Assembly: GCF_900182545.1 (NCBI RefSeq) | Contig: NZ_FXTJ01000003.1 | Coordinates: 248,001 to 312,000 of the forward strand | Reading direction: 5' to 3' | DNA: 64,000 nt | From: Geodermatophilus aquaeductus | GTDB lineage: Bacteria > Actinomycetota > Actinomycetes > Mycobacteriales > Geodermatophilaceae | Made by a program: the position numbers and the translations under genes | In this document: in pieces, positions 1 through 64,000 of the stretch | Layout of the letters: every line of letters begins with the position of its first letter | Numbering within the stretch: position 1 is the stretch's first letter | The notes under the pieces: generated by a model | Seen by the model: only the letters and a program-made list of their open reading frames with translations | Told to the model about the DNA's origin: nothing | The model's database searches: none

Positions 1-1
1 C

Positions 2-1288
2 GCCGTCTTCGTGCTGGCGCTGCCGCTGCTGTCGGCGCTGGCGGTCGCCCGGCAGCGGTTCCGCGTCGGCGTCCGGCGCACGGTGAGCCCGGCGCGGGTG
101 CCGCGCGGGCAGGACGCCGAGGTGCTGCTCGAGGTGACCAACGCCGACCGGCGCACCGGCCGGCTGTGGCTGCTGTCGGAGCAGCTGCCCGCCGAGCTGG
201 GCGGCACCCCCTCCTTCGTCGTCGAGCGGCTGCCCGGGGGCGGCACCGCCGCGATGCGCTACCGGGTGTCCGGCGGCCGCCGCGGCCGCTTCCGGCTGGG
301 CCCGCTGCGGCTGCGGCTGGTCGATCCCTTCGGGCTGGTGCAGCGCACCACCAGCGGCACCGACGGCGCTCCGCTCGTGGTGGTGCCCCGGGTGCGGCCG
401 CTGGGTCCCGGCGGCCCGGGCGGCGGGCACGGGGGCGGCGGGGCGGGCGCCCGCCGGTCCATCGCGGTGCACGGCGAGGACGACGTCAGCACCCGGCAGT
501 ACCGGCACGGCGACGACCTGCGGAAGGTGCACTGGCGGGCCACCGCGCGCACCGGGGAGCTGATGGTCCGGCTGGAGGAGCGGCCCTGGCGCGCCCAGGC
601 GGCGCTGCTGCTCGACACCCGCGCGGGCGCGCACCTGCTCACCCGCGCCGCGGGTCCCGGGCCGGCCGCCGGCAGCGCGCCCCCCGGCCCGCCCGGCGAC
701 CCCGCACCGCCGCACGACAGCCTCGAGTGGCTGGTGGAGGCCGCGGCCAGCATCGGCGTGCACCTGGCCCAGCGCGGCGCGGTGCTGCGGGTGCTCACCA
801 CCGGCGGCGAGCTCACCCCGGCCGCGGGCGCCGCGGCGCGGGTGTCCACGGGTCTCGGCAGCACCGAGCTGCTCGACCGGCTGGCCGCGCTCGGCCCCAG
901 CCGCGGCGCCGCCCTCGGGCAGGCCGCCGAGCAGCTGCACCGCGCGGCCGGCGAGGGCCCGGTCGTGGCGCTGCTGGGCGCCGTCGGCCCCGACGACCTC
1001 ACCGAGCTGGTCTCGGTGCGCCAGGGCCCGGCCCGCGACGTCGCCGTCCTGCTCGACGTGACCAGCTGGGCCGACCCCTCCCCGCGCAGCCGGCGGGGCC
1101 TGTCGGGCACGGCCCGCGCCGCGCTCACCGCCCAGCTAGAGCAGTCGGCCACGCTGCTGCGCGGCGCGGGCTGGCAGGTGGTGGTCGCCGACGCCTCCCG
1201 CACCGTCGAGGCCGTGTGGGCCGACCTCGCCCTGGCCGGCGACGGCGCCGGGTTGCGGCCCGGCGGGACCCTGGGGGTGCCGGCGTGA
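2..1288 (+). CDS. DUF58 domain protein (5' end outside window)
   Basis: The reading frame is open from the first bases, and the first visible residues form a hydrophobic helix, so the true start lies upstream of the window. About 160 residues in is the DUF58 signature, seen as YRHGDDLRKVHWRATARTG. A vWA-like region follows, with a low-complexity Gly/Pro stretch in the middle. DUF58 proteins are membrane-anchored and usually sit in MoxR-DUF58-transglutaminase operons; their biochemical role is poorly defined. The TGA overlaps the GTG of the next gene by four bases, so the two are probably translationally coupled. A MoxR-type AAA ATPase would be expected just upstream, but this is inference. 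Confidence 0.9.
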   Translation, partial: AVFVLALPLLSALAVARQRFRVGVRRTVSPARVPRGQDAEVLLEVTNADRRTGRLWLLSEQLPAELGGTPSFVVERLPGGGTAAMRYRVSGGRRGRFRLGPLRLRLVDPFGLVQRTTSGTDGAPLVVVPRVRPLGPGGPGGGHGGGGAGARRSIAVHGEDDVSTRQYRHGDDLRKVHWRATARTGELMVRLEERPWRAQAALLLDTRAGAHLLTRAAGPGPAAGSAPPGPPGDPAPPHDSLEWLVEAAASIGVHLAQRGAVLRVLTTGGELTPAAGAAARVSTGLGSTELLDRLAALGPSRGAALGQAAEQLHRAAGEGPVVALLGAVGPDDLTELVSVRQGPARDVAVLLDVTSWADPSPRSRRGLSGTARAALTAQLEQSATLLRGAGWQVVVADASRTVEAVWADLALAGDGAGLRPGGTLGVPA

Positions 1289-3726
1289 CCGCCCTCGCCC
1301 CGCCACCGGTCCGCGCCGGCGGCCCCGTTCCCCCTCCACCGGTGCCTCCGCCGCCGCCCCCCGCCGCGCCCGCCGTCCCGGGCACGCTGCGCCGCGAGGG
1401 CTCGACCACGCTGGCCGCGGCGGTCGCGACGGCGCTCGGCGCCTGGGCGCTGGGACCGGTCTTCACCCGCCCGGCCTGGGTGCCGCCCGCGCTGGCCGCC
1501 ATCGCCGTGGTCGCCGCCACCGGGCTGCTGCTGCGGGCGGCCGGGCCGGCGCTGTGGGCGTGGGCCTCCGGCGGCCGCGTCCTGCCCGCGCGCGCCGCCG
1601 CCGCCGGCGTCCCCCTCGTGCCGCTGGGCCAGCTCGCCGCGCTGCTGTGCCTGATGACGCTGCTGTTCTCCCCCGCCGGCGCGATCGGCGGCTGGCTGCC
1701 CACCCCGCGCTCGCTGGCCGGCCTGGGCGCGGTGCTCACCGACGGCTCGGCCGAGATCCGCGAGCAGTCGACGCCGGCGCTGCCGCTGACCGGGCTGCTG
1801 GCGCTGACCGTGCTGCTCGTGGGCATCGTCGCGGTCGTCGTCGACCTGATCGCCGTCGGCGGCCGGCAGCCGGCCCTCGCCGGGCTCGGCCTGCTCGTGC
1901 TGTTCTGCGTGCCGGTCAGCACGGTGACCGGGAGCATCGGCCTGGCGGCGGTCGCGGCGCCGGCGGCCGGGCTGGCCCTGCTGCTGTGGGCCGACCAGTC
2001 GCGGCGATTGGCCGGCCGGGCCTCCGGGCCTCCGGGCCGGGGCGGAGCCGGCGCGCTGGCCGCCACCGGCACCGCGGTACTCGCGCTGACCGTCGCCCTC
2101 GTGGTGGGCAGCGTGGTCCCGACGCTGCCCGAGGGGCGGCTGGCGCAGGGCTTCGGCGACGGGGGCGGCGGCGGATCCACCGGGACGGCGCTGGACCCGG
2201 CCGCGGCCCTGCAGGGCCAGCTCACCCTCCCCGAGCCGATCGACCTCCTGCAGGTCGACGCCTCCGTCCTCGACCCCGGCTACCTGCGCGTGGTGACCCT
2301 CGACGTCTACTCCGACGACGAGGGCTGGACGGTCGGCAACCTCGACGGCGAGGCGTCGGTGGCCCAGCCCGAGGAGCTCGCGCCGCTGCCCGGGCGCCGC
2401 GAGGGCCGGGAGGTCACGGCGCTCATCACCGCCGTCGGCCACGACGACCGGTTCCTGCCGGTGTTCGCCTCCCCGCTGTCGGTGTCCATCTCCGACCCCG
2501 GCGCCTGGCGGTTCGACCCGGCCGCCGGGACCGTCTTCGGCCGCGACGTGTCCACGACCGGCGAGCGCTGGCAGGTCACCGCCGTCGAGGCCCAGCCCTC
2601 CGCGGACGAGCTGCGCGCTTCCGCCCCGCTGCCGGCCGGCTCGCCGGTGCTCGAGCGCGACACCGCCCTGCCGCCGCTGGACCCCACCGTCACCGAGCTG
2701 GTCGCGGGCCTGACGGCCGGGGCGGCCACCCCCTACGACGCGGTCTTGGCCATCCAGCGCCACTTCTCGCGGGAGAACGGCTTCGTCTACAGCCTCTCCA
2801 CCACGCCGGGCACCACCGGCGACGACCTCGCCGACTTCCTGCGGCTCAAGCAGGGCTACTGCGAGCAGTACGCCGGGGCGATGGCGGCGATGGTCCGGGC
2901 CGCGGGGATCCCCGCCCGGGTGGCGCTGGGCTACACGCCGGGCCGGGTCCAGCCCGGCGGCGGCCGGATGGTCACCAGCGACGACGCGCACGCCTGGGTG
3001 GAGGTCTACTTCGACGACCTCGGCTGGATCCCGTTCGACCCGACGCCGATCGACAGCGAGCGCGCCGTCGACCTGCCGTGGGCGCCGCGGCCGGCCGACC
3101 AGGAGGTGCTCGAGCGCCCGCAGGACGTGCCGACGGTCCCGACCGCGCCCACCGGCCCGACGTCGGCCCCGGTGGACCGGGTGGACGGCGCCGTGCCGCC
3201 GGGCCAGACCGCCGCGCAGGGGTCGTCGTCGGCGCGGCCGGTGCTCGTGGGCGCCGGCGTGCTGCTGGGCCTGGCCCTGCTGGGCGCCGCGCCGGCCGGT
3301 GCGCGGGCGCTGCAGCGGCGCCGCCGGGTCGCCGCCGACAGCCCGGCCGCGCTGTGGGACGAGCTGGCCGCGACCGCCCGCGACCTCGGGCTGCCCTGGG
3401 ATCCCGCGCAGACGCCGCGCCAGCAGGCGGCCGCGCTCACGCGCCTGCTCGACGGGGGCGGGGGCCGCGGTGCGCACCGGGCCGGCGGTGCCGGTGCCGC
3501 CGAGGCGGTCGGGCGGCTGGCCCGCGCGGAGGAGGCGGCGAGCTACGGCCGTCCCGGCGCGGCCGCCGACCCTTCGCTGGGGACCGCCCTGGCCCAGGCC
3601 CGGCACGGGCTCACCGCCGCGGTCGCGCCCCGCACCCGGCTGCGGGCGCTGCTGTGGCCGGCCTCGCTGGGCGACGCGCTCGGGGCCGCGGTCACCGCCC
3701 GGCTCCCCCGCCGCACTCCCGCCTGA
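1285..3726 (+). CDS. TgpA-like membrane transglutaminase
   Basis: This 813-residue protein has a Pro-rich N-terminus, several membrane segments in about the first 290 residues, and an extracytoplasmic transglutaminase core. It ends with another membrane helix near residue 660 and a cytoplasmic tail. The catalytic triad is visible: Cys526 in QGYCEQYAGAM, His569 in DDAHAWVEV and Asp585 in IPFDPTP. The architecture is that of the TgpA/DUF3488-DUF4129 family. These proteins are thought to act on envelope proteins or peptides, but the substrate is unknown. The GTG start at 1285 overlaps the DUF58 stop (GTGA). Confidence 0.92.
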   Translation: MTALAPPPVRAGGPVPPPPVPPPPPPAAPAVPGTLRREGSTTLAAAVATALGAWALGPVFTRPAWVPPALAAIAVVAATGLLLRAAGPALWAWASGGRVLPARAAAAGVPLVPLGQLAALLCLMTLLFSPAGAIGGWLPTPRSLAGLGAVLTDGSAEIREQSTPALPLTGLLALTVLLVGIVAVVVDLIAVGGRQPALAGLGLLVLFCVPVSTVTGSIGLAAVAAPAAGLALLLWADQSRRLAGRASGPPGRGGAGALAATGTAVLALTVALVVGSVVPTLPEGRLAQGFGDGGGGGSTGTALDPAAALQGQLTLPEPIDLLQVDASVLDPGYLRVVTLDVYSDDEGWTVGNLDGEASVAQPEELAPLPGRREGREVTALITAVGHDDRFLPVFASPLSVSISDPGAWRFDPAAGTVFGRDVSTTGERWQVTAVEAQPSADELRASAPLPAGSPVLERDTALPPLDPTVTELVAGLTAGAATPYDAVLAIQRHFSRENGFVYSLSTTPGTTGDDLADFLRLKQGYCEQYAGAMAAMVRAAGIPARVALGYTPGRVQPGGGRMVTSDDAHAWVEVYFDDLGWIPFDPTPIDSERAVDLPWAPRPADQEVLERPQDVPTVPTAPTGPTSAPVDRVDGAVPPGQTAAQGSSSARPVLVGAGVLLGLALLGAAPAGARALQRRRRVAADSPAALWDELAATARDLGLPWDPAQTPRQQAAALTRLLDGGGGRGAHRAGGAGAAEAVGRLARAEEAASYGRPGAAADPSLGTALAQARHGLTAAVAPRTRLRALLWPASLGDALGAAVTARLPRRTPA

Positions 3727-3749
3727 GGCCCCGCTCCCGCCTGTCCCGG

Positions 3750-3775
3750 GCGGCAGGAATGGCCATTCCTGCCGC
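3750..3775. repeat. Perfect 26-bp palindrome after tgpA-like gene
   Basis: A 13-base arm beginning GCGGCAGGAATGG is followed directly by its exact reverse complement. It lies between the convergent ends of the transglutaminase gene and the DUF3040 gene, 16 bp before a second hairpin. It may act as a terminator part or be a dispersed palindromic repeat. No U-tract is present. Confidence 0.7.
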
Positions 3776-3791
3776 CTGGGGCGGGAACGGC

Positions 3792-3825
3792 GACGGCCGC
3801 CGTCCCGGGTGGGACGGCGGCCGTC
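3792..3825. terminator. Bidirectional terminator-like hairpin
   Basis: A perfect 15-bp stem (GACGGCCGCCGTCCC and its complement) closes a GGGT loop. It lies between two convergent genes, 66 bp after one stop and 23 bp from the other. It lacks a run of T, as is common for hairpin terminators in high-G+C actinobacteria. Confidence 0.65.
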
Positions 3826-3847
3826 GGGGAGGTCGCGGGAGGTGCGG

Positions 3848-4249
3848 CTACTGGTCGTACCGGCGGCGGAAGCGCTCCTCGAGCCGGTTCTTCAGCGGCT
3901 GCTTGCGGGGCTTGCCACCGCGGCCGCGGGCGGCGGTCGCGCCGCCGCGGGCACCGGCCGGGCCGGCCTCGACGACGCCGGTGGCCGAGCGGTAGTTGAG
4001 GACGCCGAGCGCGGCGCCGCCGAACATCACCAGGAAGCCCAGGACGCCGAGCGGGACCGACGGGGCGACCGCGCCGCCGACGAGGACGGCCAGGCCCACC
4101 AGCACCAGCAGCGCACCCAGTTGGAGCTTCCGCCGGGCCTTCAACCTGCGGTCACCCGTGCGGACGGAGGAGGCGAACTTGGGATCGTCGTCGACGAGGG
4201 CGCGCTCGATCTGCTCCAGTAGTCGCTGCTCGTGCTCGGAGAGCGGCAC
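3848..4249 (-). CDS. DUF3040 small membrane protein
   Basis: This protein of about 133 residues starts VPLSEHEQRLLEQIERAL, the hallmark opening of DUF3040. Two adjacent membrane helices follow near residues 45-85, then a basic, Gly/Ala/Arg-rich cytoplasmic tail. I chose GTG at 4249 because a GGAGG lies 6 nt upstream. An upstream start at 4306 would add a non-conserved N-terminus that reads through a perfect hairpin. In mycobacteria the Rv2169c family member sits near the mraZ/division cluster. No function is established. Confidence 0.85.
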   Translation of the reverse strand: MPLSEHEQRLLEQIERALVDDDPKFASSVRTGDRRLKARRKLQLGALLVLVGLAVLVGGAVAPSVPLGVLGFLVMFGGAALGVLNYRSATGVVEAGPAGARGGATAARGRGGKPRKQPLKNRLEERFRRRYDQ

Positions 4250-4275
4250 CGAGACCTCCAGGTGGGCGGAGCCAA

Positions 4276-4303
4276 ACACCCCCGGGTGAATACCCGGGGG
4301 TGT
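4276..4303. promoter_or_regulatory. Perfect 12-bp inverted repeat between dinB and DUF3040 gene
   Basis: ACACCCCCGGGT and its complement flank the loop GAAT. Both neighbouring genes run leftward: dinB ends at 4419 and the DUF3040 start is at 4249. The element could be the dinB terminator or an operator or attenuator of the DUF3040 gene. The sequence alone does not decide. Confidence 0.55.
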
Positions 4304-4418
4304 CACCGAGGATACGAGCCGTGGGCGGGGTGCGAAAGGCGAGTGTGCGGGGACGCGTCACACCCGTCCCGCGACCACCCTCACGGGTGGTGTCGGAGCA
4401 GGTCAGGAGGCCGCCGGG

Positions 4419-5627
4419 TCAGCGCAGCCGGCGGTCGCGGTCGCGGTGCAGCAGCGTGGCGGGCCGGACCGCGCCGGCGCCGAACCGGCGGGCGGCCCGG
4501 TCGGCGGCCAGTTCGGCGTCGCGGCGGCCGTGCTCGCGGGCGCCGAGCTCGAGCTGGCGCGGCGCCTGACCGGCCTGCACCAGCCGTTCGGCGCGGACGC
4601 CGACCAGCCGGATCCGCGCCCGGTCCAGCCCGAGGGCGTCGAAGAGCGCGCGGGCGGTCTCGTACAGCTCCTGCCCGACGTCGGTGGGGACGCCGAGCGT
4701 GCGGCTGCGGGTGAGGGTGGTGAAGTCGGCGAAGCGGACCTTGATGCTCACCGTGCGGGTCAGCCAGCCGCCGGCGCGCAGCCGGCCCGCCGTCCGCTCC
4801 GACAGCCGCAGCAGCTCCCGGTGGATGACGGCGGGGTCGTCGACGTCGGTGGCGAAGGTCTCCTCGTGCCCGGTCGACTTCTCCGGCTCGTCGGGCACCA
4901 CCCGGCGCGGGTCGCGGCCCCAGGCCAGCTCGTGCAGGTGGCTGCCGGCGGCCGGACCGACCGCCCGCTGCAGGGTGCGCGCCGGGACGTGCGCGAGGTC
5001 GCCGACGGTGCGCAGGCCCAGCCGCAGCAGCACCTCCTCGGTCTTGGCGCCGACACCCCACAGCGCGCCGACCGGCAGCGGGTGCAGGAAGTCGATGACC
5101 TCGGCCGGGCGGACGACGAGCAGCCCGTCGGGCTTGGCGCGGGTGGAGGCCAGCTTGGCCACGAACTTGGTGCCGGCCACCCCGACCGAGCAGGTGATGC
5201 CCTGCTCGTCGAAGACGCGGGCGCGCAGGTACTCGCCGATCTCCGCGGCGTCACCCAGCCGGCGCCCGGCTCCGCTGACGTCGAGGAACGCCTCGTCCAG
5301 GCTCAGCGGCTCCACGACCGGCGTCACCGAGCGGAACAGCGCCATGACCGCCCGGGACACCTCGGCGTAGAGCGCCACGTCCCCCGGCAGCACGGTCGCC
5401 GTCGGGCACAGCCGCAGCGCCCGCGCCGTCGGCATGGCGGCGTGCACGCCGTAGGTGCGGGCCTCGTAGGTGGCCGAGGTGACCACCCCGCGGTTGCCCG
5501 CGCCGCCCACGATCACCGGGGTGCCGGCCAGCTCGGGGTGGCGGCGCACCTCGACGCTGGCGAAGAACGCGTCCATGTCGACGTGCAGCACCGTGCACCC
5601 CTCGGCACGCGCCCCCGACGACCGCAC
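4419..5627 (-). CDS. dinB: DNA polymerase IV (Y-family)
   Basis: This is a 402-residue translesion polymerase. The palm motif VLHVDMDAFFASVEV supplies the first catalytic Asp, and SLDEAFLDVSG gives the catalytic Asp-Glu pair. Helix-hairpin-helix and little-finger regions follow. A late QLELG resembles a beta-clamp-binding motif. I chose GTG at 5627 because GGGAGGG lies just upstream; GTG at 5591 is an alternative. A near-perfect LexA box covers 5641-5656, only 13 bp before the start, so SOS control is likely. The gene is transcribed alone or with the downstream DUF3040 gene. Confidence 0.95.
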   Translation of the reverse strand: MRSSGARAEGCTVLHVDMDAFFASVEVRRHPELAGTPVIVGGAGNRGVVTSATYEARTYGVHAAMPTARALRLCPTATVLPGDVALYAEVSRAVMALFRSVTPVVEPLSLDEAFLDVSGAGRRLGDAAEIGEYLRARVFDEQGITCSVGVAGTKFVAKLASTRAKPDGLLVVRPAEVIDFLHPLPVGALWGVGAKTEEVLLRLGLRTVGDLAHVPARTLQRAVGPAAGSHLHELAWGRDPRRVVPDEPEKSTGHEETFATDVDDPAVIHRELLRLSERTAGRLRAGGWLTRTVSIKVRFADFTTLTRSRTLGVPTDVGQELYETARALFDALGLDRARIRLVGVRAERLVQAGQAPRQLELGAREHGRRDAELAADRAARRFGAGAVRPATLLHRDRDRRLR

Positions 5628-5640
5628 GGACCCTCCCTGA

Positions 5641-5656
5641 TCGAACACCTGTTCGC
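5641..5656 (-). promoter_or_regulatory. LexA (SOS) box of dinB
   Basis: TCGAACACCTGTTCGC matches the actinobacterial SOS box TCGAAC-N4-GTTCGA at 11 of 12 fixed positions. It lies immediately upstream of the dinB start on the opposite strand. Binding would cover the transcription start region. Confidence 0.85.
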
Positions 5657-5845
5657 ACCGACCGGGGGAGGGTAACGGCACCGCGCGGCCCGTGGCGCGT
5701 CGTCCCCCCGGCCCCACCCGGCGTGTCCCGGCGCGCCGGGAACTCGCTGGTCGACGCATGTGTGACCGGCCCGTGATCGAGGTAGGTGGGACGCGACCGA
5801 CCGCCGTCCGGCGGCCGGTCCCGACCCGGATCCCGGAGGAGCTCG

Positions 5846-6157
5846 ATGGCGCTCGACGACGACGACATGACCAGCACGGAGGGTCCGGCCGACAGCGGCG
5901 CCGGCGAGGGCACGCCCGGCCAGCACGACGGCGGCGCCGACGGCGGTGCCGACAGCGGCGCGGGTCACGGCCCGGCCGACGGTGGCGCGGCCGGTGGCGG
6001 CTCGGACGGGGGCGCCGACGGCGGTGCGGACGGCGGCGCGGACGGTGGCGCGGACGGCGGTGCCGGTCACGGCCCGGCCGACGGCGGCGCGGCCGGTGGC
6101 GGCTCGGATGGCGGCGCCGACGGTGGTGCCGACGGCGGCGCGGACGGTTCGGCCTGA
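5846..6157 (+). CDS. Gly/Ala/Asp-repeat peptide, possible oxygenase substrate
   Basis: This 103-residue protein starts at ATG 5846 with a strong GGAGGA 5 nt upstream. An acidic N-terminus (MALDDDDMTSTEG) leads into a chain made almost only of Gly, Ala and Asp, in GGAD steps. A 34-residue block occurs twice (about residues 40-66 and 74-100), each carrying one GHGPADGGAAGGGSDGG segment. The only histidines are 27, 41 and 75; there is no Cys, Trp, Tyr, Phe, Lys or Arg. The TGA overlaps the first codon of the JmjC/cupin gene. The layout of a short leader plus repeats, next to a peptide-oxygenase-like enzyme, suggests a modified-peptide precursor or a metal-binding protein. I do not recognise a named family, and the function is unproven. 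Confidence 0.75.
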   Translation: MALDDDDMTSTEGPADSGAGEGTPGQHDGGADGGADSGAGHGPADGGAAGGGSDGGADGGADGGADGGADGGAGHGPADGGAAGGGSDGGADGGADGGADGSA

Positions 6158-7569
6158 GCCAGGACCCGACCGTCGCGGGGCCGGGTGGGGCTGATGCCCG
6201 CCCGGCCCTGCGCCGGTGCACGCACCTCGACCCCGCGCTTTTCGCCGAGGAGTACTGGTCCCGCCGCCCGCTGCTCGCCCGCGCGGAGGACACCGGGGAG
6301 TCGTTCACCGACCTGCTGACGCTGACCGCTGTCGACGAGCTGCTCTCGCGCCGCGGCCTGCGCACGCCGTTCCTGCGCATCGCCAAGGACGGCGCCGTCG
6401 TCGACCCCCAGCGCTTCACGACCTCCGGCGGCGCCGGCGCCGAGGTGGCCGACCAGGTCTCCTCCGACGCCGTGCTGCGGCTGTTCGCCGACGGCAGCAC
6501 CGTGGTCCTGCAGGGCCTGCACCGGCTCTGGCCGCCGCTGATCGAGTTCGCCGACTCCCTCGCCGCCGACCTGGGGCACCCGACGCAGGTCAACGCGTAC
6601 ATCACGCCGCCGTCCTCGCGCGGCTTCTCCCCCCACTACGACGTCCACGACGTCTTCGTGCTGCAGGTGGCCGGCGAGAAGCACTGGACCATCCACGCGC
6701 CGGTGCTCGACGACCCGCTGCGCACCCAGCCGTGGACCGACCGCGCGGCCGCCGTCGCCGCGGCCGCCGAGCGCGAGCCGGTCATCGACGCCGTGCTGCG
6801 CGCGGGCGACGCCCTCTACCTGCCCCGCGGCTACCTGCACTCGGCCGTCGCGCTGGGCCAGACCAGCGCGCACCTGACCATCGGCGTGCACTCCGTCACC
6901 CGGTGGGCGGCCGCGGAGTCGGCGCTGGACCTGGTGCGGGTGCTGGCCGCCGAGGACCGCGAGCTGCGCCGGTCGCTGCCGCTGGGCCTGGACCTGGCCG
7001 ACCCGGCGTCGGTCCGCGACGACGTCGCCACCGTCGTCGCGGCGCTGCAGGAGTGGCTCGGCCGGGTCGACCCCGACGAGGTCGCCGACCGCCTGCGCTC
7101 GCGGACGTGGTCGCAGGTGCGCCCCGAGCCGGTCGCGCCGCTGGCCCAGGCCACCGCGGCCGCGGCGCTCTCGCCGGACACCGTGCTGCGGCTGCGCCGC
7201 CGGCTGCGCTGCGCGCTGCGCGACGCGCCCGCCACCGCCGACGGCGAGCGGGTCGCCCTGCTCGCCGGCCGGCGCCGGCTGGAGTTCCCCGCCTCGACCC
7301 GCGCGGCGCTGACCGGGCTGCTGGCCACCGGCGAGGCCAAGGTCGCCGACCTGGCCGGGCTCGACGCGGCCGACCAGCTCACCCTCGCCCGCCGGCTGGT
7401 GACCGAGTCGGTCGCGCTCGTCGCCGACGCCGCCGTGCAGGGCGCCGACGGGTACGACGGCGTCCCGTCCACCGCGCCCGAGCCCGGCCCGACCGGACCG
7501 GACGCCCCGGCACCGGACGCCGGCGGGGACGATGGGGAGCGTGCCGACGCCCTCGGGACCGGGTCGTGA
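6154..7569 (+). CDS. JmjC/cupin-4 2-oxoglutarate-dependent oxygenase
   Basis: This protein of about 471 residues belongs to the cupin-4/JmjC-like group, which includes the ribosomal-protein hydroxylases RoxA (YcfD) and MINA/NO66. The Fe(II) site is visible as His161-Tyr-Asp163 in SPHYDVHDVF, with the distal His229 in PRGYLHSAV. VAGEKHW is the usual strand after the first motif. The C-terminal half is a winged-helix-like region, followed by a Pro-rich tail. There is no ATG, GTG or TTG in frame near the expected N-terminus. CTG at 6154, overlapping the peptide gene's TGA as CTGA, is the best start and implies coupling; a frameshift fusion with the repeat peptide is the alternative. Substrate unknown; the adjacent peptide is the obvious candidate. 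Confidence 0.85.
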   Translation: MSQDPTVAGPGGADARPALRRCTHLDPALFAEEYWSRRPLLARAEDTGESFTDLLTLTAVDELLSRRGLRTPFLRIAKDGAVVDPQRFTTSGGAGAEVADQVSSDAVLRLFADGSTVVLQGLHRLWPPLIEFADSLAADLGHPTQVNAYITPPSSRGFSPHYDVHDVFVLQVAGEKHWTIHAPVLDDPLRTQPWTDRAAAVAAAAEREPVIDAVLRAGDALYLPRGYLHSAVALGQTSAHLTIGVHSVTRWAAAESALDLVRVLAAEDRELRRSLPLGLDLADPASVRDDVATVVAALQEWLGRVDPDEVADRLRSRTWSQVRPEPVAPLAQATAAAALSPDTVLRLRRRLRCALRDAPATADGERVALLAGRRRLEFPASTRAALTGLLATGEAKVADLAGLDAADQLTLARRLVTESVALVADAAVQGADGYDGVPSTAPEPGPTGPDAPAPDAGGDDGERADALGTGS

Positions 7570-8536
7570 CCGGGCCGCTCCCCTCCGGGTGAGCGGCGCG
7601 GTCGCCGCACGCGGAGCAGCACCCGAGCGGGCCGGCCGGCTGGACGCCACCCGCTGCTCGGTGACGGCCCTGGTCCGGGAGGACTCCCCCGTGGCCTCGG
7701 CCGGGCCGGCACAGCGCTGGCTGCTGGTCGAGCAGCCCGGCCCGTGGGGCCGCGACGCCCTCACCGGGTCGCGCTTCGACCAGGCGGTGGCCGCCCGGCT
7801 GTCGGCGCGGGCGCGGGCCGAGGGCGTGCGCGTGCTGCTCGTGCGCCGGCCGGGTGGGCGGCTGGCCGACTCCGGACGCCGCTGGGCCTACGCCGACGGC
7901 CGCCCCGGCCGCGAGGGCCTGTGGTGGTCGGTGCGCACCGACGACGCCGACCTGCTCGACGCGCCGTGGGACGGCTCGGTCGGCGAGCGCACCGACCGGC
8001 CCACCTACCTGGTGTGCACGCACGGCCAGCACGACGCCTGCTGCGCGCTGCGCGGCCGGCCGCTGGCCGCGTCGATGCCGGCGCCGGACGTCTGGGAGTG
8101 CAGCCACCTCGGCGGCTGCCGGTTCGCCACCAACGTGCTGGTGCTGCCGCACGGCTTCGCCTACGGGCAGGTCCCCGGCGACGGCTCCGACGTGGTGGAC
8201 GCGCACGCCCGCGGCGAGGTCGCGTTGCCGTGGCTGCGCGGGCGGGCCGGGGTGGCGCTGCCGGCGCAGGCCGCCCAGCAGGCCGCGCGCGAGCGGCTGG
8301 GCCTGCTGGGGGTCGACGACCTGCCAGTGCGCGGGTCGCGGCGGCTGGCCGGCACCGGCGCCGAGGACGCCGACGGCGTCGAGCGCTTCGAGGTGGTGCT
8401 CGGCGGGACCGACGGGGACGTCGTGGTGCGGGTGGAGAGCCGGCCGGCCGAGGAGGCCGCGCAGCTCACCTGCCGGGCGCTGCACCCGGCGCACCCGCGC
8501 ACCTGGACGGCGCTGTCGGTGTCACCGGTCCGCTGA
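7532..8536 (+). CDS. Sucrase/ferredoxin-like (Apd1-type thioredoxin-fold) protein
   Basis: This 334-residue member of the sucrase/ferredoxin-like family has a thioredoxin fold. Characteristic segments are CTHGQHDACCALRGRPLA and WECSHLGGCRFATNVLVL, which carry the Cys and His residues expected to hold a 2Fe-2S cluster in Apd1-type ferredoxins. The ATG at 7532 lies inside the end of the cupin gene (38-bp overlap); GTG at 7541 is an alternative. It is the third gene of the repeat-peptide operon, so it may supply electrons or iron to that system. That role is inference; the family assignment is firm. Confidence 0.88.
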   Translation: MGSVPTPSGPGRDRAAPLRVSGAVAARGAAPERAGRLDATRCSVTALVREDSPVASAGPAQRWLLVEQPGPWGRDALTGSRFDQAVAARLSARARAEGVRVLLVRRPGGRLADSGRRWAYADGRPGREGLWWSVRTDDADLLDAPWDGSVGERTDRPTYLVCTHGQHDACCALRGRPLAASMPAPDVWECSHLGGCRFATNVLVLPHGFAYGQVPGDGSDVVDAHARGEVALPWLRGRAGVALPAQAAQQAARERLGLLGVDDLPVRGSRRLAGTGAEDADGVERFEVVLGGTDGDVVVRVESRPAEEAAQLTCRALHPAHPRTWTALSVSPVR

Positions 8537-8540
8537 CCCC

Positions 8541-9716
8541 TCAGCCGAGCGCGCGACCCCGGGCCAGCAGCAGCGGGATCGCGACCTCGGCCGCGGTGAG
8601 CGAGCCGTGGTAGGCCGCCAGCCGGCTGGGGCCGGGCTCGGTGGCCGACGCGGTGACCGCCCACGGGCCGCGGGTCAGCACGACGACGTCGCCGATGCGG
8701 GCGGCCATGCCCTCGCCGACGGCGCCGAAGACCCCGCTGGCGATGGCCTCCTCGCGCCCGGCGACCCACGCCCGGTCGCCGAGGACGCCACGCCACGCGT
8801 CGAGGACGTCGGCGGCGGCGCCCGGGACGGCGTGCACGTAGCGGGCGCGCGGCTCCCCGGCCAGCAGCGCGACGCCGTCGAGCAGCGCGGGCTCGTCGTC
8901 GACGTCGACGCGGGTGCCGCGGGGGACGTCGAGCATCCCGTGGTCGGCGGTGACCAGCAGGGCGGCGTCGTCGGGCAGGCCGTCCACGACCTGCTCGACC
9001 AGCCGATCGACGAGGGCGAGCTGCAGCCGCCAGCTGTCGGAGTCGATCCCGCGGACGTGGCCGGTGAGGTCGAGCTCGGGGGTGTAGCCGTAGACCAGCC
9101 CGGTGGGGGTGGCGGCCAGCGACCGCAGGATCCCCGCGGCGAGGTCGCCGGCGCCGACCGTGCCCGAGTAGCCCGCGCCGCGGTAGGCGGCGGTGGTCAG
9201 CCCGGAGCCGGCGTAGGCGTACGGCGCGACGGCGGTGACCGGCAGGCCGGCCGCGGCGGCCTGCTCGAAGACGGTGGGGCGGGACTGCCAGTCGCGCGGG
9301 TCGGGGTCGTCGGCCCACTGCACGTGGTTGAGCAGCCGGTCCTCGCCGGGGACGGCGGTGACGAAGCCGAGGACGCCGTGCCCGCCCGGGGGGACGCCGG
9401 TGCCGAGCGTGACCAGGCTGACCGGGGTGGTGCTCGGGCAGGGCGCGGCGAGGTCGCCGGCGGGGGTGGCGAGCGCGCTGAGGGCCGGCGCGAGGGCGGC
9501 GTGCGCGCGCAGCAGGTGCGCGCCGAGGCCGTCGACGAGCAGGACCGCGACCCGGCGGGCGCCGGCCAGGGCGTCGGTGAGGCCGAGCGGATCTGCGGGC
9601 AGCCCGCCGCGGTCGACGGCGACGCCGAGGGCGGCGGCCCCACCGGGCAGGACGTCGGCGAGGCTGGCCGCGCCGTAGGCCGGCGGGACCAGGTCGGCGG
9701 GGAGCACCGCCGTCAC
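8541..9716 (-). CDS. Type I phosphodiesterase/nucleotide pyrophosphatase family protein
   Basis: This 391-residue protein of the alkaline phosphatase superfamily has the first metal Asp in VAVLLVDGLGAHLL, a Thr-nucleophile region in PSTTPVSLVTLGTG, and later metal ligands in DLTGHVRG and VTADHGMLDV. It probably hydrolyses phosphodiester or pyrophosphate bonds; the substrate is unknown. No signal peptide is visible, so it is likely cytoplasmic. GTG 9716 overlaps the stop of the upstream methyltransferase by four bases (GTGA), giving a two-gene leftward operon. It is convergent with the ferredoxin-like gene, with only a 4-bp gap. Confidence 0.88.
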   Translation of the reverse strand: MTAVLPADLVPPAYGAASLADVLPGGAAALGVAVDRGGLPADPLGLTDALAGARRVAVLLVDGLGAHLLRAHAALAPALSALATPAGDLAAPCPSTTPVSLVTLGTGVPPGGHGVLGFVTAVPGEDRLLNHVQWADDPDPRDWQSRPTVFEQAAAAGLPVTAVAPYAYAGSGLTTAAYRGAGYSGTVGAGDLAAGILRSLAATPTGLVYGYTPELDLTGHVRGIDSDSWRLQLALVDRLVEQVVDGLPDDAALLVTADHGMLDVPRGTRVDVDDEPALLDGVALLAGEPRARYVHAVPGAAADVLDAWRGVLGDRAWVAGREEAIASGVFGAVGEGMAARIGDVVVLTRGPWAVTASATEPGPSRLAAYHGSLTAAEVAIPLLLARGRALG

Positions 9717-10465
9717 GGGCGGGTGGCCAGGACGTGCAGACCGGTGGCGACGTCGCGGTAGGGCGAGGTGCCGGCCAGCGCGAGCTCGAGCCGGCGGACG
9801 GCGTCGGGGTCGGCGCCGGAGCTCGCGTCGAGCAGGTCGGCGACCACCGCCACGCCGCGCCACTCCCCCGGCTCCAGGCCGGCGTTGCGCAGGAGGGCGA
9901 GCAGGTCCTCGGAGGCGAAGCGGCGGCGGGCCGGGCGGGTGCGGCCGGGCGCGGGGTCGCGGTCCTCCAGGAGGGCCAGCGCCTCCTTCGGGTGGCCGCT
10001 CAGCGCCCGGGCGAGGACGGCGCCGGCGCGGTTGGCTGTGGCGACGCTGACCTGCCCGCCGGGGCGCAGCGCGCGGGTGATCTCGCCGAGGGTGGTGGCG
10101 GGGTCGTCGACGACCTCGAGGACGGCGTGGCAGAGCGCGAGGTCGTAGCCGCCGCCGTCGGGGCGATCGCCGCCGAGAGGCAGCTCGTGCAGCAGGTCGC
10201 CGTCGCCCTGCAGGCCGCGGACCCGGTCGCCGACGCCGGCGGTCTGCGCGCGGCGCTCGAGGGTGGCCAGGGCGTCGGCGCTGGGGTCGACGACGGTGAC
10301 CTCGTGGCCGAGGCGGGCGAGCGGGACGGCGAAGACGCCGCTCCCGCCGCCGACGTCGAGGACCCGCAGCGCGGTCCCGCGCCCGGCCAGCGCGTCGAGC
10401 GCGGCCCAGACCGCGGCGGTCCGGACGGGCAGGTGCTCGCCGGAGGACGGGGCGGGGGCGCTCAC
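9713..10465 (-). CDS. Class I SAM-dependent methyltransferase
   Basis: This 250-residue Rossmann methyltransferase has motif I VLDVGGGSGVFAVPLA, an acidic residue at the end of strand 2 (VTVVDPSADAL), and the motif IV-like ALCHAVLEVVDDP. The overall pattern resembles CmoA/CmoM-type or UbiE-type enzymes, but the substrate cannot be read from the sequence. GTG 10465 gives the expected family length; no clear Shine-Dalgarno precedes it. It is coupled to the phosphodiesterase gene downstream. Confidence 0.88.
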   Translation of the reverse strand: MSAPAPSSGEHLPVRTAAVWAALDALAGRGTALRVLDVGGGSGVFAVPLARLGHEVTVVDPSADALATLERRAQTAGVGDRVRGLQGDGDLLHELPLGGDRPDGGGYDLALCHAVLEVVDDPATTLGEITRALRPGGQVSVATANRAGAVLARALSGHPKEALALLEDRDPAPGRTRPARRRFASEDLLALLRNAGLEPGEWRGVAVVADLLDASSGADPDAVRRLELALAGTSPYRDVATGLHVLATRP

Positions 10466-10514
10466 CCGTCCGACCCTAGCGGCGGGCCGGCCCGGGGACC
10501 GGCCCGCGGGGTCC

Positions 10515-10997
10515 TCAGGCGGAGACCGAGCCGGCGGCCCGCTCGAGGTCGGCGATGACGATCTTCCGCATCGTGAACATCTCCTGCACCGCGCGCTGCC
10601 GGCGGTCGGGATCGGGATCGGCCTGCAGCTCCAGCAGGCGGACGGGCACGACCTGCCAGGAGACGCCGAAGCGGTCCTTGAGCCAGCCGCAGGGGGCCTC
10701 CTCGCCGCCGTCGGTGAGGCGGTTCCAGTAGTGGTCGACCTCGTCCTGGTCGGCGCACAGGATCTGGAAGGAGATGGCCTCGCTGAAGGACCAGTCCTGC
10801 GGGCCGCCGTTGAGGCCGACGTACTCGGTCTCGCCGAGCCGCCAGCTGACGGTGAGGGCCTGTCCCTCGCGCTCGGGGTTCTCCGCGCCGTAGCGGAGGG
10901 TGCCGAGGATCTCGGCGTCCGGCCAGATCGACGTGTAGAACCGCGCGGCCTCCTCGGCCTCGGTGTCGAACCACAGGCACGGGATCTGCTTCGGCAT
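10515..10997 (-). CDS. VOC family (PhnB/3-demethylubiquinone-like) protein
   Basis: This 160-residue protein begins MPKQIPCLWFDTEAEEAARF, the usual opening of PhnB-like vicinal oxygen chelate proteins. It continues with NPEREGQALTVSW, ISFQILCADQDEVDHYW and CGWLKDRFGVSWQ. The family folds as paired beta-alpha-beta-beta-beta modules, and most members have no assigned reaction. ATG 10997 is preceded by GAGGAGG at 8 nt spacing. It lies alone between the methyltransferase gene and dnaE2. Confidence 0.88.
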   Translation of the reverse strand: MPKQIPCLWFDTEAEEAARFYTSIWPDAEILGTLRYGAENPEREGQALTVSWRLGETEYVGLNGGPQDWSFSEAISFQILCADQDEVDHYWNRLTDGGEEAPCGWLKDRFGVSWQVVPVRLLELQADPDPDRRQRAVQEMFTMRKIVIADLERAAGSVSA

Positions 10998-11090
10998 GGC
11001 TGTGTCCTCCTCGAGAGAGGCCGGCGGGTCGCCGGCGCCCACCGGGGCTGACCGCGCAGCGCCTGCGGACTCATCGCTCCGGTCGGCGCC

Positions 11091-14000
11091 TCAGTGGCCG
11101 GAGCTGCCGGGGCTGGAGTGCCACAGCTTGCGCGGGGCTCCTGCCGCGGCGCTCCGTTGTGCCGCGGCGCTCCGTTGTGCCGCGGCGCTCCGTTGTGCCG
11201 CGGCGCGCCGCGCGGCGGTCGCGGCGTCGTCGCCGGCGGGCTTGATGTCGGCGTAGGGCGACATCCGGAAGCCCGTCGGGTGCATCAGCACCGGCTTGAC
11301 CACCACCGGCCGCGAGCCGTGCGAGGCCGCCGCGCCGGCGATCGCCTGGTCGGTGTACTCCCCGGGCGCGGCCATGTGCTCGGCCACCGCGGCCAGCCCG
11401 CCGTTCTCCCAGGCGTCGTGCAGCGCCGGCAGCTCCCACGCGCCGGTGGCCCGGATCGACACCCCGCGTGGGCCGGTGCGCCGCAGCACCCCGCGGATCA
11501 CCAGCAGCCACGAGTGGAACACCGTCGCCGCGTAGGGGCCCTGCACGTCCTCGAAGAAGGTCGAGTCGGTGCAGCCGGTGCCGTCGTCGAGGGTCACGAA
11601 GACCACCCGGCGTCCCGACCGGATCGGCGGCGTCTGGGTGGCCACCTTGACCCCGGCCACCAGCACCTCGGCGCTGCTGCGGCAGCCGAGCAGCTCCCCT
11701 GCCGGCACCGCGCCGATCGCGGAGAGGAACGGCTTGTAGAAGTCGACGACGTGCCGGCTGGCGTCCAGCCCGAGCACCTCGAGCTCGGCGCGGACCAGCT
11801 CGGCGTCGGTGAACTCCGGCAGCCCGCTGCCCCCGGCCCACTCCGGCCCGGTCTCCTCGGGCCCGGCCTCCTCCGGCAGCTCGAGCCCGAGCAGGTCGAG
11901 GCTGAGCTGCCCCACCGCGCCGGCCTTCTTCCCGCTGCGGCTCCACCGGTCGAGCTCGCTGATCTGCAGCAGCAGGTCGCGGCGGGTCACCGACCGGCGC
12001 GAGCGGGTGGGCCGGCCGGCCTCGCGGTCGCGCACGCCGAAGCCGTAGAGCGAGTCGAACCCGCCGGCCAGCACCAGCCGCTCGACCACCGGGCGGGACA
12101 CCGCGGCCCGCGACCAGAAGTCGGTCAGCGACCGGTAGGGCTGCCCGGCCACGATCCGCTCGACCTCGTCGTCGCTGATGCCCTTGACGTCGGTCAGCGA
12201 CAGCCGGATGCCGTGGCCCGACGGGTCGGCCATCGACGGCGGCATCCACTCCGGCCGCCGCCAGTCCGCCCGGCGGTCCTCCTCGGCCAGCCGCTCCACC
12301 CGGTAGGTGCCGGTCGAGGCGTTGACGTCGAGGCCCAGCACGCGGATCCCGAAGTTGCGGGCGTCGTCGAGGATCAGCCGCTTCGGGTACATGCCGGGGT
12401 CGTGGGTGAGCACCCCGGCGAGGAAGGCCGCCGGGTGGTGGGTCTTCAGCCACGCCGACTGGTAGGTGGGCAGCGCGAACGCCGCGGCGTGGGCCTTGCA
12501 GAACCCGAAGGAGCCGAAGGCGACCAGCACCTCCCACACCTGCTCGACCACCTCGACCGGATAGCGCCGCAACGCCTCCGGCATGAACCACGCCCGCACC
12601 TCCGGGTGCAGCTCGCGGTCGCCGAGCGCGCGGCGCGCCTCGTCGGCCTGGGCGAGGTCGCAGCCGGTCATCTGCGCCACGATCTGCAGCACCTGCTCGT
12701 GGAAGACGACGACGCCGGCGGTCTGCTCGAGGAACGGCGCGAGGTCGGGGTGCGGGTAGACCGGGTCCCGCCAGCCGTTCCGGGCCAGCAGGAACGGCGT
12801 CACCATGTCGCTCTTCACCGGCCCGGGCCGGAACAGCGAGATGTCGATGACGATGTCCTCGAACGTCTCCGGCCCGAACTTGCCGACCAGCTCGCGCTGC
12901 CCCGGCGACTCGATCTGGAACATGCCGAGGGTCCGGGTGCTGCGGATGAGCTCGAAGGTCGTCGGGTCGTCGCGCGGGACGGCGTCGATGTCGACGTCGG
13001 TGCCGTCGACCCGGGCGACCTCGTCGAGGGCGTGCGCGATCGCCGACTGCATCCGGATGCCGAGCAGGTCGAGCTTGAGCAGCCCGAGCTCCTCGACGTC
13101 GTCCTTGTCGAACTGGCTCATCGGGTAGCCGAGGTAGCTGCTCTCCACCGGGGTGCGGTCGAGCAGCGTGGCGTCGGACAGCAGCACCCCGCAGGGGTGC
13201 AGCGCGATGTGCCGGGGCAGGCCGTCGAGCCGGGCGACGAGGTCGAAGAGCAGGTCGAGGTCGCCGGTGCCGCCGCCGCGCCGGGACCCCAGCCGGCTGG
13301 CCCGCAGCTCCGGGAGGTCCTTGAGCGCGGCGTGCACCTGGTTGGCCCGGATGTGTGGGAATGCCTTGGCGACGGCGTCGATCTCGGCCGGCGGCAGCCC
13401 CAGCGCGGCGCCGACGTCGCGGATGGCGTGCCGCACCCGGTAGGTGTCCATCATCGAGATGCAGCTGACCCGGTGGGCGCCGAAGCGGCCGATGACCGCG
13501 TCGTAGACCTCCATGCGCCGGGCGGACTCGACGTCGATGTCGATGTCGGGCAGCTGGTGGCGCAGCGGGGAGAGGAACCGCTCCATCAGCAGGCCGTAGC
13601 GGATCGGGTCGACGTCGGAGATGCCCAGCAGGTAGGTGACCAGGCTGCCGGCGCCCGACCCGCGGGCCGCGGCGCGGACCCGCAGACCCCTGATGAGGTC
13701 GACCACGTCGGCGACGGTGAGGAAGTAGGACGGGTAGCCGAGGGAGTCGATCACCGCCAGCTCGTCCTCCAGCCGGCCGAGGACCTTCTCGCTGCGCGCC
13801 ATCCCGCGCCGGCCGAGCCCGGCCTCGCAGCGGGCGCGCAGCACCTCCGAGGGACCCATCCCCCGCTCCCCGGGCGCGGTGACGACGTCGAGCTCGGGAT
13901 AGCGCACGGTGCCGATGCCGAGGTCCTCGCGGACGTCGACGGCGCACTGCTCGGCCAGCCGGGCGGTGCGCTCGGTCAGCCGCAGCGCCGCGTCGCGGTC

Positions 14001-14888
14001 GGGCCCGACGAGGTCGGCGGCGACCTCGGCCATCTCCTTGCCCGACTTGAGGTAGCCCTCGGCGGTGCGCCGGTCGACGTGCCGGGTGTCGAGGGCGACC
14101 AGCCTCCGGGAGGCGTCGAGGACGTCGGCGGTGGGCGCGTCGAGGGCGTCGACGTAGCGGACGGCATTGGTGAGCACCGCCGGCACGCCCTCCTCCTCGG
14201 CGAAGCGCAGCAGCCGCTGGGCGCGGGAGCGGTCGCCCCGGCCGCGGTGGTGCACCACCTCGACCACCAGCGAGCCCGGGCCGAACACCGACCGCCAGGC
14301 CGACAGCCGCGCCGAGGCGACGTCGGCCCGCCCGGCCGCGAGCGCCCGCCCCACCGGGGAGTCCGGCCCCATGACCGCGACCAGCCCCGGCGCGTGCTCG
14401 GCGGCCAGGGCCAGCGAGGCCACCGGCTCGCCGCGGGTGCCGCGCAGGTGCGTGGCGCTGGTCAGCCGGCACAGCGACCGCCAGCCGGCGCCGTCGCGGG
14501 CGAGGAAGGTGACCCGCGGCAGCCGCGGGTCGACACCGGCGCCACCGCGCACGGGACTGCGCCGCGGCGGCACCGGCCGCACCGAGGCGCTCCCGGTGCG
14601 GCGGAGGGAGAACTCGTCCTCACCCAGCACGTGCGCCCGCGCCGGCGGCACGGTCGTGTCCACCGCGGGGGCGACCGCCAAGTCGACCCCGAACACCGGC
14701 CGCAGCCCGGCCGACCGGCAGGCCAGCGCGAACTTGACCGCGCCGTAGAGACCGTCGCGGTCGGTCAGCGCCAGCGCCGTCATGCCGTGCTCGGCGGCGC
14801 GCGCGACCAGGTCGGCCGGGTGGTTGGCCCCGTACCGCAGGGAGTAGCCGGAGGCGACGTGCAGGTGGACGAAGGGGTCCCCGCTCAC
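11091..14888 (-). CDS. dnaE2: Error-prone DNA polymerase III alpha subunit DnaE2
   Basis: This 1,265-residue C-family polymerase starts with a PHP domain (FVHLHVASGYSLRYG). The catalytic core includes QLPDIDIDVESARR, which carries the palm aspartates. The C-terminal OB-fold region follows, with TLDDGTGCTDSTFF. Length and motifs match DnaE2, the SOS-induced mutagenic polymerase, rather than DnaE1. Near the C-terminus three identical 18-bp units give AQRSAA repeats. GTG 14888 overlaps the stop of the HEPN gene (GTGA). It is the third gene of a LexA-box operon. Its usual partners ImuA' and ImuB are not found in the window. Confidence 0.96.
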   Translation of the reverse strand: MSGDPFVHLHVASGYSLRYGANHPADLVARAAEHGMTALALTDRDGLYGAVKFALACRSAGLRPVFGVDLAVAPAVDTTVPPARAHVLGEDEFSLRRTGSASVRPVPPRRSPVRGGAGVDPRLPRVTFLARDGAGWRSLCRLTSATHLRGTRGEPVASLALAAEHAPGLVAVMGPDSPVGRALAAGRADVASARLSAWRSVFGPGSLVVEVVHHRGRGDRSRAQRLLRFAEEEGVPAVLTNAVRYVDALDAPTADVLDASRRLVALDTRHVDRRTAEGYLKSGKEMAEVAADLVGPDRDAALRLTERTARLAEQCAVDVREDLGIGTVRYPELDVVTAPGERGMGPSEVLRARCEAGLGRRGMARSEKVLGRLEDELAVIDSLGYPSYFLTVADVVDLIRGLRVRAAARGSGAGSLVTYLLGISDVDPIRYGLLMERFLSPLRHQLPDIDIDVESARRMEVYDAVIGRFGAHRVSCISMMDTYRVRHAIRDVGAALGLPPAEIDAVAKAFPHIRANQVHAALKDLPELRASRLGSRRGGGTGDLDLLFDLVARLDGLPRHIALHPCGVLLSDATLLDRTPVESSYLGYPMSQFDKDDVEELGLLKLDLLGIRMQSAIAHALDEVARVDGTDVDIDAVPRDDPTTFELIRSTRTLGMFQIESPGQRELVGKFGPETFEDIVIDISLFRPGPVKSDMVTPFLLARNGWRDPVYPHPDLAPFLEQTAGVVVFHEQVLQIVAQMTGCDLAQADEARRALGDRELHPEVRAWFMPEALRRYPVEVVEQVWEVLVAFGSFGFCKAHAAAFALPTYQSAWLKTHHPAAFLAGVLTHDPGMYPKRLILDDARNFGIRVLGLDVNASTGTYRVERLAEEDRRADWRRPEWMPPSMADPSGHGIRLSLTDVKGISDDEVERIVAGQPYRSLTDFWSRAAVSRPVVERLVLAGGFDSLYGFGVRDREAGRPTRSRRSVTRRDLLLQISELDRWSRSGKKAGAVGQLSLDLLGLELPEEAGPEETGPEWAGGSGLPEFTDAELVRAELEVLGLDASRHVVDFYKPFLSAIGAVPAGELLGCRSSAEVLVAGVKVATQTPPIRSGRRVVFVTLDDGTGCTDSTFFEDVQGPYAATVFHSWLLVIRGVLRRTGPRGVSIRATGAWELPALHDAWENGGLAAVAEHMAAPGEYTDQAIAGAAASHGSRPVVVKPVLMHPTGFRMSPYADIKPAGDDAATAARRAAAQRSAAAQRSAAAQRSAAAGAPRKLWHSSPGSSGH
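11143..11196 (-). repeat. Three tandem 18-bp units inside dnaE2 3' end
   Basis: The unit gccgcggcgctccgttgt occurs three times without mismatch and continues into a degenerate fourth copy. It encodes an Ala-Gln-Arg-Ser-Ala-Ala repeat in the variable linker before the conserved C-terminal tail of DnaE2. It looks like a recent slippage expansion. Confidence 0.9.
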
Positions 14889-15376
14889 CGCCCGCGGACG
14901 GGACGGTGGGCGGTGCCGCCGACCACGCGGGGCCGGGGCGCGGGCTCGGGCGTGCTGGCGAGCACGCTCTCGACCACGGTGAGGAAGGCCCCGACGTCAC
15001 GGACCAGGTCGTCGGCCTCGCGCTCGGTGACCGCGCGGGACAGCCCCGCCTCGGCCGCGGCGCGCTTGGCGGCGCCGGCGGCGAAGAAGGTGGCCCACTC
15101 CCCCAGCTCGGGGGCGACCTGCTCCAGGAGCACCCAGGCGCTGCGCGGCCGGCGGCGGCCGCTCTCGGGCCGGGTGCGGGCGGCCAGCACCGCCGCGGCG
15201 GCGCGCAGCGCGCCGAGGTGGGCGGTGGCGTAGCGGTCGCGCGCGTCGGCGGCGCGGGCGGCCTCGGCGAGCGCCCGGGTGGCCTGGTCGAGCAGCTGGG
15301 TCGCGGCCGCGGGGAGCGGCGCGGGCAGGGGCAGCTGGTCGGCCGGGTCGTGGGTCATGGCGTACGCGGCGCCCAT
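14885..15376 (-). CDS. SAV_6107-type HEPN domain protein
   Basis: This 163-residue helical protein carries LLDQATRALAEAARAADARDRYATAHLGALRAA-type helices (quoted here only in part: AARAADARDRYATAHLG). It matches the SAV_6107 HEPN family that accompanies dnaE2 in actinobacteria. ATG 15376 overlaps the DUF6504 stop as ATGA, and its own TGA overlaps the dnaE2 GTG, so the three genes form one translationally coupled unit. HEPN domains often bind nucleic acid or act as RNases; I do not see a clear R-X4-H motif, so a structural role in the mutasome is as likely. Function unproven. Confidence 0.82.
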   Translation of the reverse strand: MGAAYAMTHDPADQLPLPAPLPAAATQLLDQATRALAEAARAADARDRYATAHLGALRAAAAVLAARTRPESGRRRPRSAWVLLEQVAPELGEWATFFAAGAAKRAAAEAGLSRAVTEREADDLVRDVGAFLTVVESVLASTPEPAPRPRVVGGTAHRPVRGR

Positions 15377-15693
15377 CAGTCGTGCACCCGCACGAGCGAC
15401 CAGCGGTTGTCCGCCGCGTCCCAGCACAGGTCGTAGACGCCGGCGAAGCTCATCCGCGAGCGCCCGGCCCGCAGCGCCTCGACCCGGAACACCTGGCGGG
15501 GGGCGACCAGGTCGGCCGAGGCGCCGCCGGCGGCGTGCTGCCACCACGGCGCGGTCTCGACCCAGGAGTCGAGCAGCTCTCCGACGACGTAGCGGCCCTG
15601 CCCGCGCCAGAACTGCGCGGGCCCGAGCGGACCGCGCTCGACCTGCACCTCCTCGCCGGCCCGCTCGCCGACGTCACCCAGCACCCGGCTCAT
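15376..15693 (-). CDS. DUF6504 family protein
   Basis: This 105-residue protein starts MSRVLGDVGERAGEEVQVERG. It contains QFWRGQGRYVVGELLDSWVE and a closing FAGVYDLCWDAADNRWSLVRVHD-like end (AGVYDLCWDAADNRW). In actinobacteria DUF6504 genes lie beside imuB/dnaE2 cassettes. ATG 15693 is preceded by GGGGAG. The perfect LexA box at 15774-15789 lies 80 bp upstream, which makes this the first gene of the SOS operon. Its molecular role is not known. Confidence 0.8.
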   Translation of the reverse strand: MSRVLGDVGERAGEEVQVERGPLGPAQFWRGQGRYVVGELLDSWVETAPWWQHAAGGASADLVAPRQVFRVEALRAGRSRMSFAGVYDLCWDAADNRWSLVRVHD

Positions 15694-15773
15694 GTCCGTC
15701 TCCCCACCCCGTGCCGCTGACGGTCTGCCACCGCCCCGGGCGGGGAAGGTCCCGGGAACGGTGGTCGACCCGT

Positions 15774-15789
15774 TCGAACGCGTGTTCGA
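15774..15789 (-). promoter_or_regulatory. LexA (SOS) box of the DUF6504-HEPN-dnaE2 operon
   Basis: TCGAACGCGTGTTCGA is a perfect match to the actinobacterial SOS consensus TCGAAC-N4-GTTCGA, and flanking bases extend the symmetry. It lies in the divergent region between the leftward dnaE2 operon and the rightward YbaK gene. The nearest SOS target is the leftward operon. Confidence 0.92.
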
Positions 15790-15911
15790 ACACGTCGAGT
15801 ACACCCGACCCCGCCGGTCGCGTCAAGCCGGACGCGCCACCGTGGTCCTCCCGGACGGCAGCCCCGCCCGCCCGCAGGCCGGACGGTAGGGCGGGGGTCC
15901 GACAGCGGTGG

Positions 15912-15917
15912 CAGGAT
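15912..15917 (+). promoter_or_regulatory. -10-like CAGGAT of the YbaK-carotenoid operon (leaderless)
   Basis: CAGGAT ends exactly 6 nt before the ATG at 15924. The same hexamer and spacing occur before the thioesterase gene at 50544. Transcription would start at or next to the A of the ATG, giving a leaderless mRNA. There is no Shine-Dalgarno sequence in the gap. Confidence 0.55.
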
Positions 15918-15923
15918 CGACGC

Positions 15924-16493
15924 ATGAGCCGACCCACCCACCCCCGGGTGGCCGCGATCGCCGGCCTGCTCGCCGAGGCCGGCGCTCCCGGGCGGGTCCA
16001 CGAGCTCGCCGAGGGCGCGCACACCGCCGCCGCGGCCGCCGCACAGCTCGGCGTCCCCGTCGGGGCCATCGCCAACAGCCTGGTCTTCGACGTCGGCGGA
16101 GCCCCCCTGCTCGTGCTCACCAGCGGCGCGCACCGGGTCGACGTCGACCGGGTGGCCACCCTGCTCGGCGTGCCCCGCGTGCGGCGCGCCACGGCCGACT
16201 TCGTCCGCGAGCACACCGGCCAGCCGATCGGCGGCGTCGCCCCCGTCGGCCACCCCGCGCCGATCGGCACGCTCGTCGACGTCGAGCTCGCCCGGTACGA
16301 GCGCGTCTGGGCCGCGGCCGGGAACCCGTCGGCCGTCTTCCCCACCACCTACGACGAGCTGCTGCGGCTGACCGGCGGCACGCCCGCCGAGGTCGGCGAC
16401 GGCCCACTCGACGGCCCACTCGACGGCCCACTCGACGGCCCCACGACCCACAGCCCGGCCACCGTGACCTCCCCGGCCGCGGTGGGCCCGTGA
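15924..16493 (+). CDS. YbaK/EbsC family aminoacyl-tRNA deacylase
   Basis: This 189-residue protein belongs to the YbaK/ProX editing family, which hydrolyses mischarged aminoacyl-tRNAs. Visible family segments are VGAIANSLVFDVGG, LVLTSGAHRVDVDRVA, GVAPVGHP and the closing AGNPSAVFPTTYDELLRLTGG. After the domain comes a short tail with three perfect GPLD repeats (12-bp units at 16401-16436) that is not part of the fold. It is the first gene of the operon leading into carotenoid tailoring genes, an odd functional pairing. Its stop overlaps a possible GTG of the GNAT gene. Confidence 0.9.
   Translation: MSRPTHPRVAAIAGLLAEAGAPGRVHELAEGAHTAAAAAAQLGVPVGAIANSLVFDVGGAPLLVLTSGAHRVDVDRVATLLGVPRVRRATADFVREHTGQPIGGVAPVGHPAPIGTLVDVELARYERVWAAAGNPSAVFPTTYDELLRLTGGTPAEVGDGPLDGPLDGPLDGPTTHSPATVTSPAAVGP
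16401..16436 (+). repeat. Three tandem 12-bp units in YbaK 3' end
   Basis: ggcccactcgac occurs three times in perfect tandem. It encodes GPLD repeats in the unconserved C-terminal tail of the YbaK-family protein. Confidence 0.9.
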
Positions 16494-16507
16494 ACGAGGA
16501 GATCCAC

Positions 16508-17086
16508 GTGACCGGCACGACACCCGCGACGCGGGTGACCGAACTCCCCGCCGGCTGGCTGCGCGAGCACATGCACGAGGCGCTGACCATCTACGGCGAG
16601 GCGATGGGCTACGACTCCTCGGTGGTGGCCGGCCGCTACGGCTACGCCGTCCAGCACACCGAGCGCCCCGGTTTCCGTGCCGTCGGGGGGTTCGAGGCCA
16701 CGCCGGACGGCGAGCGGCTGGTCGGCTTCGGCTACGGCTACCTCGTCGCCCCCGGGCAGTGGTGGCACGACCAGGTGCGCGCGGCCCTCGACCGGCGCAC
16801 CGCCAAGCGCTGGCTGCCCGGCGCGTTCGAGGTCTGCGAGCTGCACGTGCACCCCGACGTGCAGAGCCGCGGGCTGGGCCGGCGGCTGCTGCACGCGCTC
16901 GTCGAGGGCGTCCCGGCGCCGGTGGCGCTGCTGTCCACGCCCGACGCCGACACCAAGGCCTTCCGGCTCTACCACGCCGACGGCTTCGTCGACCTCGCCC
17001 GCGGCCACCACTTCCCCGGTGACGCCCGGCCCTTCGCCATCCTCGGCGCCCGCCTGCCGCTGCGGCCGGGCGCGGGCCCGTCCTGA
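16508..17086 (+). CDS. GNAT family N-acetyltransferase
   Basis: This 192-residue protein has the acetyl-CoA-binding stretch FEVCELHVHPDVQSRGLGRR, with the Q/RxxGxG/A core seen as QSRGLGRRLL. A later motif ATP-like strand reads VALLSTPDADTKAFRLYHADGF. I chose GTG 16508 because GAGGAG stands 6 nt upstream. GTG 16490, which overlaps the previous stop as GTGA, is possible and would add six residues. The acceptor substrate is unknown. It is co-transcribed with the YbaK gene and the carotenoid genes. Confidence 0.85.
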   Translation: MTGTTPATRVTELPAGWLREHMHEALTIYGEAMGYDSSVVAGRYGYAVQHTERPGFRAVGGFEATPDGERLVGFGYGYLVAPGQWWHDQVRAALDRRTAKRWLPGAFEVCELHVHPDVQSRGLGRRLLHALVEGVPAPVALLSTPDADTKAFRLYHADGFVDLARGHHFPGDARPFAILGARLPLRPGAGPS

Positions 17087-18729
17087 GCGCCCCGGCGCCC
17101 GACACCGCCGTCGACGCCGTCGTCGTCGGCGCGGGCCACAACGGGCTGGTCGCCGCCTGCTACCTGGCCCGGGCGGGGCTGTCGGTGGAGGTCGTCGAGC
17201 GCGACGAGGTCCTCGGCGGCGCGGTGTCCACCGTCGAGCGCTGGCCGGGCGTGCGGGTCGACCGCGGCTCGAGCGCGCACGTCATCGTCCGGCACAGCGG
17301 CGTCGTCGAGGAGCTCGAGCTGGCCGCCCACGGGCTGCGCTACCTCGACTGCGACCCGTGGGGCTTCGCGCCCGCCCCCGTCCCCGGCGACCCCGGCCCC
17401 GACGGCCGCCCGCTGGTCTTCTCCGTCGACCTCGACGCCACCTGCGCCTCCATCGCCGCCGCGTGCGGGGAGGACGACGCCGCCGCCTACCGCCGCTTCG
17501 TCGGCGTGTGGGGGCCGCGCAGCCGCGCCGTCGTCGACTCCTTCGGCCGCCGGCCGACGCCGCTGGGCCTCGCCCGGGCGTTCTGGCCGCTGGGCGCCCC
17601 CACCGCCGACGCCCCGCGCACCCCGGGCGGCGACCTCGCCGTCGACTTCCTCGGCTCCGGCGACGCGCTGCTCGACCGCTGGTTCACCAGCGAGCGGCTC
17701 AAGGCGGCGCTGGCCTGGTTCGGCGCCCAGTCCGGGCCGCCCATGTCCGAGCCGGGGACGGCCGCGATGGTCGCCTGGGCGGCGCTGCTGCACGACACCC
17801 CGCCCGGTCACCCGGTGGGCGGCTCCGGCGGGCTCGCCCGGGCGCTGCGGGCCCGGCTGGAGTCCGACGGCGGGCACGTCGTCCTCGGCGACGGCGCCGC
17901 GCGGCTGCTCGTCGAGGACGGTCGCGTCTGCGGCGTGGAGACGGCGTCCGGACGGCGGGTGCACGCGCCGGTCGTCGTCGCCGCCTGCCACGTGCTGGCC
18001 ACCCGCGACCTCGCCGGCGACGACGCCCCGCCCGCGCTGGCCGACGCCGCGCCGCCGGTGGGCAACGGCTTCGGCCTGGTGCTGCGCTGCCTCACCGACG
18101 CGCTGCCCACCTATCCGGGCGTCGACCCGGCGGTGTCGGGACAGGGCCTGCAGCTGCTGTGCACCGACCGCGCGCAACTGGCCGCCGCGCACGGCGACTG
18201 GCTGGGCGGCCGGCTGCCCCGCGAGCCGGTGCCGCTGGCGATGTCCTTCTCCGCCAGCGACGACACCCTCGCCCCGCCCGGGAAGCACGTGGTCACCGTG
18301 TGGGGCCAGTGGTACCCGTACGCGCTGGCCGACGGCGGCGACTGGGACGCGCTCGCCGAGGCCGAGGCGCAGCGGCTGGTGGCCGCCGTCGACCGCTACG
18401 CCCCCGGCTTCGCCGACTCCGTGCAGAGGATGTACGTCCAGACGCCGCTGCTGCTGGAACGCGAACTGTCCCTGCTGCGTGGCAACGTCATGCACGTGGA
18501 GATGGGCCTGGCCAGCATGTTCTCGCTGCGCCCCACGCCGGCGCTGGCCGGCTACCGGGTCCCGGGGCTCGACGGGCTGTACCTCGCCGGAGCCTCCACC
18601 CACCCGGGTGGCGGGGTCTCGGGCAACTCCGGCCGGACGGCGGCGCGCGCGGTGCTGGCCGACCGCCGGCCGCTGGCGCGGGCCCGGGCGGCCGCGGGCC
18701 GGGCGGTGCGCGCGGCCCGTCCCCGGTGA
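17083..18729 (+). CDS. FAD-dependent carotenoid oxidoreductase (CrtO/CrtD-like)
   Basis: This protein of about 548 residues belongs to the phytoene-desaturase-like superfamily. The N-terminal FAD motif is VDAVVVGAGHNGLVAACYLA, followed by ERDEVLGGAVST. The C-terminal FAD-contact motif is LYLAGASTHPGGGVSGNSGR. CruF and a glycosyltransferase directly follow, so a role as a carotenoid ketolase (CrtO) or 3,4-desaturase (CrtD) is likely, but the sequence alone does not choose between them. The only start that keeps the FAD motif is CTG 17083, overlapping the GNAT stop as CTGA. GTG 17185 would cut the Rossmann glycines away. Its TGA overlaps the next gene. Confidence 0.87.
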   Translation: MSAPAPDTAVDAVVVGAGHNGLVAACYLARAGLSVEVVERDEVLGGAVSTVERWPGVRVDRGSSAHVIVRHSGVVEELELAAHGLRYLDCDPWGFAPAPVPGDPGPDGRPLVFSVDLDATCASIAAACGEDDAAAYRRFVGVWGPRSRAVVDSFGRRPTPLGLARAFWPLGAPTADAPRTPGGDLAVDFLGSGDALLDRWFTSERLKAALAWFGAQSGPPMSEPGTAAMVAWAALLHDTPPGHPVGGSGGLARALRARLESDGGHVVLGDGAARLLVEDGRVCGVETASGRRVHAPVVVAACHVLATRDLAGDDAPPALADAAPPVGNGFGLVLRCLTDALPTYPGVDPAVSGQGLQLLCTDRAQLAAAHGDWLGGRLPREPVPLAMSFSASDDTLAPPGKHVVTVWGQWYPYALADGGDWDALAEAEAQRLVAAVDRYAPGFADSVQRMYVQTPLLLERELSLLRGNVMHVEMGLASMFSLRPTPALAGYRVPGLDGLYLAGASTHPGGGVSGNSGRTAARAVLADRRPLARARAAAGRAVRAARPR

Positions 18730-19547
18730 GCGCCTCCGTGGGCTCCGGCCCGGCGGCGGTCCGGCGGGTCGCCCTCCCGGCCGCGCGGCTGCCGCTGGTC
18801 CTGGCCGTGCTGCTGGTGCTCGCCGCCGTCGCCTATCCGCTGACCGACGGCGCGGCCCGCGACGCGGTGTCCTGGACGATCGTGCTGCTCGGCTCGGCGG
18901 TCTCGGTGACCTCCGCCGCGGCGGCGCACGGTCCCCGCACCGGCGCGGCGGTGCTCGCGACGGTGGCGGCCACCGCCGTCGCGTTCGAGTCGGTCGGGCT
19001 GGCCACCGGGTACCCCTACGGCTCCTACACCTACAGCGACGCGCTGGGCCCCACGCTGCTCGGCGTCCCGTTCCTCGTCCCGCTGGCCTGGCTGCTGATG
19101 GCGTGGCCCAGCCGCGTGCTGGCCGCGCTGCTCACCCGGCGGGTGCGGCCGGCGCGGCGGCGGGCGGCGCGGGTCGCCGTCGCCGCGGCGGTGTTCGCCG
19201 GGTGGGACGTCGTCCTCGACCCGCAGCTGGTGCAGGCCGGCTACTGGACGTGGGCGCACCCCACCCCGGGGCTGCCCGGCATCGACACCGTGCCGCTGAC
19301 CAACCTCGCCGGCTGGCTGCTGGCCGGGCTCGTGCTCATGGCGCTGCTCGAGGTGGTCGTGGCGCGCACCGCCCGCGACGGCGTCCCGGGCGCCGACGCC
19401 GCTCCGCTGCTGGTGATCGCCTGGATGGTCGCCGGCGGAGCGCTCGCGCACGCCGTCTGGCTGGACCTGCCCGGCTCGGCGGCCTGGGGTGCGGCGCTGT
19501 CCGCGGTCGTGGTCGCCGTGCTCGCCGCGCAGGCCCGCCGCCGGTGA
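18726..19547 (+). CDS. cruF: CruF-like carotenoid 1',2'-hydratase (DUF422)
   Basis: This 273-residue polytopic membrane protein of the DUF422/CruF family shows typical segments GYPYGSYTYSDALGPTLLGV, FAGWDVVLDPQLVQAGYWTW and VPLTNLAGWLLAG. CruF enzymes add water across the 1',2' double bond of the psi-end of carotenoids such as gamma-carotene or C50 precursors, producing a 1'-hydroxyl group. Four-base GTGA overlaps on both sides place it in one coupled operon between the FAD oxidoreductase and the glycosyltransferase. The natural substrate in this organism is not determined here. Confidence 0.88.
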   Translation: MSASVGSGPAAVRRVALPAARLPLVLAVLLVLAAVAYPLTDGAARDAVSWTIVLLGSAVSVTSAAAAHGPRTGAAVLATVAATAVAFESVGLATGYPYGSYTYSDALGPTLLGVPFLVPLAWLLMAWPSRVLAALLTRRVRPARRRAARVAVAAAVFAGWDVVLDPQLVQAGYWTWAHPTPGLPGIDTVPLTNLAGWLLAGLVLMALLEVVVARTARDGVPGADAAPLLVIAWMVAGGALAHAVWLDLPGSAAWGAALSAVVVAVLAAQARRR

Positions 19548-20644
19548 GCGGCCCGGCCGTCCGGGTCCTGTCCGGCCTGGCGGTGGCCGGCGCGGTGCAC
19601 GCGGCGGTCAACGCGGCCCTGCTGCGCCGTCCGCCCGCCGATCCGCCGGTGGTGGCCCGGCCGGTCACCGTGGTGCTCCCGGTGCGTGACGAGGAGGCGC
19701 AGGTCGGCGGCTGCCTGGCCGCGCTGCTGGCCTCCACCGGCGTGCCCGACCTGCGGGTGGTCGTGGTCGACGACGGCTCCACCGACGGCACCGCCGACGT
19801 CGTCCGCGCCGTCGGTGACCCGCGGGTGCGGCTGCTGCCCGCCGGCGCGCCCCCGGCCGGGTGGCTGGGCAAGCCGCACGCCTGCTGGGTGGGCGCGCAG
19901 ACGATGCGCGACGACGGGTACCTGGTCTTCGTCGACGCCGACGTCCGGGTCACCCCGCGCGCGGTGGCCTCCGCCGTCGCGCTGCTCGACGCGCACGGCC
20001 TGGACCTGGTCTCGCCCTGGCCGCGGCCGGTGGCGGGCACCGCCGCCGAGCGGCTGGTGCAGCCGCTGTCGCCGTGGCTGTGGATGACCACGCTGCCGCT
20101 GCGGCTGGCCGAGCGCTCCGCGCGGCCCTCGCTCACCGCCGCCAACGGCCAGTTCCTCGCGTCCACCCGGCGCGGCTACCTGCGCGCCCGCGGGCACGCG
20201 GCGGTGCGCGAGGAGGTGGTGGAGGACGTGGCGCTGGCGCGGGCGGTGAAGCGGTCCGGCGGGCGGGCGGTGCCGGCGGCCGGCGCGGCGCTGGCCGAGT
20301 GCCGGATGTACGACGGCTGGGCGGCGATGCGGGAGGGCTACGGCAAGTCGCTGTGGGCCTCGGTGGGCGGGTCGACGGCGGCGTCGGTGGCCGCGGCGGC
20401 GGTGCTGACCGCCGTCGGCGTGGTCCCCCCGCTGGCCGCGCTGCGGGGGTCGCGGGCCGGGCTGGCCGGCTGGGTGGCCGGCGTGGCCGGGCGGGCGGTG
20501 AGCGCGGCGGCGACCGGCGGGCGGGGGTGGCCCGACGCCCTCGCCCACCCGGTGTCGCTGCTGGCCCTCGACGTGCTCCTGGCCGGATCGGTGGCCGGGC
20601 ACCGGCGGGGCACGCTCACCTGGCGCGGGCGCGCGCTGGCCTGA
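19544..20644 (+). CDS. Family 2 glycosyltransferase, CruG-like
   Basis: This 366-residue protein has an N-terminal helix, then a GT2 catalytic domain. It shows VTVVLPVRDEEAQVGGCL, VVVVDDGSTDGTADV (nucleotide site), YLVFVDADVRVTPRA (DXD-like) and EEVVEDVALARAVKRSGG (the ED base region). Further membrane helices lie in the last about 90 residues. In cyanobacteria CruF and CruG act in sequence, CruG attaching a sugar to the hydroxyl that CruF enables. The same gene order here strongly suggests a carotenoid glycosyltransferase. The sugar donor is unknown. It is the last gene of the operon, with 18 bp to the flavin reductase gene. Confidence 0.85.
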   Translation: MSGPAVRVLSGLAVAGAVHAAVNAALLRRPPADPPVVARPVTVVLPVRDEEAQVGGCLAALLASTGVPDLRVVVVDDGSTDGTADVVRAVGDPRVRLLPAGAPPAGWLGKPHACWVGAQTMRDDGYLVFVDADVRVTPRAVASAVALLDAHGLDLVSPWPRPVAGTAAERLVQPLSPWLWMTTLPLRLAERSARPSLTAANGQFLASTRRGYLRARGHAAVREEVVEDVALARAVKRSGGRAVPAAGAALAECRMYDGWAAMREGYGKSLWASVGGSTAASVAAAAVLTAVGVVPPLAALRGSRAGLAGWVAGVAGRAVSAAATGGRGWPDALAHPVSLLALDVLLAGSVAGHRRGTLTWRGRALA

Positions 20645-20662
20645 CCCGGGCCAGGATGGGGT

Positions 20663-21337
20663 GTGACCTCGCCCGACACGCGCACGCCCGACCCCAGCCC
20701 GCCCCGCACCGCCTTCGACCCCGGGGACATGCGCCCCTCGGACTTCTACCGGGTGATGAACTCCGTGGTGGTGCCGCGGCCGATCGCGTGGGTGTGCAGC
20801 CGTTCGGCCGAGGGCGTGCACAACCTGGCGCCGCACTCCTTCTACACGGTGGCGTGCGTGCGGCCGCCGGTCGTGCAGTTCACCTCGGTGGGCCGCAAGG
20901 ACTCGCTGAACAACGTCGAGGCCACCGGCGACTTCACCGTCAACCTGGTGCCCGAGGAGCTGTTCGAGCAGGCCAACGCCACCGGCACCGACTTCCCGCC
21001 GGACCAGAGCGAGGCCGAGGCAGCCGGCGTCCGGCTCGAGCCGAGCGAGAAGGTGGCGGCGATGCGGGTGGCGCAGTCGCCGGTGAGCATCGAGTGCACG
21101 CTGCACTCCACGCTGCGACTGGGCGACAGCACCGTCGTCTTCGGCCGGGTGGAGTGGGTGAGCGTCTTCTCCAGCGCCGTCCGCGACGGCCGCCCGCGGA
21201 TCGAGGAGCTGCGGCCGCTGGCGCGCCTCGGCGGCAACGAGTGGTGCACCGTCGGCGAGATGCGCGTGATCCCGCGGATCCCCTACGCGAAGTGGGCCGA
21301 GGACCCCTCGATCGGCGAGCAGGTGCGCAAGCGCTAG
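20663..21337 (+). CDS. Flavin reductase family protein
   Basis: This 224-residue protein shows the FMN-binding split-barrel pattern MNSVVVPRPIAWVCSRSAEG, VHNLAPHSFYTVACVRPPVV and KDSLNNVEATGDFTVNLV. The family includes NAD(P)H:FMN oxidoreductases that feed flavin-dependent monooxygenases, plus proteins of unknown role. GTG 20663 follows a CAGGAT hexamer by 5 nt, so its mRNA may be leaderless and independent of the carotenoid operon. It converges on the PfkB-family kinase, with a large hairpin between. Confidence 0.88.
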   Translation: MTSPDTRTPDPSPPRTAFDPGDMRPSDFYRVMNSVVVPRPIAWVCSRSAEGVHNLAPHSFYTVACVRPPVVQFTSVGRKDSLNNVEATGDFTVNLVPEELFEQANATGTDFPPDQSEAEAAGVRLEPSEKVAAMRVAQSPVSIECTLHSTLRLGDSTVVFGRVEWVSVFSSAVRDGRPRIEELRPLARLGGNEWCTVGEMRVIPRIPYAKWAEDPSIGEQVRKR

Positions 21338-21345
21338 CCGGGCAC

Positions 21346-21394
21346 AGGAAGCGCTGCGCACGTCCTGGGCCCCAGGACGTGCGTGTCGCTTCCT
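21346..21394. terminator. 49-bp hairpin between convergent genes (repeat family copy A)
   Basis: AGGAAGCG, then GCGCACGTCCTGGG, pair with the matching right arm CCCAGGACGTGCG and CGCTTCCT. The element sits between the flavin reductase stop and the kinase stop. A clearly related hairpin lies at 37712-37762, also between convergent genes. Confidence 0.75.
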
Positions 21395-21402
21395 CTGCCT
21401 CC

Positions 21403-22380
21403 TCAGGCCGGCAGGTGCGCGGCGACCTCGGCGGCGGCGTCGGCGCCGAACGCGGCGGCGAACCGCTCGAGGAAGGGCTCGCGGCGCAGCTCGTACTCCT
21501 GGGTGCCGACCACCTCGACCGCCTCGGTGGCCACCGCCGAGCCCAGCTGGGTGGCCCGCTCCAGGCTCAGCCCCCAGGTGCGGCCGGCGATGAACCCCGC
21601 CCGCAGCGCGTCGCCGCCGCCGGTGGGCTCGACCGGCTTGGTCTCGGGGACGGCGATGACCTCGATCGGGTCGGCGCCGGCCTGGCGGACGAGCACGCCG
21701 TGGGCGGCGCGCGTGGTGACCCAGGTGCCCACCCGCCCGAGGATCTCCGGCGCGTCCCACCCGGTCTTCTGCCTGAGCAGCGCCGACTCGTACTCGTTGG
21801 TGAACAGCAGGTCCGCGCCGTCGACCAGCTCGCGGATCATCTCGCCGTCGGCCCAGGCCAGCTGCTGGCTGGGGTCGGCGGCGAAGGCGTAGCCGCGCTC
21901 CCGGCACTCCTGGGTGTGCCGCAGCATCGCCTTGGGGTCGTTGGGACCGATGACGACGAGGTCGGGCGCACCCACCCGCGCGCACACCGGCGCCAGCTCG
22001 ATCTCGCCGGCCTCGCTCATCGCGCCCGAGTAGAACGACGCGATCTGGTTGTTCACCGCGTCGGTGGTGCAGACGAACCGCGCGGTGTGTTTGAGCTCGG
22101 ACCACCGCACGTCGCGGGTGTCGACGCCGTGGCGGGTCAGCCAGGCGTCGTAGTCGGTGAAGTCGCTGCCGACCGACCCGACCAGCACCGGCGACAGACC
22201 CAGCAGCCCCAGGCCGAAGGCCATGTTGGCCCCGGCGCCGCCGCGGTGCTGGATGAGGTCGTCGACCAGGAAGGACAGGGAGACGTTCTCCATCTGTCCC
22301 TCGACGAACTGCTCGGTGAACCGACCCGGGAAGGTCATGAGGTGGTCGGTGGCGATGGAGCCGGTGACGACGACGGGCAC
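21403..22380 (-). CDS. PfkB family carbohydrate (adenosine-type) kinase
   Basis: This 325-residue PfkB kinase has an N-terminal GSIATDHLMTFPGRF, the glycine-rich RGGAGANMAFGLGLLG, and the C-terminal signature VEPTGGGDALRAGF around residue 255, whose Asp is the catalytic base. It resembles mycobacterial adenosine kinase (Rv2202c), which is PfkB-like rather than like the eukaryotic enzyme. The substrate could also be a sugar. GTG 22380 has GAGGAG 6 nt upstream. Confidence 0.87.
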   Translation of the reverse strand: MPVVVTGSIATDHLMTFPGRFTEQFVEGQMENVSLSFLVDDLIQHRGGAGANMAFGLGLLGLSPVLVGSVGSDFTDYDAWLTRHGVDTRDVRWSELKHTARFVCTTDAVNNQIASFYSGAMSEAGEIELAPVCARVGAPDLVVIGPNDPKAMLRHTQECRERGYAFAADPSQQLAWADGEMIRELVDGADLLFTNEYESALLRQKTGWDAPEILGRVGTWVTTRAAHGVLVRQAGADPIEVIAVPETKPVEPTGGGDALRAGFIAGRTWGLSLERATQLGSAVATEAVEVVGTQEYELRREPFLERFAAAFGADAAAEVAAHLPA

Positions 22381-22497
22381 GGTGGCTCCTCGGGAGCTGC
22401 GGGAGTACGGCGAGCAGCGCCACCCTAAGAGGCGCCTCCGGCGCTGCGCGCCCCGGCGTGCGTCCCACTCCGGACGGCGACGGACCGGACACGCCGG

Positions 22498-23193
22498 CTA
22501 GCGCCCCGGCTCCTCCCCCAGCGCCCGGCGCAGCGAGAGGCCCAGCTGCGCGGTGCCGACCAGCCCGAGGACGGCGCCCACGGCGGTCCCGGCGGTCACG
22601 ACGATCCCCGGCCCACCGGCCACGCCCAGCGCCTCGCCGAGCCCGGTGGCGGCCACGATCCCGGCGCCGCCCACGGTGAACCCGGTCATCGCCACGCGGG
22701 TGGGCCGCTCCCACACCGAGATCGCCCCGGTCTCGGACACCCCCGCCTGGCCGGCCCGGGCGCGCAGGTAGTCCGGCAGCCAGCACAGCGCCCCGAAGAC
22801 GGCGGCCAGCCAGCCCGGCGCGCCGGCGGCCCACAGCGCGACGGCGTAGCAGGCCTCGGTGAGCCGGTCGACGGCGGAGTCGAGCACGTACCCGCGCCGC
22901 GAGGCCCGGCCGCCGGCCAGGGCGAGCGCGCCGTCGAGGGAGTCGAGCAGCCCCGAGAGCCCGACCAGCAGCCCGCCCGCGATCAGCCACGCGCCGCCGG
23001 CGAGCGCGGGCCCGACGGCGGCGGCCGCCACCAGCAGGCCCAGCGCGGTCGCGGCCAGCGGCGGCAGCCACGAGACCGCACGGGCGAGCGCGTAGGCCAG
23101 CGACAGCCACCCGTGCACCAGCCGGCTCGCGGCCGGGTCGGTGCCGCCGTGCCACCGCGACCACTCGGCGAGGTATTCGTCGCGGCTCAGCAC
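22498..23193 (-). CDS. CDP-alcohol phosphatidyltransferase family membrane protein
   Basis: This 231-residue polytopic membrane protein has the family metal-binding region starting DSLDGALALAGGR and ending GYVLDSAVDR. This preserves the DxxDG...G...D...D pattern, but the usual AR after DGxx reads AL. It transfers a phospho-alcohol head group from or to CDP-activated lipid; the product cannot be named. GTG 23193 is preceded by GGGGGAG at about 9 nt. The next gene is divergent, with a 57-bp gap. Confidence 0.82.
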   Translation of the reverse strand: MLSRDEYLAEWSRWHGGTDPAASRLVHGWLSLAYALARAVSWLPPLAATALGLLVAAAAVGPALAGGAWLIAGGLLVGLSGLLDSLDGALALAGGRASRRGYVLDSAVDRLTEACYAVALWAAGAPGWLAAVFGALCWLPDYLRARAGQAGVSETGAISVWERPTRVAMTGFTVGGAGIVAATGLGEALGVAGGPGIVVTAGTAVGAVLGLVGTAQLGLSLRRALGEEPGR

Positions 23194-23250
23194 CGGCGCA
23201 GTCTCCCCCAGCCGCGCCGGCCCCCGGGCGGGACCGGGGACAGTGGGGAG

Positions 23251-24060
23251 GTGCTCGCCGGCCTCGCCCCCGCCCGCCGCCGCCTGCTCCTCGCCGTGCT
23301 GGTCCTCCTCGTCGTCGCCGCGCTCGCCGCGGTCGCCCTCGTGCTGGTCACGCGCGAGGACGCCCCCGGCCCGGCCGCGCCGGTGTCGCAGGAGGAGCCC
23401 GGCCCGGTGCTGCTCGTGCCGGGCTACGGCGGCGGCACCGGCTCGCTGCGCGGGCTGGCCGACCGGCTGACCGCCGCGGGCCGCGACGTCACGGTGGTGT
23501 CGCTGCCCGGCAACGGCACCGGCGACCTCGCCGCCGCGGCCGACGTCCTGGACACCGCCGCCGGCGCCGCACTGGAGCGCACCGGCGCCGGCAGCGTCGA
23601 CGTCGTCGGCTACTCCGCCGGGGGTGTCGTGGCGCGGCTGTGGGCCGCCGACGGCGGGGCGGACCTTGCCCGGCGGGTGCTGACGCTGGGCTCGCCGCAC
23701 CACGGGACGACGCTGGCCGACCTCGCCGTCGGCGTCGCTCCCGGCTCGTGCCCCGAGGCCTGCCGGCAGCTGGCCACCGACAGCGACCTGCTCACCGCTC
23801 TCAACGACGGCGACGAGACGCCGGCGGGCCCGACGTGGGTGTCGGTGTGGACGGCGCAGGACGAGACGGTCACCCCGCCGGACTCCGCCCGCCTCGACGG
23901 CGCGCTCAACCTCGAGGTCCAGTCGGTGTGCGCGGGCGCGCAGGTCGGCCACGGCGACCTGCCCCGCGACCCGCTGGTGCAGGCGATCGTGCTGGCCGAG
24001 CTCGCGCCGGGCGACCCCGTGCCGCTGGGCGCGGCCGACTGCGCCCTCCTCGGCGGCTGA
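23251..24060 (+). CDS. Membrane-anchored alpha/beta-hydrolase (lipase-like)
   Basis: This protein of about 269 residues has an N-terminal membrane anchor (residues about 10-32), then a lipase-type hydrolase. PVLLVPGYGGG carries the oxyanion region, and VDVVGYSAGGVVARLW carries the nucleophile Ser in GYSAG. LTLGSPHHGTTLA is typical of triacylglycerol lipase-like proteins, and a late AQVGHGDLP offers the catalytic His. The active site should face outside the membrane. GTG 23251 is directly abutted by GGGGAG, which is close for a ribosome site, so the start is uncertain. Confidence 0.85.
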   Translation: MLAGLAPARRRLLLAVLVLLVVAALAAVALVLVTREDAPGPAAPVSQEEPGPVLLVPGYGGGTGSLRGLADRLTAAGRDVTVVSLPGNGTGDLAAAADVLDTAAGAALERTGAGSVDVVGYSAGGVVARLWAADGGADLARRVLTLGSPHHGTTLADLAVGVAPGSCPEACRQLATDSDLLTALNDGDETPAGPTWVSVWTAQDETVTPPDSARLDGALNLEVQSVCAGAQVGHGDLPRDPLVQAIVLAELAPGDPVPLGAADCALLGG

Positions 24061-24067
24061 CCGGCCC

Positions 24068-24097
24068 TTGACTCATGCAGGTGAATGCCTGCATGAT
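24068..24097 (+). promoter_or_regulatory. Promoter with embedded ArsR-type operator
   Basis: TTGACT at 24068-24073 and CATGAT at 24092-24097 are 18 bp apart and look like -35 and -10 boxes. Between them lies a perfect inverted repeat, TCATGCAGG (24073-24081) and CCTGCATGA (24088-24096), with a 6-bp spacer. Transcription would begin at or near the GTG at 24104. A bound dimer would block RNA polymerase, so negative autoregulation by the encoded ArsR-type protein is likely. Confidence 0.75.
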
Positions 24098-24103
24098 CGG
24101 CGC

Positions 24104-24919
24104 GTGGACGCACCCGACGTCGACGCGGTGTTCAAGGCCCTCGCCGACCGCACGCGCCGGGTGCTCCTCGACCGGCTGCGCGAGCAGGACGGGCAGACCC
24201 TCGGCGAGCTGTGCGCGCACCTGGGGATGGCCCGGCAGTCGGCCACCCAGCACCTCGACGTCCTCGTCCGGGCGGGCCTGGTCACCGTGGTCCGCAGCGG
24301 ACGGGAGCGGCTGCACTTCCTGAACCCCGCGGCGATCTCCGAGATCGGGGAGCGCTGGATCTCCACGTTCGACCGGCCGCGCCTGCAGGCCCTGGCCGCC
24401 ATCCGCGACGCAGCAGAGGAGCTCGCCGTGTCCGAGCAGTCGACCGAGCAGACGACCGGGTCCGTCCCCACCTACGTCTACGTCACCTACGTCCGCGCCA
24501 GCGCCGAGCAGGTGTGGCAGGCCCTCACCGACGCCGACCTCACCGCCCGCTACTGGGGGCACAGCAACGTGTCGGACTGGCAGCCGGGCAGCCGCTGGGA
24601 GCACCGCCGCACCGACGGCTCGGGCCAGGTGGACGCCGGCGGCCGCGTGCTGGAGACCGAACCGCCGCGCCGGCTGGTGATGACCTTCGGCGACCCCACC
24701 GGCGAGGAACCGCCGGGCGGCGCCTCCGTCGTCACCTTCCTCGTCGAGCAGCACGGCGGCATCGTCCGGCTGACCGTCACCCACGAGAACCTCGCCGACG
24801 GCCGGGCGCTGCGCGAGATCTCGCAGGGCTGGCCGGCCGTGCTCGCCAACCTCAAGTCGCTGCTGGAGACCGGCGAGGTGCTCCCCGAGGAGCCCTGGGC
24901 GATGCCGGCGCAGACCTGA
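24104..24919 (+). CDS. ArsR-type HTH regulator fused to SRPBCC (AHSA1) domain
   Basis: This 271-residue fusion has a winged helix in residues about 1-95 (VFKALADRTRRVLLDRLREQ, LCAHLGMARQSATQHLDVL). An AHSA1-type START/SRPBCC ligand-binding fold follows in residues about 125-265 (YVTYVRASAEQVWQALTDAD, YWGHSNVSDW, GWPAVLANLKSLLETGE). No metal-binding Cys pair is present in the HTH part, so control probably responds to a ligand of the SRPBCC domain rather than to a metal. GTG 24104 sits 6 nt after the -10, suggesting a leaderless message. An in-frame start at 24068 would translate through the operator and is unlikely. Confidence 0.9.
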   Translation: MDAPDVDAVFKALADRTRRVLLDRLREQDGQTLGELCAHLGMARQSATQHLDVLVRAGLVTVVRSGRERLHFLNPAAISEIGERWISTFDRPRLQALAAIRDAAEELAVSEQSTEQTTGSVPTYVYVTYVRASAEQVWQALTDADLTARYWGHSNVSDWQPGSRWEHRRTDGSGQVDAGGRVLETEPPRRLVMTFGDPTGEEPPGGASVVTFLVEQHGGIVRLTVTHENLADGRALREISQGWPAVLANLKSLLETGEVLPEEPWAMPAQT

Positions 24920-25053
24920 GCCGGACCCGGGCGACGACCCTGGTGTCCGGCTGACGCCCGCGCGGTGACGACGCGCCGGAGGCGGGCCCTCCGGCCGTGG
25001 ACGTCCGGCCGCGCCGGGGCGACCGTCCGGGGTCTCGGCTGGAGGGGACGGCC

Positions 25054-25716
25054 ATGAGACGCATCGCCCTGGTCCTGTTCGCGCTCCTGCTCGGCCTGGT
25101 CGTGGCGGCGCCGCCGGCCGCCGCGGTCCCACCCGGCACGGAGACGAGGCTCCTCGGGGAGCTGTGGACCACGACCCTGCAGACGCCGCTGGCGAAGAAC
25201 CCGCTGGCCGGCGGGGACCCCTGCGTGCCTCTGTCCGGCCGTGTCGTCGCGCCCTTCTCCGCGTTCTTCCCGGAGCTGACCTGCACCGTGGCGCCGGGGA
25301 CGCGGGTGTTCGTCGCGGGCTTGACCGTCGAGTGCAGCACCGTCGAGCCGCCGCCCTTCGCCGGCACCGACCCGGCCTCGCTGCGCGACTGCGCCCTCGC
25401 CGGCATCCGGGTGGCCGCGCTGACGGTCACCCTCGACGGGGCGCCGCTGCCGCTGACGAAGGTGGTGACCGGTCCGCTGGCCGTCGCCCTCCCGGACCCC
25501 AACATCCTGAGCGCTGACCCGGGACCGGCGACGTCCGTCGCCGCGGGACGAGTGGCCCTCACGCGGCCGTTGCCCGTCGGCTGCCACGTGATCGCCATCG
25601 CGGGCACCCTCGCGCCCAGGAACCCGGTGCTGGTGGCGGGCGCCGCCCCGGCGTCGTTCAGCAACACCACGACGATCGCCGTGAGCCCCCGCGGACGCAC
25701 GGTGACCTGCGACTGA
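25054..25716 (+). CDS. Secreted protein of unknown function
   Basis: This 220-residue protein opens with a clear Sec signal peptide (basic MRR, hydrophobic core LVLFALLLGLVVAA, cleavage likely after AAA near residue 24). The mature part is beta-rich with six cysteines, which may form disulfides outside the cell. No known domain is recognised. ATG 25054 is preceded by GGAGGGG. It stands alone between the ArsR-SRPBCC gene and the convergent ABC permease gene. The 134 bp upstream hold no other gene; I see no clear promoter there. Confidence 0.8.
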   Translation: MRRIALVLFALLLGLVVAAPPAAAVPPGTETRLLGELWTTTLQTPLAKNPLAGGDPCVPLSGRVVAPFSAFFPELTCTVAPGTRVFVAGLTVECSTVEPPPFAGTDPASLRDCALAGIRVAALTVTLDGAPLPLTKVVTGPLAVALPDPNILSADPGPATSVAAGRVALTRPLPVGCHVIAIAGTLAPRNPVLVAGAAPASFSNTTTIAVSPRGRTVTCD

Positions 25717-25732
25717 CCACCGGGCCTGCCGG

Positions 25733-26545
25733 TCAGCTCGTGACGTCCTTGGTGGCGAAGTTCGCCCACGCGGCGGTCAGCAGCACCCCGACGTAGACGC
25801 CCTGCAGCGCCAGCCCGCGGACGACGTCGCGCCACAGGACCGGGTCCCGGAACAGGTCGACGAACGCCAGCCAGTAGCGCGTCGGCAGGTACGGCGCGAT
25901 CGGCGAGGCGGCGTCGAGGGTGAACAGCAGCGAGGAGGTCACCAGCACCGCCAGCGCGCCGAGGGCGGCGGCCAGCGGCGAGTCGGTGAGCGTGGAGAAG
26001 AACAGCCCGAACGCCGCGACGCCGAGCATCGACACCGCCACGTAGCCGATGGCCATGACCGTGCGCCCGGCCAGCTGCTCCGGCGTCAACGAGGTCCCCG
26101 ACACCGACGTCCCCGCGGCCACCGGCCGGGCGTCGAACAGCAGCGTGCCCACCAGGTAGCCGACGGCGGCGACCACCACCACCGTCACCACGACGAAGGC
26201 GAGCACCGCCAGGAGCTTGGCCACCAGCAGCCGGGTGCGGCCGGCGGGGCGGGCGAGCAGGTAGCGCAGCGTCCCGGCCTGCGCCTCCCCCGCGACGGCG
26301 TCCCCGCTGACCACCGCAACGGCGATCGGCAGGAACAGCGGCAGCACGATGGCCAGCGCCGCGAGCGGGTAGAGCTGGCCGTTGGTGAGGACGGCGGACA
26401 GGAACGGCGGGCCCTCGCCCGGCCGCGGCGCGAGGTCGGTGAGCCGCAGCAGCACCGCCACCAGCACCGGCAGCGCGTTGAGGACCGCGATGGTCACCCA
26501 CGTGCGCGGCCGGCCGAACGTCTTGCGCAGCTCGACCCCGATCAC
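25733..26545 (-). CDS. ABC transporter permease (ABC-2 type)
   Basis: This 270-residue protein has about six membrane helices and the usual ABC-2 opening VIGVELRKTFGRPRTWVTIA. GEAQAGTLRYLLARPAGR is the conserved cytoplasmic coupling region before the second helix pair. GTG 26545 overlaps the stop of the ATP-binding subunit gene (GTGA). It forms the membrane part of an exporter of unknown cargo with the two upstream genes. Confidence 0.88.
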   Translation of the reverse strand: MIGVELRKTFGRPRTWVTIAVLNALPVLVAVLLRLTDLAPRPGEGPPFLSAVLTNGQLYPLAALAIVLPLFLPIAVAVVSGDAVAGEAQAGTLRYLLARPAGRTRLLVAKLLAVLAFVVVTVVVVAAVGYLVGTLLFDARPVAAGTSVSGTSLTPEQLAGRTVMAIGYVAVSMLGVAAFGLFFSTLTDSPLAAALGALAVLVTSSLLFTLDAASPIAPYLPTRYWLAFVDLFRDPVLWRDVVRGLALQGVYVGVLLTAAWANFATKDVTS

Positions 26546-27459
26546 GCGCGCTCCACCCGGTCCGCGCTGGTGCCCGCTGCGGCGAGCACCACCTCCTCCA
26601 GCGTGGGCCGCTGCAGCGCCAGGCCGCGCACGGGCACGCCGGCGCCGACCAGCAGCGCGTTGACCTCCGCGGGGTCGGTCCCGCGCACCACCACCGTCCC
26701 GCCGTCGGTGGCGAGCACCCGCCCGTCGAGCACCGCGCGCACCCGCTCGGGCGCCGGGGTGTCGACGACGGTCGCGCCGGTGGGCGCGGTCAGGCGGGCC
26801 ATCTCGTCCTGCAGCACCAGCCGCCCGCGGTCGAGCACGCCCACGCGGCTGCACAGCTGCTCGACCTCGGCCAGCAGGTGGCTGGAGAGGAACACCGTCG
26901 TCCCGCCGCGGTGCAGATCGAGCAGCAGCTCCCGCACCTCGGCGATGCCCTGGGGGTCCAGGCCGTTGGTCGGCTCGTCGAGGACCAGCAGTTCCGGCCG
27001 CCGCAGCAGGGCCCCGGCCAGCCCGAGGCGCTGGCGCATGCCGAGGGAGTAGGCGCCGACCTTGCGCCGCCCCACGCCGCTGAGCCCCACCTGGTCGAGC
27101 ACCTCGGCGATCCGGCGTCCGCGGGTACGGCGCGACCCGCCCGGCCCGGCCGCGTCGAGCAGTGCCAGGTTGGCCGCGCCGGACAGGTGCCGGTGGTGCG
27201 CCGGCCCCTCGATGAGCGCGCCCACGCGCGGCAGCACACGGCGTCCGGCCCGCGGCATCCACTCACCGAGCAGCTCGACGTCCCCGCGAGTGGGCAGCAC
27301 CAGCCCGAGCAGCATGCGGACCGTCGTCGTCTTGCCCGAGCCGTTGGCGCCGAGGAAGCCGTAGACGTCGCCGGCGCGCACGTCGAGGTCGATGCCGTCG
27401 ACGGCGCGCACCCGGCCGTACTGCTTGACCAGGTCCCGCGTGACGATCACCGACGTCAC
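26542..27459 (-). CDS. ABC transporter ATP-binding protein
   Basis: This 305-residue protein has Walker A GANGSGKTT, the signature YSLGMRQRLGLAGALL, Walker B ELLVLDEPTNGLDP and the H-loop FLSSHLLAEVEQL. It belongs to the DrrA/BcrA-like group serving ABC-2 exporters. Coupled starts (GTGA) link it to the preceding LolA/RseB-like gene and the following permease gene, so all three probably work together. The cargo could be a lipid, peptide or drug; this is inference. Confidence 0.93.
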   Translation of the reverse strand: MTSVIVTRDLVKQYGRVRAVDGIDLDVRAGDVYGFLGANGSGKTTTVRMLLGLVLPTRGDVELLGEWMPRAGRRVLPRVGALIEGPAHHRHLSGAANLALLDAAGPGGSRRTRGRRIAEVLDQVGLSGVGRRKVGAYSLGMRQRLGLAGALLRRPELLVLDEPTNGLDPQGIAEVRELLLDLHRGGTTVFLSSHLLAEVEQLCSRVGVLDRGRLVLQDEMARLTAPTGATVVDTPAPERVRAVLDGRVLATDGGTVVVRGTDPAEVNALLVGAGVPVRGLALQRPTLEEVVLAAAGTSADRVERA

Positions 27460-28556
27460 GACGGTCCCCCGGTCAGCGTCTGCGCGGCGTCGGCCAGCGC
27501 GTCGAGCGTGACCGTGCCGGTGAGGACGTAGGTGCCCGCGCCCGGCGCGTCCACGAGCATCAGCCCGAGCGGGCCGGCCGCGACCCGGGTGCCGCGCTCG
27601 TCGCGCACCGCGTCGGGGGCGGCGGCCAGCGTGGACCGGATCGCCGAGGCCAGCCGCGCCGGGATCGGCGCCACCGCGAGCAGGGTGACGCCGCTGCCGT
27701 AGAGGCCCACGGCCTCCGGCGCCCCGGCCAGCGTCCGCCGCGGCAGGCCGGCCAGCTCGCCGGGCAGCGGCACGGGCGCGAGCCGGCGGCCGGCCTCGCG
27801 CAGCAGCCCCTCGGCGTCCTGGCCGGTCCGCACCCGGGCGTCGGCCGGCGGGGTGAACGCGACGACCTCGGCCGGCGGGACGGCGAGGTCGACGTCGAGG
27901 AACCGGGTGTCCAGCGCGGGGACCGACGCGTCCTCGGCCACCACCTCGACGGCCAGCGGCAGGCCGGTGCCCGCGTCGGCCCACACGTCGACCCGGGCCA
28001 CCGAGGCGGCGGGCGCGGCGGGCACCAGCCGCAGCCCGAGCGCGTCACGGCCGGCCACGCGGCGGGCGCCGATGCGCGAGAGCTCCTCGTCGGCGGCCTC
28101 CGACAGCAGCCGCCGGCCGAGGGTCGCCGGCACGAGGTCCGGCGGCGCGGGCAGGGTGAGCGCCGCGGGTGCGGTGCGGGTGGCGGTGGCCGACTCGTAC
28201 TCCCACGTCCACGAGCCGCCCGCGTCGACGTGCACGCCGGTCTCCCCCGCCGCGGACACGACGTCGACGCGGTGCTCGGCGGGTCCGCGCCACCACACCC
28301 GCAGCGCCGTCCGGTCGCTGAGCAGGTCGGCGACGGCGGGCAGTTGGTCGCCCACCGGCAGCGCCAGCCCGCCCGCGGAGACCGCGTACCCGGAGAAGCC
28401 GACGCCGTCGCTGGCGAGGACGGCGTCGCGCAGGTCGGCGGCGGCGACGTCGGCGTCGTCGGCGGGCAGCGCGCCCACCACCGCGGGCAGCGACGCGAGG
28501 ACGGCGACCAGCGCGACCACGAGCGACCAGCGGCGGGCCCGCCCGTGCCGCGACAT
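27456..28556 (-). CDS. Exported LolA/RseB-like lipid-binding-fold protein
   Basis: This protein of about 366 residues has an N-terminal signal or anchor (WSLVVALVAVLASLPAVVGA). The body resembles the RseB N-terminal/LolA half-barrel: a repeating beta pattern with WRGPAEHRVDVV and WTWEYESATA. A C-terminal domain follows. Such folds bind lipid or lipoprotein chains. ATG 28556 lies 7 nt after a TAGCGT -10-like hexamer (28564-28569), which suggests a leaderless operon start. It is followed without gap by the ABC ATPase and permease genes, so it may deliver or sense the exporter cargo. Confidence 0.75.
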   Translation of the reverse strand: MSRHGRARRWSLVVALVAVLASLPAVVGALPADDADVAAADLRDAVLASDGVGFSGYAVSAGGLALPVGDQLPAVADLLSDRTALRVWWRGPAEHRVDVVSAAGETGVHVDAGGSWTWEYESATATRTAPAALTLPAPPDLVPATLGRRLLSEAADEELSRIGARRVAGRDALGLRLVPAAPAASVARVDVWADAGTGLPLAVEVVAEDASVPALDTRFLDVDLAVPPAEVVAFTPPADARVRTGQDAEGLLREAGRRLAPVPLPGELAGLPRRTLAGAPEAVGLYGSGVTLLAVAPIPARLASAIRSTLAAAPDAVRDERGTRVAAGPLGLMLVDAPGAGTYVLTGTVTLDALADAAQTLTGGPS

Positions 28557-28587
28557 GCGAGCCACGCTACGACCGGCCCGCATCCCC

Positions 28588-28977
28588 TCAGAGCACCTCG
28601 ACGACCGCGGTGTGGCCGGACGACCGGGCCAGCCGCACGTCGCGGGTGACCAGCGGGCAGTCGAGCGCCTCGGCCAGCGCCACGTACGCGGCGTCGTAGG
28701 CCGAGACCGCGTCCCGGAGCTCCCACGCGCGCCTCCGGAGCTCTGCGTGGGCCGGCCACCGCTTCATCGGGAGGTCGTCGAGGTCGGTGAGGACGGCGGC
28801 GGCCCGGGCGGCGTCCAGGGCACCGCGGCGGACCATGCCGCGGAGCGCCGACACGACCTCGTAGTCGACGAGGGACGGCGCGTGCAGGTCCTCGTCCAGC
28901 AGGCGGTCGCGCAGCTCGCCGCTGCCCTCGACTCCGGTCAGGACGTCGACCAGGGCGGCGCAGTCGACGACGATCAC
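28588..28977 (-). CDS. vapC: VapC-type PIN domain ribonuclease toxin
   Basis: This 129-residue PIN protein has acidic catalytic residues: Asp5 in MIVVDCAALVDVL, a Glu in SLVDYEVVSALRG, and Asp residues in SAYDAAYVALAEAL and PLVTRDVRLA. VapC toxins cleave specific RNAs, often tRNA or rRNA, when freed from VapB. GTG 28977 overlaps the vapB stop by four bases, the standard arrangement. Target RNA unknown. Confidence 0.92.
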   Translation of the reverse strand: MIVVDCAALVDVLTGVEGSGELRDRLLDEDLHAPSLVDYEVVSALRGMVRRGALDAARAAAVLTDLDDLPMKRWPAHAELRRRAWELRDAVSAYDAAYVALAEALDCPLVTRDVRLARSSGHTAVVEVL

Positions 28978-29234
28978 CGCGTCCCGACGGCCTCGTCGAG
29001 CGCCGCGTCCCGCCGGTCCCGCTCGGCCTGCACCGCCACGAGCGCGGACTCACCGGCCGGCTCCGCCCGACCGGCCGCGCGGGCGAGCACCTCGCGGACG
29101 GTCGGCCGGGCGGTCTCCCGCTCCAGGAGCCCGAGCAGGTAGCGGTTCAGGGACTCGCCCCTCTCCGCCGCCCGCGCCTTGAGTGCCCGACGGACCTCGT
29201 CGGGCACGTCCCTGATCTGCAACAACGACGGCAC
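28974..29234 (-). CDS. vapB: VapB/FitA-type ribbon-helix-helix antitoxin
   Basis: This 86-residue protein starts MPSLLQIRDVPDEVRRALKA, the RHH fold of FitA/VapB antitoxins, with ERGESLNRYLLGLLERE as the helical part. The C-terminal half is the toxin-binding tail. GTG 29234 lies 6 nt after a TAGACT -10-like hexamer (29241-29246), so its mRNA may be leaderless. A perfect GATCGA-like half-site pair, GATGCA-N8-TGCATC, lies just upstream and is a likely autoregulatory operator. Confidence 0.9.
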   Translation of the reverse strand: MPSLLQIRDVPDEVRRALKARAAERGESLNRYLLGLLERETARPTVREVLARAAGRAEPAGESALVAVQAERDRRDAALDEAVGTR

Positions 29235-29256
29235 GGCGAGAGTCTAGGCCCGATGT

Positions 29257-29276
29257 GATGCACTGTGTATTGCATC
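29257..29276 (-). promoter_or_regulatory. Putative VapB operator
   Basis: GATGCA and TGCATC are perfect inverted half-sites 8 bp apart. They lie about 10 bp upstream of the vapB -10 hexamer, where the -35 should be. VapB/VapC complexes usually bind such sites to repress their own operon. The region also faces the divergent gene starting at 29333. Confidence 0.6.
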
Positions 29277-29332
29277 GGACGGCGACGTCTCTCCCACGGT
29301 ACGAGCGCCGCGTGGCGGGTAGCCCAGATCCC

Positions 29333-29977
29333 ATGGCCCCTCCCCTCAGTGACGCCGTCGTCGTCGACGTCCTGCGCCGGCTCGACCGCCTCACCGCGCC
29401 CCTCGTGCGGCGGCTGGGCCGTCCGCCGCACCTGCCTCCCGCCGAACGGGACGCGTGGTGGGCCACCCGGGCGGCGCAGATGGGTGCCGTCGGGGGCGGC
29501 CTGCCGCGGCTGGCCGGCCGGATCGCGGACCTGCTGCCGCTGCAGAACACCGTCGGGACGGCGGTGCAGTCGCTGGTGGTGCTCGGGGTGGCCGGCGAGC
29601 ACGGCGTCACCGACCCGGCCGAGCGGGTCTCGCTGTTGTCGCAGGTGCTGCTCGACCGCCCCCTGTCCCCCGAGCAGGCGCGACCGCTGCTGGAGCGGGT
29701 CCGCGGGAGCTACGCCGAGGCCGCCTTCGGCGCCCGCGAGGAGCGGGCCGGGCTGGTCGGCGTCATCCGGACCATCTGGCGGGCCGCCCGGCTGCTCAGC
29801 CGCATCGACGAGGCGCTCGACGCCCGCCCGAAGGGCCGCCTCGGCGCGCGGGCGTTCGCCCAGCTGCCCGTCGTGGGCGTCCTGGGTGGCTACGCCGCGG
29901 AGCGCGAGGCACTGCGCCGGGCCGCGCGCCGGACGGCCGAGCTGCTCGAGCCCGGCCGCCGGGTCACGGTCACGTGA
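29333..29977 (+). CDS. Hypothetical protein
   Basis: This 214-residue, Arg/Leu/Ala-rich protein has no family I can name. It begins MAPPLSDAVVVDVLRRLDRL, has a weakly hydrophobic middle (TVGTAVQSLVVLGVAG) and ends in a basic helix (REALRRAARRTAELL). The central part faintly recalls EcsC-like proteins, but I cannot support that call. ATG 29333 is the most plausible start; GTG 29312 is possible. No Shine-Dalgarno is clear. It diverges from vapBC. Confidence 0.65.
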   Translation: MAPPLSDAVVVDVLRRLDRLTAPLVRRLGRPPHLPPAERDAWWATRAAQMGAVGGGLPRLAGRIADLLPLQNTVGTAVQSLVVLGVAGEHGVTDPAERVSLLSQVLLDRPLSPEQARPLLERVRGSYAEAAFGAREERAGLVGVIRTIWRAARLLSRIDEALDARPKGRLGARAFAQLPVVGVLGGYAAEREALRRAARRTAELLEPGRRVTVT

Positions 29978-30037
29978 GGACGCGGCGCGCGGCCGCGGTC
30001 CTGGACGGCGTCGCCAGCGGGTAGCCCCCGCGCGGCG

Positions 30038-30862
30038 TCACCGCCCGGAGCCGCCACCCGAGTCCCCGCCCGGGTCCTCGGGGTCCTCCGGGTCCTCCGG
30101 GTCCTCCGGGTCCTCCGGGTCCTCCGGGTCCTCCGGGTCCTCCGGGTCCTCCGGGTCCTCCGGGTCCTCGCCGGGGTCGACCGGGTCCTCGCCGGGGTCG
30201 ACCGGGTCCTCCCCGCCGTCGTCGACGGCCCAGTCGCAACCCGCCGCGGCCGCCTCGCTCCGGAGGTCGCCGGCGGCCGAGAGCGCGGCCCGCTGTGTCG
30301 CCGTCAGTTCCTGCTGGGCGGCGTGGTTGGCCAGCTGCAGCTCGGCGACCAGGGCGCGCTCCTGCCGGTTCTCCTCCAGGAGCCGGGCCGTCTCCGCCAG
30401 TTCGACAGTCCTCGCGTCGATCGCGGCCTGACGGCCGCCGGGGTCACCGGTCCCGGCGGCCAGGAGCATCTGCTCGCCGAGCAGCTGGTCCCGCTCCTCG
30501 CCCAGGCGCTGCGCCTCGGCGAGCAGTGCCCCGACCTGGTCCGGGGGCGCGGGTGGCAGGTCCGCACCGCCGTCCAGCATCGCCTGGATCTCGTTCAGCC
30601 TCTCGGTGATGGCGGCGAGCAGCTCGTCGATCTCGGCGAACCGCTCGAGGCGGTCCTGCTCCTGCTGCGCACGCAGGTCCCGGATCTCGGCGTCGATCTC
30701 GGAGACCAGCGCCTCCAGCGCCTTCTCGTCGGACTCGATCTGGAGCCCCTGGTCGGCCAGGGTGCCGAACGCCTCGATCAGCCTCTTCACCTCGGCCAGG
30801 GCGTGCTCGGCGCGCCCCGTCTCGGTGACGAAGCCGTCCAGCAGTACTGCGCACTCGGTCAT
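30038..30862 (-). CDS. Coiled-coil protein with C-terminal Glu-Asp-Pro repeats
   Basis: This protein of about 274 residues is nearly all helix between residues 15 and 215. It has long charged heptad-like stretches (EIDAEIRDLRAQQEQDRLER, FAEIDELLAAITERLNEIQ), strongly suggesting a coiled coil. After a single Cys (AAGCDWAVDD) comes a tail of EDPVDPG units and then about eleven Glu-Asp-Pro triplets, ending in GGDSGGGSGR. There is no signal peptide or membrane helix. The EDP tail is encoded by nine identical 9-bp repeats (30083-30163) and should vary between strains. ATG 30862 has GGGAG 8 nt upstream. Function unknown; the acidic tail may act as a spacer or bind cations. Confidence 0.75.
   Translation of the reverse strand: MTECAVLLDGFVTETGRAEHALAEVKRLIEAFGTLADQGLQIESDEKALEALVSEIDAEIRDLRAQQEQDRLERFAEIDELLAAITERLNEIQAMLDGGADLPPAPPDQVGALLAEAQRLGEERDQLLGEQMLLAAGTGDPGGRQAAIDARTVELAETARLLEENRQERALVAELQLANHAAQQELTATQRAALSAAGDLRSEAAAAGCDWAVDDGGEDPVDPGEDPVDPGEDPEDPEDPEDPEDPEDPEDPEDPEDPEDPEDPGGDSGGGSGR
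30083..30163 (-). repeat. Nine perfect 9-bp tandem units (EDP codons)
   Basis: The unit gtcctccgg (plus strand) is repeated nine times without error and is flanked by one near copy on each side. It encodes the Glu-Asp-Pro triplets at the C-terminus of the coiled-coil protein. Perfect identity down to the third codon position indicates recent slippage rather than old selection. Confidence 0.95.
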
Positions 30863-30920
30863 CCGCCCGTCTCCCGTCTGCCGTCCCGGCGGCACCCCGG
30901 CACACCCGGCACCGCCGCGG

Positions 30921-32912
30921 TCACGGCGCGAGCCGGAGGAGTGCGTTCTCGACGGCGGCCCCGTTGACCGCCGAACCGCCGACCAGGACCAGGCCGTCGG
31001 CCGCCTGCACGGCGGCGTCGGCGGCCTGGTCGAACCCGCCGTGCACGTCCACGGTCAGCCGCCCGCCCACGCCGAAGGACGGGTCCAGGGCGCCATCGGC
31101 GGTGTACCGCGACACGGCCACGTCCCCACCGGTGTCGAGCTCGGCCACCCCGACCGCGACGATCCGGCCGTCGGGCTGCACGACCACACCCCGGGCGTAC
31201 TCGTCGTGCGCCGACGCGGGCGGCGGCCCGCCGAAGTCCGTGGTGACCAGGCCGTCCCCGTCGAAGGAGACGTCCGGGACCCCCGCCGCGTCGAGCCGCG
31301 CGAGGGCGAAGTCGTTGCGCGTGGCCGAGAAGCCGCCCTGCGCGTGACCGGCCACGAGCACCCGCCCCTGGTCGTCGAGGGTCACGGCCGTGGCGGTCGA
31401 CGACCCGGCGAACCGGACGGTCGCCCGGCCCTCCTCCCCGAACGTCGGGTCCGGCGCGCCGTCGACGCGGTACCGGACCACCCCGACGTCCTCCCGGAAG
31501 CCGCGGCTGTCGGACACCCGTCCGGCGACGACCGGCGCGCCGTCGGCCTGCAGCGCGAGCGCGAGGCCGAGGTCGGCCCCGCCGGCGAAGTCGGTGGTGA
31601 CCCGCCCGTCCCCGTCGAACGCCGGGTCGGGCGCGCCGGAGGGGGTGTAGCGCGCGAGGGCGAGGTCCGAGCCCGACGGGCCGGCGGCGTGGCCCGCGAC
31701 GACGACGCTGCCGTCGGGCCCGACGGCGACGGCGTACGCACGGTCGGAGCCGCCCGCGAAGTCGGTCGTCACGACCCCGCCGGACCCGAAGCCGGCGTCC
31801 GGGACGCCGTCGCGGTCGTAGCGCCGGACGGCGAAGTCCTCGCCCGTGGAGCCCCGGTGGTCGACGATCCCGGCCACGAGGACGGACCCGTCGGGTGCGA
31901 CGGCGACGTCGCCGGCGTCACCGAGGAAGCCGGTCGACAGGCCCGTCGCGACCGTGCCGCCGAGCCCGAACCCGAGGTCGAGCTCCCCGTCGGACCGGTA
32001 CCGGGTCAGGCCCGAGGTCCCGAGGGCGAGGAGCGACCCGTCGTCCTGGACGGCCAGGGCCAGGACCCCGCGGAGGCCGGGCGTGGTGACGATGCCGGCC
32101 ACCCCGAAGTCGGGGTCCAGGAAGCCGATCGCGGCGTCGGTGGTGCAGGAGACCAGGACGTCGGTGACGGCGGCCGCGGGCATCACCCCGCTGCCGTTGG
32201 CCACCGTGCACGACTGCAGCGGGCCGGACGGCTGGGTGGCGACCGTGACGTCGTACCGGTCCCCTGCGGCGAGCGGCCGGGAGAGGACGAAGGGCCCGTC
32301 GACCTGGATCGCGTCGTCGGAGACCCCGTTGCGCAGCACCAGCCCGTCGCCCTCCAGGCCGCTCACCGTCCCGGCGATCTCGAAGGTGGCCACCGGGTCG
32401 TCGTCGACGACGGTGAGCTCGAGGGTCGACCTCTCCCCGAGCGTCGCGCACACCGGGTCCTCCAGCGACACCGTCAGCGTCTCGTCCTCCTCGTGGACGA
32501 GGTCCTCGACGACCGGCACCCGCACCAGCGTCACCGTGGCGTCGCCGTCGGCGAACCGGACGCCGTCCCGGGGCTCGGTGTAGTCCGCCCCCGCCGTCGC
32601 CGACCCGTCCGCGGTCGTCACCCGCGCGGTGGCCTCACCCCGGCCGTCGCCGGAGCGGGTCACGATCGCCACCCGCTCACCGGCGCCCTCGAGGACCCGC
32701 AGGGCGGAGGTGCTGAACTCCAGCTCACCGAGGTCCGCCGGGTCGGCAGGACACCGGTCCGACCGGACCCCCGCCGGGAGGTCCCGCACGGCCTGCGCGG
32801 CCGGTACCGGAGCCGGTCCGCCGCCGGGGTCGGCCGTGCACGCGCCGGCCAGGACGATCCCGAGGCCCGCCGCGAGGGCGATCCCGGCCGGTGTCCGCTC
32901 GCGGTGCGCCAT
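30921..32912 (-). CDS. Lipoprotein with Calx-beta domain and delta-60 repeats
   Basis: This 663-residue protein has a lipobox LAGAC near residue 25, so it is a predicted lipoprotein. Residues about 60-190 form a Calx-beta domain (ADGSATAGADYTEP, DETLTVSLEDP). From about 270 to the end run about seven copies of a 55-60-residue delta-60 repeat, recognisable by LDPSFGVGGRLTVD-like and VQPDGRIVAVG-like steps, which probably form a beta-propeller. The role is likely outside the cell (adhesion or carbohydrate/calcium binding), by family analogy. ATG 32912 has GGGAGGG 4-5 nt upstream. It shares orientation with the EDP-repeat gene 58 bp downstream. Confidence 0.88.
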   Translation of the reverse strand: MAHRERTPAGIALAAGLGIVLAGACTADPGGGPAPVPAAQAVRDLPAGVRSDRCPADPADLGELEFSTSALRVLEGAGERVAIVTRSGDGRGEATARVTTADGSATAGADYTEPRDGVRFADGDATVTLVRVPVVEDLVHEEDETLTVSLEDPVCATLGERSTLELTVVDDDPVATFEIAGTVSGLEGDGLVLRNGVSDDAIQVDGPFVLSRPLAAGDRYDVTVATQPSGPLQSCTVANGSGVMPAAAVTDVLVSCTTDAAIGFLDPDFGVAGIVTTPGLRGVLALAVQDDGSLLALGTSGLTRYRSDGELDLGFGLGGTVATGLSTGFLGDAGDVAVAPDGSVLVAGIVDHRGSTGEDFAVRRYDRDGVPDAGFGSGGVVTTDFAGGSDRAYAVAVGPDGSVVVAGHAAGPSGSDLALARYTPSGAPDPAFDGDGRVTTDFAGGADLGLALALQADGAPVVAGRVSDSRGFREDVGVVRYRVDGAPDPTFGEEGRATVRFAGSSTATAVTLDDQGRVLVAGHAQGGFSATRNDFALARLDAAGVPDVSFDGDGLVTTDFGGPPPASAHDEYARGVVVQPDGRIVAVGVAELDTGGDVAVSRYTADGALDPSFGVGGRLTVDVHGGFDQAADAAVQAADGLVLVGGSAVNGAAVENALLRLAP

Positions 32913-33063
32913 CCGACCCTCCCAGCCCCGCTGCGGAGTCGAGCCGCGTCGCGGGCCGGTCGGGGGTCGGGAGCCGGGCGGGCCCGGGAGCAGGGCCCCT
33001 CGGCTCCCGCGCGCCCGGCAAGGCTCCCACCGGGAACCGGGGCGCGACAACCACCACGGCGCC

Positions 33064-34005
33064 TCAGCGGGCGCCCGGCGCTCCCGCCAGGGTGGAGGGG
33101 ACCGAGACACCGGTGCCGGCGTCGGTGAGGTTGGTGAACACCTCACGCGTGGCCGTCGACCGGTTCATGGTGATGAAGTGGATGCCGGGCACGCCCTCGT
33201 CCTGGAGCCGCCGGCACATCGCCGTCGCCACCTCGACGCCGTAGGCGCGCACCGCCACCTTGTCCTCGGGGGCGTCGCCGTCGAGCTCGGCGAAGCGCGC
33301 GGCCAGCTCCTCGGGGAACGCCTGGCCCGACAGCTGCACGATCCGGGCGATCTGCCGCGCGTTGGTCACCGGCATGACGCCGGCGATGAGCGGGACGTCG
33401 CACCCACGGGCGGCCACCCGGTCGCGCAGCCGCAGGTAGTCCTCGACGCGGAAGAACATCTGGGTGATCGCGAAGTCGGCGCCGGCGCGGCACTTGCGCA
33501 CGAACATCTCGACGTCGGTGTCGAGGTCCGGCGAGCGCGGGTGCCGCTCGGGGAAGGCCGCGACGCCCACGGAGAACTCGCCCATCGAGCGGATGAGCTC
33601 CACCAGCTCGGAGGCGTACTCCAGGCCCTCGGGGTGCTTGACCCAGTCGGCCTGCGGATCGGCGCCCGGCGGGTCACCGCGCAGCGCCAGCAGGTTGCGC
33701 ACGCCCGCGGCGGCCAGCCGGCTCACCACGTGCCGCAGCTCGGCGACCGAGTGGTCGACCGCGGTCAGGTGCGCCAGCGGTGTCATCGTCGTCTCGGCGG
33801 CGATCCGCTCGGTGACGGCGACGGTCCCCTCGCGGGTGGAGCCGCCGGCGCCGTAGGTGACCGACACGAACGACGGCTGCAGCCGCTCGAGCTGGCGCAG
33901 CGCCGTCCACAGCTGCGCGTCGCCCTCGGGCGTCTTGGCGGGGAAGAACTCGAACGACCAGGTGGGCCGCGACGAGGCGAGCAGCTCGCGGACGCTTGGG
34001 GTCAC
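33064..34005 (-). CDS. metF: 5,10-methylenetetrahydrofolate reductase
   Basis: This 313-residue TIM-barrel flavoenzyme reduces 5,10-methylene-THF to 5-methyl-THF for methionine synthesis. Family segments: [18 protein letters not shown] (catalytic Glu), [21 protein letters not shown] and [17 protein letters not shown] 34005 follows an AGGGTA complement (TACCCT, 34014-34019) by 8 nt, a possible leaderless promoter. It diverges from idsA, the same pair as in mycobacteria (Rv2172c/Rv2173). The 151 bp between this gene and the lipoprotein gene hold nothing I can name. Confidence 0.95.
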
Positions 34006-34102
34006 GGGGACCGAGGGTACGTGCGGGGACCGGGCGCGCCCCTGCATCCGCTCCGCGGTCCTGGGCGGAAGACCCCCGGACGACCACCCCGAGGAGGAGC
34101 CG

Positions 34103-35299
34103 GTGAGCAGGCAGCCCCACCCCCTGGACAGGACGCGCGCGACTCGATGGGGCGATACTGGCCGGGTGATCACCGGCGCGGCGCAGCGGAACCCCGTCGT
34201 CCGGCCCCTGGCCCCGTCCCTCGAGGCCGCCGACCTCGGCCGGGTCCGCGGCGCGGTGTCGGCGGCGCTGACCGGCTTCCTCGAGGAGCAGCGCACCACG
34301 CTGGCGGCGATGGACCCGTCGCTGACGCCGGTCGTCGACGAGGTCTGCGCCCTGGCCGACGGCGGCAAGCGGCTGCGGCCGGCCTTCGCCTACTGGGGCT
34401 GGCGCGGCGTCACCGAGGACCTGGGCGGCCCCGCCGAGGACGACGCCGCGGTGCTCCGCGCCGTCGCCGCCCTGGAGTTCGTGCACGCCAGCGCCCTGGT
34501 CCACGACGACGTCATGGACGGCGCCCTGACCCGCCGCGGCCGCCCGGCCACGCACGTCGGGTTCGCCACCCGGCACGGCGACGGCGGCCTGTCCGGCGAC
34601 GGCACGACCTTCGGGGTCGGCGCGGCCATCCTCGTCGGCGACCTCGCGCTGGTGTGGTCCGACGAGCTGCTGCGCCGCTCGGGCATCAGCGGCCCGGCAC
34701 TGGCCCGCGCCCGCTCGGTCTGGGACACCATGCGCACCGAGGTGACCGCCGGGCAGTACCTCGACCTGCTCCGCGCCGCCGGCGGCCTGCCCGGCGCCCA
34801 CGGCGCGCTCACCGTGGCCCGCTACAAGAGCGCCGGCTACACCGTGCAGCGCCCGCTGCAGCTCGGCGCCGCGATCGCCGGCGCCGGCCCGCGCGCGGCC
34901 GACGTCTACACCGCCATCGGCCTGCCGCTGGGCGAGGCCTTCCAGCTGCGCGACGACGTCCTCGGCGTCTTCGGTGACCCCGCCGTCACCGGCAAGTCCG
35001 CCGACGACGACCTGCGCGAGGGCAAGCAGACGCTGCTCATCGCGCTGGCCGAGGAGGAGGCCGACGACGACGGCCGGCGGCTGCTGCGCGAGTCCCTCGG
35101 CGACCCCGACGCCGGCGAGGAGCAGTTCGCGGCGCTGCGCGCGCTGATCGAGGCCACCGGCGCCCGCGCCCGGGTCGAGGAGCGGATCGCCGAGCGGACC
35201 GCCACCGCCCGCGGCGCCATCGCCGACGCACCGATCGCCGAGGAGGCCCGCGCCGCCCTCGACGCGCTCGCCGTCGCCGCCACCACGCGCGCGGCCTGA
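34103..35299 (+). CDS. idsA: Polyprenyl (geranylgeranyl-type) diphosphate synthase
   Basis: This trans-prenyltransferase of 377-398 residues, depending on the start, has the first Asp-rich motif in [19 protein letters not shown] and the second in [32 protein letters not shown] and [16 protein letters not shown] are further family marks. It makes C15-C20 or longer diphosphates; next to crtI and crtB the likely product is geranylgeranyl diphosphate for phytoene. Two starts compete: GTG 34103 with GAGGAGGAG upstream (chosen), or GTG 34166, which follows a GATACT hexamer (34154-34159) by 6 nt and would be leaderless. Confidence 0.93.
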
Positions 35300-35301
35300 G
35301 C

Positions 35302-36792
35302 GTGCGCACGGTCCCAGGGAGAACCGACCGGGTCGTCGTCGTCGGGGCCGGCCTCGCCGGGCTGGCCACCGCGCTGCGACTGCGCGGCGCCGGGCGCGAG
35401 GTCACCGTCGTCGAGCGCGGCGACGGTCCCGGCGGGCGCGCCGGCGTGGTCCGGCGCGACGGCTACGTCCTCGACACGGGCCCGTCGGTGTTCACCGCGC
35501 CGGAGTTGGTGGCCGACACGCTGGCCGCCGTCGGGGAGCGGCTGGAGGACCGGCTGACGCTGGTCCCGCTGGAGACCACGTACCGGGCGCAGTTCGCCGA
35601 CGGCTCGCACCTGGACGTGCACGCCGACGTCGACGCCTTCGCCGCCGAGGTGGAGACGCTGGCCGGCCCGGCCGAGGCGGCCGCGCTGCGCCGCTACCTC
35701 GCCGACCTCGCCGAGCTGTACCGGCTGCAGCTGCGGACCTTCATCGACCGCAACCTCGACACCCCGCTGGACCTGCTCGGCCCGGAGCTGTGGGCGCTGG
35801 CCCGCCGCGGCGGGTTCGGCCGGCTCTCCAGCCACGTCGCCCGGTTCTTCGACGACGACCGGCTGCGGCGGCTGTTCAGCTTCCAGGCGCTCTACGCCGG
35901 CGTCTCGCCGTTCCGCGCGATCGCCGCCTACGCCGTGATCGCCCAGCTCGACATCGGCGCCGGCGTCTGGCACCCGGTCGGCGGGATCGGCGCGGTGCCG
36001 CGGGCGATGGCCGCCGCGGCGCAGGACGCCGGGGTCGTGTTCCGGTACGGCGCCACCGTCGAGCAGCTCGACGTCCGCGGCCGGCGCGTGACCGGTGTCT
36101 GCCTCGAGGGCGGTGAGCGGCTGCCGGCCGACGCCGTCGTCGTCACCACCGACGTCCCCGAAGGGCTGGTGCCGGGCCTGCGGCGCCGCCGGCCCACCTA
36201 CTCGCCGTCGTGCGTGACCCTGCACCTCGGCGTCCGGGACGAGCTGCCCGGGCAGGCGCACCACACGATCAGCTTCGGCGCGGCCTGGCAGCAGGTCTTC
36301 GACGAGCTCACCCGCAACGGCCGGCCGATGAGCGACCCGAGCCTGCTGGTGAGCATGCCCTCGCGCACCGACCGGTCGCTGGCCCCCGACGGCGGGCAGG
36401 TGCTCAGCGTGGTCGCGCCGGCGCCGAACCTCGACCCGCACAGCGGCGGCAACCCCGGCATCGACTGGGACGCGCTGACCCCGCGCTACCGCGAGGAGGT
36501 CCTCGGCGTGCTCGAGGCCCGCGGCTGGGCCGGACTCTCCGACGCGATCGAGGTGGAGCACGTGGACACCCCACTGACCTGGGCGCGGCAGGGCATGGCC
36601 GCCGGCACGCCGTTCGCCCTCGCCCACACCTTCGGCCAGACCGGCCCGTTCCGGACGCCGACGCTGCCCCGCCGCGGGCCGGAGAACGTGGTGCTGGCCG
36701 GCTCGTCGGTGCAGCCCGGCGTCGGCGTCCCGATGGTGGTCATCAGCGGCCGGCTCGCCGCCGAGCGGATCACCGGGCCGGTGCCGGCGTGA
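35302..36792 (+). CDS. crtI: Phytoene desaturase
   Basis: This 496-residue bacterial CrtI has the N-terminal FAD motif VVVVGAGLAGLATALRLRGAG, shown here as VVVGAGLAGLATALRL, followed by ERGDGPGGRAG. The C-terminal motif is LAGSSVQPGVGVPMVVISGR. It converts phytoene stepwise to lycopene at the membrane. GTG 35302 begins 3 bp after the idsA stop, and its own stop overlaps crtB (GTGA), so idsA-crtI-crtB is one operon. Confidence 0.95.
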   Translation: MRTVPGRTDRVVVVGAGLAGLATALRLRGAGREVTVVERGDGPGGRAGVVRRDGYVLDTGPSVFTAPELVADTLAAVGERLEDRLTLVPLETTYRAQFADGSHLDVHADVDAFAAEVETLAGPAEAAALRRYLADLAELYRLQLRTFIDRNLDTPLDLLGPELWALARRGGFGRLSSHVARFFDDDRLRRLFSFQALYAGVSPFRAIAAYAVIAQLDIGAGVWHPVGGIGAVPRAMAAAAQDAGVVFRYGATVEQLDVRGRRVTGVCLEGGERLPADAVVVTTDVPEGLVPGLRRRRPTYSPSCVTLHLGVRDELPGQAHHTISFGAAWQQVFDELTRNGRPMSDPSLLVSMPSRTDRSLAPDGGQVLSVVAPAPNLDPHSGGNPGIDWDALTPRYREEVLGVLEARGWAGLSDAIEVEHVDTPLTWARQGMAAGTPFALAHTFGQTGPFRTPTLPRRGPENVVLAGSSVQPGVGVPMVVISGRLAAERITGPVPA

Positions 36793-37715
36793 CCGCGACC
36801 GAGCGGCCGCTGTCGACGGCCGAGCGGCAGGAGCGGCTCGACGCGGCCTACCGGTACTGCGCCGCGGTCAACGCCGAGCACGGCAAGAGCTACCACCTGG
36901 CCACCCGGCTGCTCACCGCCGACCGGCGCCCGGCGGTGCACGCCCTCTACGCCGCGGCGCGCACCGCCGACGACCTCGTCGACCACCCCGGCGCCGACCC
37001 CGAGGCCGACCTCGCCGACTGGTCGCGGGCGCTGCTGGCCGAGCTCGAGGCGGGCTGGTCCGACGACCCGGTGCGGCTGGCGACCGTGCACACCTACCGC
37101 CGCTACCGCATCCCGGTCGAGCACCTCGTCGACTTCCTCGCCGCCATGACCAGCGACCTCACCGTCACCGGCTACGCCGATCTGGCGGCGCTGGACCGGT
37201 ACATGTGGGGCTCGGCGTCGGTGATCGGCCTGCAGGTGCTGCCCGTGCTCGGCACCGCGCCCGGCGTCGCCCGCGAGGAGGCCGCGCCGCACGCGATCGC
37301 GCTCGGCGAGGCGTTCCAGCTCACCAACTTCCTGCGCGACGTCGCCGAGGACGCCGACCGCGGCCGCGTCTACCTGCCCGCCGACGTCATGGCCGCGCAC
37401 GGCGTGACCCGCGAGCAGATCGAGGCCAAGCGGTACGACGCCCGGTTCCGCGCGCTGATGCAGGAGATGGTGGCGATCGTGCGCCGCCGCTACGACGACG
37501 CCGCCCCGGGGACTCCGCTGCTGGCGCCGGAGTCACGCGACTGCGTGCGGGCGGCGACCGCGCTCTACGGCGGGATCCTCACCGAGATCGAGCGCGCCGA
37601 CTACCGCGTCCTCGACCGCCGCGTGACGGTGTCCAAGCCGCGCCGGCTGGGGATCTTCGCCCGCCGCCTCGCGAGCGCCCAGGCGGTCCGGCTCAGGACG
37701 CGGCGCCGGGCATAG
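36789..37715 (+). CDS. crtB: Phytoene synthase
   Basis: This 308-residue squalene/phytoene synthase has the two Asp-rich motifs: ARTADDLVDH and GEAFQLTNFLRDVAEDADRG. ALYAAARTADD and RVYLPADVMAAHG are characteristic. It condenses two geranylgeranyl diphosphates to phytoene, the first committed carotenoid step. Start GTG 36789 overlaps the crtI stop. The TAG stop lies at the edge of the copy-B hairpin. Confidence 0.95.
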   Translation: MTATERPLSTAERQERLDAAYRYCAAVNAEHGKSYHLATRLLTADRRPAVHALYAAARTADDLVDHPGADPEADLADWSRALLAELEAGWSDDPVRLATVHTYRRYRIPVEHLVDFLAAMTSDLTVTGYADLAALDRYMWGSASVIGLQVLPVLGTAPGVAREEAAPHAIALGEAFQLTNFLRDVAEDADRGRVYLPADVMAAHGVTREQIEAKRYDARFRALMQEMVAIVRRRYDDAAPGTPLLAPESRDCVRAATALYGGILTEIERADYRVLDRRVTVSKPRRLGIFARRLASAQAVRLRTRRRA

Positions 37716-37762
37716 GAAGCGGTGCGCACGTCCCGGGCCGCGGGACGTGCGCATCGCTTCCC
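37712..37762. terminator. Hairpin between convergent crtB and DNA-binding-protein genes (copy B)
   Basis: AGGAAGCGgtGCGCACGTCCCG pairs with the complementary right arm ending CGCTTCC (quoted in parts: AGGAAGCG, GCGCACGTCCCG). It is closely related in sequence and position to the hairpin at 21346-21394. It starts at the crtB stop codon and probably ends transcripts from both sides. Confidence 0.75.
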
Positions 37763-37771
37763 ATGCCTCTG

Positions 37772-38095
37772 CTAGAAGGCGAGGGCCTGGGCGCGCCGCG
37801 TGACCTCGGTGTGCCGGTCGTCGCGCAGCGCCTGCACCGGGGTACCCGGCAGCGACTCGTCCTCGCGGAACAGCCAGTCGAAGACCTCGGCGTCGGTGTA
37901 CCCGCCGTCCTTGAGGACGGTGATCAGGCCCGGGAGGTGCCGCAGCACCGCGCCGTCCTGGAGGAAGTCGGCCGGGATGCGGCTGTTGCCGCTCCCCGGC
38001 ACCGCCATCAGCTTGCCCTCCCGGATCAGCTGCCGGACCTTGTTCGGCGAGACGCCGAGGGCCGCGGCCACGTCCGCGGGCTGAAGGGTCTCCAT
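37772..38095 (-). CDS. Rv2175c-type HTH DNA-binding protein
   Basis: This 107-residue protein begins METLQPADVAAALGVSPNK, a winged helix-turn-helix, continues IPADFLQDGAVLRHLPGLIT and ends EVTRRAQALAF. These match mycobacterial Rv2175c, a DNA-binding protein phosphorylated by the kinase PknL. A PASTA Ser/Thr kinase gene lies 3.7 kb away, in the place of pknL, so the pair may be conserved. No phosphorylation site is claimed. ATG 38095 was chosen; GTG 38101 is in frame two codons upstream. A TACGCT hexamer (38106-38111) precedes it closely. Confidence 0.88.
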   Translation of the reverse strand: METLQPADVAAALGVSPNKVRQLIREGKLMAVPGSGNSRIPADFLQDGAVLRHLPGLITVLKDGGYTDAEVFDWLFREDESLPGTPVQALRDDRHTEVTRRAQALAF

Positions 38096-38288
38096 GGCCA
38101 CCCAGCGTATGAGGCGGGGGACGGGGCGGCCGCCGGAGGTGGTCCCCGCCGGCGGCGTGCCCGGCCGGGCTTCCGCTCCCGGTGCCCGGCGCGCACGATC
38201 ACGGGCGGGACGCCGTCAGCGGGCGCCCCGCACGGCCGTGCGGCCGCGAGCCGGCTCCGGTACCCCCCGACCCCGAGGAACCGCACCC

Positions 38289-39938
38289 ATGCGCATCGAC
38301 ACCGTCCTCACCAACGCCCGCATCACCACGCTGGACCCGGCGCGGCCGACGGCCTCGGCGATCGGCATCCTCGGCGGCCGGGTCGTCGGCCTCGACGAGG
38401 AACTCGACGGGGTCGCCGCGGACGTGCGCCACGACCTGGGCGGCGCGCCGGTCGTGCCGGGCTTCAACGACGCCCACCTGCACTTCTCGGTGCTCGGCAG
38501 GGAGATGACGCAGCTCGACCTCTCCGCCGAGGCCGCCCCCAGCCTCGACGCGCTCTACCGGCGGGTCGGGGAGTGGGCCGCCGCCCAGCCGGAGGGCGCC
38601 TGGGTCATCGGCAACGGCTACGACCAGAACAAGATCGGCGAGCACCCCACGCGCCAGGCGCTGGACCGGATCGCCGGTGGCCGGCCGGTGTACCTGGTCC
38701 ACGCCTCCAACCACATGGCGGTCGCCAGCACGGAGGCCTTCCGCCTGGCGGGCCATCCCGACCCGGACGCGCTCGAGGCGCCTCCGGGCGGCAGCGTCGT
38801 GCGGGTCGACGGCGTCGCCACCGGTCTCCTGCAGGAGCAGGCGATGGCGCTGGTGAGCCACGTCCTGCGCCCGGTGCCCCAGGACGACCTCGTGGCCGCG
38901 CTGGGGGCGGCATCGGCCTGGGCACTGCGCAACGGCCTCACGAGCGCGACCGAACCCGGGATCGGCGGACGGATGATCGGGCACGGTCCCGCGGACGCCC
39001 GCGCGTTCCAGGCGGCGCGGGAGCGGGGGGTGCTGCGCACGCGGATCACCGCCATGCCCTTCGTCGACGCCCTGCACGGGCTCGGCCGGGTGGACGAGGG
39101 ACTCGAGGGATGGGGTCTGGACCTGGGCATCCGCACCGGCCTCGGCGACGAGTGGTTCCGCCTCGGACCGGTGAAGATCATGTCCGACGGCTCCCTCATC
39201 GGCCGGACGGCCGCGATGTGCTGCGACTACGCCGACACCCCGGGCAACGCGGGGTTCCTGCAGACCGAGGCCGCGACCCTGCACGAGGCCATCGTGAGCA
39301 GCCACGAGAACGGGTGGCAGGTCGCCACCCACGCCATCGGGGACCGCGCGCTCGACGTCGTCCTGGACGCCTACGAGGAGGCCCAGCGACGGGCCCCGCG
39401 CGCCGACGCCCGGCACCGGATCGAGCACGTCGGGGTGGCCTCCGACGAGCAGGTCGCGCGGATCGTCGCCGCGGGGCTGGTCCCGGTGCCGCAGGGCAGG
39501 TTCCTCTCCGCGCTCGGCGACGGGATCCTGGCGGCGCTCGGCGCGGAGCGGACCGAGCTCGCCTACCGGATGCGGTCCTTCGTCGAGGCCGGTGTCGAGC
39601 TGCCCGGCTCGACCGACGCGCCCGTCGTCCCGGGCGAGCCGATCCTGAGCATCCACGACATGGTGAACCGCCGGTCCGCCGGCGGGGCACCCATCGCGCC
39701 CGGCGAGGCGCTCACCGCCCACCAGGCCCTGCGCGCCTACACGGTCGGCTCCGCCCACGCCGTCTTCGAGGAGACGCGCAAGGGCACGCTGGGCAGGGGC
39801 ATGCTCGCCGACCTCGTCGTCCTGTCCGACGACCTGTTGGCGGTGGCGCCGGAGCGGATCCGCGAGGTGCAGGTCCGGGCGACCATGGTCGGCGGGGTGT
39901 TCGGCCACGACGCCGAGGGAGAGCTCACCCGGACGTGA
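38289..39938 (+). CDS. YtcJ-like metal-dependent amidohydrolase
   Basis: This 549-residue amidohydrolase of the YtcJ/LAF-type group has metal ligands in PGFNDAHLHFSVLG, the conserved VKIMSDGSLIGRTAAM, ATHAIGDRALDVVLDAY and RIEHVGVA. A late Asp occurs in LPGSTDAPVVPGEPILSIH. It probably hydrolyses amide or ester bonds in small molecules; the substrate is unknown. ATG 38289 has GAGGAA 9 nt upstream. It diverges from the Rv2175c-like gene across 190 bp, which holds both promoters. Confidence 0.9.
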   Translation: MRIDTVLTNARITTLDPARPTASAIGILGGRVVGLDEELDGVAADVRHDLGGAPVVPGFNDAHLHFSVLGREMTQLDLSAEAAPSLDALYRRVGEWAAAQPEGAWVIGNGYDQNKIGEHPTRQALDRIAGGRPVYLVHASNHMAVASTEAFRLAGHPDPDALEAPPGGSVVRVDGVATGLLQEQAMALVSHVLRPVPQDDLVAALGAASAWALRNGLTSATEPGIGGRMIGHGPADARAFQAARERGVLRTRITAMPFVDALHGLGRVDEGLEGWGLDLGIRTGLGDEWFRLGPVKIMSDGSLIGRTAAMCCDYADTPGNAGFLQTEAATLHEAIVSSHENGWQVATHAIGDRALDVVLDAYEEAQRRAPRADARHRIEHVGVASDEQVARIVAAGLVPVPQGRFLSALGDGILAALGAERTELAYRMRSFVEAGVELPGSTDAPVVPGEPILSIHDMVNRRSAGGAPIAPGEALTAHQALRAYTVGSAHAVFEETRKGTLGRGMLADLVVLSDDLLAVAPERIREVQVRATMVGGVFGHDAEGELTRT

Positions 39939-39992
39939 CCGCGCGTGGCCGGCGGACCGGCGGCATCAGCCACCGCGGGACCGGCGCGGGGC

Positions 39993-39998
39993 TACGAT
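39993..39998 (+). promoter_or_regulatory. -10 promoter element of glyA
   Basis: TACGAT lies about 7 nt before the first conserved bases of the ZTP riboswitch, so transcription would begin at the 5' edge of the aptamer. Confidence 0.6.
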
Positions 39999-40000
39999 CG

Positions 40001-40080
40001 CGGGCGGGCCGTGACTGGCGCATCGAGGTGGGTCACCACCGGGGAGCGGCCTGCACTCCCCCGCCGGGCGCCTGGGCACC
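40001..40080 (+). ncRNA. ZTP (pfl) riboswitch upstream of glyA
   Basis: The segment contains the two conserved blocks of the ZTP/ZMP aptamer. The first is GGGCCGTGACTGGCG, then a GGTGG/CCACC stem and ACCGGGGAGCGGCC; the second, after a variable linker, is CCGCCGGGCGCCTGGGCA. ZTP riboswitches sense the purine intermediates ZMP/ZTP, which build up when 10-formyl-THF is short, and switch on one-carbon genes. The downstream gene is glyA, a classic target. The 30 nt after the aptamer would hold the expression platform; whether control is on termination or translation is not clear. Confidence 0.93.
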
Positions 40081-40109
40081 GCTGACGCCGACACCCGCCA
40101 GGAGCCCCC

Positions 40110-41564
40110 ATGAGCGACGTGACCCCCTCCTTCGACGCCTCCGCCGCGTCGACCGCCTACCGCAGCGCCCTCTCGGTGATCGCCGAGGTCGAGCCGCGGG
40201 TCGCCGACGCCATCGGCGCCGAGCTCGCCGACCAGCGCGCCTCCCTCAAGCTGATCGCCAGCGAGAACTACGCCAGCCCCGCGGTGCTGCTGACCATGGG
40301 CAACTGGCTCAGCGACAAGTACGCCGAGGGCACGGTCGGGCACCGCTTCTACGCGGGCTGCCAGAACGTCGACACCGTCGAGGCCCTGGCCGCCGAGCAC
40401 GCCCGCGAGCTCTTCGGCGCCCCCTACGCCTACGTCCAGCCCCACTCGGGCATCGACGCCAACCTGGTCGCCTTCTGGGCGGTGCTCGCCCAGCGGGTGG
40501 AGTCCCCGGCGCTCGAGCGGGCCGGCGTCCGGCACGTCAACGACCTGACCGACGAGGACTGGGCCACGCTGCGCCACGCCCTCGGCGACCAGCGGATGCT
40601 CGGCATGAGCCTCGACGCCGGCGGCCACCTCACCCACGGCTTCCGCCCGAACATCAGCGGCAAGATGTTCGCCCAGTCCTCCTACGGCACCGACCCGGGG
40701 ACCGGCCTGCTCGACTACGACCTGGTCGCCGCCCGCGCCCGCGAGTTCCGCCCCCTGATCCTCATGGCCGGCTACTCCGCCTACCCGCGCAAGGTCGACT
40801 TCGCCACGATGCGCGAGATCGCCGACGAGGTGGGCGCCACGCTGATCGTGGACATGAGCCACTTCGCCGGCCTGGTCGCCGGGAAGGTGTTCAGCGGTGA
40901 CTTCGACCCGGTGCCGCACGCGCACGTGGTCACCAGCACCAGCCACAAGTCGCTGCGCGGCCCGCGCGGCGGGTTCGTGCTCGCCCAGCCCGAGTACGCC
41001 GACGCCGTCGACCGCGGCTGCCCGATGGTGCTCGGCGGCCCGCTGCCGCACGTCATGGCCGCCAAGGCGGTCGCCTTCGCCGAGGCGCGCCGTCCGCTGT
41101 TCGCCACCTACGCGCAGGCCGTCGTCGACAACGCCGTCTCCCTCGCCGACGGGCTGTCCCGGCGCGGCGCCCGGCTGGTCACCGGCGGCACCGACAACCA
41201 CATCGTGCTGCTCGACGTCTCCGGCTACGGGCTGACCGGCCGGCAGGCGGAGTCCGCGCTGCTCGACGCCGGCATCGTCACCAACCGCAACGCGATCCCG
41301 GCCGACCCGAACGGCGCCTGGTACACCTCCGGCGTCCGCCTGGGCACCCCGGCGCTGACCACCCGCGGGTTCGGCGCGGCGGAGTTCGACCGCACCGCCG
41401 AGCTGATCGTCGACGTGCTGTCCAACACCACGCCGACGGCGACCAGGGACGGCTCGCCGTCCAAGGCCAAGTACGTCGTCGACGGCGGCCTGGCGGAGAA
41501 GACCCGCGCCGCGGCGTCCGAGCTCGTCGCCGCCCACCCGCTGTACCCCGGCCTGGAGCTCTGA
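40110..41564 (+). CDS. glyA: Serine hydroxymethyltransferase
   Basis: This 484-residue PLP enzyme interconverts serine + THF with glycine + 5,10-methylene-THF. The PLP lysine is in [19 protein letters not shown], and [16 protein letters not shown] and [17 protein letters not shown] are standard. It is longer than the usual 420 residues, with an insertion around residues 130-165 ([18 protein letters not shown]); longer SHMTs of this kind occur in actinobacteria. ATG 40110 has CAGGAG close upstream. A ZTP riboswitch precedes it, linking its expression to folate status. The 197 bp after the stop contain only the promoter region of the kinase gene. Confidence 0.96.
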
Positions 41565-41748
41565 GCGGGAGGAGCGGGGGGCCGGAGGCCTCCCCGACGA
41601 CTGCTCGAGGGGGCTCCGCGCAGGTCGGGACGGCACTTGGCCGCGGTGGCGTCCGGAGGACGCCGATGTCGCCGTTACCGGTGTGACGGGAGGGTGTGCC
41701 GGCCCGCCTGCCTGCGCGTGTGCCGACCGCTTCGGCGCCGCGCGCTCC

Positions 41749-41754
41749 TAGACT
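41749..41754 (+). promoter_or_regulatory. -10 element TAGACT of the kinase gene (leaderless)
   Basis: TAGACT ends 7 nt before the GTG at 41762, with no ribosome site between. The same hexamer at similar spacing precedes vapB. Confidence 0.55.
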
Positions 41755-41761
41755 CGTGCCC

Positions 41762-43747
41762 GTGGACACCGCCGTGACCGACCCCGTGGTCGGCCTGGTC
41801 CTCGAGGGGCGCTACCGCCTCGAGGAGCGGCTGGCGCGCGGCGGCATGTCCACCGTCTACGCCGCCACCGACCTGCGGCTGCACCGCACGGTGGCGGTCA
41901 AGGTCATGGCCGAGCACCTGGCGCACGACCCGACGTTCGTCGACCGGTTCACCCGCGAGGCGCGCGCCGCGGCGATGCTCAGCCACCCCAACGTCGTCTC
42001 GGTCAGCGACCAGGGCGCCGACCAGGGACTGGTCTTCCTCGTCATGGAGCTCGTCCGCGGCCGCACGCTGCGCGACCTGCTGCAGGCCCGCGGCCGGCTC
42101 ACCGTCGCCGAGGCCTTCGCCGTCCTCGAGCCGGTGCTCGCCGGGCTCTCGGCCGCGCACCGGGCCGGGATCGTGCACCGCGACGTCAAGCCCGAGAACG
42201 TCCTCATCGGCCACGACGGCACGGTGAAGGTCGCCGACTTCGGCCTGGCCCGCGCGCTCACCGGCACCGGCCAGACCAGCCACACCGGCGGCGTGCTGAT
42301 CGGCACGGTCGCCTACCTCTCCCCCGAGCAGCTCGAGCGCGGCCGGGCCGACGCCCGCAGCGACGTCTACGCCGCCGGGCTCGTGCTCTTCGAGATGCTC
42401 ACCGGCCACCCGCCCTACGGCGGGGACACCCCGCTCGCGGTGGCCTACCAGCACGTGCACCACGACGTCCCGCTGCCCTCGGCCGAGGCGCCGACCGTGC
42501 CGTGGCAGGTCGACGAGCTGGTCAAGCGGACCACCCGCCGCGAACCCGCCGTCCGCCCGCTCGACGCCGGCGCCTTCCTGGCCGACCTCGAGGACGTCCG
42601 CAGCGACCTGGGCCTGGCGCGCGTCCCGGTGCCCACCGGGCGCAGCTCGGCCGGCCCGGCCACCATCCGCCCGACCAACCGGCCCCCGCGGCGCCACCCC
42701 AGCGACCCCGGCGAGGGCAGCGACCCGGGCACCGAGGTGCTCGGCGGCCGCTCCTCGCGCACCGGCCGCACCAGCCTGCTGCCGGCCGTGGGCACCGGCT
42801 CCACCGCCGACGTCGGCGGCCGGCGGCCCGTCCCGCCGCACCGCAGCGGCGTCGCGCCGCACATCCGGCGCCGCCGCGCCCGGCTGGCCCTCGCCGTCGT
42901 GCTGCTCCTGGCGGTCACCATCGGCGCCGTCGGCTGGTGGATGGGCTCGGGCCGCTGGACCGAGGTCCCCTCGCTGGTGGGCAGTGACCGCGCGGCCGCC
43001 GTCGACCTGCTGCAGGAGGCGGGGCTGGACCCCGTCTTCGCCGAGGAGCAGTTCAGCGAGACCGTGCCCGAGGGCGTGGTCATCTCCGCCGACCCCGAGG
43101 GCGGGGAGGCCATCCGCAACAGCGACGTCGAGCTCGTCGTCTCCAAGGGGCCCGAGCGCTTCACCGTCCCCACCGACCTGGTCGGGCAGCCGATCGAGGC
43201 GGTGCGGGAGGCGCTGACCGACATCCCGGTGGTCGCCACCGAGGTGCAGGACTACGACGACGACGTCCCGGTCGGCTCGGTCACCGGCTTCGAGCCCGAG
43301 GCCGGCACGGAGGTCAAGCGCGGGGACCCGGTGACGGTGTACGTCAGCCGCGGTCGCGCGCCGGTCGCGATCGCCAACGTCGTCGGCCAGCCCGCCGACG
43401 CCGCGCAGGCCAACCTCGAGGCGCAGGGCTTCACCGTCGCCCGCACCACGGGCCGCAGCGCCGACGTCGCCACCGGTGCGGTCATGGCGGTCAGCCCGGC
43501 ACCGGGCACCGAGGCGCCGTTCGGCAGCGAGGTGACCATCCAGGTCTCCGAGGGCGTGCCGCAGGTGACCGTGCCCGACGTTTCCGGGGAACGCGCCGCC
43601 GACGCCATCGCGACGCTGGAGGCGGCGGGGCTCGAGGTCACCACCTCCACCTTCATCACCGGCGACCGCGTGTACCGGCAGAGCCCGAGCCCGGGCACCG
43701 TCGTCGACCAGGGCAGCGAGGTCAACCTGCTGCTCAGCTTCGGGTGA
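41762..43747 (+). CDS. PASTA-domain Ser/Thr protein kinase (PknL position)
   Basis: This 661-residue protein has a Hanks kinase domain in residues about 12-280, with [46 protein letters not shown] and [11 protein letters not shown] Pro/Arg/Ser-rich linker follows, then a single membrane helix ([19 protein letters not shown]) near residue 385. Four extracellular PASTA repeats end the protein (starting near [27 protein letters not shown] and VTVPDVSGE). PASTA repeats sense muropeptides or lipid II. By gene order it corresponds to mycobacterial pknL, which, as I recall, has no PASTA repeats, so the ectodomain differs. It is coupled to nfo by GTGA. Confidence 0.95.
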
Positions 43748-44634
43748 GCGCGCCCTCCATCCCGGTCGGTGCGCACGTCCAGGTCGCCGGCGGCCTGGCC
43801 ACCGGCGGGCTGCGCTACACCGACGACGTCGGCGCGCAGGCGGTGCAGGTCTTCGTGGGCAACCCGCGCGGCTGGAAGCGGTCGGCCGGCGACCCGGCGC
43901 AGGACGCCGCGTTCGTCGCGGGCCTGGCCGAGCGCGGCGTGCCGTCGTTCGTGCACACGCCGTTCCTGGTGAACGTCGGCTCCCCCACGCCGGCCACCGT
44001 CGACCGCTCGATCGAGACCATCGCCGCCGACCTCGCCCGCGGGGTGCAGCTCGGTGTGCGCGGCGTCGTCGTGCACGCGGGCTCCGCCGTCGACGAGGAC
44101 CGCTACGAGGCCGCGCTGCGGCAGCTGCGCGAGCGGCTGCTGCCGGTGCTCGACGCCCTGCCCGACGACGGCCCGCGGTTGCTGGTCGAGCCGACGGCGG
44201 GCGGCGGCCGGTCACTGGCGGCCACCGTCGAGGACCTCGGCCCCTACCTCGCGGCGCTGGACATGCACCCGCGGGTCGGCGTCTGCCTGGACACCTGCCA
44301 CGCCTGGGCGGCCGGGCACGACCTCGCCGCGCCCGGCGGCACCACGGCCACGCTCGACGCGCTGGAGGCCGCCGTCGGCCCCGGCCGGCTCGGGCTGGTG
44401 CACGCCAACGACTCCCTCGACGAGCGCGGGTCCAAGCGGGACCGGCACACCACGATCGGCGAGGGCTCGATCGGGGTGGGCGCCTTCGCCGAGCTGATGG
44501 CGCACCCGTCGATGGCCGGGGTGCCGGTCGTCGTCGAGACGCCGAGCGCCGACCGCGGCCACGCCCGCGACATCGCGCTGCTGTGCGCCCTGCGCGACGG
44601 CCGCCCCGCGCACGAGGTCTCCTCCGCCGCCTGA
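43744..44634 (+). CDS. nfo: Endonuclease IV (AP endonuclease family 2)
   Basis: This 296-residue TIM-barrel nuclease has zinc-ligand segments FVHTPFLVNVGSP, VVVHAGSAVDEDRY, LLVEPTAGGG, GVCLDTCHAWAAGHDL, LVHANDSLDERGSKRDRH and VVETPS. It cuts at abasic sites in base excision repair. GTG 43744 overlaps the kinase stop, so repair and signalling genes are co-transcribed, perhaps only by packing. A 63-bp palindrome starts 4 bp after its stop. Confidence 0.93.
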   Translation: MSAPSIPVGAHVQVAGGLATGGLRYTDDVGAQAVQVFVGNPRGWKRSAGDPAQDAAFVAGLAERGVPSFVHTPFLVNVGSPTPATVDRSIETIAADLARGVQLGVRGVVVHAGSAVDEDRYEAALRQLRERLLPVLDALPDDGPRLLVEPTAGGGRSLAATVEDLGPYLAALDMHPRVGVCLDTCHAWAAGHDLAAPGGTTATLDALEAAVGPGRLGLVHANDSLDERGSKRDRHTTIGEGSIGVGAFAELMAHPSMAGVPVVVETPSADRGHARDIALLCALRDGRPAHEVSSAA

Positions 44635-44637
44635 GGG

Positions 44638-44700
44638 TGATCACCTCCCGTCCAGGGTGGTCCGGCCGGGGTCCCGACCACCATGGACGGGAGGTGATCA
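44638..44700. repeat. 63-bp palindromic element, left copy
   Basis: TGATCACCTCCCGTCCA forms a perfect 17-bp inverted repeat with the opposite end. An inner GTGGTC/GACCAC pair extends the stem around a 13-nt loop. A second element of exactly the same length and design lies at 45619-45681, on the other side of the DUF559 gene. Confidence 0.9.
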
Positions 44701-44751
44701 TGCCTGTGGACGACGCCGGCGGAGATCGCGCGCGTCGGGGAGTCTGCCGCG

Positions 44752-45621
44752 GTGCTCCAGCCATCCCCCGACCTGCTGCGCCGACCCTTCCGCGGGAGCG
44801 TGGCGCTGCGCCAGGGCCTGCTGACGCGGGGCCAGCTCCGGACATCGGCCTGGCGACGGCTGCGCCCCGACGTCTACGTGGCCGCCGACCGGCCGGTCAC
44901 CCACCTCGTCCAGGCCGACGCCGTCGCCCTGGTCGCGCCTCCCGCGGCGGTCTTCGGGGGTCGTACCGCCGCGGTCCGGCACGGCGCCCGACACCTCGCG
45001 GGTCCCGACGACCCCGTCGAGGTCGTGCTGCCTCCCGGCGTGCGCTGGCACCCGACCTCGGGGGTGCTGGTGCGCACGGCATCCCTGGACGGCGACGTGG
45101 TGACCGACGGGCGCTGGTGCTGGACGTCGGGCACCAGGACAGCGCTCGACCTGACCCGGCGGGGCGACGAGGACGAGGCCGTCGTCCTGCTCGACCAGCT
45201 CGTGCTGGCCGGCGTCGCCGAGCTCTCGGCGGTGCGGGCCGCGGCCGCCGCCCTGCCCCGGTGCCGCGGCAGCGCCCAGGCGCGGCGGGTCGCGGCGGCG
45301 GCGGACGGACGCGCCGAGTCGCCTCAGGAGACGCGGCTGAGGTTGCTGCTCGCGCGCTCGGGGCTGCCCCTCCCCGTCGCGCAGTTCGTCGTCCGGCAGG
45401 GCTCCCGCTTCGTGGCCCGTGTCGACTTCGCCTGGCCGGACCGCCGTCTCGCGGTGGAGTACGACGGTGCCTGGCACGGAGAGCCGGAGCAGTTCGCGCG
45501 CGACCGCGAGCGGCTCAACCGCCTGCTGGCAGCGGGATGGCGGGTGGTCTTCGTGACCGCTCGCGACATGCACCGGCCGCAGGAGCTGGTCGCCCGGGTG
45601 GCCGCGGCGCTCGAGGCGTGA
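44752..45621 (+). CDS. DUF559 endonuclease-domain protein (AbiEi-like N-terminus)
   Basis: This 289-residue protein has an N-terminal winged-helix-like region (LTRGQLRTSAWRRLRPDVYV) typical of AbiEi-type regulators and of related DUF559 proteins. The C-terminal domain is a PD-(D/E)XK/Vsr-like DUF559 fold, with VARVDFAWPDRRLAVEYDGA, WHGEPEQFARDRERLNRLLA and GWRVVFVTARDM. Such proteins are common in actinobacteria and may cut DNA, but no function is proven. GTG 44752 is the chosen start. The gene is bracketed by two matching 63-bp palindromes; its TGA is the first codon of the right copy. Confidence 0.85.
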   Translation: MLQPSPDLLRRPFRGSVALRQGLLTRGQLRTSAWRRLRPDVYVAADRPVTHLVQADAVALVAPPAAVFGGRTAAVRHGARHLAGPDDPVEVVLPPGVRWHPTSGVLVRTASLDGDVVTDGRWCWTSGTRTALDLTRRGDEDEAVVLLDQLVLAGVAELSAVRAAAAALPRCRGSAQARRVAAAADGRAESPQETRLRLLLARSGLPLPVAQFVVRQGSRFVARVDFAWPDRRLAVEYDGAWHGEPEQFARDRERLNRLLAAGWRVVFVTARDMHRPQELVARVAAALEA

Positions 45622-45681
45622 TCACCACCCGTCCACGGTGGTCCTGGCGCCCGGCGGACCGCCGTGGGCGGGAGGTGATCA
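45619..45681. repeat. 63-bp palindromic element, right copy
   Basis: It starts TGATCACCACCCGTCCA and ends GGGCGGGAGGTGATCA, with an inner GGTGGTCC/GGACCGCC pair. It has the same length as the copy at 44638-44700 and identical ends, but its inner stem has diverged with partly compensating changes. It may terminate the DUF559 transcript. Between it and the subtilase gene are about 145 bp with no clear promoter. Confidence 0.85.
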
Positions 45682-45826
45682 CCACGGACCGGCACGCCCG
45701 GGCGACGGCGACACGCGCGGTCACCCTGCGCATTCGCGTCTTCGCTTGCGGTGATCTACGACACGACGTTGGCTCGCATCACCCCGCGGCCGACCGGCAG
45801 CGGGGAGCCTCCCCGAGGAGACGTCC

Positions 45827-47005
45827 TTGCCCACTCGTCGCACCCTGGCCGTCGGGATCGTCGCGCTGACGACCGCCGGCCTCGGCGTCACCGCCGTACC
45901 CGCCGCCGCCGCACCGCCGGACGCCGGCCCCCGCGCCACCTACGTGGTCACCGTCGACCGCTCGACCCTGCCCGACCAGGCGGCGGAGCGGGCGCGCGGC
46001 ATCGGCGGACGGATCGCGCACGTCTACTCCGCGGCACTGACCGGCTTCGCCGTCGAGCTGCCCGAGGCCGCCGCGAGCCGGCTGTCCTCGATCCCGGGCG
46101 TCGTCGCCGTCGAGCGCGACCAGGTGGTCACCGCCGACGGCACGCAGGCCAACGCGCCGTGGGGCCTCGACCGCACCGACCAGCGCGACCTGCCGCTCAA
46201 CACCACGTTCGGCTACACCGCCACCGGCGCCGGCGTCACCGCCTACGTCATCGACACCGGCATCACCTACGCGCACGCCGACTTCGGCGGCCGCGCGGTG
46301 TCCGGCTTCGACGCCGTCGACGGCGGCTCGGCCGACGACTGCAACGGCCACGGCACGCACGTCGCGGGCACGGTCGGCGGCGGCACGTACGGCGTCGCGA
46401 AGGGCGTGCGACTGGTCGGCGTCCGGGTGCTCGGCTGCGACGGCAACGGCACCACCTCCGGCGTCGTCGCCGGGATCGACTGGGTGACCGCCAACCACGC
46501 GGCCGGCGCCCCGGCGGTGGCGAACATGAGCCTCGGCGGCGGGGGCAGCACGGCGATCGACACCGCCGTGCGCGCCTCCATCGCCGACGGCGTCACGTAC
46601 GCGGTCGCGGCCGGCAACGGCAACTCCGCGGGCGTGGCCCAGGACGCCTGCGCCTCCTCCCCCGCCCGGGTGCCCGCCGCGCTCACCGTGGGCGCCACCG
46701 ACCGGGCCGACCGGGCCGCCTCCTTCAGCAACTACGGCTCGTGCGTCGACCTGTTCGCCCCGGGCGTCGCGATCACCAGCGCCTGGCACACCGGCACGAC
46801 GGCGACCAACACCATCAGCGGGACGTCGATGGCCACGCCGCACGTCGCCGGCGTCGCGGCGCTGTACCTGTCCGGCAGTCCCGCCGCCGCCCCGGCCACG
46901 GTCGCCGGCGCGGTCACCGCGGCCGCGACGACGAACCACGTGACGATGTCGCGCACCGCCGGCCGGGCCGGCACGCCCAACCGGCTGCTGTTCAGCGCGT
47001 ACTGA
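45827..47005 (+). CDS. Secreted subtilisin-like serine protease (S8)
   Basis: This 392-residue preproprotein has a signal peptide (LAVGIVALTTAGLGVTAVPA), an I9-type propeptide (YVVTVDRS to AVERDQVV) and an S8 catalytic domain. The triad is visible: Asp in TAYVIDTGITYAHADF, His in DDCNGHGTHVAGTVGG and Ser in ISGTSMATPHVAG. It resembles aqualysin/proteinase K relatives, with no extra C-terminal domain. The start is TTG 45827, fixed by GAGGAG at 45815-45820 with 6 nt spacing. It should act outside the cell in protein breakdown. Confidence 0.94.
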   Translation: MPTRRTLAVGIVALTTAGLGVTAVPAAAAPPDAGPRATYVVTVDRSTLPDQAAERARGIGGRIAHVYSAALTGFAVELPEAAASRLSSIPGVVAVERDQVVTADGTQANAPWGLDRTDQRDLPLNTTFGYTATGAGVTAYVIDTGITYAHADFGGRAVSGFDAVDGGSADDCNGHGTHVAGTVGGGTYGVAKGVRLVGVRVLGCDGNGTTSGVVAGIDWVTANHAAGAPAVANMSLGGGGSTAIDTAVRASIADGVTYAVAAGNGNSAGVAQDACASSPARVPAALTVGATDRADRAASFSNYGSCVDLFAPGVAITSAWHTGTTATNTISGTSMATPHVAGVAALYLSGSPAAAPATVAGAVTAAATTNHVTMSRTAGRAGTPNRLLFSAY

Positions 47006-47012
47006 GCCGCGG

Positions 47013-47047
47013 CGCCTGCCCGCCATCGCAGCGGTGGCCGGCAGGCG
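47013..47047. terminator. Weak hairpin between convergent protease and aldolase genes
   Basis: CGCCTGCC and GGCAGGCG form an 8-bp stem around a 19-nt loop in the 44-bp gap between the two stops. Confidence 0.4.
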
Positions 47048-47049
47048 TC

Positions 47050-49423
<2,374 letters not shown>

Positions 49424-50446
49424 TCAGCCGAAGAAGACCTCGGCCTCGGCGTACCGCTCCAGGGGCACCAGCTTGAGGTGGGCGGTGGCCTCGGCGATCG
49501 GCACCAGGACGACGTCGGTGCCGCGCAGGGCCACCATGACACCGGAGCGCCCCTCCTGCACGGCGGCGACCGCGGCCAGGCCGAAGCGGGTGGCCAGCAC
49601 CCGGTCGAAGGCCGAGGGCGTGCCGCCGCGCTGGACGTGGCCGAGCACGACCGCCCGCGCCTCCCGCCCGGTGCGCTCCTCCAGCAGCGCAGCCAGCGCC
49701 GCGCCGATGCCGCCGAGCCGGACGTGGCCGAACGCGTCGGTCTGCCCCGACGCGGTGACCAGCGCGCCGTCGGCCGGCCGCGCGCCCTCGGAGACGACGA
49801 TGATCGGCGAGTAGCCGGACTCGAAGCGGTGCAGGCAGTGCCCGACGACCGCCTCGACGTCGAAGGGGCGCTCGGGGACCAGCACCACGGTGGCGCCGCC
49901 CGCCATCCCCGCGTGCAACGCGATCCAGCCGGCGTGCCGGCCCATCACCTCGACGACGAGCGTGCGGTGGTGGCTGTCGCCGGTGGTGTGCAGCCGGTCG
50001 ATGGCCTCCATCGCGACGCCGACGGCGGTGTCGAAGCCGAAGGTGTAGTCGGTGCCGTCGAGGTCGTTGTCGATGGTCTTCGGGACGCCGACCACGCGCA
50101 GCCCCTCCCCCGCCAGCTTCGCGGCCACACCGAGGGTGTCCTCGCCGCCCACCGGCACCAGCGCCTCGATGCGCTGCCGCTCGAGCGTGGCCATCAGCCG
50201 CCCGGGCCCGCCGTCGATGGCGTAGGGGTTGGTGCGGGAGGTGCCGAGCACGGTGCCGCCGCGGGGCAGCAGCCCGCGGACGGAGGCGAGGTCGAGGGCG
50301 ACGGCGTCGTCGTCGAGGACGCCGCGCCAGCCGTCGCGGAAGCCGACCACCTCGTCCCCCGAGGCGACCGCGCTGCGGACGACGGCGCGGATGACCGCGT
50401 TGAGGCCGGGGCAGTCCCCGCCGCCGGTCAGGATGCCGATGCGCAC
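49424..50446 (-). CDS. pfkA: 6-phosphofructokinase
   Basis: This 340-residue PFK has the N-terminal loop GILTGGGDCPGLNAVIRA, VPVGGEDTLGVAAKL, the active site PKTIDNDLDGTDYTFGFDTA and VEVMGRHAGWIAL. The GGEDT variant (Asp where classical ATP enzymes have Gly) is shared by actinobacterial group III PFKs, which include both ATP- and pyrophosphate-using members, so the phosphoryl donor is uncertain. ATG 50446 has GGAGGCG nearby upstream. It ends 27 bp before the aroG start. Confidence 0.94.
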   Translation of the reverse strand: MRIGILTGGGDCPGLNAVIRAVVRSAVASGDEVVGFRDGWRGVLDDDAVALDLASVRGLLPRGGTVLGTSRTNPYAIDGGPGRLMATLERQRIEALVPVGGEDTLGVAAKLAGEGLRVVGVPKTIDNDLDGTDYTFGFDTAVGVAMEAIDRLHTTGDSHHRTLVVEVMGRHAGWIALHAGMAGGATVVLVPERPFDVEAVVGHCLHRFESGYSPIIVVSEGARPADGALVTASGQTDAFGHVRLGGIGAALAALLEERTGREARAVVLGHVQRGGTPSAFDRVLATRFGLAAVAAVQEGRSGVMVALRGTDVVLVPIAEATAHLKLVPLERYAEAEVFFG

Positions 50447-50531
50447 GACGCCTCCCGGGGGACGATCCGCAGGTCAGGGCCGATCCTGCACCATGCACGT
50501 GACCGCGGTCACCCTCGACGGCACCACACGG

Positions 50532-50537
50532 CAGGAT
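50532..50537 (+). promoter_or_regulatory. -10-like CAGGAT of the thioesterase gene (leaderless)
   Basis: CAGGAT ends 6 nt before ATG 50544, exactly the arrangement seen before the YbaK gene at 15924. No Shine-Dalgarno is present. Confidence 0.5.
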
Positions 50538-50543
50538 CCGCCC

Positions 50544-50939
50544 ATGGACCCCGCCGCCCTGCTCGCGCTCATGCCCTTCGCCGTCGCCACCGGGATCGAA
50601 CTGGACCGTGCCGGCCCCGGTGAGGTGGCCGGGCGGCTGCCCTGGTCGCCGGAGCGCTGCACCGCCGGCGGGGTGCTGCACGGCGGCGCGCTGATGACGC
50701 TGGCCGACACCGTCGGGGCGGTCTGCGCCTTCATGAACCTGCCCGCCGGCGCCTCGACGTCGACCCTGGCCTCGGCGACGTCGCTGCTGCGCGCCGTCCG
50801 CGGCGGGACCGCGCACGCCACCGCCCGGCCGCTGCACGTGGGCCGCTCGACGATCGTCGTGCTCACCGAGGTGACCGACGACGAGGGCCGCGCGGTCGCC
50901 TCGGTCACCCAGACGCAGGCCGTCCTCGCCCCCGCCTGA
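50544..50939 (+). CDS. PaaI-family hotdog thioesterase
   Basis: This 131-residue hotdog-fold protein has GGVLHGGALMTLADTVGAVC, the HGG motif and acidic residue of PaaI/YbdB-type acyl-CoA thioesterases. STLASATSLLRAVRGGTAHA and VASVTQTQAVL complete the fold. The acyl group is not known. ATG 50544 was chosen because it follows a CAGGAT hexamer at 6 nt and gives the normal family start; an in-frame ATG at 50493 would add 17 residues. Confidence 0.87.
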   Translation: MDPAALLALMPFAVATGIELDRAGPGEVAGRLPWSPERCTAGGVLHGGALMTLADTVGAVCAFMNLPAGASTSTLASATSLLRAVRGGTAHATARPLHVGRSTIVVLTEVTDDEGRAVASVTQTQAVLAPA

Positions 50940-51088
50940 CCACGTCCTCCCTCGGTCACGCGGCCGTCGCGGCTCGTCCCACCCGTCCCGGACGCCCCAG
51001 GCCGCCGGGTTCCGGTACAGGACCGGCCGCTGCGCGCCGACGCTGCGCGCGGTGCCGTGGGAACCGCCCGGCCCGGGAGGGGGACGAC

Positions 51089-53212
51089 GTGCGCAGGCTC
51101 GGTCAGTGGGGCATCCGGACGAAGGTGGTCGCGCTCGCGGTCGCCAGCGTCGCGGTCACCGGCGGGGCGATGGCCGGGGTGAGCGCGTGGCAGAGCGCGC
51201 GCTTCGCCGACACGACCGAGGACTCGGTCACCGAGCTGGTCGAGGCCAGCGTCGAGCGCACCGCGGCCGGCGTGCACGACGTCGTCGCCACCCAGGGGCA
51301 GTCCACCGCCGCGCGCGTGGACAGCCAGCTCGCCGTCGCCCTCGACGTCCTCGCCGACTCCGGCGGCCTGGCCGTGGGCGGCCCCGGCGGGCTGGTGCGC
51401 TGGGAGGCGAAGAACCAGCTCTCCGGCGAGGTCACGCCCGTGGACCTGCCCCGGGTGACCGTGGGCGGCGCCTGGCTCGGCCAGAACGCCGACCCCGCTG
51501 TGCCCACGGCCGTCGTCGACCAGGTCAAGGCGCTCGTCGGCGGCACCGCGACGATCTTCCAGCGGACCCCGTCGGGCGACATGCTCCGCGTGGCCACCAA
51601 CGTCACCTCGGCCACCGGCAGCCGGGCGATCGGCACCTACATCCCCGCGGTCAACCCGGACGGGCAGCCCAACCCGGTGGTCTCCGCGGTCGCCTCCGGG
51701 CAGACCTACCGCGGCAACGCCTTCGTCGTCGACTCCTGGTACGTCGCGGCCTACACCCCGCTGCTGGACCGGGCCGGCCAGCTGGTCGGGATGCTCTACG
51801 TCGGCGAGCAGCAGCAGGCGATCCCCGCGCTGCGGGAGAGCCTGGAGGCCACGCAGGTCGGCGCGCACGGGCACGTCGAGGTGTGGGGCGGCACCGGCGA
51901 CCGGGTCGGCACCGTGCTGGTCAGCCCCGGGGGCGTCCGCGACGGCGAGGCGCTGGTCGACGCCACCGACGCCGACGGTCGCCCGTACGTGCGGGAGATC
52001 GTCGACGCCGCCCTCGCGCTGGAGGACGGCGAGCAGGCCACCGTGCACTTCACCGACCCCGACGCCGGCGCGACGACCGCGCAGGTCACCTACTACGCGC
52101 CGTGGGACTGGGTCCTGGTCACCCTCGCCCGCGACGCCGACTTCACCGGCCCGGTCGACCAGCTCGCCGACGGCCGTTCGGCCATGGTCACCGCGCTCGT
52201 CCTCGCCGCCGTCGTGGTCGCGCTGCTCGGCGGGGTGCTGGCCTGGCAGGTGGCCCGCCGGCTCACCGCGCCGCTGGAGCAGCTGCGCGCCCGCATGGCC
52301 GAGATCGCCGACGGCGAGGGCGACCTGACGCAGCGCATGCCGGTCGGCAGCGACGACGAGGTCGGCCAACTGTCCGCGGCGTTCAACCGGTTCGTCGACA
52401 AGGTGGCCGGGACCGTGCGCGACATCGGCCAGTGCGCCCGCCAGGTGGCGGCGTCGGCCTCCGGCGTGGCCGGCGTCGCCGACGGGCTGGCCACCCGGGC
52501 GGCCCGCAGCCGCGACCAGGCGCAGTCGGCGCACACGGTCGCCAGCGACATCAGCGCCAGCGTGACCGCCGCGGCCGCGGGCGCCGAGGAGATGGGCCTG
52601 TCGATCACCGACATCGCCCGCAGCGCCGCGGAGGCCGCCCAGGTGGGCCGGCAGGCCGCCGAGCTCGCCCGCCAGACCGAGGGCGCGATCGCGGCCCTGG
52701 GCACCAGCTCCGCGGAGATCGGCGAGGTCGTGCGGGTGATCGCGGCGGTCGCCGAGCAGACCAACCTGCTCGCGCTCAACGCCACCATCGAGGCCGCCCG
52801 GGCCGGCGAGGCGGGCAAGGGCTTCGCGGTCGTGGCCAACGAGGTCAAGGAGCTGGCCCAGGAGGCCTCCCGCGCCAGCGACGACATCGCCCGCCGGGTG
52901 GAGGCCATCCAGGCCGACACCGGCACCGCGGTCGGCTCGATCACCCGCATCGCCGAGGTCGTGCACGCGATGAACGACCACCAGCTCACCATCGCCAGCG
53001 CGGTGGAGGAGCAGTCGGCGACCACCCGGGAGCTCACCCGGAGCGTGGCCGCGGCCGCCGAGGGGACCGGCTCGGTGTCGACCACGCTGACGTCGGTCAG
53101 CTCCGACGCCCGCGACAGCGCCGACGACGTCGGCCGGGCGCACGCGGCCGCGGTGGAGCTCGACGGGCTGTCGCAGGAGCTGACCCGTCTGCTCGCCGTC
53201 TTCACGGTCTAG
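51089..53212 (+). CDS. Methyl-accepting chemotaxis protein with double-Cache-type sensor
   Basis: This 707-residue receptor has one membrane helix at residues 12-32 and an extracellular Cache-type sensor (about 45-350; VDSWYVAAYTPLLDRAGQLV, TYYAPWDWVLVTL). A second helix follows near 370-390 (LVLAAVVVALLGGVLAW), then a HAMP domain (RRLTAPLEQLRARMAEIADG). A long signalling coiled coil contains the hairpin tip AAVAEQTNLLALNATIEAAR and FAVVANEVKELAQEAS. There is no CheR-binding pentapeptide. It implies a chemotaxis system, and probably motility, elsewhere in the genome. GTG 51089 has GAGGGGG 6 nt upstream. The 149 bp before it hold no other gene. Confidence 0.95.
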   Translation: MRRLGQWGIRTKVVALAVASVAVTGGAMAGVSAWQSARFADTTEDSVTELVEASVERTAAGVHDVVATQGQSTAARVDSQLAVALDVLADSGGLAVGGPGGLVRWEAKNQLSGEVTPVDLPRVTVGGAWLGQNADPAVPTAVVDQVKALVGGTATIFQRTPSGDMLRVATNVTSATGSRAIGTYIPAVNPDGQPNPVVSAVASGQTYRGNAFVVDSWYVAAYTPLLDRAGQLVGMLYVGEQQQAIPALRESLEATQVGAHGHVEVWGGTGDRVGTVLVSPGGVRDGEALVDATDADGRPYVREIVDAALALEDGEQATVHFTDPDAGATTAQVTYYAPWDWVLVTLARDADFTGPVDQLADGRSAMVTALVLAAVVVALLGGVLAWQVARRLTAPLEQLRARMAEIADGEGDLTQRMPVGSDDEVGQLSAAFNRFVDKVAGTVRDIGQCARQVAASASGVAGVADGLATRAARSRDQAQSAHTVASDISASVTAAAAGAEEMGLSITDIARSAAEAAQVGRQAAELARQTEGAIAALGTSSAEIGEVVRVIAAVAEQTNLLALNATIEAARAGEAGKGFAVVANEVKELAQEASRASDDIARRVEAIQADTGTAVGSITRIAEVVHAMNDHQLTIASAVEEQSATTRELTRSVAAAAEGTGSVSTTLTSVSSDARDSADDVGRAHAAAVELDGLSQELTRLLAVFTV

Positions 53213-53214
53213 CC

Positions 53215-53259
53215 GTGCATCTCCGCGGACGTGCACCGTGCACGTCCGCGGAGTTGCAC
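53215..53259. terminator. 45-bp near-perfect palindrome between convergent genes
   Basis: Left arm CTCCGCGGACGTGCAC meets its complement GTGCACGTCCGCGGAG over a single central base, with GTGCA/TGCAC flanks. It starts 2 bp after the chemoreceptor stop and ends 2 bp before the exonuclease stop, so it is probably a two-way terminator. Its core TCCGCGGA recurs in the palindrome at 53779-53796. Confidence 0.75.
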
Positions 53260-53261
53260 GC

Positions 53262-53750
53262 TCAGCGGCTGCGGGCGGCCTCCATGACCTGCCAGCGGGC
53301 GAGGTTGTAGCGGGCGTCGACGAGCGCGTCGTGCGTGCTGGCCGGCTTCGGTGGGAGCTCCGGCCGGCCGACGTCGTCCCACCGCTGCCGCAGCTCGCGG
53401 GTGAACCGCGGGACGGCCCGGGGCAGCCCCGTCATCGGCCCCCACAGCTGGGCCAGCGCCACGTGGTCGTAGGCGGCGAACCACGCCCACAGCTCGACCT
53501 CCTCCCCCGGGCCGGTGAGGAAGGCGAGCAGGTCGTCGCGGATGCGCCGCCGGTCGCGCCAGGCCCGGTCGGCCGGCGGCGGGAGCTGGTCGAGGACGTT
53601 GCGGCGGACCCACGGGATGGCCTTGCGCTCGTCGAACTCGGTGCTCACCGCGTAGAACTCGCGACCGGTCTCGTCGACGACGCCGATGGAGACGAGGTCG
53701 ATCGTCGTCCCGTCCTCGATGAACTCGGTGTCGTAGAAGAACCGCCGCAC
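53262..53750 (-). CDS. RNase AS-type 3'-5' exoribonuclease (Rv2179c family)
   Basis: This 162-residue DEDDh exonuclease opens VRRFFYDTEFIEDG, with the first Asp/Glu pair. WAWFAAYDHVALAQLWGPMT gives the next Asp, and STHDALVDARYNLARW gives the His and last Asp. Mycobacterial Rv2179c of this family trims poly(A) 3' ends of RNA. GTG 53750 follows a TACGGT hexamer (minus strand, 53758-53763) by 7 nt, a likely leaderless promoter. Palindromes lie on both sides of the gene. Confidence 0.92.
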   Translation of the reverse strand: MRRFFYDTEFIEDGTTIDLVSIGVVDETGREFYAVSTEFDERKAIPWVRRNVLDQLPPPADRAWRDRRRIRDDLLAFLTGPGEEVELWAWFAAYDHVALAQLWGPMTGLPRAVPRFTRELRQRWDDVGRPELPPKPASTHDALVDARYNLARWQVMEAARSR

Positions 53751-53778
53751 GCCGCCCACCGTAGGTGGCCCCCGGTGT

Positions 53779-53796
53779 GCACTTCCGCGGAAGTGC
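53779..53796. repeat. Perfect 18-bp palindrome upstream of the exonuclease gene
   Basis: GCACTTCCGCGGAAGTGC is its own reverse complement. It lies just upstream of the exonuclease promoter and resembles the core of the 53215-53259 palindrome. It could be an operator or a dispersed repeat. Confidence 0.7.
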
Positions 53797-53942
53797 CCAC
53801 CGGCGTGCTCAGCCCGCCCGGGCGGTCGGGGTTCGCCTTCACCGAGGACCTCGTGCACCAGTGGGTGCGCGAGCCCGCCGTGAGCCGCGAGGGCCTGCTG
53901 GCCCTGCTCACCGATCTGCTCGAGCAGCTCTTGATCCGCTGA
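53793..53942 (+). CDS. Possible small protein of 49 residues
   Basis: A short frame starting at GTG 53793 (or GTG 53775) encodes VLSPPGRSGFAFTEDLVHQW followed by an amphipathic Leu-rich helix ending LLTDLLEQLLIR. The end is more protein-like than the surrounding random frames. However, no Shine-Dalgarno is clear and it overlaps a palindrome. I cannot name a family. It fills most of the 251-bp gap between the exonuclease and the acyltransferase genes. Confidence 0.35.
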   Translation: MPTGVLSPPGRSGFAFTEDLVHQWVREPAVSREGLLALLTDLLEQLLIR

Positions 53943-54001
53943 CTCGGCCCCTGCGCAGGGCCCCGCCGCGAGCTCGCGAGCGGTGGGGGGCGGAGGGGTC
54001 C

Positions 54002-54763
54002 TTACCCGGCGAGGGACTGGGGGGCCCGGTCACCGGCCTCGCCGGCGGGCGGCTGCAGCCGGCCGACGACGTCGGAGGCGCTGGCGCCGGTGGCCTCCAT
54101 CGACTTCTTCACCGTGGCGCCGTAGACGTCGACGTACTCCTGGCCCGACAGCGTCATGATCTCGTACATGATCTCGTCGGTGACCGAGCGCTCCACGAAG
54201 CGGTCGCCGGCCAGGCCCTCGTAGCGGGAGAAGTCCAGCGGCTCGCCGAAGCGCACGTGGACCTTCACCAGCTTCTTGCCGAAGGGCATCCGCCGCGGCG
54301 TGTAGGTCATCGCCACCGGGACCACCGGGACGCCGGTCTCCAGCGCCATGCGCGCCACCCCGACCTTGCCGCGGAAGAGCCGGCCGTCGGGCGAGCGGGT
54401 GCCCTCGGGGTAGATGCCCAGCAGGCGGCCCTGCTGCAGCATCTCGATGCCGGTGCGCATGGCGTCCTCGGCGGCCGAGGCGCTCGAGCGGTCGATGGGC
54501 ACCTGGCCGGCGCCGGTGAAGAAGGCCCGCTGCAGCATGCCCTTGAGGCCCGTGCCGGTGAAGTACTCGCGCTTGGCCAGGAAGGTCACCCGTCGCCGCA
54601 GGGACAGGGGCATGAAGATCCAGTCCGCGGCCGAGATGTGGTTGCTCGCCAGGATCGCGGCGCCACCGGCCGGCACGTGCTCCCGGCCCTCCGCCCGGGG
54701 ACGGAACACCAGCTTCACGACCGGACCGATCGCCACGAACTTGAGGAACCAGTAGAACAACAC
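54002..54763 (-). CDS. 1-acyl-glycerol-3-phosphate acyltransferase-like protein
   Basis: This 253-residue PlsC-family enzyme begins with a membrane-associated FYWFLKFVAIGPVVKLVF. It carries the HX4D motif in LASNHISAADW and the second motif LGIYPEGTRSPDGRLFRGK, plus VVPVAMTY. It esterifies lysophospholipid or a related acceptor and corresponds by gene order to mycobacterial Rv2182c. GTG 54763 has GGGAGG only 1 nt away; TTG 54760 has better spacing (4 nt) and may be the real start. Confidence 0.9.
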   Translation of the reverse strand: MLFYWFLKFVAIGPVVKLVFRPRAEGREHVPAGGAAILASNHISAADWIFMPLSLRRRVTFLAKREYFTGTGLKGMLQRAFFTGAGQVPIDRSSASAAEDAMRTGIEMLQQGRLLGIYPEGTRSPDGRLFRGKVGVARMALETGVPVVPVAMTYTPRRMPFGKKLVKVHVRFGEPLDFSRYEGLAGDRFVERSVTDEIMYEIMTLSGQEYVDVYGATVKKSMEATGASASDVVGRLQPPAGEAGDRAPQSLAG

Positions 54764-54869
54764 GCCTCCCTGGGGAAATGCCAGACTAGGGAGCCGGGTG
54801 CCCCGGCGACAATCCGCCCCGCGCGTCGGTCCCCGACGGCACCCCGCCCGACCCCGGAGGAGGACCACC

Positions 54870-54926
54870 GTGGCTGCAGACCGGCCGCCCGGGGACCGGG
54901 TGCGCATCCGCGGGGCCGCCGCGTGA
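54870..54926 (+). CDS. 18-codon leader ORF coupled to the next gene
   Basis: GTG 54870 follows a strong GGAGGAGGA (54856-54864) at 5 nt and runs for 18 codons (MAADRPPGDRVRIRGAAA) to a TGA. That TGA overlaps the next start as GTGA at 54923. It is too short for a normal protein. It is best read as a translational-coupling leader for the membrane protein gene, which lacks its own ribosome site. Confidence 0.55.
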   Translation: MAADRPPGDRVRIRGAAA

Positions 54927-55627
54927 CCGGCCCCCGCCGCGGCCGCGGCCGGCGCGACAACGGCCTGGACGCGACCCTCTGGGCGCCCCTGCGCGACGTC
55001 GACCCGCGGGTGGGCGAGCACCTGCTCGACGTCCTCCGCGACGCCGGCATCGCCGCCTACCTCGAGCCCGCCGCTGACGTCGGCCCGTACACGCGCACCG
55101 TCTTCCTCCCCAGCCCCCCGGCCGACCGGCTCTTCGTCGACCGCACCCGTCTCGGCGAGGGCCGCTCGCTGGTCGACCGGCACGCCGACGACCACGCCCC
55201 CGCCCAGGGCCCGGCCGCCGAGCGCCGCCCGCTGCGGCGCGACCTCGACGAGGACGCCGAGTGGGCGCGGATCGTCGCCGCCTACGAGGCCGAGCACGGG
55301 CGCACCGTCGTGGAGGACGCCGCGCCCGCGCAGCCGGCGGCGCCCCGCCCGGTCCCGGCGCCGGTCGAGGAGGCCGAGGACCCGGCCGCCGAGGAGCACT
55401 ACGAGCCGCCGCCCGCGCCGCCGGTGCCGATGCCCTCGCCGTCGACGCTGTACGCGGTGCTGCTGGCCGCGGCCGGCGTCGTGCTGGTCGGCGCCCCCGG
55501 CGTCCTGGGCCTGACCTCCGAGACCGGCCTGGTGCTGGGCGTCGCGGCGCTGGTCGGCAGCGCCGCCCTGGCGCTGTCCCGGATGCGCGACCGCGACGAC
55601 GACGGCGACGACGGGGCCGTCGTCTAG
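54923..55627 (+). CDS. Two-helix membrane protein (Rv2183c position)
   Basis: In this 234-residue protein, residues about 15-140 are a charged cytoplasmic domain (DATLWAPLRDVDPRVGEHLL, GIAAYLEPAADVGPYTRTVF, LDEDAEWARIVAAYEAEHG). A Pro/Glu-rich linker follows, then two close membrane helices near 175-225 (LYAVLLAAAGVVLVGAPG, LVLGVAALVGSAALAL). Place and layout suggest the mycobacterial Rv2183c counterpart, but I know of no function. It converges on the ROK kinase gene with a 4-bp overlap of their ends. Confidence 0.82.
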   Translation: MTGPRRGRGRRDNGLDATLWAPLRDVDPRVGEHLLDVLRDAGIAAYLEPAADVGPYTRTVFLPSPPADRLFVDRTRLGEGRSLVDRHADDHAPAQGPAAERRPLRRDLDEDAEWARIVAAYEAEHGRTVVEDAAPAQPAAPRPVPAPVEEAEDPAAEEHYEPPPAPPVPMPSPSTLYAVLLAAAGVVLVGAPGVLGLTSETGLVLGVAALVGSAALALSRMRDRDDDGDDGAVV

Positions 55628-56628
55628 CGGGTGCTCCCGCGGCCCTCGCACACGGCCGCGCGCGCGAGGTCGGCGGCACCCACCAGCCCGGCCTGGGCGC
55701 CGAGGGCCGCCGCGACCACCCGCGGGCCGGGCCGGAAGCCGCGGCCGGGCAGCGCCCGCGCCAGCCGCTCGCGCGCGGGGTCGAGCACCATGTCGCCGAG
55801 CACGCTGACCCCGCCGCCGATCACCACCACGTCGGGGTCGAGGACGGTGGTGAGGTCGGCGATGCCCTGCCCGAGCCACTCGCCGACGTCGCTGACCAGG
55901 TTGAGCGCCACCGGGTCGCCGTCGGCCGCGGCCCGGGCCACGTCCTCGCCGGTCAGGCGGGACGCGTCGCCGTCGACGCGGTCGAGCAGCCGGGCCGCCG
56001 CGGCCGGCGAGCGGGTGGCCACCTCGCGTGCGGTGGTCGCCAGCGCGCTGCCGCTGGCGTACTGCTCCCAGCAGCCGCGGTTGCCGCACGCGCACAGCCG
56101 CCCGTCGGGGACGACGCGCATGTGCCCCCACTCCCCCGCCACCCCGTGCGCGCCGCGCTGCAGCCGCCCGCCGGCGACGATCCCGCCGCCGATGCCGGTG
56201 CCGAGGGTGATGCACAGCGCGAGCTCGGCTCCCTGCGCGGCGCCGAAGCGGTACTCCGCCCAGGCCGCGGCGTCGGCGTCGTTGCCCACCCACAGCGGCC
56301 GCTGCAGCCGGGCGGCGAGGTCGCGCCGCAGCGAGGTGTGCCGCCAGGCCAGGTGCGGGCTGAACAGGACGACGTCGCCGGTGCGGTCGAACCAGCCGGC
56401 CGCGCCCACGCCCACCGCCACCAGCGGCCCGCCGTGCCAGACGGCGAGCTCCTCGACGACGCCGGCGATCGCGGCCTCCGCCTCGGCCACCGACGCGGTG
56501 GGCGTCGAGCGGCGGGCGGTGCCGAGCACCGTGCCGTCAGGGGCGACGACGCCGCCGGCGACCTTCGTCCCGCCGACGTCGACGCCGAGGGCGGGCAGGC
56601 CGGCGGGGTCGGCCCGGTCGGCGGTCAC
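55624..56628 (-). CDS. ROK family glucokinase
   Basis: This 334-residue ROK kinase has the ATP site LGVDVGGTKVAGGVV, the sugar/catalytic region VGNDADAAAWAEYRFG, ITLGTGIGGGIVAGGRL, EWGHMRV, and the zinc motif CACGNRGCWEQY. It phosphorylates glucose or a related sugar with ATP. GTG 56628 begins directly after the stop of the upstream small gene, so the four leftward genes from 58609 to 55624 are probably one operon. Confidence 0.93.
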   Translation of the reverse strand: MTADRADPAGLPALGVDVGGTKVAGGVVAPDGTVLGTARRSTPTASVAEAEAAIAGVVEELAVWHGGPLVAVGVGAAGWFDRTGDVVLFSPHLAWRHTSLRRDLAARLQRPLWVGNDADAAAWAEYRFGAAQGAELALCITLGTGIGGGIVAGGRLQRGAHGVAGEWGHMRVVPDGRLCACGNRGCWEQYASGSALATTAREVATRSPAAAARLLDRVDGDASRLTGEDVARAAADGDPVALNLVSDVGEWLGQGIADLTTVLDPDVVVIGGGVSVLGDMVLDPARERLARALPGRGFRPGPRVVAAALGAQAGLVGAADLARAAVCEGRGSTR

Positions 56629-56964
56629 TCAGCCGAGCTCGATGTGTTGCACCCGGGCCGGCTCGGGTGCCGCCTGCTGAGCCGGTGCGGGCTCCTCCGG
56701 GCCGGCCGGCGGCTCGGGCGGGGTGGCCACCGTCCGCAGCGCCACCGCCGCCGAGGTCAGGAGGTCGGCCAGCGCCTCGGACACCTCCGGCCGCCGCGCG
56801 ACGGCCGCCGCCCGGCACAGCGGGCACCACTGGCAGTCCCCGCCCGCCACGTGTCCCGCGTGCCCGGCGTCCGGGGGCTCCCCGGCGCCGGACTCGGCCC
56901 AGGCCTGCCCCAGACCGGCCACCAGCCGCCGTGCCTGGTCGAGCCAGTCGGCTCCCTCGCTCAC
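56629..56964 (-). CDS. Small CxxCxxC protein of unknown function
   Basis: This 111-residue protein begins MSEGADWLDQARRLVAGLGQ and carries HVAGGDCQWCPLCRAAAVAR, a compact Cys-X2-Cys-X2-Cys cluster with a nearby His that could hold zinc. A helix (VSEALADLLTSAAVALRTV) and a Pro/Glu/Ala-rich tail follow. I do not recognise a named domain. GTG 56964 overlaps the ArsA-like stop, and its stop abuts the glucokinase start, so its place in the operon is firm. Confidence 0.78.
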   Translation of the reverse strand: MSEGADWLDQARRLVAGLGQAWAESGAGEPPDAGHAGHVAGGDCQWCPLCRAAAVARRPEVSEALADLLTSAAVALRTVATPPEPPAGPEEPAPAQQAAPEPARVQHIELG

Positions 56965-58172
56965 TCGGTCCCCCTGTCCCGCGATCCCGTGCCCCGGGCC
57001 GCCGTCTCCCGTGGCTCTGTCGTCCGCGCCGGGTCCTGCGCAGCTGCCGCCAGCAGGTCCGCCGGCCACTGCTGAGGATCCGCCGCGAACCCGACCTGCA
57101 GCCGCGCCGCGGCGGTTCCCGGGTCGGCCAGCTCGCCCGAGGTCACCACGCACCGGCGCAGCAGCGCGTCCAGCCGCAGCGAGCGGCGGGTCCCGGCGGC
57201 GGTGACGACCAGGTCGTCCTCCCAGCGCGTGAGCCGCACGCCCTCCCGCCCGGCGAAGGGCAGCGGCAGCGTCAGCCGCCATCCACCCTCGACCCGCTCC
57301 GGGGCGGGCACCGTCGGCGCCGGGCCGGGCTCCGGCAGGTCGGGCAGCAGCACGGCCAACGCGTCGGCACCGGCCGGCTCGACGGCCGCCTCGGCCACCT
57401 CGTGCACCGGGGCGACGTCGGCGAGCGCGGCCAGCGCGGCCTCCTCCTCCGCGGCGCGGGCGGCCGCCCAGTCGCCCGGCCCGCCCCCGGGCGAGCGGCG
57501 CGCGAGCACGCCCACCGGCTGCTGCCCGTGCACGGCCAGGGCGGTGGCGGCGGTCCGCAGCGCGGCCACGGCGGAGGGCCGGGGCCGGCCGGTCAGCCAG
57601 ACGGCGGTCGCGGCCGGGTCGGTCAGGGTCAGCCGGTCCAGCAGCGCCTCGAGCTCCGGGACCGCCGACAGCACCAGGTCGACGGCGCCCCGGCGGACCG
57701 TGCCGGACCGCACCGCGGCGGTGCGCACGGCGGCGAGCACCCGGACCCGCGTGGGGAAGGCCTGGTCCAGCCACCAGCGCAGCGCGCCGGGCAGTGCGAC
57801 CAGCCCGGCGCCGGCGCCCAGCGGCCCGGCGTCGACGACGACGAGGTCGGTCCCGGCGCCCACGCGGCCCAGCGCGGCGAGGACGGCGAGTTCCCCGGCG
57901 CCCGGCAGCGGCACCACCGACGTCGCCGGGGGCAGCCCGAGGTCGGGCAGCGCCGCCGCCAGGTCCGCGGCCCGCGCCGCCCACAGCGCCTCGGACGCGG
58001 ACTGCGCCTCGGCACGCACCACCTCGACGCCGTCGTCCGCGGTGCCCGCGGGCACCTCCTGGCGGGTCACCAGGACCACCCGCCGCCCGTCCCGGGCGGC
58101 GCGCACGGCGGCGGCCGCGGCGAGGGTGGTCGTGCCGGCCCCGCCGGGGCCGGTGAACAGCAGGGTGCGCAC
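56961..58172 (-). CDS. ArsA-like P-loop protein with altered Walker A
   Basis: This 403-residue protein has the overall pattern of actinobacterial ArsA-related ATPases (Rv2184c position): a nucleotide-site strand and loop at the extreme N-terminus (LLFTGPGGAGTTTLAAAAAV), an Asp switch (DLVVVDAGPLGAGAG), and a C-terminal beta domain (WRLTLPLPFAGREGVRLTRW). The loop reads GPGGAGTTT where ArsA/Get3 have GKGGVGKTT, so both lysines that contact ATP phosphate are missing. It may bind nucleotide weakly or act as a scaffold. GTG 58172 starts 5 nt after the SRPBCC stop. Confidence 0.82.
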   Translation of the reverse strand: MRTLLFTGPGGAGTTTLAAAAAVRAARDGRRVVLVTRQEVPAGTADDGVEVVRAEAQSASEALWAARAADLAAALPDLGLPPATSVVPLPGAGELAVLAALGRVGAGTDLVVVDAGPLGAGAGLVALPGALRWWLDQAFPTRVRVLAAVRTAAVRSGTVRRGAVDLVLSAVPELEALLDRLTLTDPAATAVWLTGRPRPSAVAALRTAATALAVHGQQPVGVLARRSPGGGPGDWAAARAAEEEAALAALADVAPVHEVAEAAVEPAGADALAVLLPDLPEPGPAPTVPAPERVEGGWRLTLPLPFAGREGVRLTRWEDDLVVTAAGTRRSLRLDALLRRCVVTSGELADPGTAAARLQVGFAADPQQWPADLLAAAAQDPARTTEPRETAARGTGSRDRGTE

Positions 58173-58177
58173 GGGGG

Positions 58178-58609
58178 TCAGCCCTCGACGCGCTTCTTGA
58201 GCTCCTTGAGCGCGGTGTCGAGGATGACCTTCTCGGCGCGGCGCTTCATCATCCCGAGCATCGGCATGGCGATGTCGACGGTGAGCCGGTAGGTCACCTC
58301 GGTCGCGCCGCCGGTCTCCCGCAGGGTGTAGGAGCCGTCCTGGCGCTTCATCAGCTTGCTCGACACCAGGGTCCAGGAGACCTGCCGGTCGTCGTCCCAC
58401 GTGTAGTCGAGGACGTACTCGTCGGTGAGGACCGTGGCGTCGATGACGAACCGGACCCGGCGGGCGCGGCCGTCGGGCCCGCGCTCCTGCACCTCGACGG
58501 TGCGGGCGGCCCCCACCCACTGCGGATAGGCCTCGAAGTCGGCGATCACCGCCATGACGTCGGCCGCCGGCGCGGAGACGACGATCGACTGGGTGGACTG
58601 CTCGGCCAT
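58178..58609 (-). CDS. SRPBCC (polyketide cyclase/dehydrase-like) protein
   Basis: This 143-residue START-like fold matches the Rv2185c family: QSTQSIVVSAPAADVMAVIA, FEAYPQWVGAARTVEV, VLTDEYVLDYTWDD, and a last helix MLGMMKRRAEKVILDTALKE. It offers a hydrophobic pocket for a lipid or small molecule; the ligand is unknown. ATG 58609 follows a TAGCCT hexamer (minus strand, 58617-58622) by 7 nt, a likely leaderless start of the operon with the ArsA-like, CxxCxxC and glucokinase genes. Confidence 0.88.
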   Translation of the reverse strand: MAEQSTQSIVVSAPAADVMAVIADFEAYPQWVGAARTVEVQERGPDGRARRVRFVIDATVLTDEYVLDYTWDDDRQVSWTLVSSKLMKRQDGSYTLRETGGATEVTYRLTVDIAMPMLGMMKRRAEKVILDTALKELKKRVEG

Positions 58610-58765
58610 GCGCCAGAGGCTAGAGCGGTCCCCGCTCACGCTGCAGGGTGGGCGGAGCGGGCACGGCTACTGCCCAGTAGCCCCAGCCGGTAGATTTCCC
58701 AGGACGTGTCCCGCGCGGGACCGCGGGCAGCGGCGCCCGAGCCGCGCGGAGGAGGAGGACCGAGC

Positions 58766-60565
58766 GTGCGCGAGTACAGCGTCCCGGCGACGACCGAGGT
58801 GGGGCCGTCCGAGGCACTCACCGACATGCTGGCCGAGAACGTGGCCGAGCACGGCGACGAGGTGGGCCTGCGCATCCAGCGGGACGGCCGCTGGGAGGAC
58901 GTCACCTGGCGGGAGTTCGGCGAGCAGGTCGCGGGGGTGGCCAAGGGCCTCGTGGCCGCGGGCGTGCAGGCCGGCGACCGCGTCGCCCTGCAGGCCAAGA
59001 CCCGCTACGAGTGGACCGTCATCGACTACGCCATCTGGACGGCCGGCGCCGTCACGGTCCCGGTGTACGAGACCTCCAGCCCCGACCAGGTCGCCTGGAT
59101 CCTGTCCGACTCCGGCGCGGTCGCCGCGATCGTCGAGAAGGCCGAGCACGCCACCGCGGTCGACTCGGTGCGCGACCAGGCCCCCGACCTCGGCCCCCTC
59201 TACGTCATCGAGGACGACGCCGTCGGCACGCTGACCGCCGCGGGCGCCGGCGTCCCCGACAGCGAGCTCGAGGCCCGCCGGGCGACGCTGGGCGCCGACA
59301 GCGTGGCCACGCTCATCTACACCTCGGGCACGACCGGCCGCCCCAAGGGCTGCGAGCTGACCCACGGCAACTTCCTGTTCGAGGTCGGCAACGGCATGAG
59401 CCTGCTCGACCGGTTCATGAACGTGCAGGGCTCGCTGCTGCTGTTCATCCCGCTGGCGCACGTGCTGGCCCGCGTCATGCAGGTCGGCGCGGTCAAGACC
59501 CGCACCGTCATCGGCCACACGCCCGACGTGAAGAACCTGGTCGAGGACCTCGGCGCGTTCAGGCCGACCTTCGTCCTCGCCGTCCCGCGGGTGTTCGAGA
59601 AGGTCTTCAACCAGGCCAAGGCGAAGGCCGAGGGCGAGAGCCCGGTCAAGGGGAAGATCTTCGACCGGGCCGCCGCGGTGGCCATCGCCTGGTCGCGGGC
59701 ACAGGACACCGGCGGCGCCGGCCTGGCGCTGCGCGCCCAGCACGCGTTGTTCGACCGGCTCGTCTACAGCAAGCTGCGCGCCGCGCTCGGTGGCCGCTGC
59801 CTGGGCGCCATCTCCGGCGGCGCCCCGCTCGGCGACCGGCTGGGCCACTTCTTCCGCGGCGCCGGCGTCACCGTCTTCGAGGGCTACGGCCTCACCGAGA
59901 CCACCGCGGCCGCGTCGGTCAACCACGACCGCGCGCTGCGGATCGGCACCGTCGGCCGCCCGCTGCCCGGGGTCGGCTTCCGCATCGCCGACGACGGCGA
60001 GATCCTCATCCGCGGCGGCGTCGTCATGCGCGGCTACTGGAGGAACGAGCAGGCCACCGCCGAGGCCATCGACGCCGACGGCTGGTTCCACACCGGCGAC
60101 ATCGGCGAGATCGACGCCGACGGCTTCACCCGGATCACCGGCCGCAAGAAGGAGATCCTGGTGACCGCGGGCGGCAAGAACGTCGCCCCCGCCGTGCTCG
60201 AGGACCGGCTGCGCGCCCACCGGCTGGTCAGCCAGTGCATCGTCGTCGGTGACCAGCGGCCGTTCATCGCCGCGCTGATCACCCTCGACGAGGAGGCGCT
60301 GCCGGGCTGGCTGGAGAGCAAGGGGAAGCCGGCCGGCACCCCGCTCGCCCAGCTGGTCGACGACCCCGACGTGAAGGCCGAGATCGACGCCGCCGTCGCC
60401 GACGCCAACCGGGCGGTGTCCCAGGCCGAGGCGATCAAGAAGTACCGCGTCCTCACCACGGACTTCACCGAGGACAACGGGATGCTCACCCCGAGCCTGA
60501 AGCTCAAGCGCTCGGTGGTCATGAAGGAGTTCGACACCGAGGTCGAGGCGCTCTACAGCCGCTGA
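58766..60565 (+). CDS. Long-chain fatty-acid-CoA ligase (FadD15-like)
   Basis: This 599-residue ANL adenylating enzyme has TLIYTSGTTGRPKGCELTHG (P-loop), FEGYGLTETTAAASVN, GWFHTGDIGEIDADGF, the hinge ITGRKKEILVTAGGKNVAPA and the C-terminal lysine region LTPSLKLKRSVVMKEF. It activates long-chain fatty acids to acyl-AMP and then acyl-CoA. In mycobacteria fadD15 (Rv2187) holds the same place beside pimB. GTG 58766 has GGAGGAGGAGG upstream. It diverges from the SRPBCC operon. Confidence 0.95.
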   Translation: MREYSVPATTEVGPSEALTDMLAENVAEHGDEVGLRIQRDGRWEDVTWREFGEQVAGVAKGLVAAGVQAGDRVALQAKTRYEWTVIDYAIWTAGAVTVPVYETSSPDQVAWILSDSGAVAAIVEKAEHATAVDSVRDQAPDLGPLYVIEDDAVGTLTAAGAGVPDSELEARRATLGADSVATLIYTSGTTGRPKGCELTHGNFLFEVGNGMSLLDRFMNVQGSLLLFIPLAHVLARVMQVGAVKTRTVIGHTPDVKNLVEDLGAFRPTFVLAVPRVFEKVFNQAKAKAEGESPVKGKIFDRAAAVAIAWSRAQDTGGAGLALRAQHALFDRLVYSKLRAALGGRCLGAISGGAPLGDRLGHFFRGAGVTVFEGYGLTETTAAASVNHDRALRIGTVGRPLPGVGFRIADDGEILIRGGVVMRGYWRNEQATAEAIDADGWFHTGDIGEIDADGFTRITGRKKEILVTAGGKNVAPAVLEDRLRAHRLVSQCIVVGDQRPFIAALITLDEEALPGWLESKGKPAGTPLAQLVDDPDVKAEIDAAVADANRAVSQAEAIKKYRVLTTDFTEDNGMLTPSLKLKRSVVMKEFDTEVEALYSR

Positions 60566-60576
60566 GCCCGGCTCCC

Positions 60577-60610
60577 GAGCCCCGTCCCGCCGTCGTGCGG
60601 GGCGGGGCTC
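60577..60610. terminator. Hairpin between convergent acyl-CoA ligase and pimB genes
   Basis: GAGCCCCGTCCCGC and GCGGGGCGGGGCTC form a 14-bp stem with one mismatch around a 6-nt loop. It lies in the 52-bp gap between two stops and can serve both directions. Confidence 0.75.
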
Positions 60611-60617
60611 GCTGCCG

Positions 60618-61745
60618 TCAGGGGTCGAGCAGGGCGGCGAGGTCGGCGGCGATCGTCGTCCACGACCAGCGCTCCTCCACCCAGGCCCGGCCGGCAGCGC
60701 CCATGGCGCGGGCGCGGGCGGGGTCGTCGAGCAGCGCGGTGACGGCGGCGGCCACGGCCTCCGCGGAGCGCGGGTCGCGCACCACCGTGCCGGTCTCGCC
60801 GTCGCGGACCGCCTCCGGCGCCCCGCCCGAGGTGCCCGCCACCACCGGCAGGCCGACCGCGGCCGCCTCGAGGTAGACCATGCCGAGGCCCTCGACGTCG
60901 AGCCCGCCGCGGCGGGTGCGGCAGGGCATGGCGAACACGTCGCCGGCCGCGTAGTGCTCGGGCAGCTGCGCCGGGGGCACCGGGCCGGTGAACACCACCG
61001 AGTCGCCCACCCCCCGGTCGGCCACCGCGCGGCGCAGCCGGGCCTCGTCCGGCCCGCCACCGACCAGCAGAAGCCGCGCGCCCGGGTGCCGGGCGAGCAC
61101 CCGCGGCCAGGCCGCCACGAGGACGTCCTGCCCCTTGCGCGGCACCAGCCGGGACACGCAGACGACGACCGGCGTCTCCCCCAGCCCGTAGCGCCGGCGC
61201 ACCGCGGTCCCGTCGGCCGACGGGGTGAACCGGTCGACGTCGACCCCCGGCGACAGCTGGGCCAGCCGCGTGCGCCCGCCCAGCGCCGGCTCCAGGCGGC
61301 TGCGGGTGTAGTCGCTGATGTAGGTGACGACGTCGAGGCCGCCGGCGATGCGGCGCATGAGCTGCCGGGCGCCGGGCAGCGCGACCCAGCCCGTCTCGTG
61401 GCCGTGCGTGGCCCCCACCAGCCGGCGCACACCGGCCGCCCGCAGCGCCGGCGCGATGAGGCCCAGCGGCGCGGCCGCGCCGAAGAAGGCGGTGTCGCAG
61501 CCGTGCTCGGCGGCCAGCGCCACGGCGGCGCGGGAGGTGGCCGGGGTGGGCAGCAGCATCGCCGTGCGCTGCCGGACCACCGGGTAGGGCACCTGCGCGT
61601 CGTACCGCTCCCAGCCCGGCGAGCGGGACGCCAGCACGACCAGCGACTCGGGCGGGCGGCGCTCCAGCAGGGCCGCCACGAAGGTCTGGATGCCGCCCTG
61701 CCGCGGCGGGAAGTCGTTGGTGACGACGAGGGTGTGGCCGCTCAC
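60618..61745 (-). CDS. pimB: GT4 mannosyltransferase, PimB-like
   Basis: This 375-residue GT-B glycosyltransferase begins VVTNDFPPRQGGIQTFVAAL. It shows ISDYTRSRLEPAL, LSPGVDVDRFTP, VVCVSRLVPRKGQDVLVAAW and the EX7E segment EGLGMVYLEAAAVGLPVVAG. These match PimB' (Rv2188c), which adds the second mannose to phosphatidylinositol monomannoside on the inner membrane face. The acceptor here is inferred from position and motifs. GTG 61745 overlaps the stop of the M48 gene (GTGA). Confidence 0.9.
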   Translation of the reverse strand: MSGHTLVVTNDFPPRQGGIQTFVAALLERRPPESLVVLASRSPGWERYDAQVPYPVVRQRTAMLLPTPATSRAAVALAAEHGCDTAFFGAAAPLGLIAPALRAAGVRRLVGATHGHETGWVALPGARQLMRRIAGGLDVVTYISDYTRSRLEPALGGRTRLAQLSPGVDVDRFTPSADGTAVRRRYGLGETPVVVCVSRLVPRKGQDVLVAAWPRVLARHPGARLLLVGGGPDEARLRRAVADRGVGDSVVFTGPVPPAQLPEHYAAGDVFAMPCRTRRGGLDVEGLGMVYLEAAAVGLPVVAGTSGGAPEAVRDGETGTVVRDPRSAEAVAAAVTALLDDPARARAMGAAGRAWVEERWSWTTIAADLAALLDP

Positions 61746-63022
61746 CGGTCGTCCAGCCGCAGCCAGTCCTCCGCCATGGCGATCCGCTGCGCCGCCGTCG
61801 GGTGCGAGCCGAACCACCACTGCCACGGCACCGGGGGGCTCGGGTCGGAGACGTTGGTCTCGGCCAGCCGGCGCTGCATCTCCTCGAACGCCGCCGCGTC
61901 GTCGGTGAGGTCGAGCGCGTGCAGGTCCGCCCGGGCCTCGACGTGCCGCGAGACGAGGTTCTGCACCGGCGTGGACACCAGCGTGCCGAGAGCCACCAGC
62001 AGCATCACCAGCGGCACCACGCGCGGGTCGCCCGCGGAGTCCGCGCCCGCCCGGCGCAGCAGCGGCGTCCAGCCGAGCAGCCAGCCGAGCAGGGCCACGG
62101 CACCGGCCGCCCCGAGGGCGCCGATCAGCGTGCCGGTGAGGACGTCGTCGGTGGCCACGTGGCCGAGCTCGTGGGCGACGATCGACTCGATCTCGTCGTC
62201 GGGGACGTCGCTGAGCAGCGTGTCGTACAGGACCACCCGCCGGGTGGAGCCGAACCCGGAGACGTAGGCGTTGAGCGCGGTCGTCCGGCGGGAGGCGTCG
62301 GCCACGAGGACGTCCTCGACCGGTGTGCCGCTCTCCTCGGCGAGCTCGAGCAGGTCGGTGCGCAGCTGCCCGGCCGCCAGCGGGGTGAAGCTGTTGAACG
62401 CCGGCTCGATGACCACCGGGTAGAGGAAGGAGCCCACCACCACCAGCGCGGCCGCGCCGCCGGCGGCCCAGGCCCACCAGGTGCGCGGCGCACGGCGGGC
62501 GAGGGCCACCAGCGCGAGCAGGCCGAGCGCGGTGAGCCCGGCGTCGATGGCGGTGGAGACGGCGACGTCGCGCAGCCACAGCGGCCACGAGCGGGTCGAC
62601 AGCCCGTAGCGGTGGCGCACCACCTCGCCGTAGGCCGAGATCGGCAGCGTCGCCAGCCGGCCGACGACGACCAACGCGACGGTGCCCAGCAGCACCGTGA
62701 GCGGCCAGCGCTGCCCCACCGGGCGGCCGAGCGCCGCGACGAGCCGGCTGCCCAGCCGGGTGAGCCCGAACAGCGCCGACACGGCCAGCCCGAGCAGCAG
62801 GTTGGCCAGCGACGCCGGGCGGATGTCGGCGGCGAGCGCCTCGGCCCGGGCGACGACGGCGGCGGGCAGGCCGGCGTCGTCGCTCACCGGGGCGGCTCCG
62901 CCGGGCGGGGTGGGCAGCAGGCTCCACGGCGTGCGGACGGCGATGACCACCACGAGCGCCACGCCGAGCACGGCCGCGACCAGGAGGGCGGCGCGAGCAC
63001 TCCCCCGGCCCGCCGCGCTCAC
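61742..63022 (-). CDS. M48 (Ste24/HtpX-like) membrane metalloprotease
   Basis: This 426-residue protein has an N-terminal anchor, several helices (an M48_N-type region with LYPVVIEPAFNSFTPL), and the zinc motif in IESIVAHELGHVATDD (HExxH). A third ligand Glu follows in SRHVEARADLHAL. It resembles CAAX-protease-like Ste24 enzymes of actinobacteria; substrates are unknown. GTG 63022 follows a TAGGAT hexamer (minus strand, 63030-63035) by 7 nt, so the M48-pimB pair probably has a leaderless mRNA. Confidence 0.92.
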   Translation of the reverse strand: MSAAGRGSARAALLVAAVLGVALVVVIAVRTPWSLLPTPPGGAAPVSDDAGLPAAVVARAEALAADIRPASLANLLLGLAVSALFGLTRLGSRLVAALGRPVGQRWPLTVLLGTVALVVVGRLATLPISAYGEVVRHRYGLSTRSWPLWLRDVAVSTAIDAGLTALGLLALVALARRAPRTWWAWAAGGAAALVVVGSFLYPVVIEPAFNSFTPLAAGQLRTDLLELAEESGTPVEDVLVADASRRTTALNAYVSGFGSTRRVVLYDTLLSDVPDDEIESIVAHELGHVATDDVLTGTLIGALGAAGAVALLGWLLGWTPLLRRAGADSAGDPRVVPLVMLLVALGTLVSTPVQNLVSRHVEARADLHALDLTDDAAAFEEMQRRLAETNVSDPSPPVPWQWWFGSHPTAAQRIAMAEDWLRLDDR

Positions 63023-63081
63023 CCGGCCGATCCTAGGCGGCCCGGTCCGGGCCCCGGCCGGCCGCCGAGGACGGGACGCAG

Positions 63082-63114
63082 CAGGGCCGGTGACCCGAGG
63101 GGTCACCGGCCCTG
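63082..63114 (-). terminator. Terminator hairpin after the NlpC/P60 gene
   Basis: CAGGGCCGGTGACC pairs perfectly with GGTCACCGGCCCTG around a 5-nt loop. It lies 18 bp after the stop of the leftward NlpC/P60 gene and before the M48 promoter. It therefore separates the two transcription units. Confidence 0.75.
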
Positions 63115-63132
63115 TCGCGCGGCCCTGTGGGG

Positions 63133-64000
63133 TCAGGCGATGCGGCGCATGGCGGTGACGCCGCCCATGGAGTCGACCGACACGACCTTGACCGGCTGGC
63201 CGGAGGTCGACGCGTGCACCATCTGGCCGTTGCCGATGTACATCGAGACGTGGCTGACCGGGCTGTAGTAGAAGATCAGGTCGCCCGGCTGCAGGTCCGC
63301 CCTCGAGACGGCGGTGCCCATCCGCGACTGCATGCTGCTGGAGTGCGGGAGGCTGATCCCGGCCGCCGCGTAGGCGTACTGGGTCAGGCCCGAGCAGTCG
63401 AAGGCGTTGGGTCCGCCGGCGCCCCACACGTAGGGGTCGCCGACCTGGGCCAGCGCCGTCTGCACGGCGGTCTGGGCCGCGCCGCTGCCACCGCTGCCGG
63501 CGGAGGGCGCCGGCGCCGGGGCGGGGGCCGCGGCGCGGGTGGCCGGGGGCGCGGGGGCGCTGGAGCCCGTCGGAGCCGTCGTCCCGGACGCCCCGGCGGC
63601 TGCCTCGGCCTCCGCGGCGGCGGCGGCCAGACCGGCCTCCTGCGCGGCCTGGGCCGCCTGCCGCTCGGCCTCGGTCAGCGCGGCGACCTGCGCCTGGTAG
63701 TCGGCGATGTCGCTCTCGAGCCGATCCTCCTGGGCGCTGAGGTCGTCGAGGGTGCGCTGCGCCTCGGCCTCGGCGGCGTCGGCGTCGGCCTGGGCCTGCT
63801 GCGCGGCGGCTGCCGCCTGCGAGACCTCGTCGAGCACGGAGGTGGTGTGTCCGGCGATCTGGTCGAGCGTGGCCAGCGAGCTGACGAAGTCCTCGGCGGA
63901 GTCGCTGCTCATCAGCAGGTCGAGCCCGGCGAAGGTGTCGCTGTGCCCGCCGGTGTAGGCGCTGCGAGCGACCTGGCGGATCTGGCCGTCGAGGTCCTGC
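63133..64000 (-). CDS. NlpC/P60 peptidoglycan endopeptidase (5' end outside window)
   Basis: At least 289 residues of a RipA-like cell-wall hydrolase are present. The visible N-terminal part is a long coiled coil (QIRQVARSAYTGG, SSLATLDQIAGHTTSVLDEV, then Ala/Glu/Gln-rich helices). A Pro/Ala/Ser linker and a C-terminal NlpC/P60 domain follow. The catalytic Cys is in NAFDCSGLTQYAY and the His in SPVSHVSMYIGNG, with a further polar His in GQMVHAS. It cuts peptide stems in peptidoglycan. The frame runs past the window edge, so the signal peptide and start are missing. It corresponds to mycobacterial Rv2190c by gene order. Confidence 0.93.
   Translation of the reverse strand, partial: QDLDGQIRQVARSAYTGGHSDTFAGLDLLMSSDSAEDFVSSLATLDQIAGHTTSVLDEVSQAAAAAQQAQADADAAEAEAQRTLDDLSAQEDRLESDIADYQAQVAALTEAERQAAQAAQEAGLAAAAAEAEAAAGASGTTAPTGSSAPAPPATRAAAPAPAPAPSAGSGGSGAAQTAVQTALAQVGDPYVWGAGGPNAFDCSGLTQYAYAAAGISLPHSSSMQSRMGTAVSRADLQPGDLIFYYSPVSHVSMYIGNGQMVHASTSGQPVKVVSVDSMGGVTAMRRIA

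Follow-up and report, generated by a model that had tools for sequence, protein, structure and literature searches.

The closest characterised relatives of the oxygenase described here are, by their entry titles, human NO66 (RIOX1) and MINA53 (RIOX2), ribosomal histidyl hydroxylases that act on His of ribosomal proteins, together with the bacterial arginyl hydroxylase YcfD/RoxA, which acts on Arg of L16 and for which we know of no peptide partner. The JmjC ornithine hydroxylase BipG takes part in biphenomycin biosynthesis, as stated in an excerpt of PMC12707348, and JmjC PF08007 proteins with an RRE-like domain are described in a passage of PMC12710340. Conversion of hydroxyaspartate to aminomalonate by SmaX is reported in a portion of PMC13097080.

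In a 64,000-nucleotide stretch of the Geodermatophilus aquaeductus genome (the window), a JmjC_2 oxygenase gene is preceded by a small gene for an Asp-rich repeat peptide and followed by a Suc_Fer-like gene. The features are as follows, with oxygenase residues numbered from position 6157.

5835 to 5841, plus strand: Shine-Dalgarno-like GGAGGAG of the peptide gene (sequence).
5846 to 6157, plus strand: Gly/Ala/Asp repeat peptide gene, candidate precursor, 103 aa (ATG at 5846, TGA at 6155-6157).
5846 to 5875, plus strand: conserved N-terminal leader-like stretch MALDDDDMTS (comparison with relatives).
5926 to 6148, plus strand: repeat (core) region, 12-nt DGGA units within a 102-nt period (Tandem Repeats Finder).
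6154 to 6157, plus strand: CTGA, in which the peptide stop shares bases with the probable CTG start codon of the oxygenase (89 loci).
6154 to 7569, plus strand: JmjC_2 (cupin-4) Fe(II)/2-oxoglutarate oxygenase, NO66/MINA53 fold (PF08007 and structure alignment).
6634 to 6642, plus strand: HxD iron-binding motif, H160 at 6634 and D162 at 6640 (sequence, alignment).
6838 to 6840, plus strand: distal iron-binding His, H228 (sequence, alignment).
7183 to 7455, plus strand: winged-helix-like C-terminal domain, candidate leader-binding module (AlphaFold model, residues 343-433).
7532 to 8536, plus strand: Suc_Fer-like protein, accessory third gene (PF06999, E 1.4e-14).

The first-pass annotation had recognised a repeat peptide with a strong ribosome site and a complete 2-oxoglutarate/Fe(II) oxygenase with HxD and distal His, and both descriptions held. 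The peptide contains 19 Asp, 3 His, 41 Gly and 21 Ala but not a single Lys or Arg, it has no curated family in Pfam or NCBIfam, and GGAG sites resembling its own GGAGGAG also precede the peptide genes of relatives. The oxygenase matches JmjC_2 (PF08007, E 1.4e-27) and NO66 (sequence match, E 8.4e-21), and H160, D162 and H228 are intact and invariant in a 50-row alignment. It bears the marks of a ROX enzyme, namely the PF08007 domain with an HxD...H iron site and a conserved lysine, and, in the predicted model and its structural alignment, the ROX architecture over its whole length, with JmjC domain, helical middle and C-terminal winged helix. The model matches NO66, MINA53 and YcfD over its full length. 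In the AlphaFold model the C-terminal domain consists of four strands followed by three helices with short strands between; the NO66 and MINA53 alignments extend into it, to residues 423-429, and it gave no Pfam RRE match.

Peptide and oxygenase form a conserved pair across Actinomycetota. A non-redundant set of 141 loci, its distant members chosen for diversity from homologue lists rather than at random, left 137 assessable after removal of four that lack upstream sequence, and in 130 of these the end of an Asp-rich ORF lies immediately before the oxygenase. By the same non-redundant count the peptide is absent upstream of 7 JmjC_2 relatives of 28-35% identity, and none was seen before the Streptomyces atratus relative. 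A position-blind rule requiring at least 12% Asp picked out such an ORF in front of the oxygenase at 176 of 203 loci (a set that includes repeats of the same genomes), and elsewhere in only 3 of 16,712 ORFs. At the level of whole genomes, an 18-nt DGGADG pattern was unusable as a marker, matching 293 of 298 order-level genomes, and a peptide profile search was used instead. The profile matched 134 of the 298 genomes, all 134 of which carry the oxygenase, and none of the 114 oxygenase-negative genomes; it misses diverged peptides, in oxygenase-negative genomes as much as in the others, and the Fisher P for this presence-absence pattern ignores kinship. Among the 50 oxygenase-positive genomes that the profile did not match, ten were inspected and nine show an Asp-rich peptide upstream, the exception being G208. 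Phage or viral carriage was rejected, as no relatives occur in phage records or viral contigs.

The peptide is under purifying selection at the protein level, with differences at codon positions 1, 2 and 3 numbering 22, 17 and 218. The 12 DGGA units of the window peptide are written in 8 different DNA spellings, and it is these spellings and the codon-position test that count; the zero entropy of the units at codon positions 1 and 2 was discounted as circular because the units were picked by their translation. A chance low-complexity ORF was ruled out by linkage, the codon-position test and genome presence/absence. Between lineages of Actinomycetota the repeats are replaced completely, while an LxD(D/E)D(I/M)-like N-terminal motif and abundant Asp are kept and His and Cys are not. 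The Streptomyces clavuligerus peptide is short, at 48 residues, and with its own enzyme makes the simplest candidate pair. The motif D[DEAQ]x0-2[IMV] occurs in 57 of 65 distant peptides against 22.3 expected, with at least 5 matches lying off the evident N-terminus; of the 8 peptides without it, one is truncated and one has the variant ITDNDITS. These peptides resemble RiPP precursors in being encoded beside a candidate modifying enzyme and in having a conserved stretch, putatively a leader, distinct from a variable core.

The first-pass annotation had the peptide and oxygenase genes overlapping by one codon; the overlap itself stands, but its size is 4 nt, CTGA, and it needs a CTG start. Between 5773 and 6445 of the window there is no in-frame ATG, GTG or TTG for the oxygenase, and CTGA is present in 89 of 89 distinct Geodermatophilaceae loci, 84 of which have it in the oxygenase reading frame. 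By sequence comparison, translation of the oxygenase in this family appears to begin at a conserved CTG that overlaps the peptide stop. A frameshift fusion of the two genes was set aside because other lineages have the two as distinct genes and because the sequence just before CTGA is variable. Stop-codon overlap combined with a conserved CTG start would here be a candidate feature of a whole lineage, and such an arrangement would couple the dose of enzyme to that of substrate.

Most cassettes, though not all, include the Suc_Fer-like gene, which lies directly downstream of the oxygenase in 181 of 199 loci. It was not found in the other 18, and 11 of those keep an Asp-rich ORF before the oxygenase (non-repetitive in locus L173). 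Its reported overlap with the oxygenase 3' end holds provided that it starts at ATG 7532, where the MGxV beginning recurs in 4 of 11 other compared loci (L003, L007, L030 and L054). The label Apd1-like fits as far as the Pfam family goes and fails on the ligand motif: Apd1 itself has HxGGH, and among 182 Suc_Fer relatives (genome repeats included) 136 have HxGGD, 44 HxGGC, 2 are unmatched and none has HxGGH. A ligand-like CxH...CC is present in 167 of the 182.

Within the flanks of the cassette, no protease or transporter recurs among the ORFs of 78 loci (most flanks about 2-3 kb; such genes could lie elsewhere), so an excised product is not evident, and the short flanks show no recurring graspetide synthetase gene. 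Of 30 distant loci, 10 have GGGTA(C/T) upstream (2.0 as the mean of shuffles and 5 on the minus strand), but only 1 of 74 Geodermatophilaceae loci does (mean of shuffles 3.8), a weak lead towards stress-sigma control. Neither sigma-70-like promoters nor intrinsic terminators were found within 5560-8700 of the window.

We hypothesize, and judge fairly probable, that the oxygenase oxidises the Asp residues of a RiPP-like precursor made from the small gene, most likely to beta-hydroxyaspartate, with the Suc_Fer-like protein as an auxiliary. The precursor would be made ribosomally and carry at its N-terminus a brief sequence for recognition, LxDDD[I/M]x[S/T], ahead of C-terminal Asp-rich repeats, and in Geodermatophilaceae the oxygenase would follow by coupled translation from the overlapping CTG. 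The enzyme may bind the peptide through its winged-helix-like C-terminal domain and, with Fe(II), O2 and 2-oxoglutarate, would oxidise repeated Asp at many sites per chain, while the Suc_Fer-like protein perhaps holds the iron centre reduced. Abundant Asp is what otherwise different peptides share, and a repeated Asp substrate, as the first-pass annotation proposed, is therefore the natural reading of the pairing across Actinomycetota. Composition was counted on 176 peptides (138 distinct) passing the position-blind rule, with the 27 failing loci left out, and the presence of Asp in every counted peptide is partly built in because the rule demands it; among the 138, Asp makes up 20.6% of residues. 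Counting against the hypothesis are the 8 distant peptides in which the motif is missing, the lack of a recurring protease or transporter beside the cassette, the JmjC_2 relatives that have no such peptide and the missing Pfam RRE match of the C-terminal domain. Against Asp hydroxylation stands also the fact that the closest characterised enzymes, by entry title, act on ribosomal-protein His or Arg rather than on Asp.

A different account, which we consider unlikely, would make the enzyme a ribosomal oxygenase of bacterial type, acting on a ribosomal protein, and the acidic peptide its regulator, chaperone or competitive decoy rather than its product. The full-length fold match, the NO66 sequence match and the want of a recurring protease or exporter near the cassette all suit it, and a Gly/Asp-rich, probably unstructured peptide could serve as a binding partner. 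A decoy sits poorly, however, with repeats that differ completely between lineages yet stay Asp-rich, and with lengths of 64-130 aa among full-length Geodermatophilaceae peptides; because the repeats change while many Asp stay, a multi-site substrate fits better than a fixed decoy. It is rather improbable that the oxygenase performs some other Asp oxidation (dehydrogenation, side-chain shortening or a cross-link): 2OG enzymes are versatile, as the SmaX reaction in that portion of PMC13097080 illustrates, but no specific pointer to different chemistry emerged, and the best-matching structure entries, among the matches listed, are titled hydroxylases, ribosomal oxygenases or demethylases.

Histidine deserves attention as a target since NO66 and MINA53 entries are titled histidine hydroxylases, and His is found in the core of 108 of the 138 peptides, with HDGGAD frequent. 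His is nonetheless absent from 29 of the 138 and Pro from 11 of the 138 cores, and we regard as quite improbable a scheme in which His (or Pro) is modified and Asp confers only metal affinity or solubility; the composition counts weaken His, which the first-pass annotation had allowed as a target, and Cys as general targets. Very improbable, in our judgement, is an unmodified intracellular acidic polymer (a cation buffer or nucleic-acid mimic), with the oxygenase acting through it solely as a sensor of oxygen or iron: Lys and Arg are absent from 89 of the 138 Asp-rich chains, as such a polymer might have it, but among the 298 genomes the peptide is found only where the oxygenase is.

If Asp hydroxylation by the oxygenase is correct, it would assign the substrate of a clade of JmjC oxygenases that is both large and orphan, show the NO66-type fold, known for ribosomal proteins, serving a dedicated peptide, and provide a minimal one-enzyme system for multi-site peptide hydroxylation spread over Actinomycetota. 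More tentatively, and with greater doubt than hope, we suggest an unnamed, phylum-wide actinobacterial class of poly-hydroxyaspartate repeat peptides, in which a two-gene cassette, near-universal and mostly single-copy in Geodermatophilaceae, would yield a metal-binding polymer through iterative beta-hydroxylation of many Asp in each chain by one NO66-like JmjC enzyme.

No published description of the cassette appeared among the matches listed, and the strings DGGADGG, GGADGGADGG, HDGGAD and GPADGGA did not occur in the literature texts searched, most subscription papers being outside the scope of both searches. PMC7174638 was rejected, its retrieved portion being unrelated to the cassette. 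The works cited in the PMC12710340 passage deal mainly with lanthipeptides/prochlorosins and other RiPPs, and that passage does not mention Asp-repeat precursors. Whereas NO66 and MINA53 act on ribosomal proteins, the constant partner of the cassette enzyme is an Asp-rich peptide that is sometimes free of His, and YcfD/RoxA shares 16-19% identity with the cassette oxygenase. BipG, compared by description only from the PMC12707348 excerpt, is a JmjC enzyme working on a ribosomal precursor peptide, as we propose for the cassette oxygenase, but as one tailoring step among many and on ornithine. Two further 2OG oxygenases in the PMC13097080 portion, from graspetide systems, come close in substrate: SmaO, likewise compared by description only, acts on Asp of a ribosomal peptide, and CorC, of corallotide, acts on the repeats of one, differing in that it belongs to PF13640 and its peptide is cyclised by a graspetide synthetase.

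The three plus-strand genes of interest lie between two minus-strand flanking genes:

5846-6157, plus strand: Gly/Ala/Asp repeat peptide (103 residues: 41 Gly, 21 Ala, 19 Asp, 3 His, no Lys or Arg)
6154-7569, plus strand: JmjC_2 oxygenase (PF08007, E 1.4e-27)
7532-8536, plus strand: Suc_Fer-like protein (PF06999, E 1.4e-14)
4419-5582, minus strand: dinB-like polymerase, flank
8541-9863, minus strand: phosphodiesterase, flank

The ribosome site claimed for the peptide in the first-pass annotation is present, with GGAGGAG standing ahead of its ATG. Neither this peptide nor four relatives matched any family in Pfam or NCBIfam. Upstream of the trio, the minus-strand gene at 3848-4306 encodes a SCO2097-family morphological protein (NF058603, 142 bits against a cut-off of 110) and is an ordinary actinobacterial gene.

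The peptide and oxygenase form a conserved gene pair. The oxygenase occurs in 26/26 genomes of the genus, 108/112 of the family (94/96 of good quality), 184/298 of the order sample and 58/396 of the phylum sample, the last two counts including some weak matches to other JmjC_2 paralogues. Among the first 113 loci, 108 carry a related peptide ORF (82 distinct) directly upstream of the oxygenase; of the remaining five, L098 and L101 also have the peptide and the others end at contig ends. From a nonredundant set of 141 oxygenases we assessed 137, four having too little upstream sequence, and found an upstream Asp-rich ORF in 118 by a strict rule and in 130 by either that or a composition-only rule. 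The other seven are paralogues (L193-L199) with 28 to 35% identity to the window enzyme; ahead of one of them, L193, another ORF ends just 5' of the gene and presumably encodes a TfuA-like protein. A rule that ignored position asked for a leader-like motif followed, up to the stop, by 12% or more Asp and 65% or more G/A/D/S/T/E. In 176/203 loci it picked an ORF whose end fell between 260 nt upstream and 60 nt downstream of the point where the oxygenase match begins; elsewhere it returned 3 of 16,712 ORFs, two of them one oxygenase C terminus counted twice. The 27 loci missed include contig-end losses, variant leaders, and the seven paralogues. A peptide profile matched 134 of 298 order genomes at E 1e-5, all 134 oxygenase positive, and none of the 114 oxygenase-negative genomes, although its sensitivity is low: 50 oxygenase-positive genomes went unmatched, yet the peptide was present in 9 of 10 inspected.

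Selection acts on the peptide at the protein level, with 22, 17, and 218 differences at codon positions 1, 2, and 3 in 11 ortholog pairs (non-overlapping, ungapped). Linkage to the oxygenase, joint presence or absence across genomes, and this selection led us to reject a chance ORF. The repeats themselves vary widely. DGGAD-type peptides have a unit of about EGPADGGATPGQHDGGADGGA, and those of distant actinobacteria are wholly unlike it, for example DADG/TDGD runs, ADGTDQGVxGGTYGPRDAG, or PTEDDENLDAPGEHSQDTGDE in two copies; one locus (L173) has an Asp/Glu-rich, nonrepetitive ORF instead. Constant across lineages are the position immediately 5' of the oxygenase, an N-terminal LxD(D/E)D(I/M)xT-type motif, and Asp richness, with at least 4 Asp per core in 138/138 distinct peptides (the picking rule itself required Asp). 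Cys is absent from all 138 and His from 29. In 65 peptides picked by composition alone, the motif matched 57, against an expectation of 22.3 when those stretches are shuffled; at least five matches lie off the evident N terminus (L140, L171, L178, L181, L200), and the eight peptides without it include a truncated one (L148) and one reading ITDNDITS (L191). L095 carries an additional Asp-rich ORF some 430 nt ahead of its oxygenase match; it is less repetitive, bears a leader-like LDDDM motif, and may be a duplicated precursor.

The peptide gene ends in CTGA in 89/89 distinct family loci (6154-6157 in the window), after a last sense codon of GCC in 88 and GTC in one, counts that are not independent, the loci being related to one another; Ala codons within the repeats are GCC 684, GCG 389, GCT 49, and GCA 12. 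The CTG is in frame with the oxygenase and open in 84/89, and in 61 of these no ATG, GTG, or TTG occurs from it back to the preceding in-frame stop. Of the 61, 34 also lack such codons in the 60 codons after CTG, and in 10 a GTG 6 nt after it could be an alternative start. In the window, the first downstream start codon is GTG 6445, within the conserved domain, and the in-frame upstream starts (5692, 5758, 5773) all precede the peptide gene; in L002, which is 96% identical, a stop lying 36 nt ahead of the CTG separates those starts from the oxygenase. Five family loci depart: three from Klenkia, where a gap separates the genes and we read the oxygenase as probably having its own GTG start; L103, with a GTG 3 nt beyond the peptide stop; and L077. 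For most family loci, initiation at CTG is the most economical interpretation, and CTG probably serves as the start codon across the family, with coupled translation of the two genes.

Of the 199 loci with space for a third gene, 181 have a Suc_Fer-like gene immediately after the oxygenase; divergent copies may escape the search. The 18 without it are the seven paralogues and 11 loci that retain an Asp-rich ORF, including all five fetched from one sampled family (f16: L141-L143, L159, L166), and we therefore regard this gene as accessory. In a comparison of the ORFs at 78 loci, the oxygenase recurred in 77 and Suc_Fer in 59; besides minus-strand clusters of 45, 22, and 13, which overlap these genes and which we take as shadows, no other ORF recurred in more than six. 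The Suc_Fer family binds a [2Fe-2S] cluster, and the Apd1 ligand motif is HxGGH; among 182 relatives, the residue after HxGG is Asp in 136 and Cys in 44, with two unmatched, and CxH...CC is seen in 167.

In a midpoint-rooted tree, DGGAD-type enzymes form one group of 111 (support 0.88) free of peptide-less paralogues. Outside it, other peptide types and paralogues interleave, a pattern that would fit either losses or repeated gain. On Streptomyces clavuligerus plasmid pSCL4, the 48-residue hypothetical protein WP_009999493.1 (L207:3808-3954), with a leader-like SLEPDEIEV and two DP-rich stretches, precedes a cupin gene whose product aligns with 64% of the window enzyme at 37% identity; the two may be a minimal version of the cassette. 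The small protein ahead of a Streptomyces atratus relative is unlike these peptides. A JmjC/cupin gene on a Pseudanabaena plasmid (L208) lies near a LanM lanthipeptide synthetase.

The oxygenase is an intact 2OG-oxygenase with a predicted fold like that of enzymes modifying ribosomal-protein side chains. We hypothesize that the peptide is its substrate, recognized through the N-terminal motif, and that the reaction would be hydroxylation, putatively at Asp because this is the reactive residue common to the peptides. From general chemistry, an Asp/hydroxy-Asp chain would be expected to bind hard metals. Upstream of the peptide, GGGTA(C/T) elements, which we take to resemble a SigB/SigF-type -10, occur in 10/30 distant loci (L136, L137, L141, L157, L159, L163-L167) versus a shuffle mean of 2.0, and are unenriched in the family (1/74 loci); they are a weak lead.

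No description of the cassette appeared among the matches listed in our literature searches, which covered few subscription papers. Each part has a precedent: BipG is a JmjC ornithine hydroxylase of a RiPP pathway (PMC12707348), CorC acts on five repeats, and SmaO acts on Asp (both PMC13097080). We regard the cassette as a probable RiPP-like, one-enzyme, multi-site Asp system and as a candidate RiPP.
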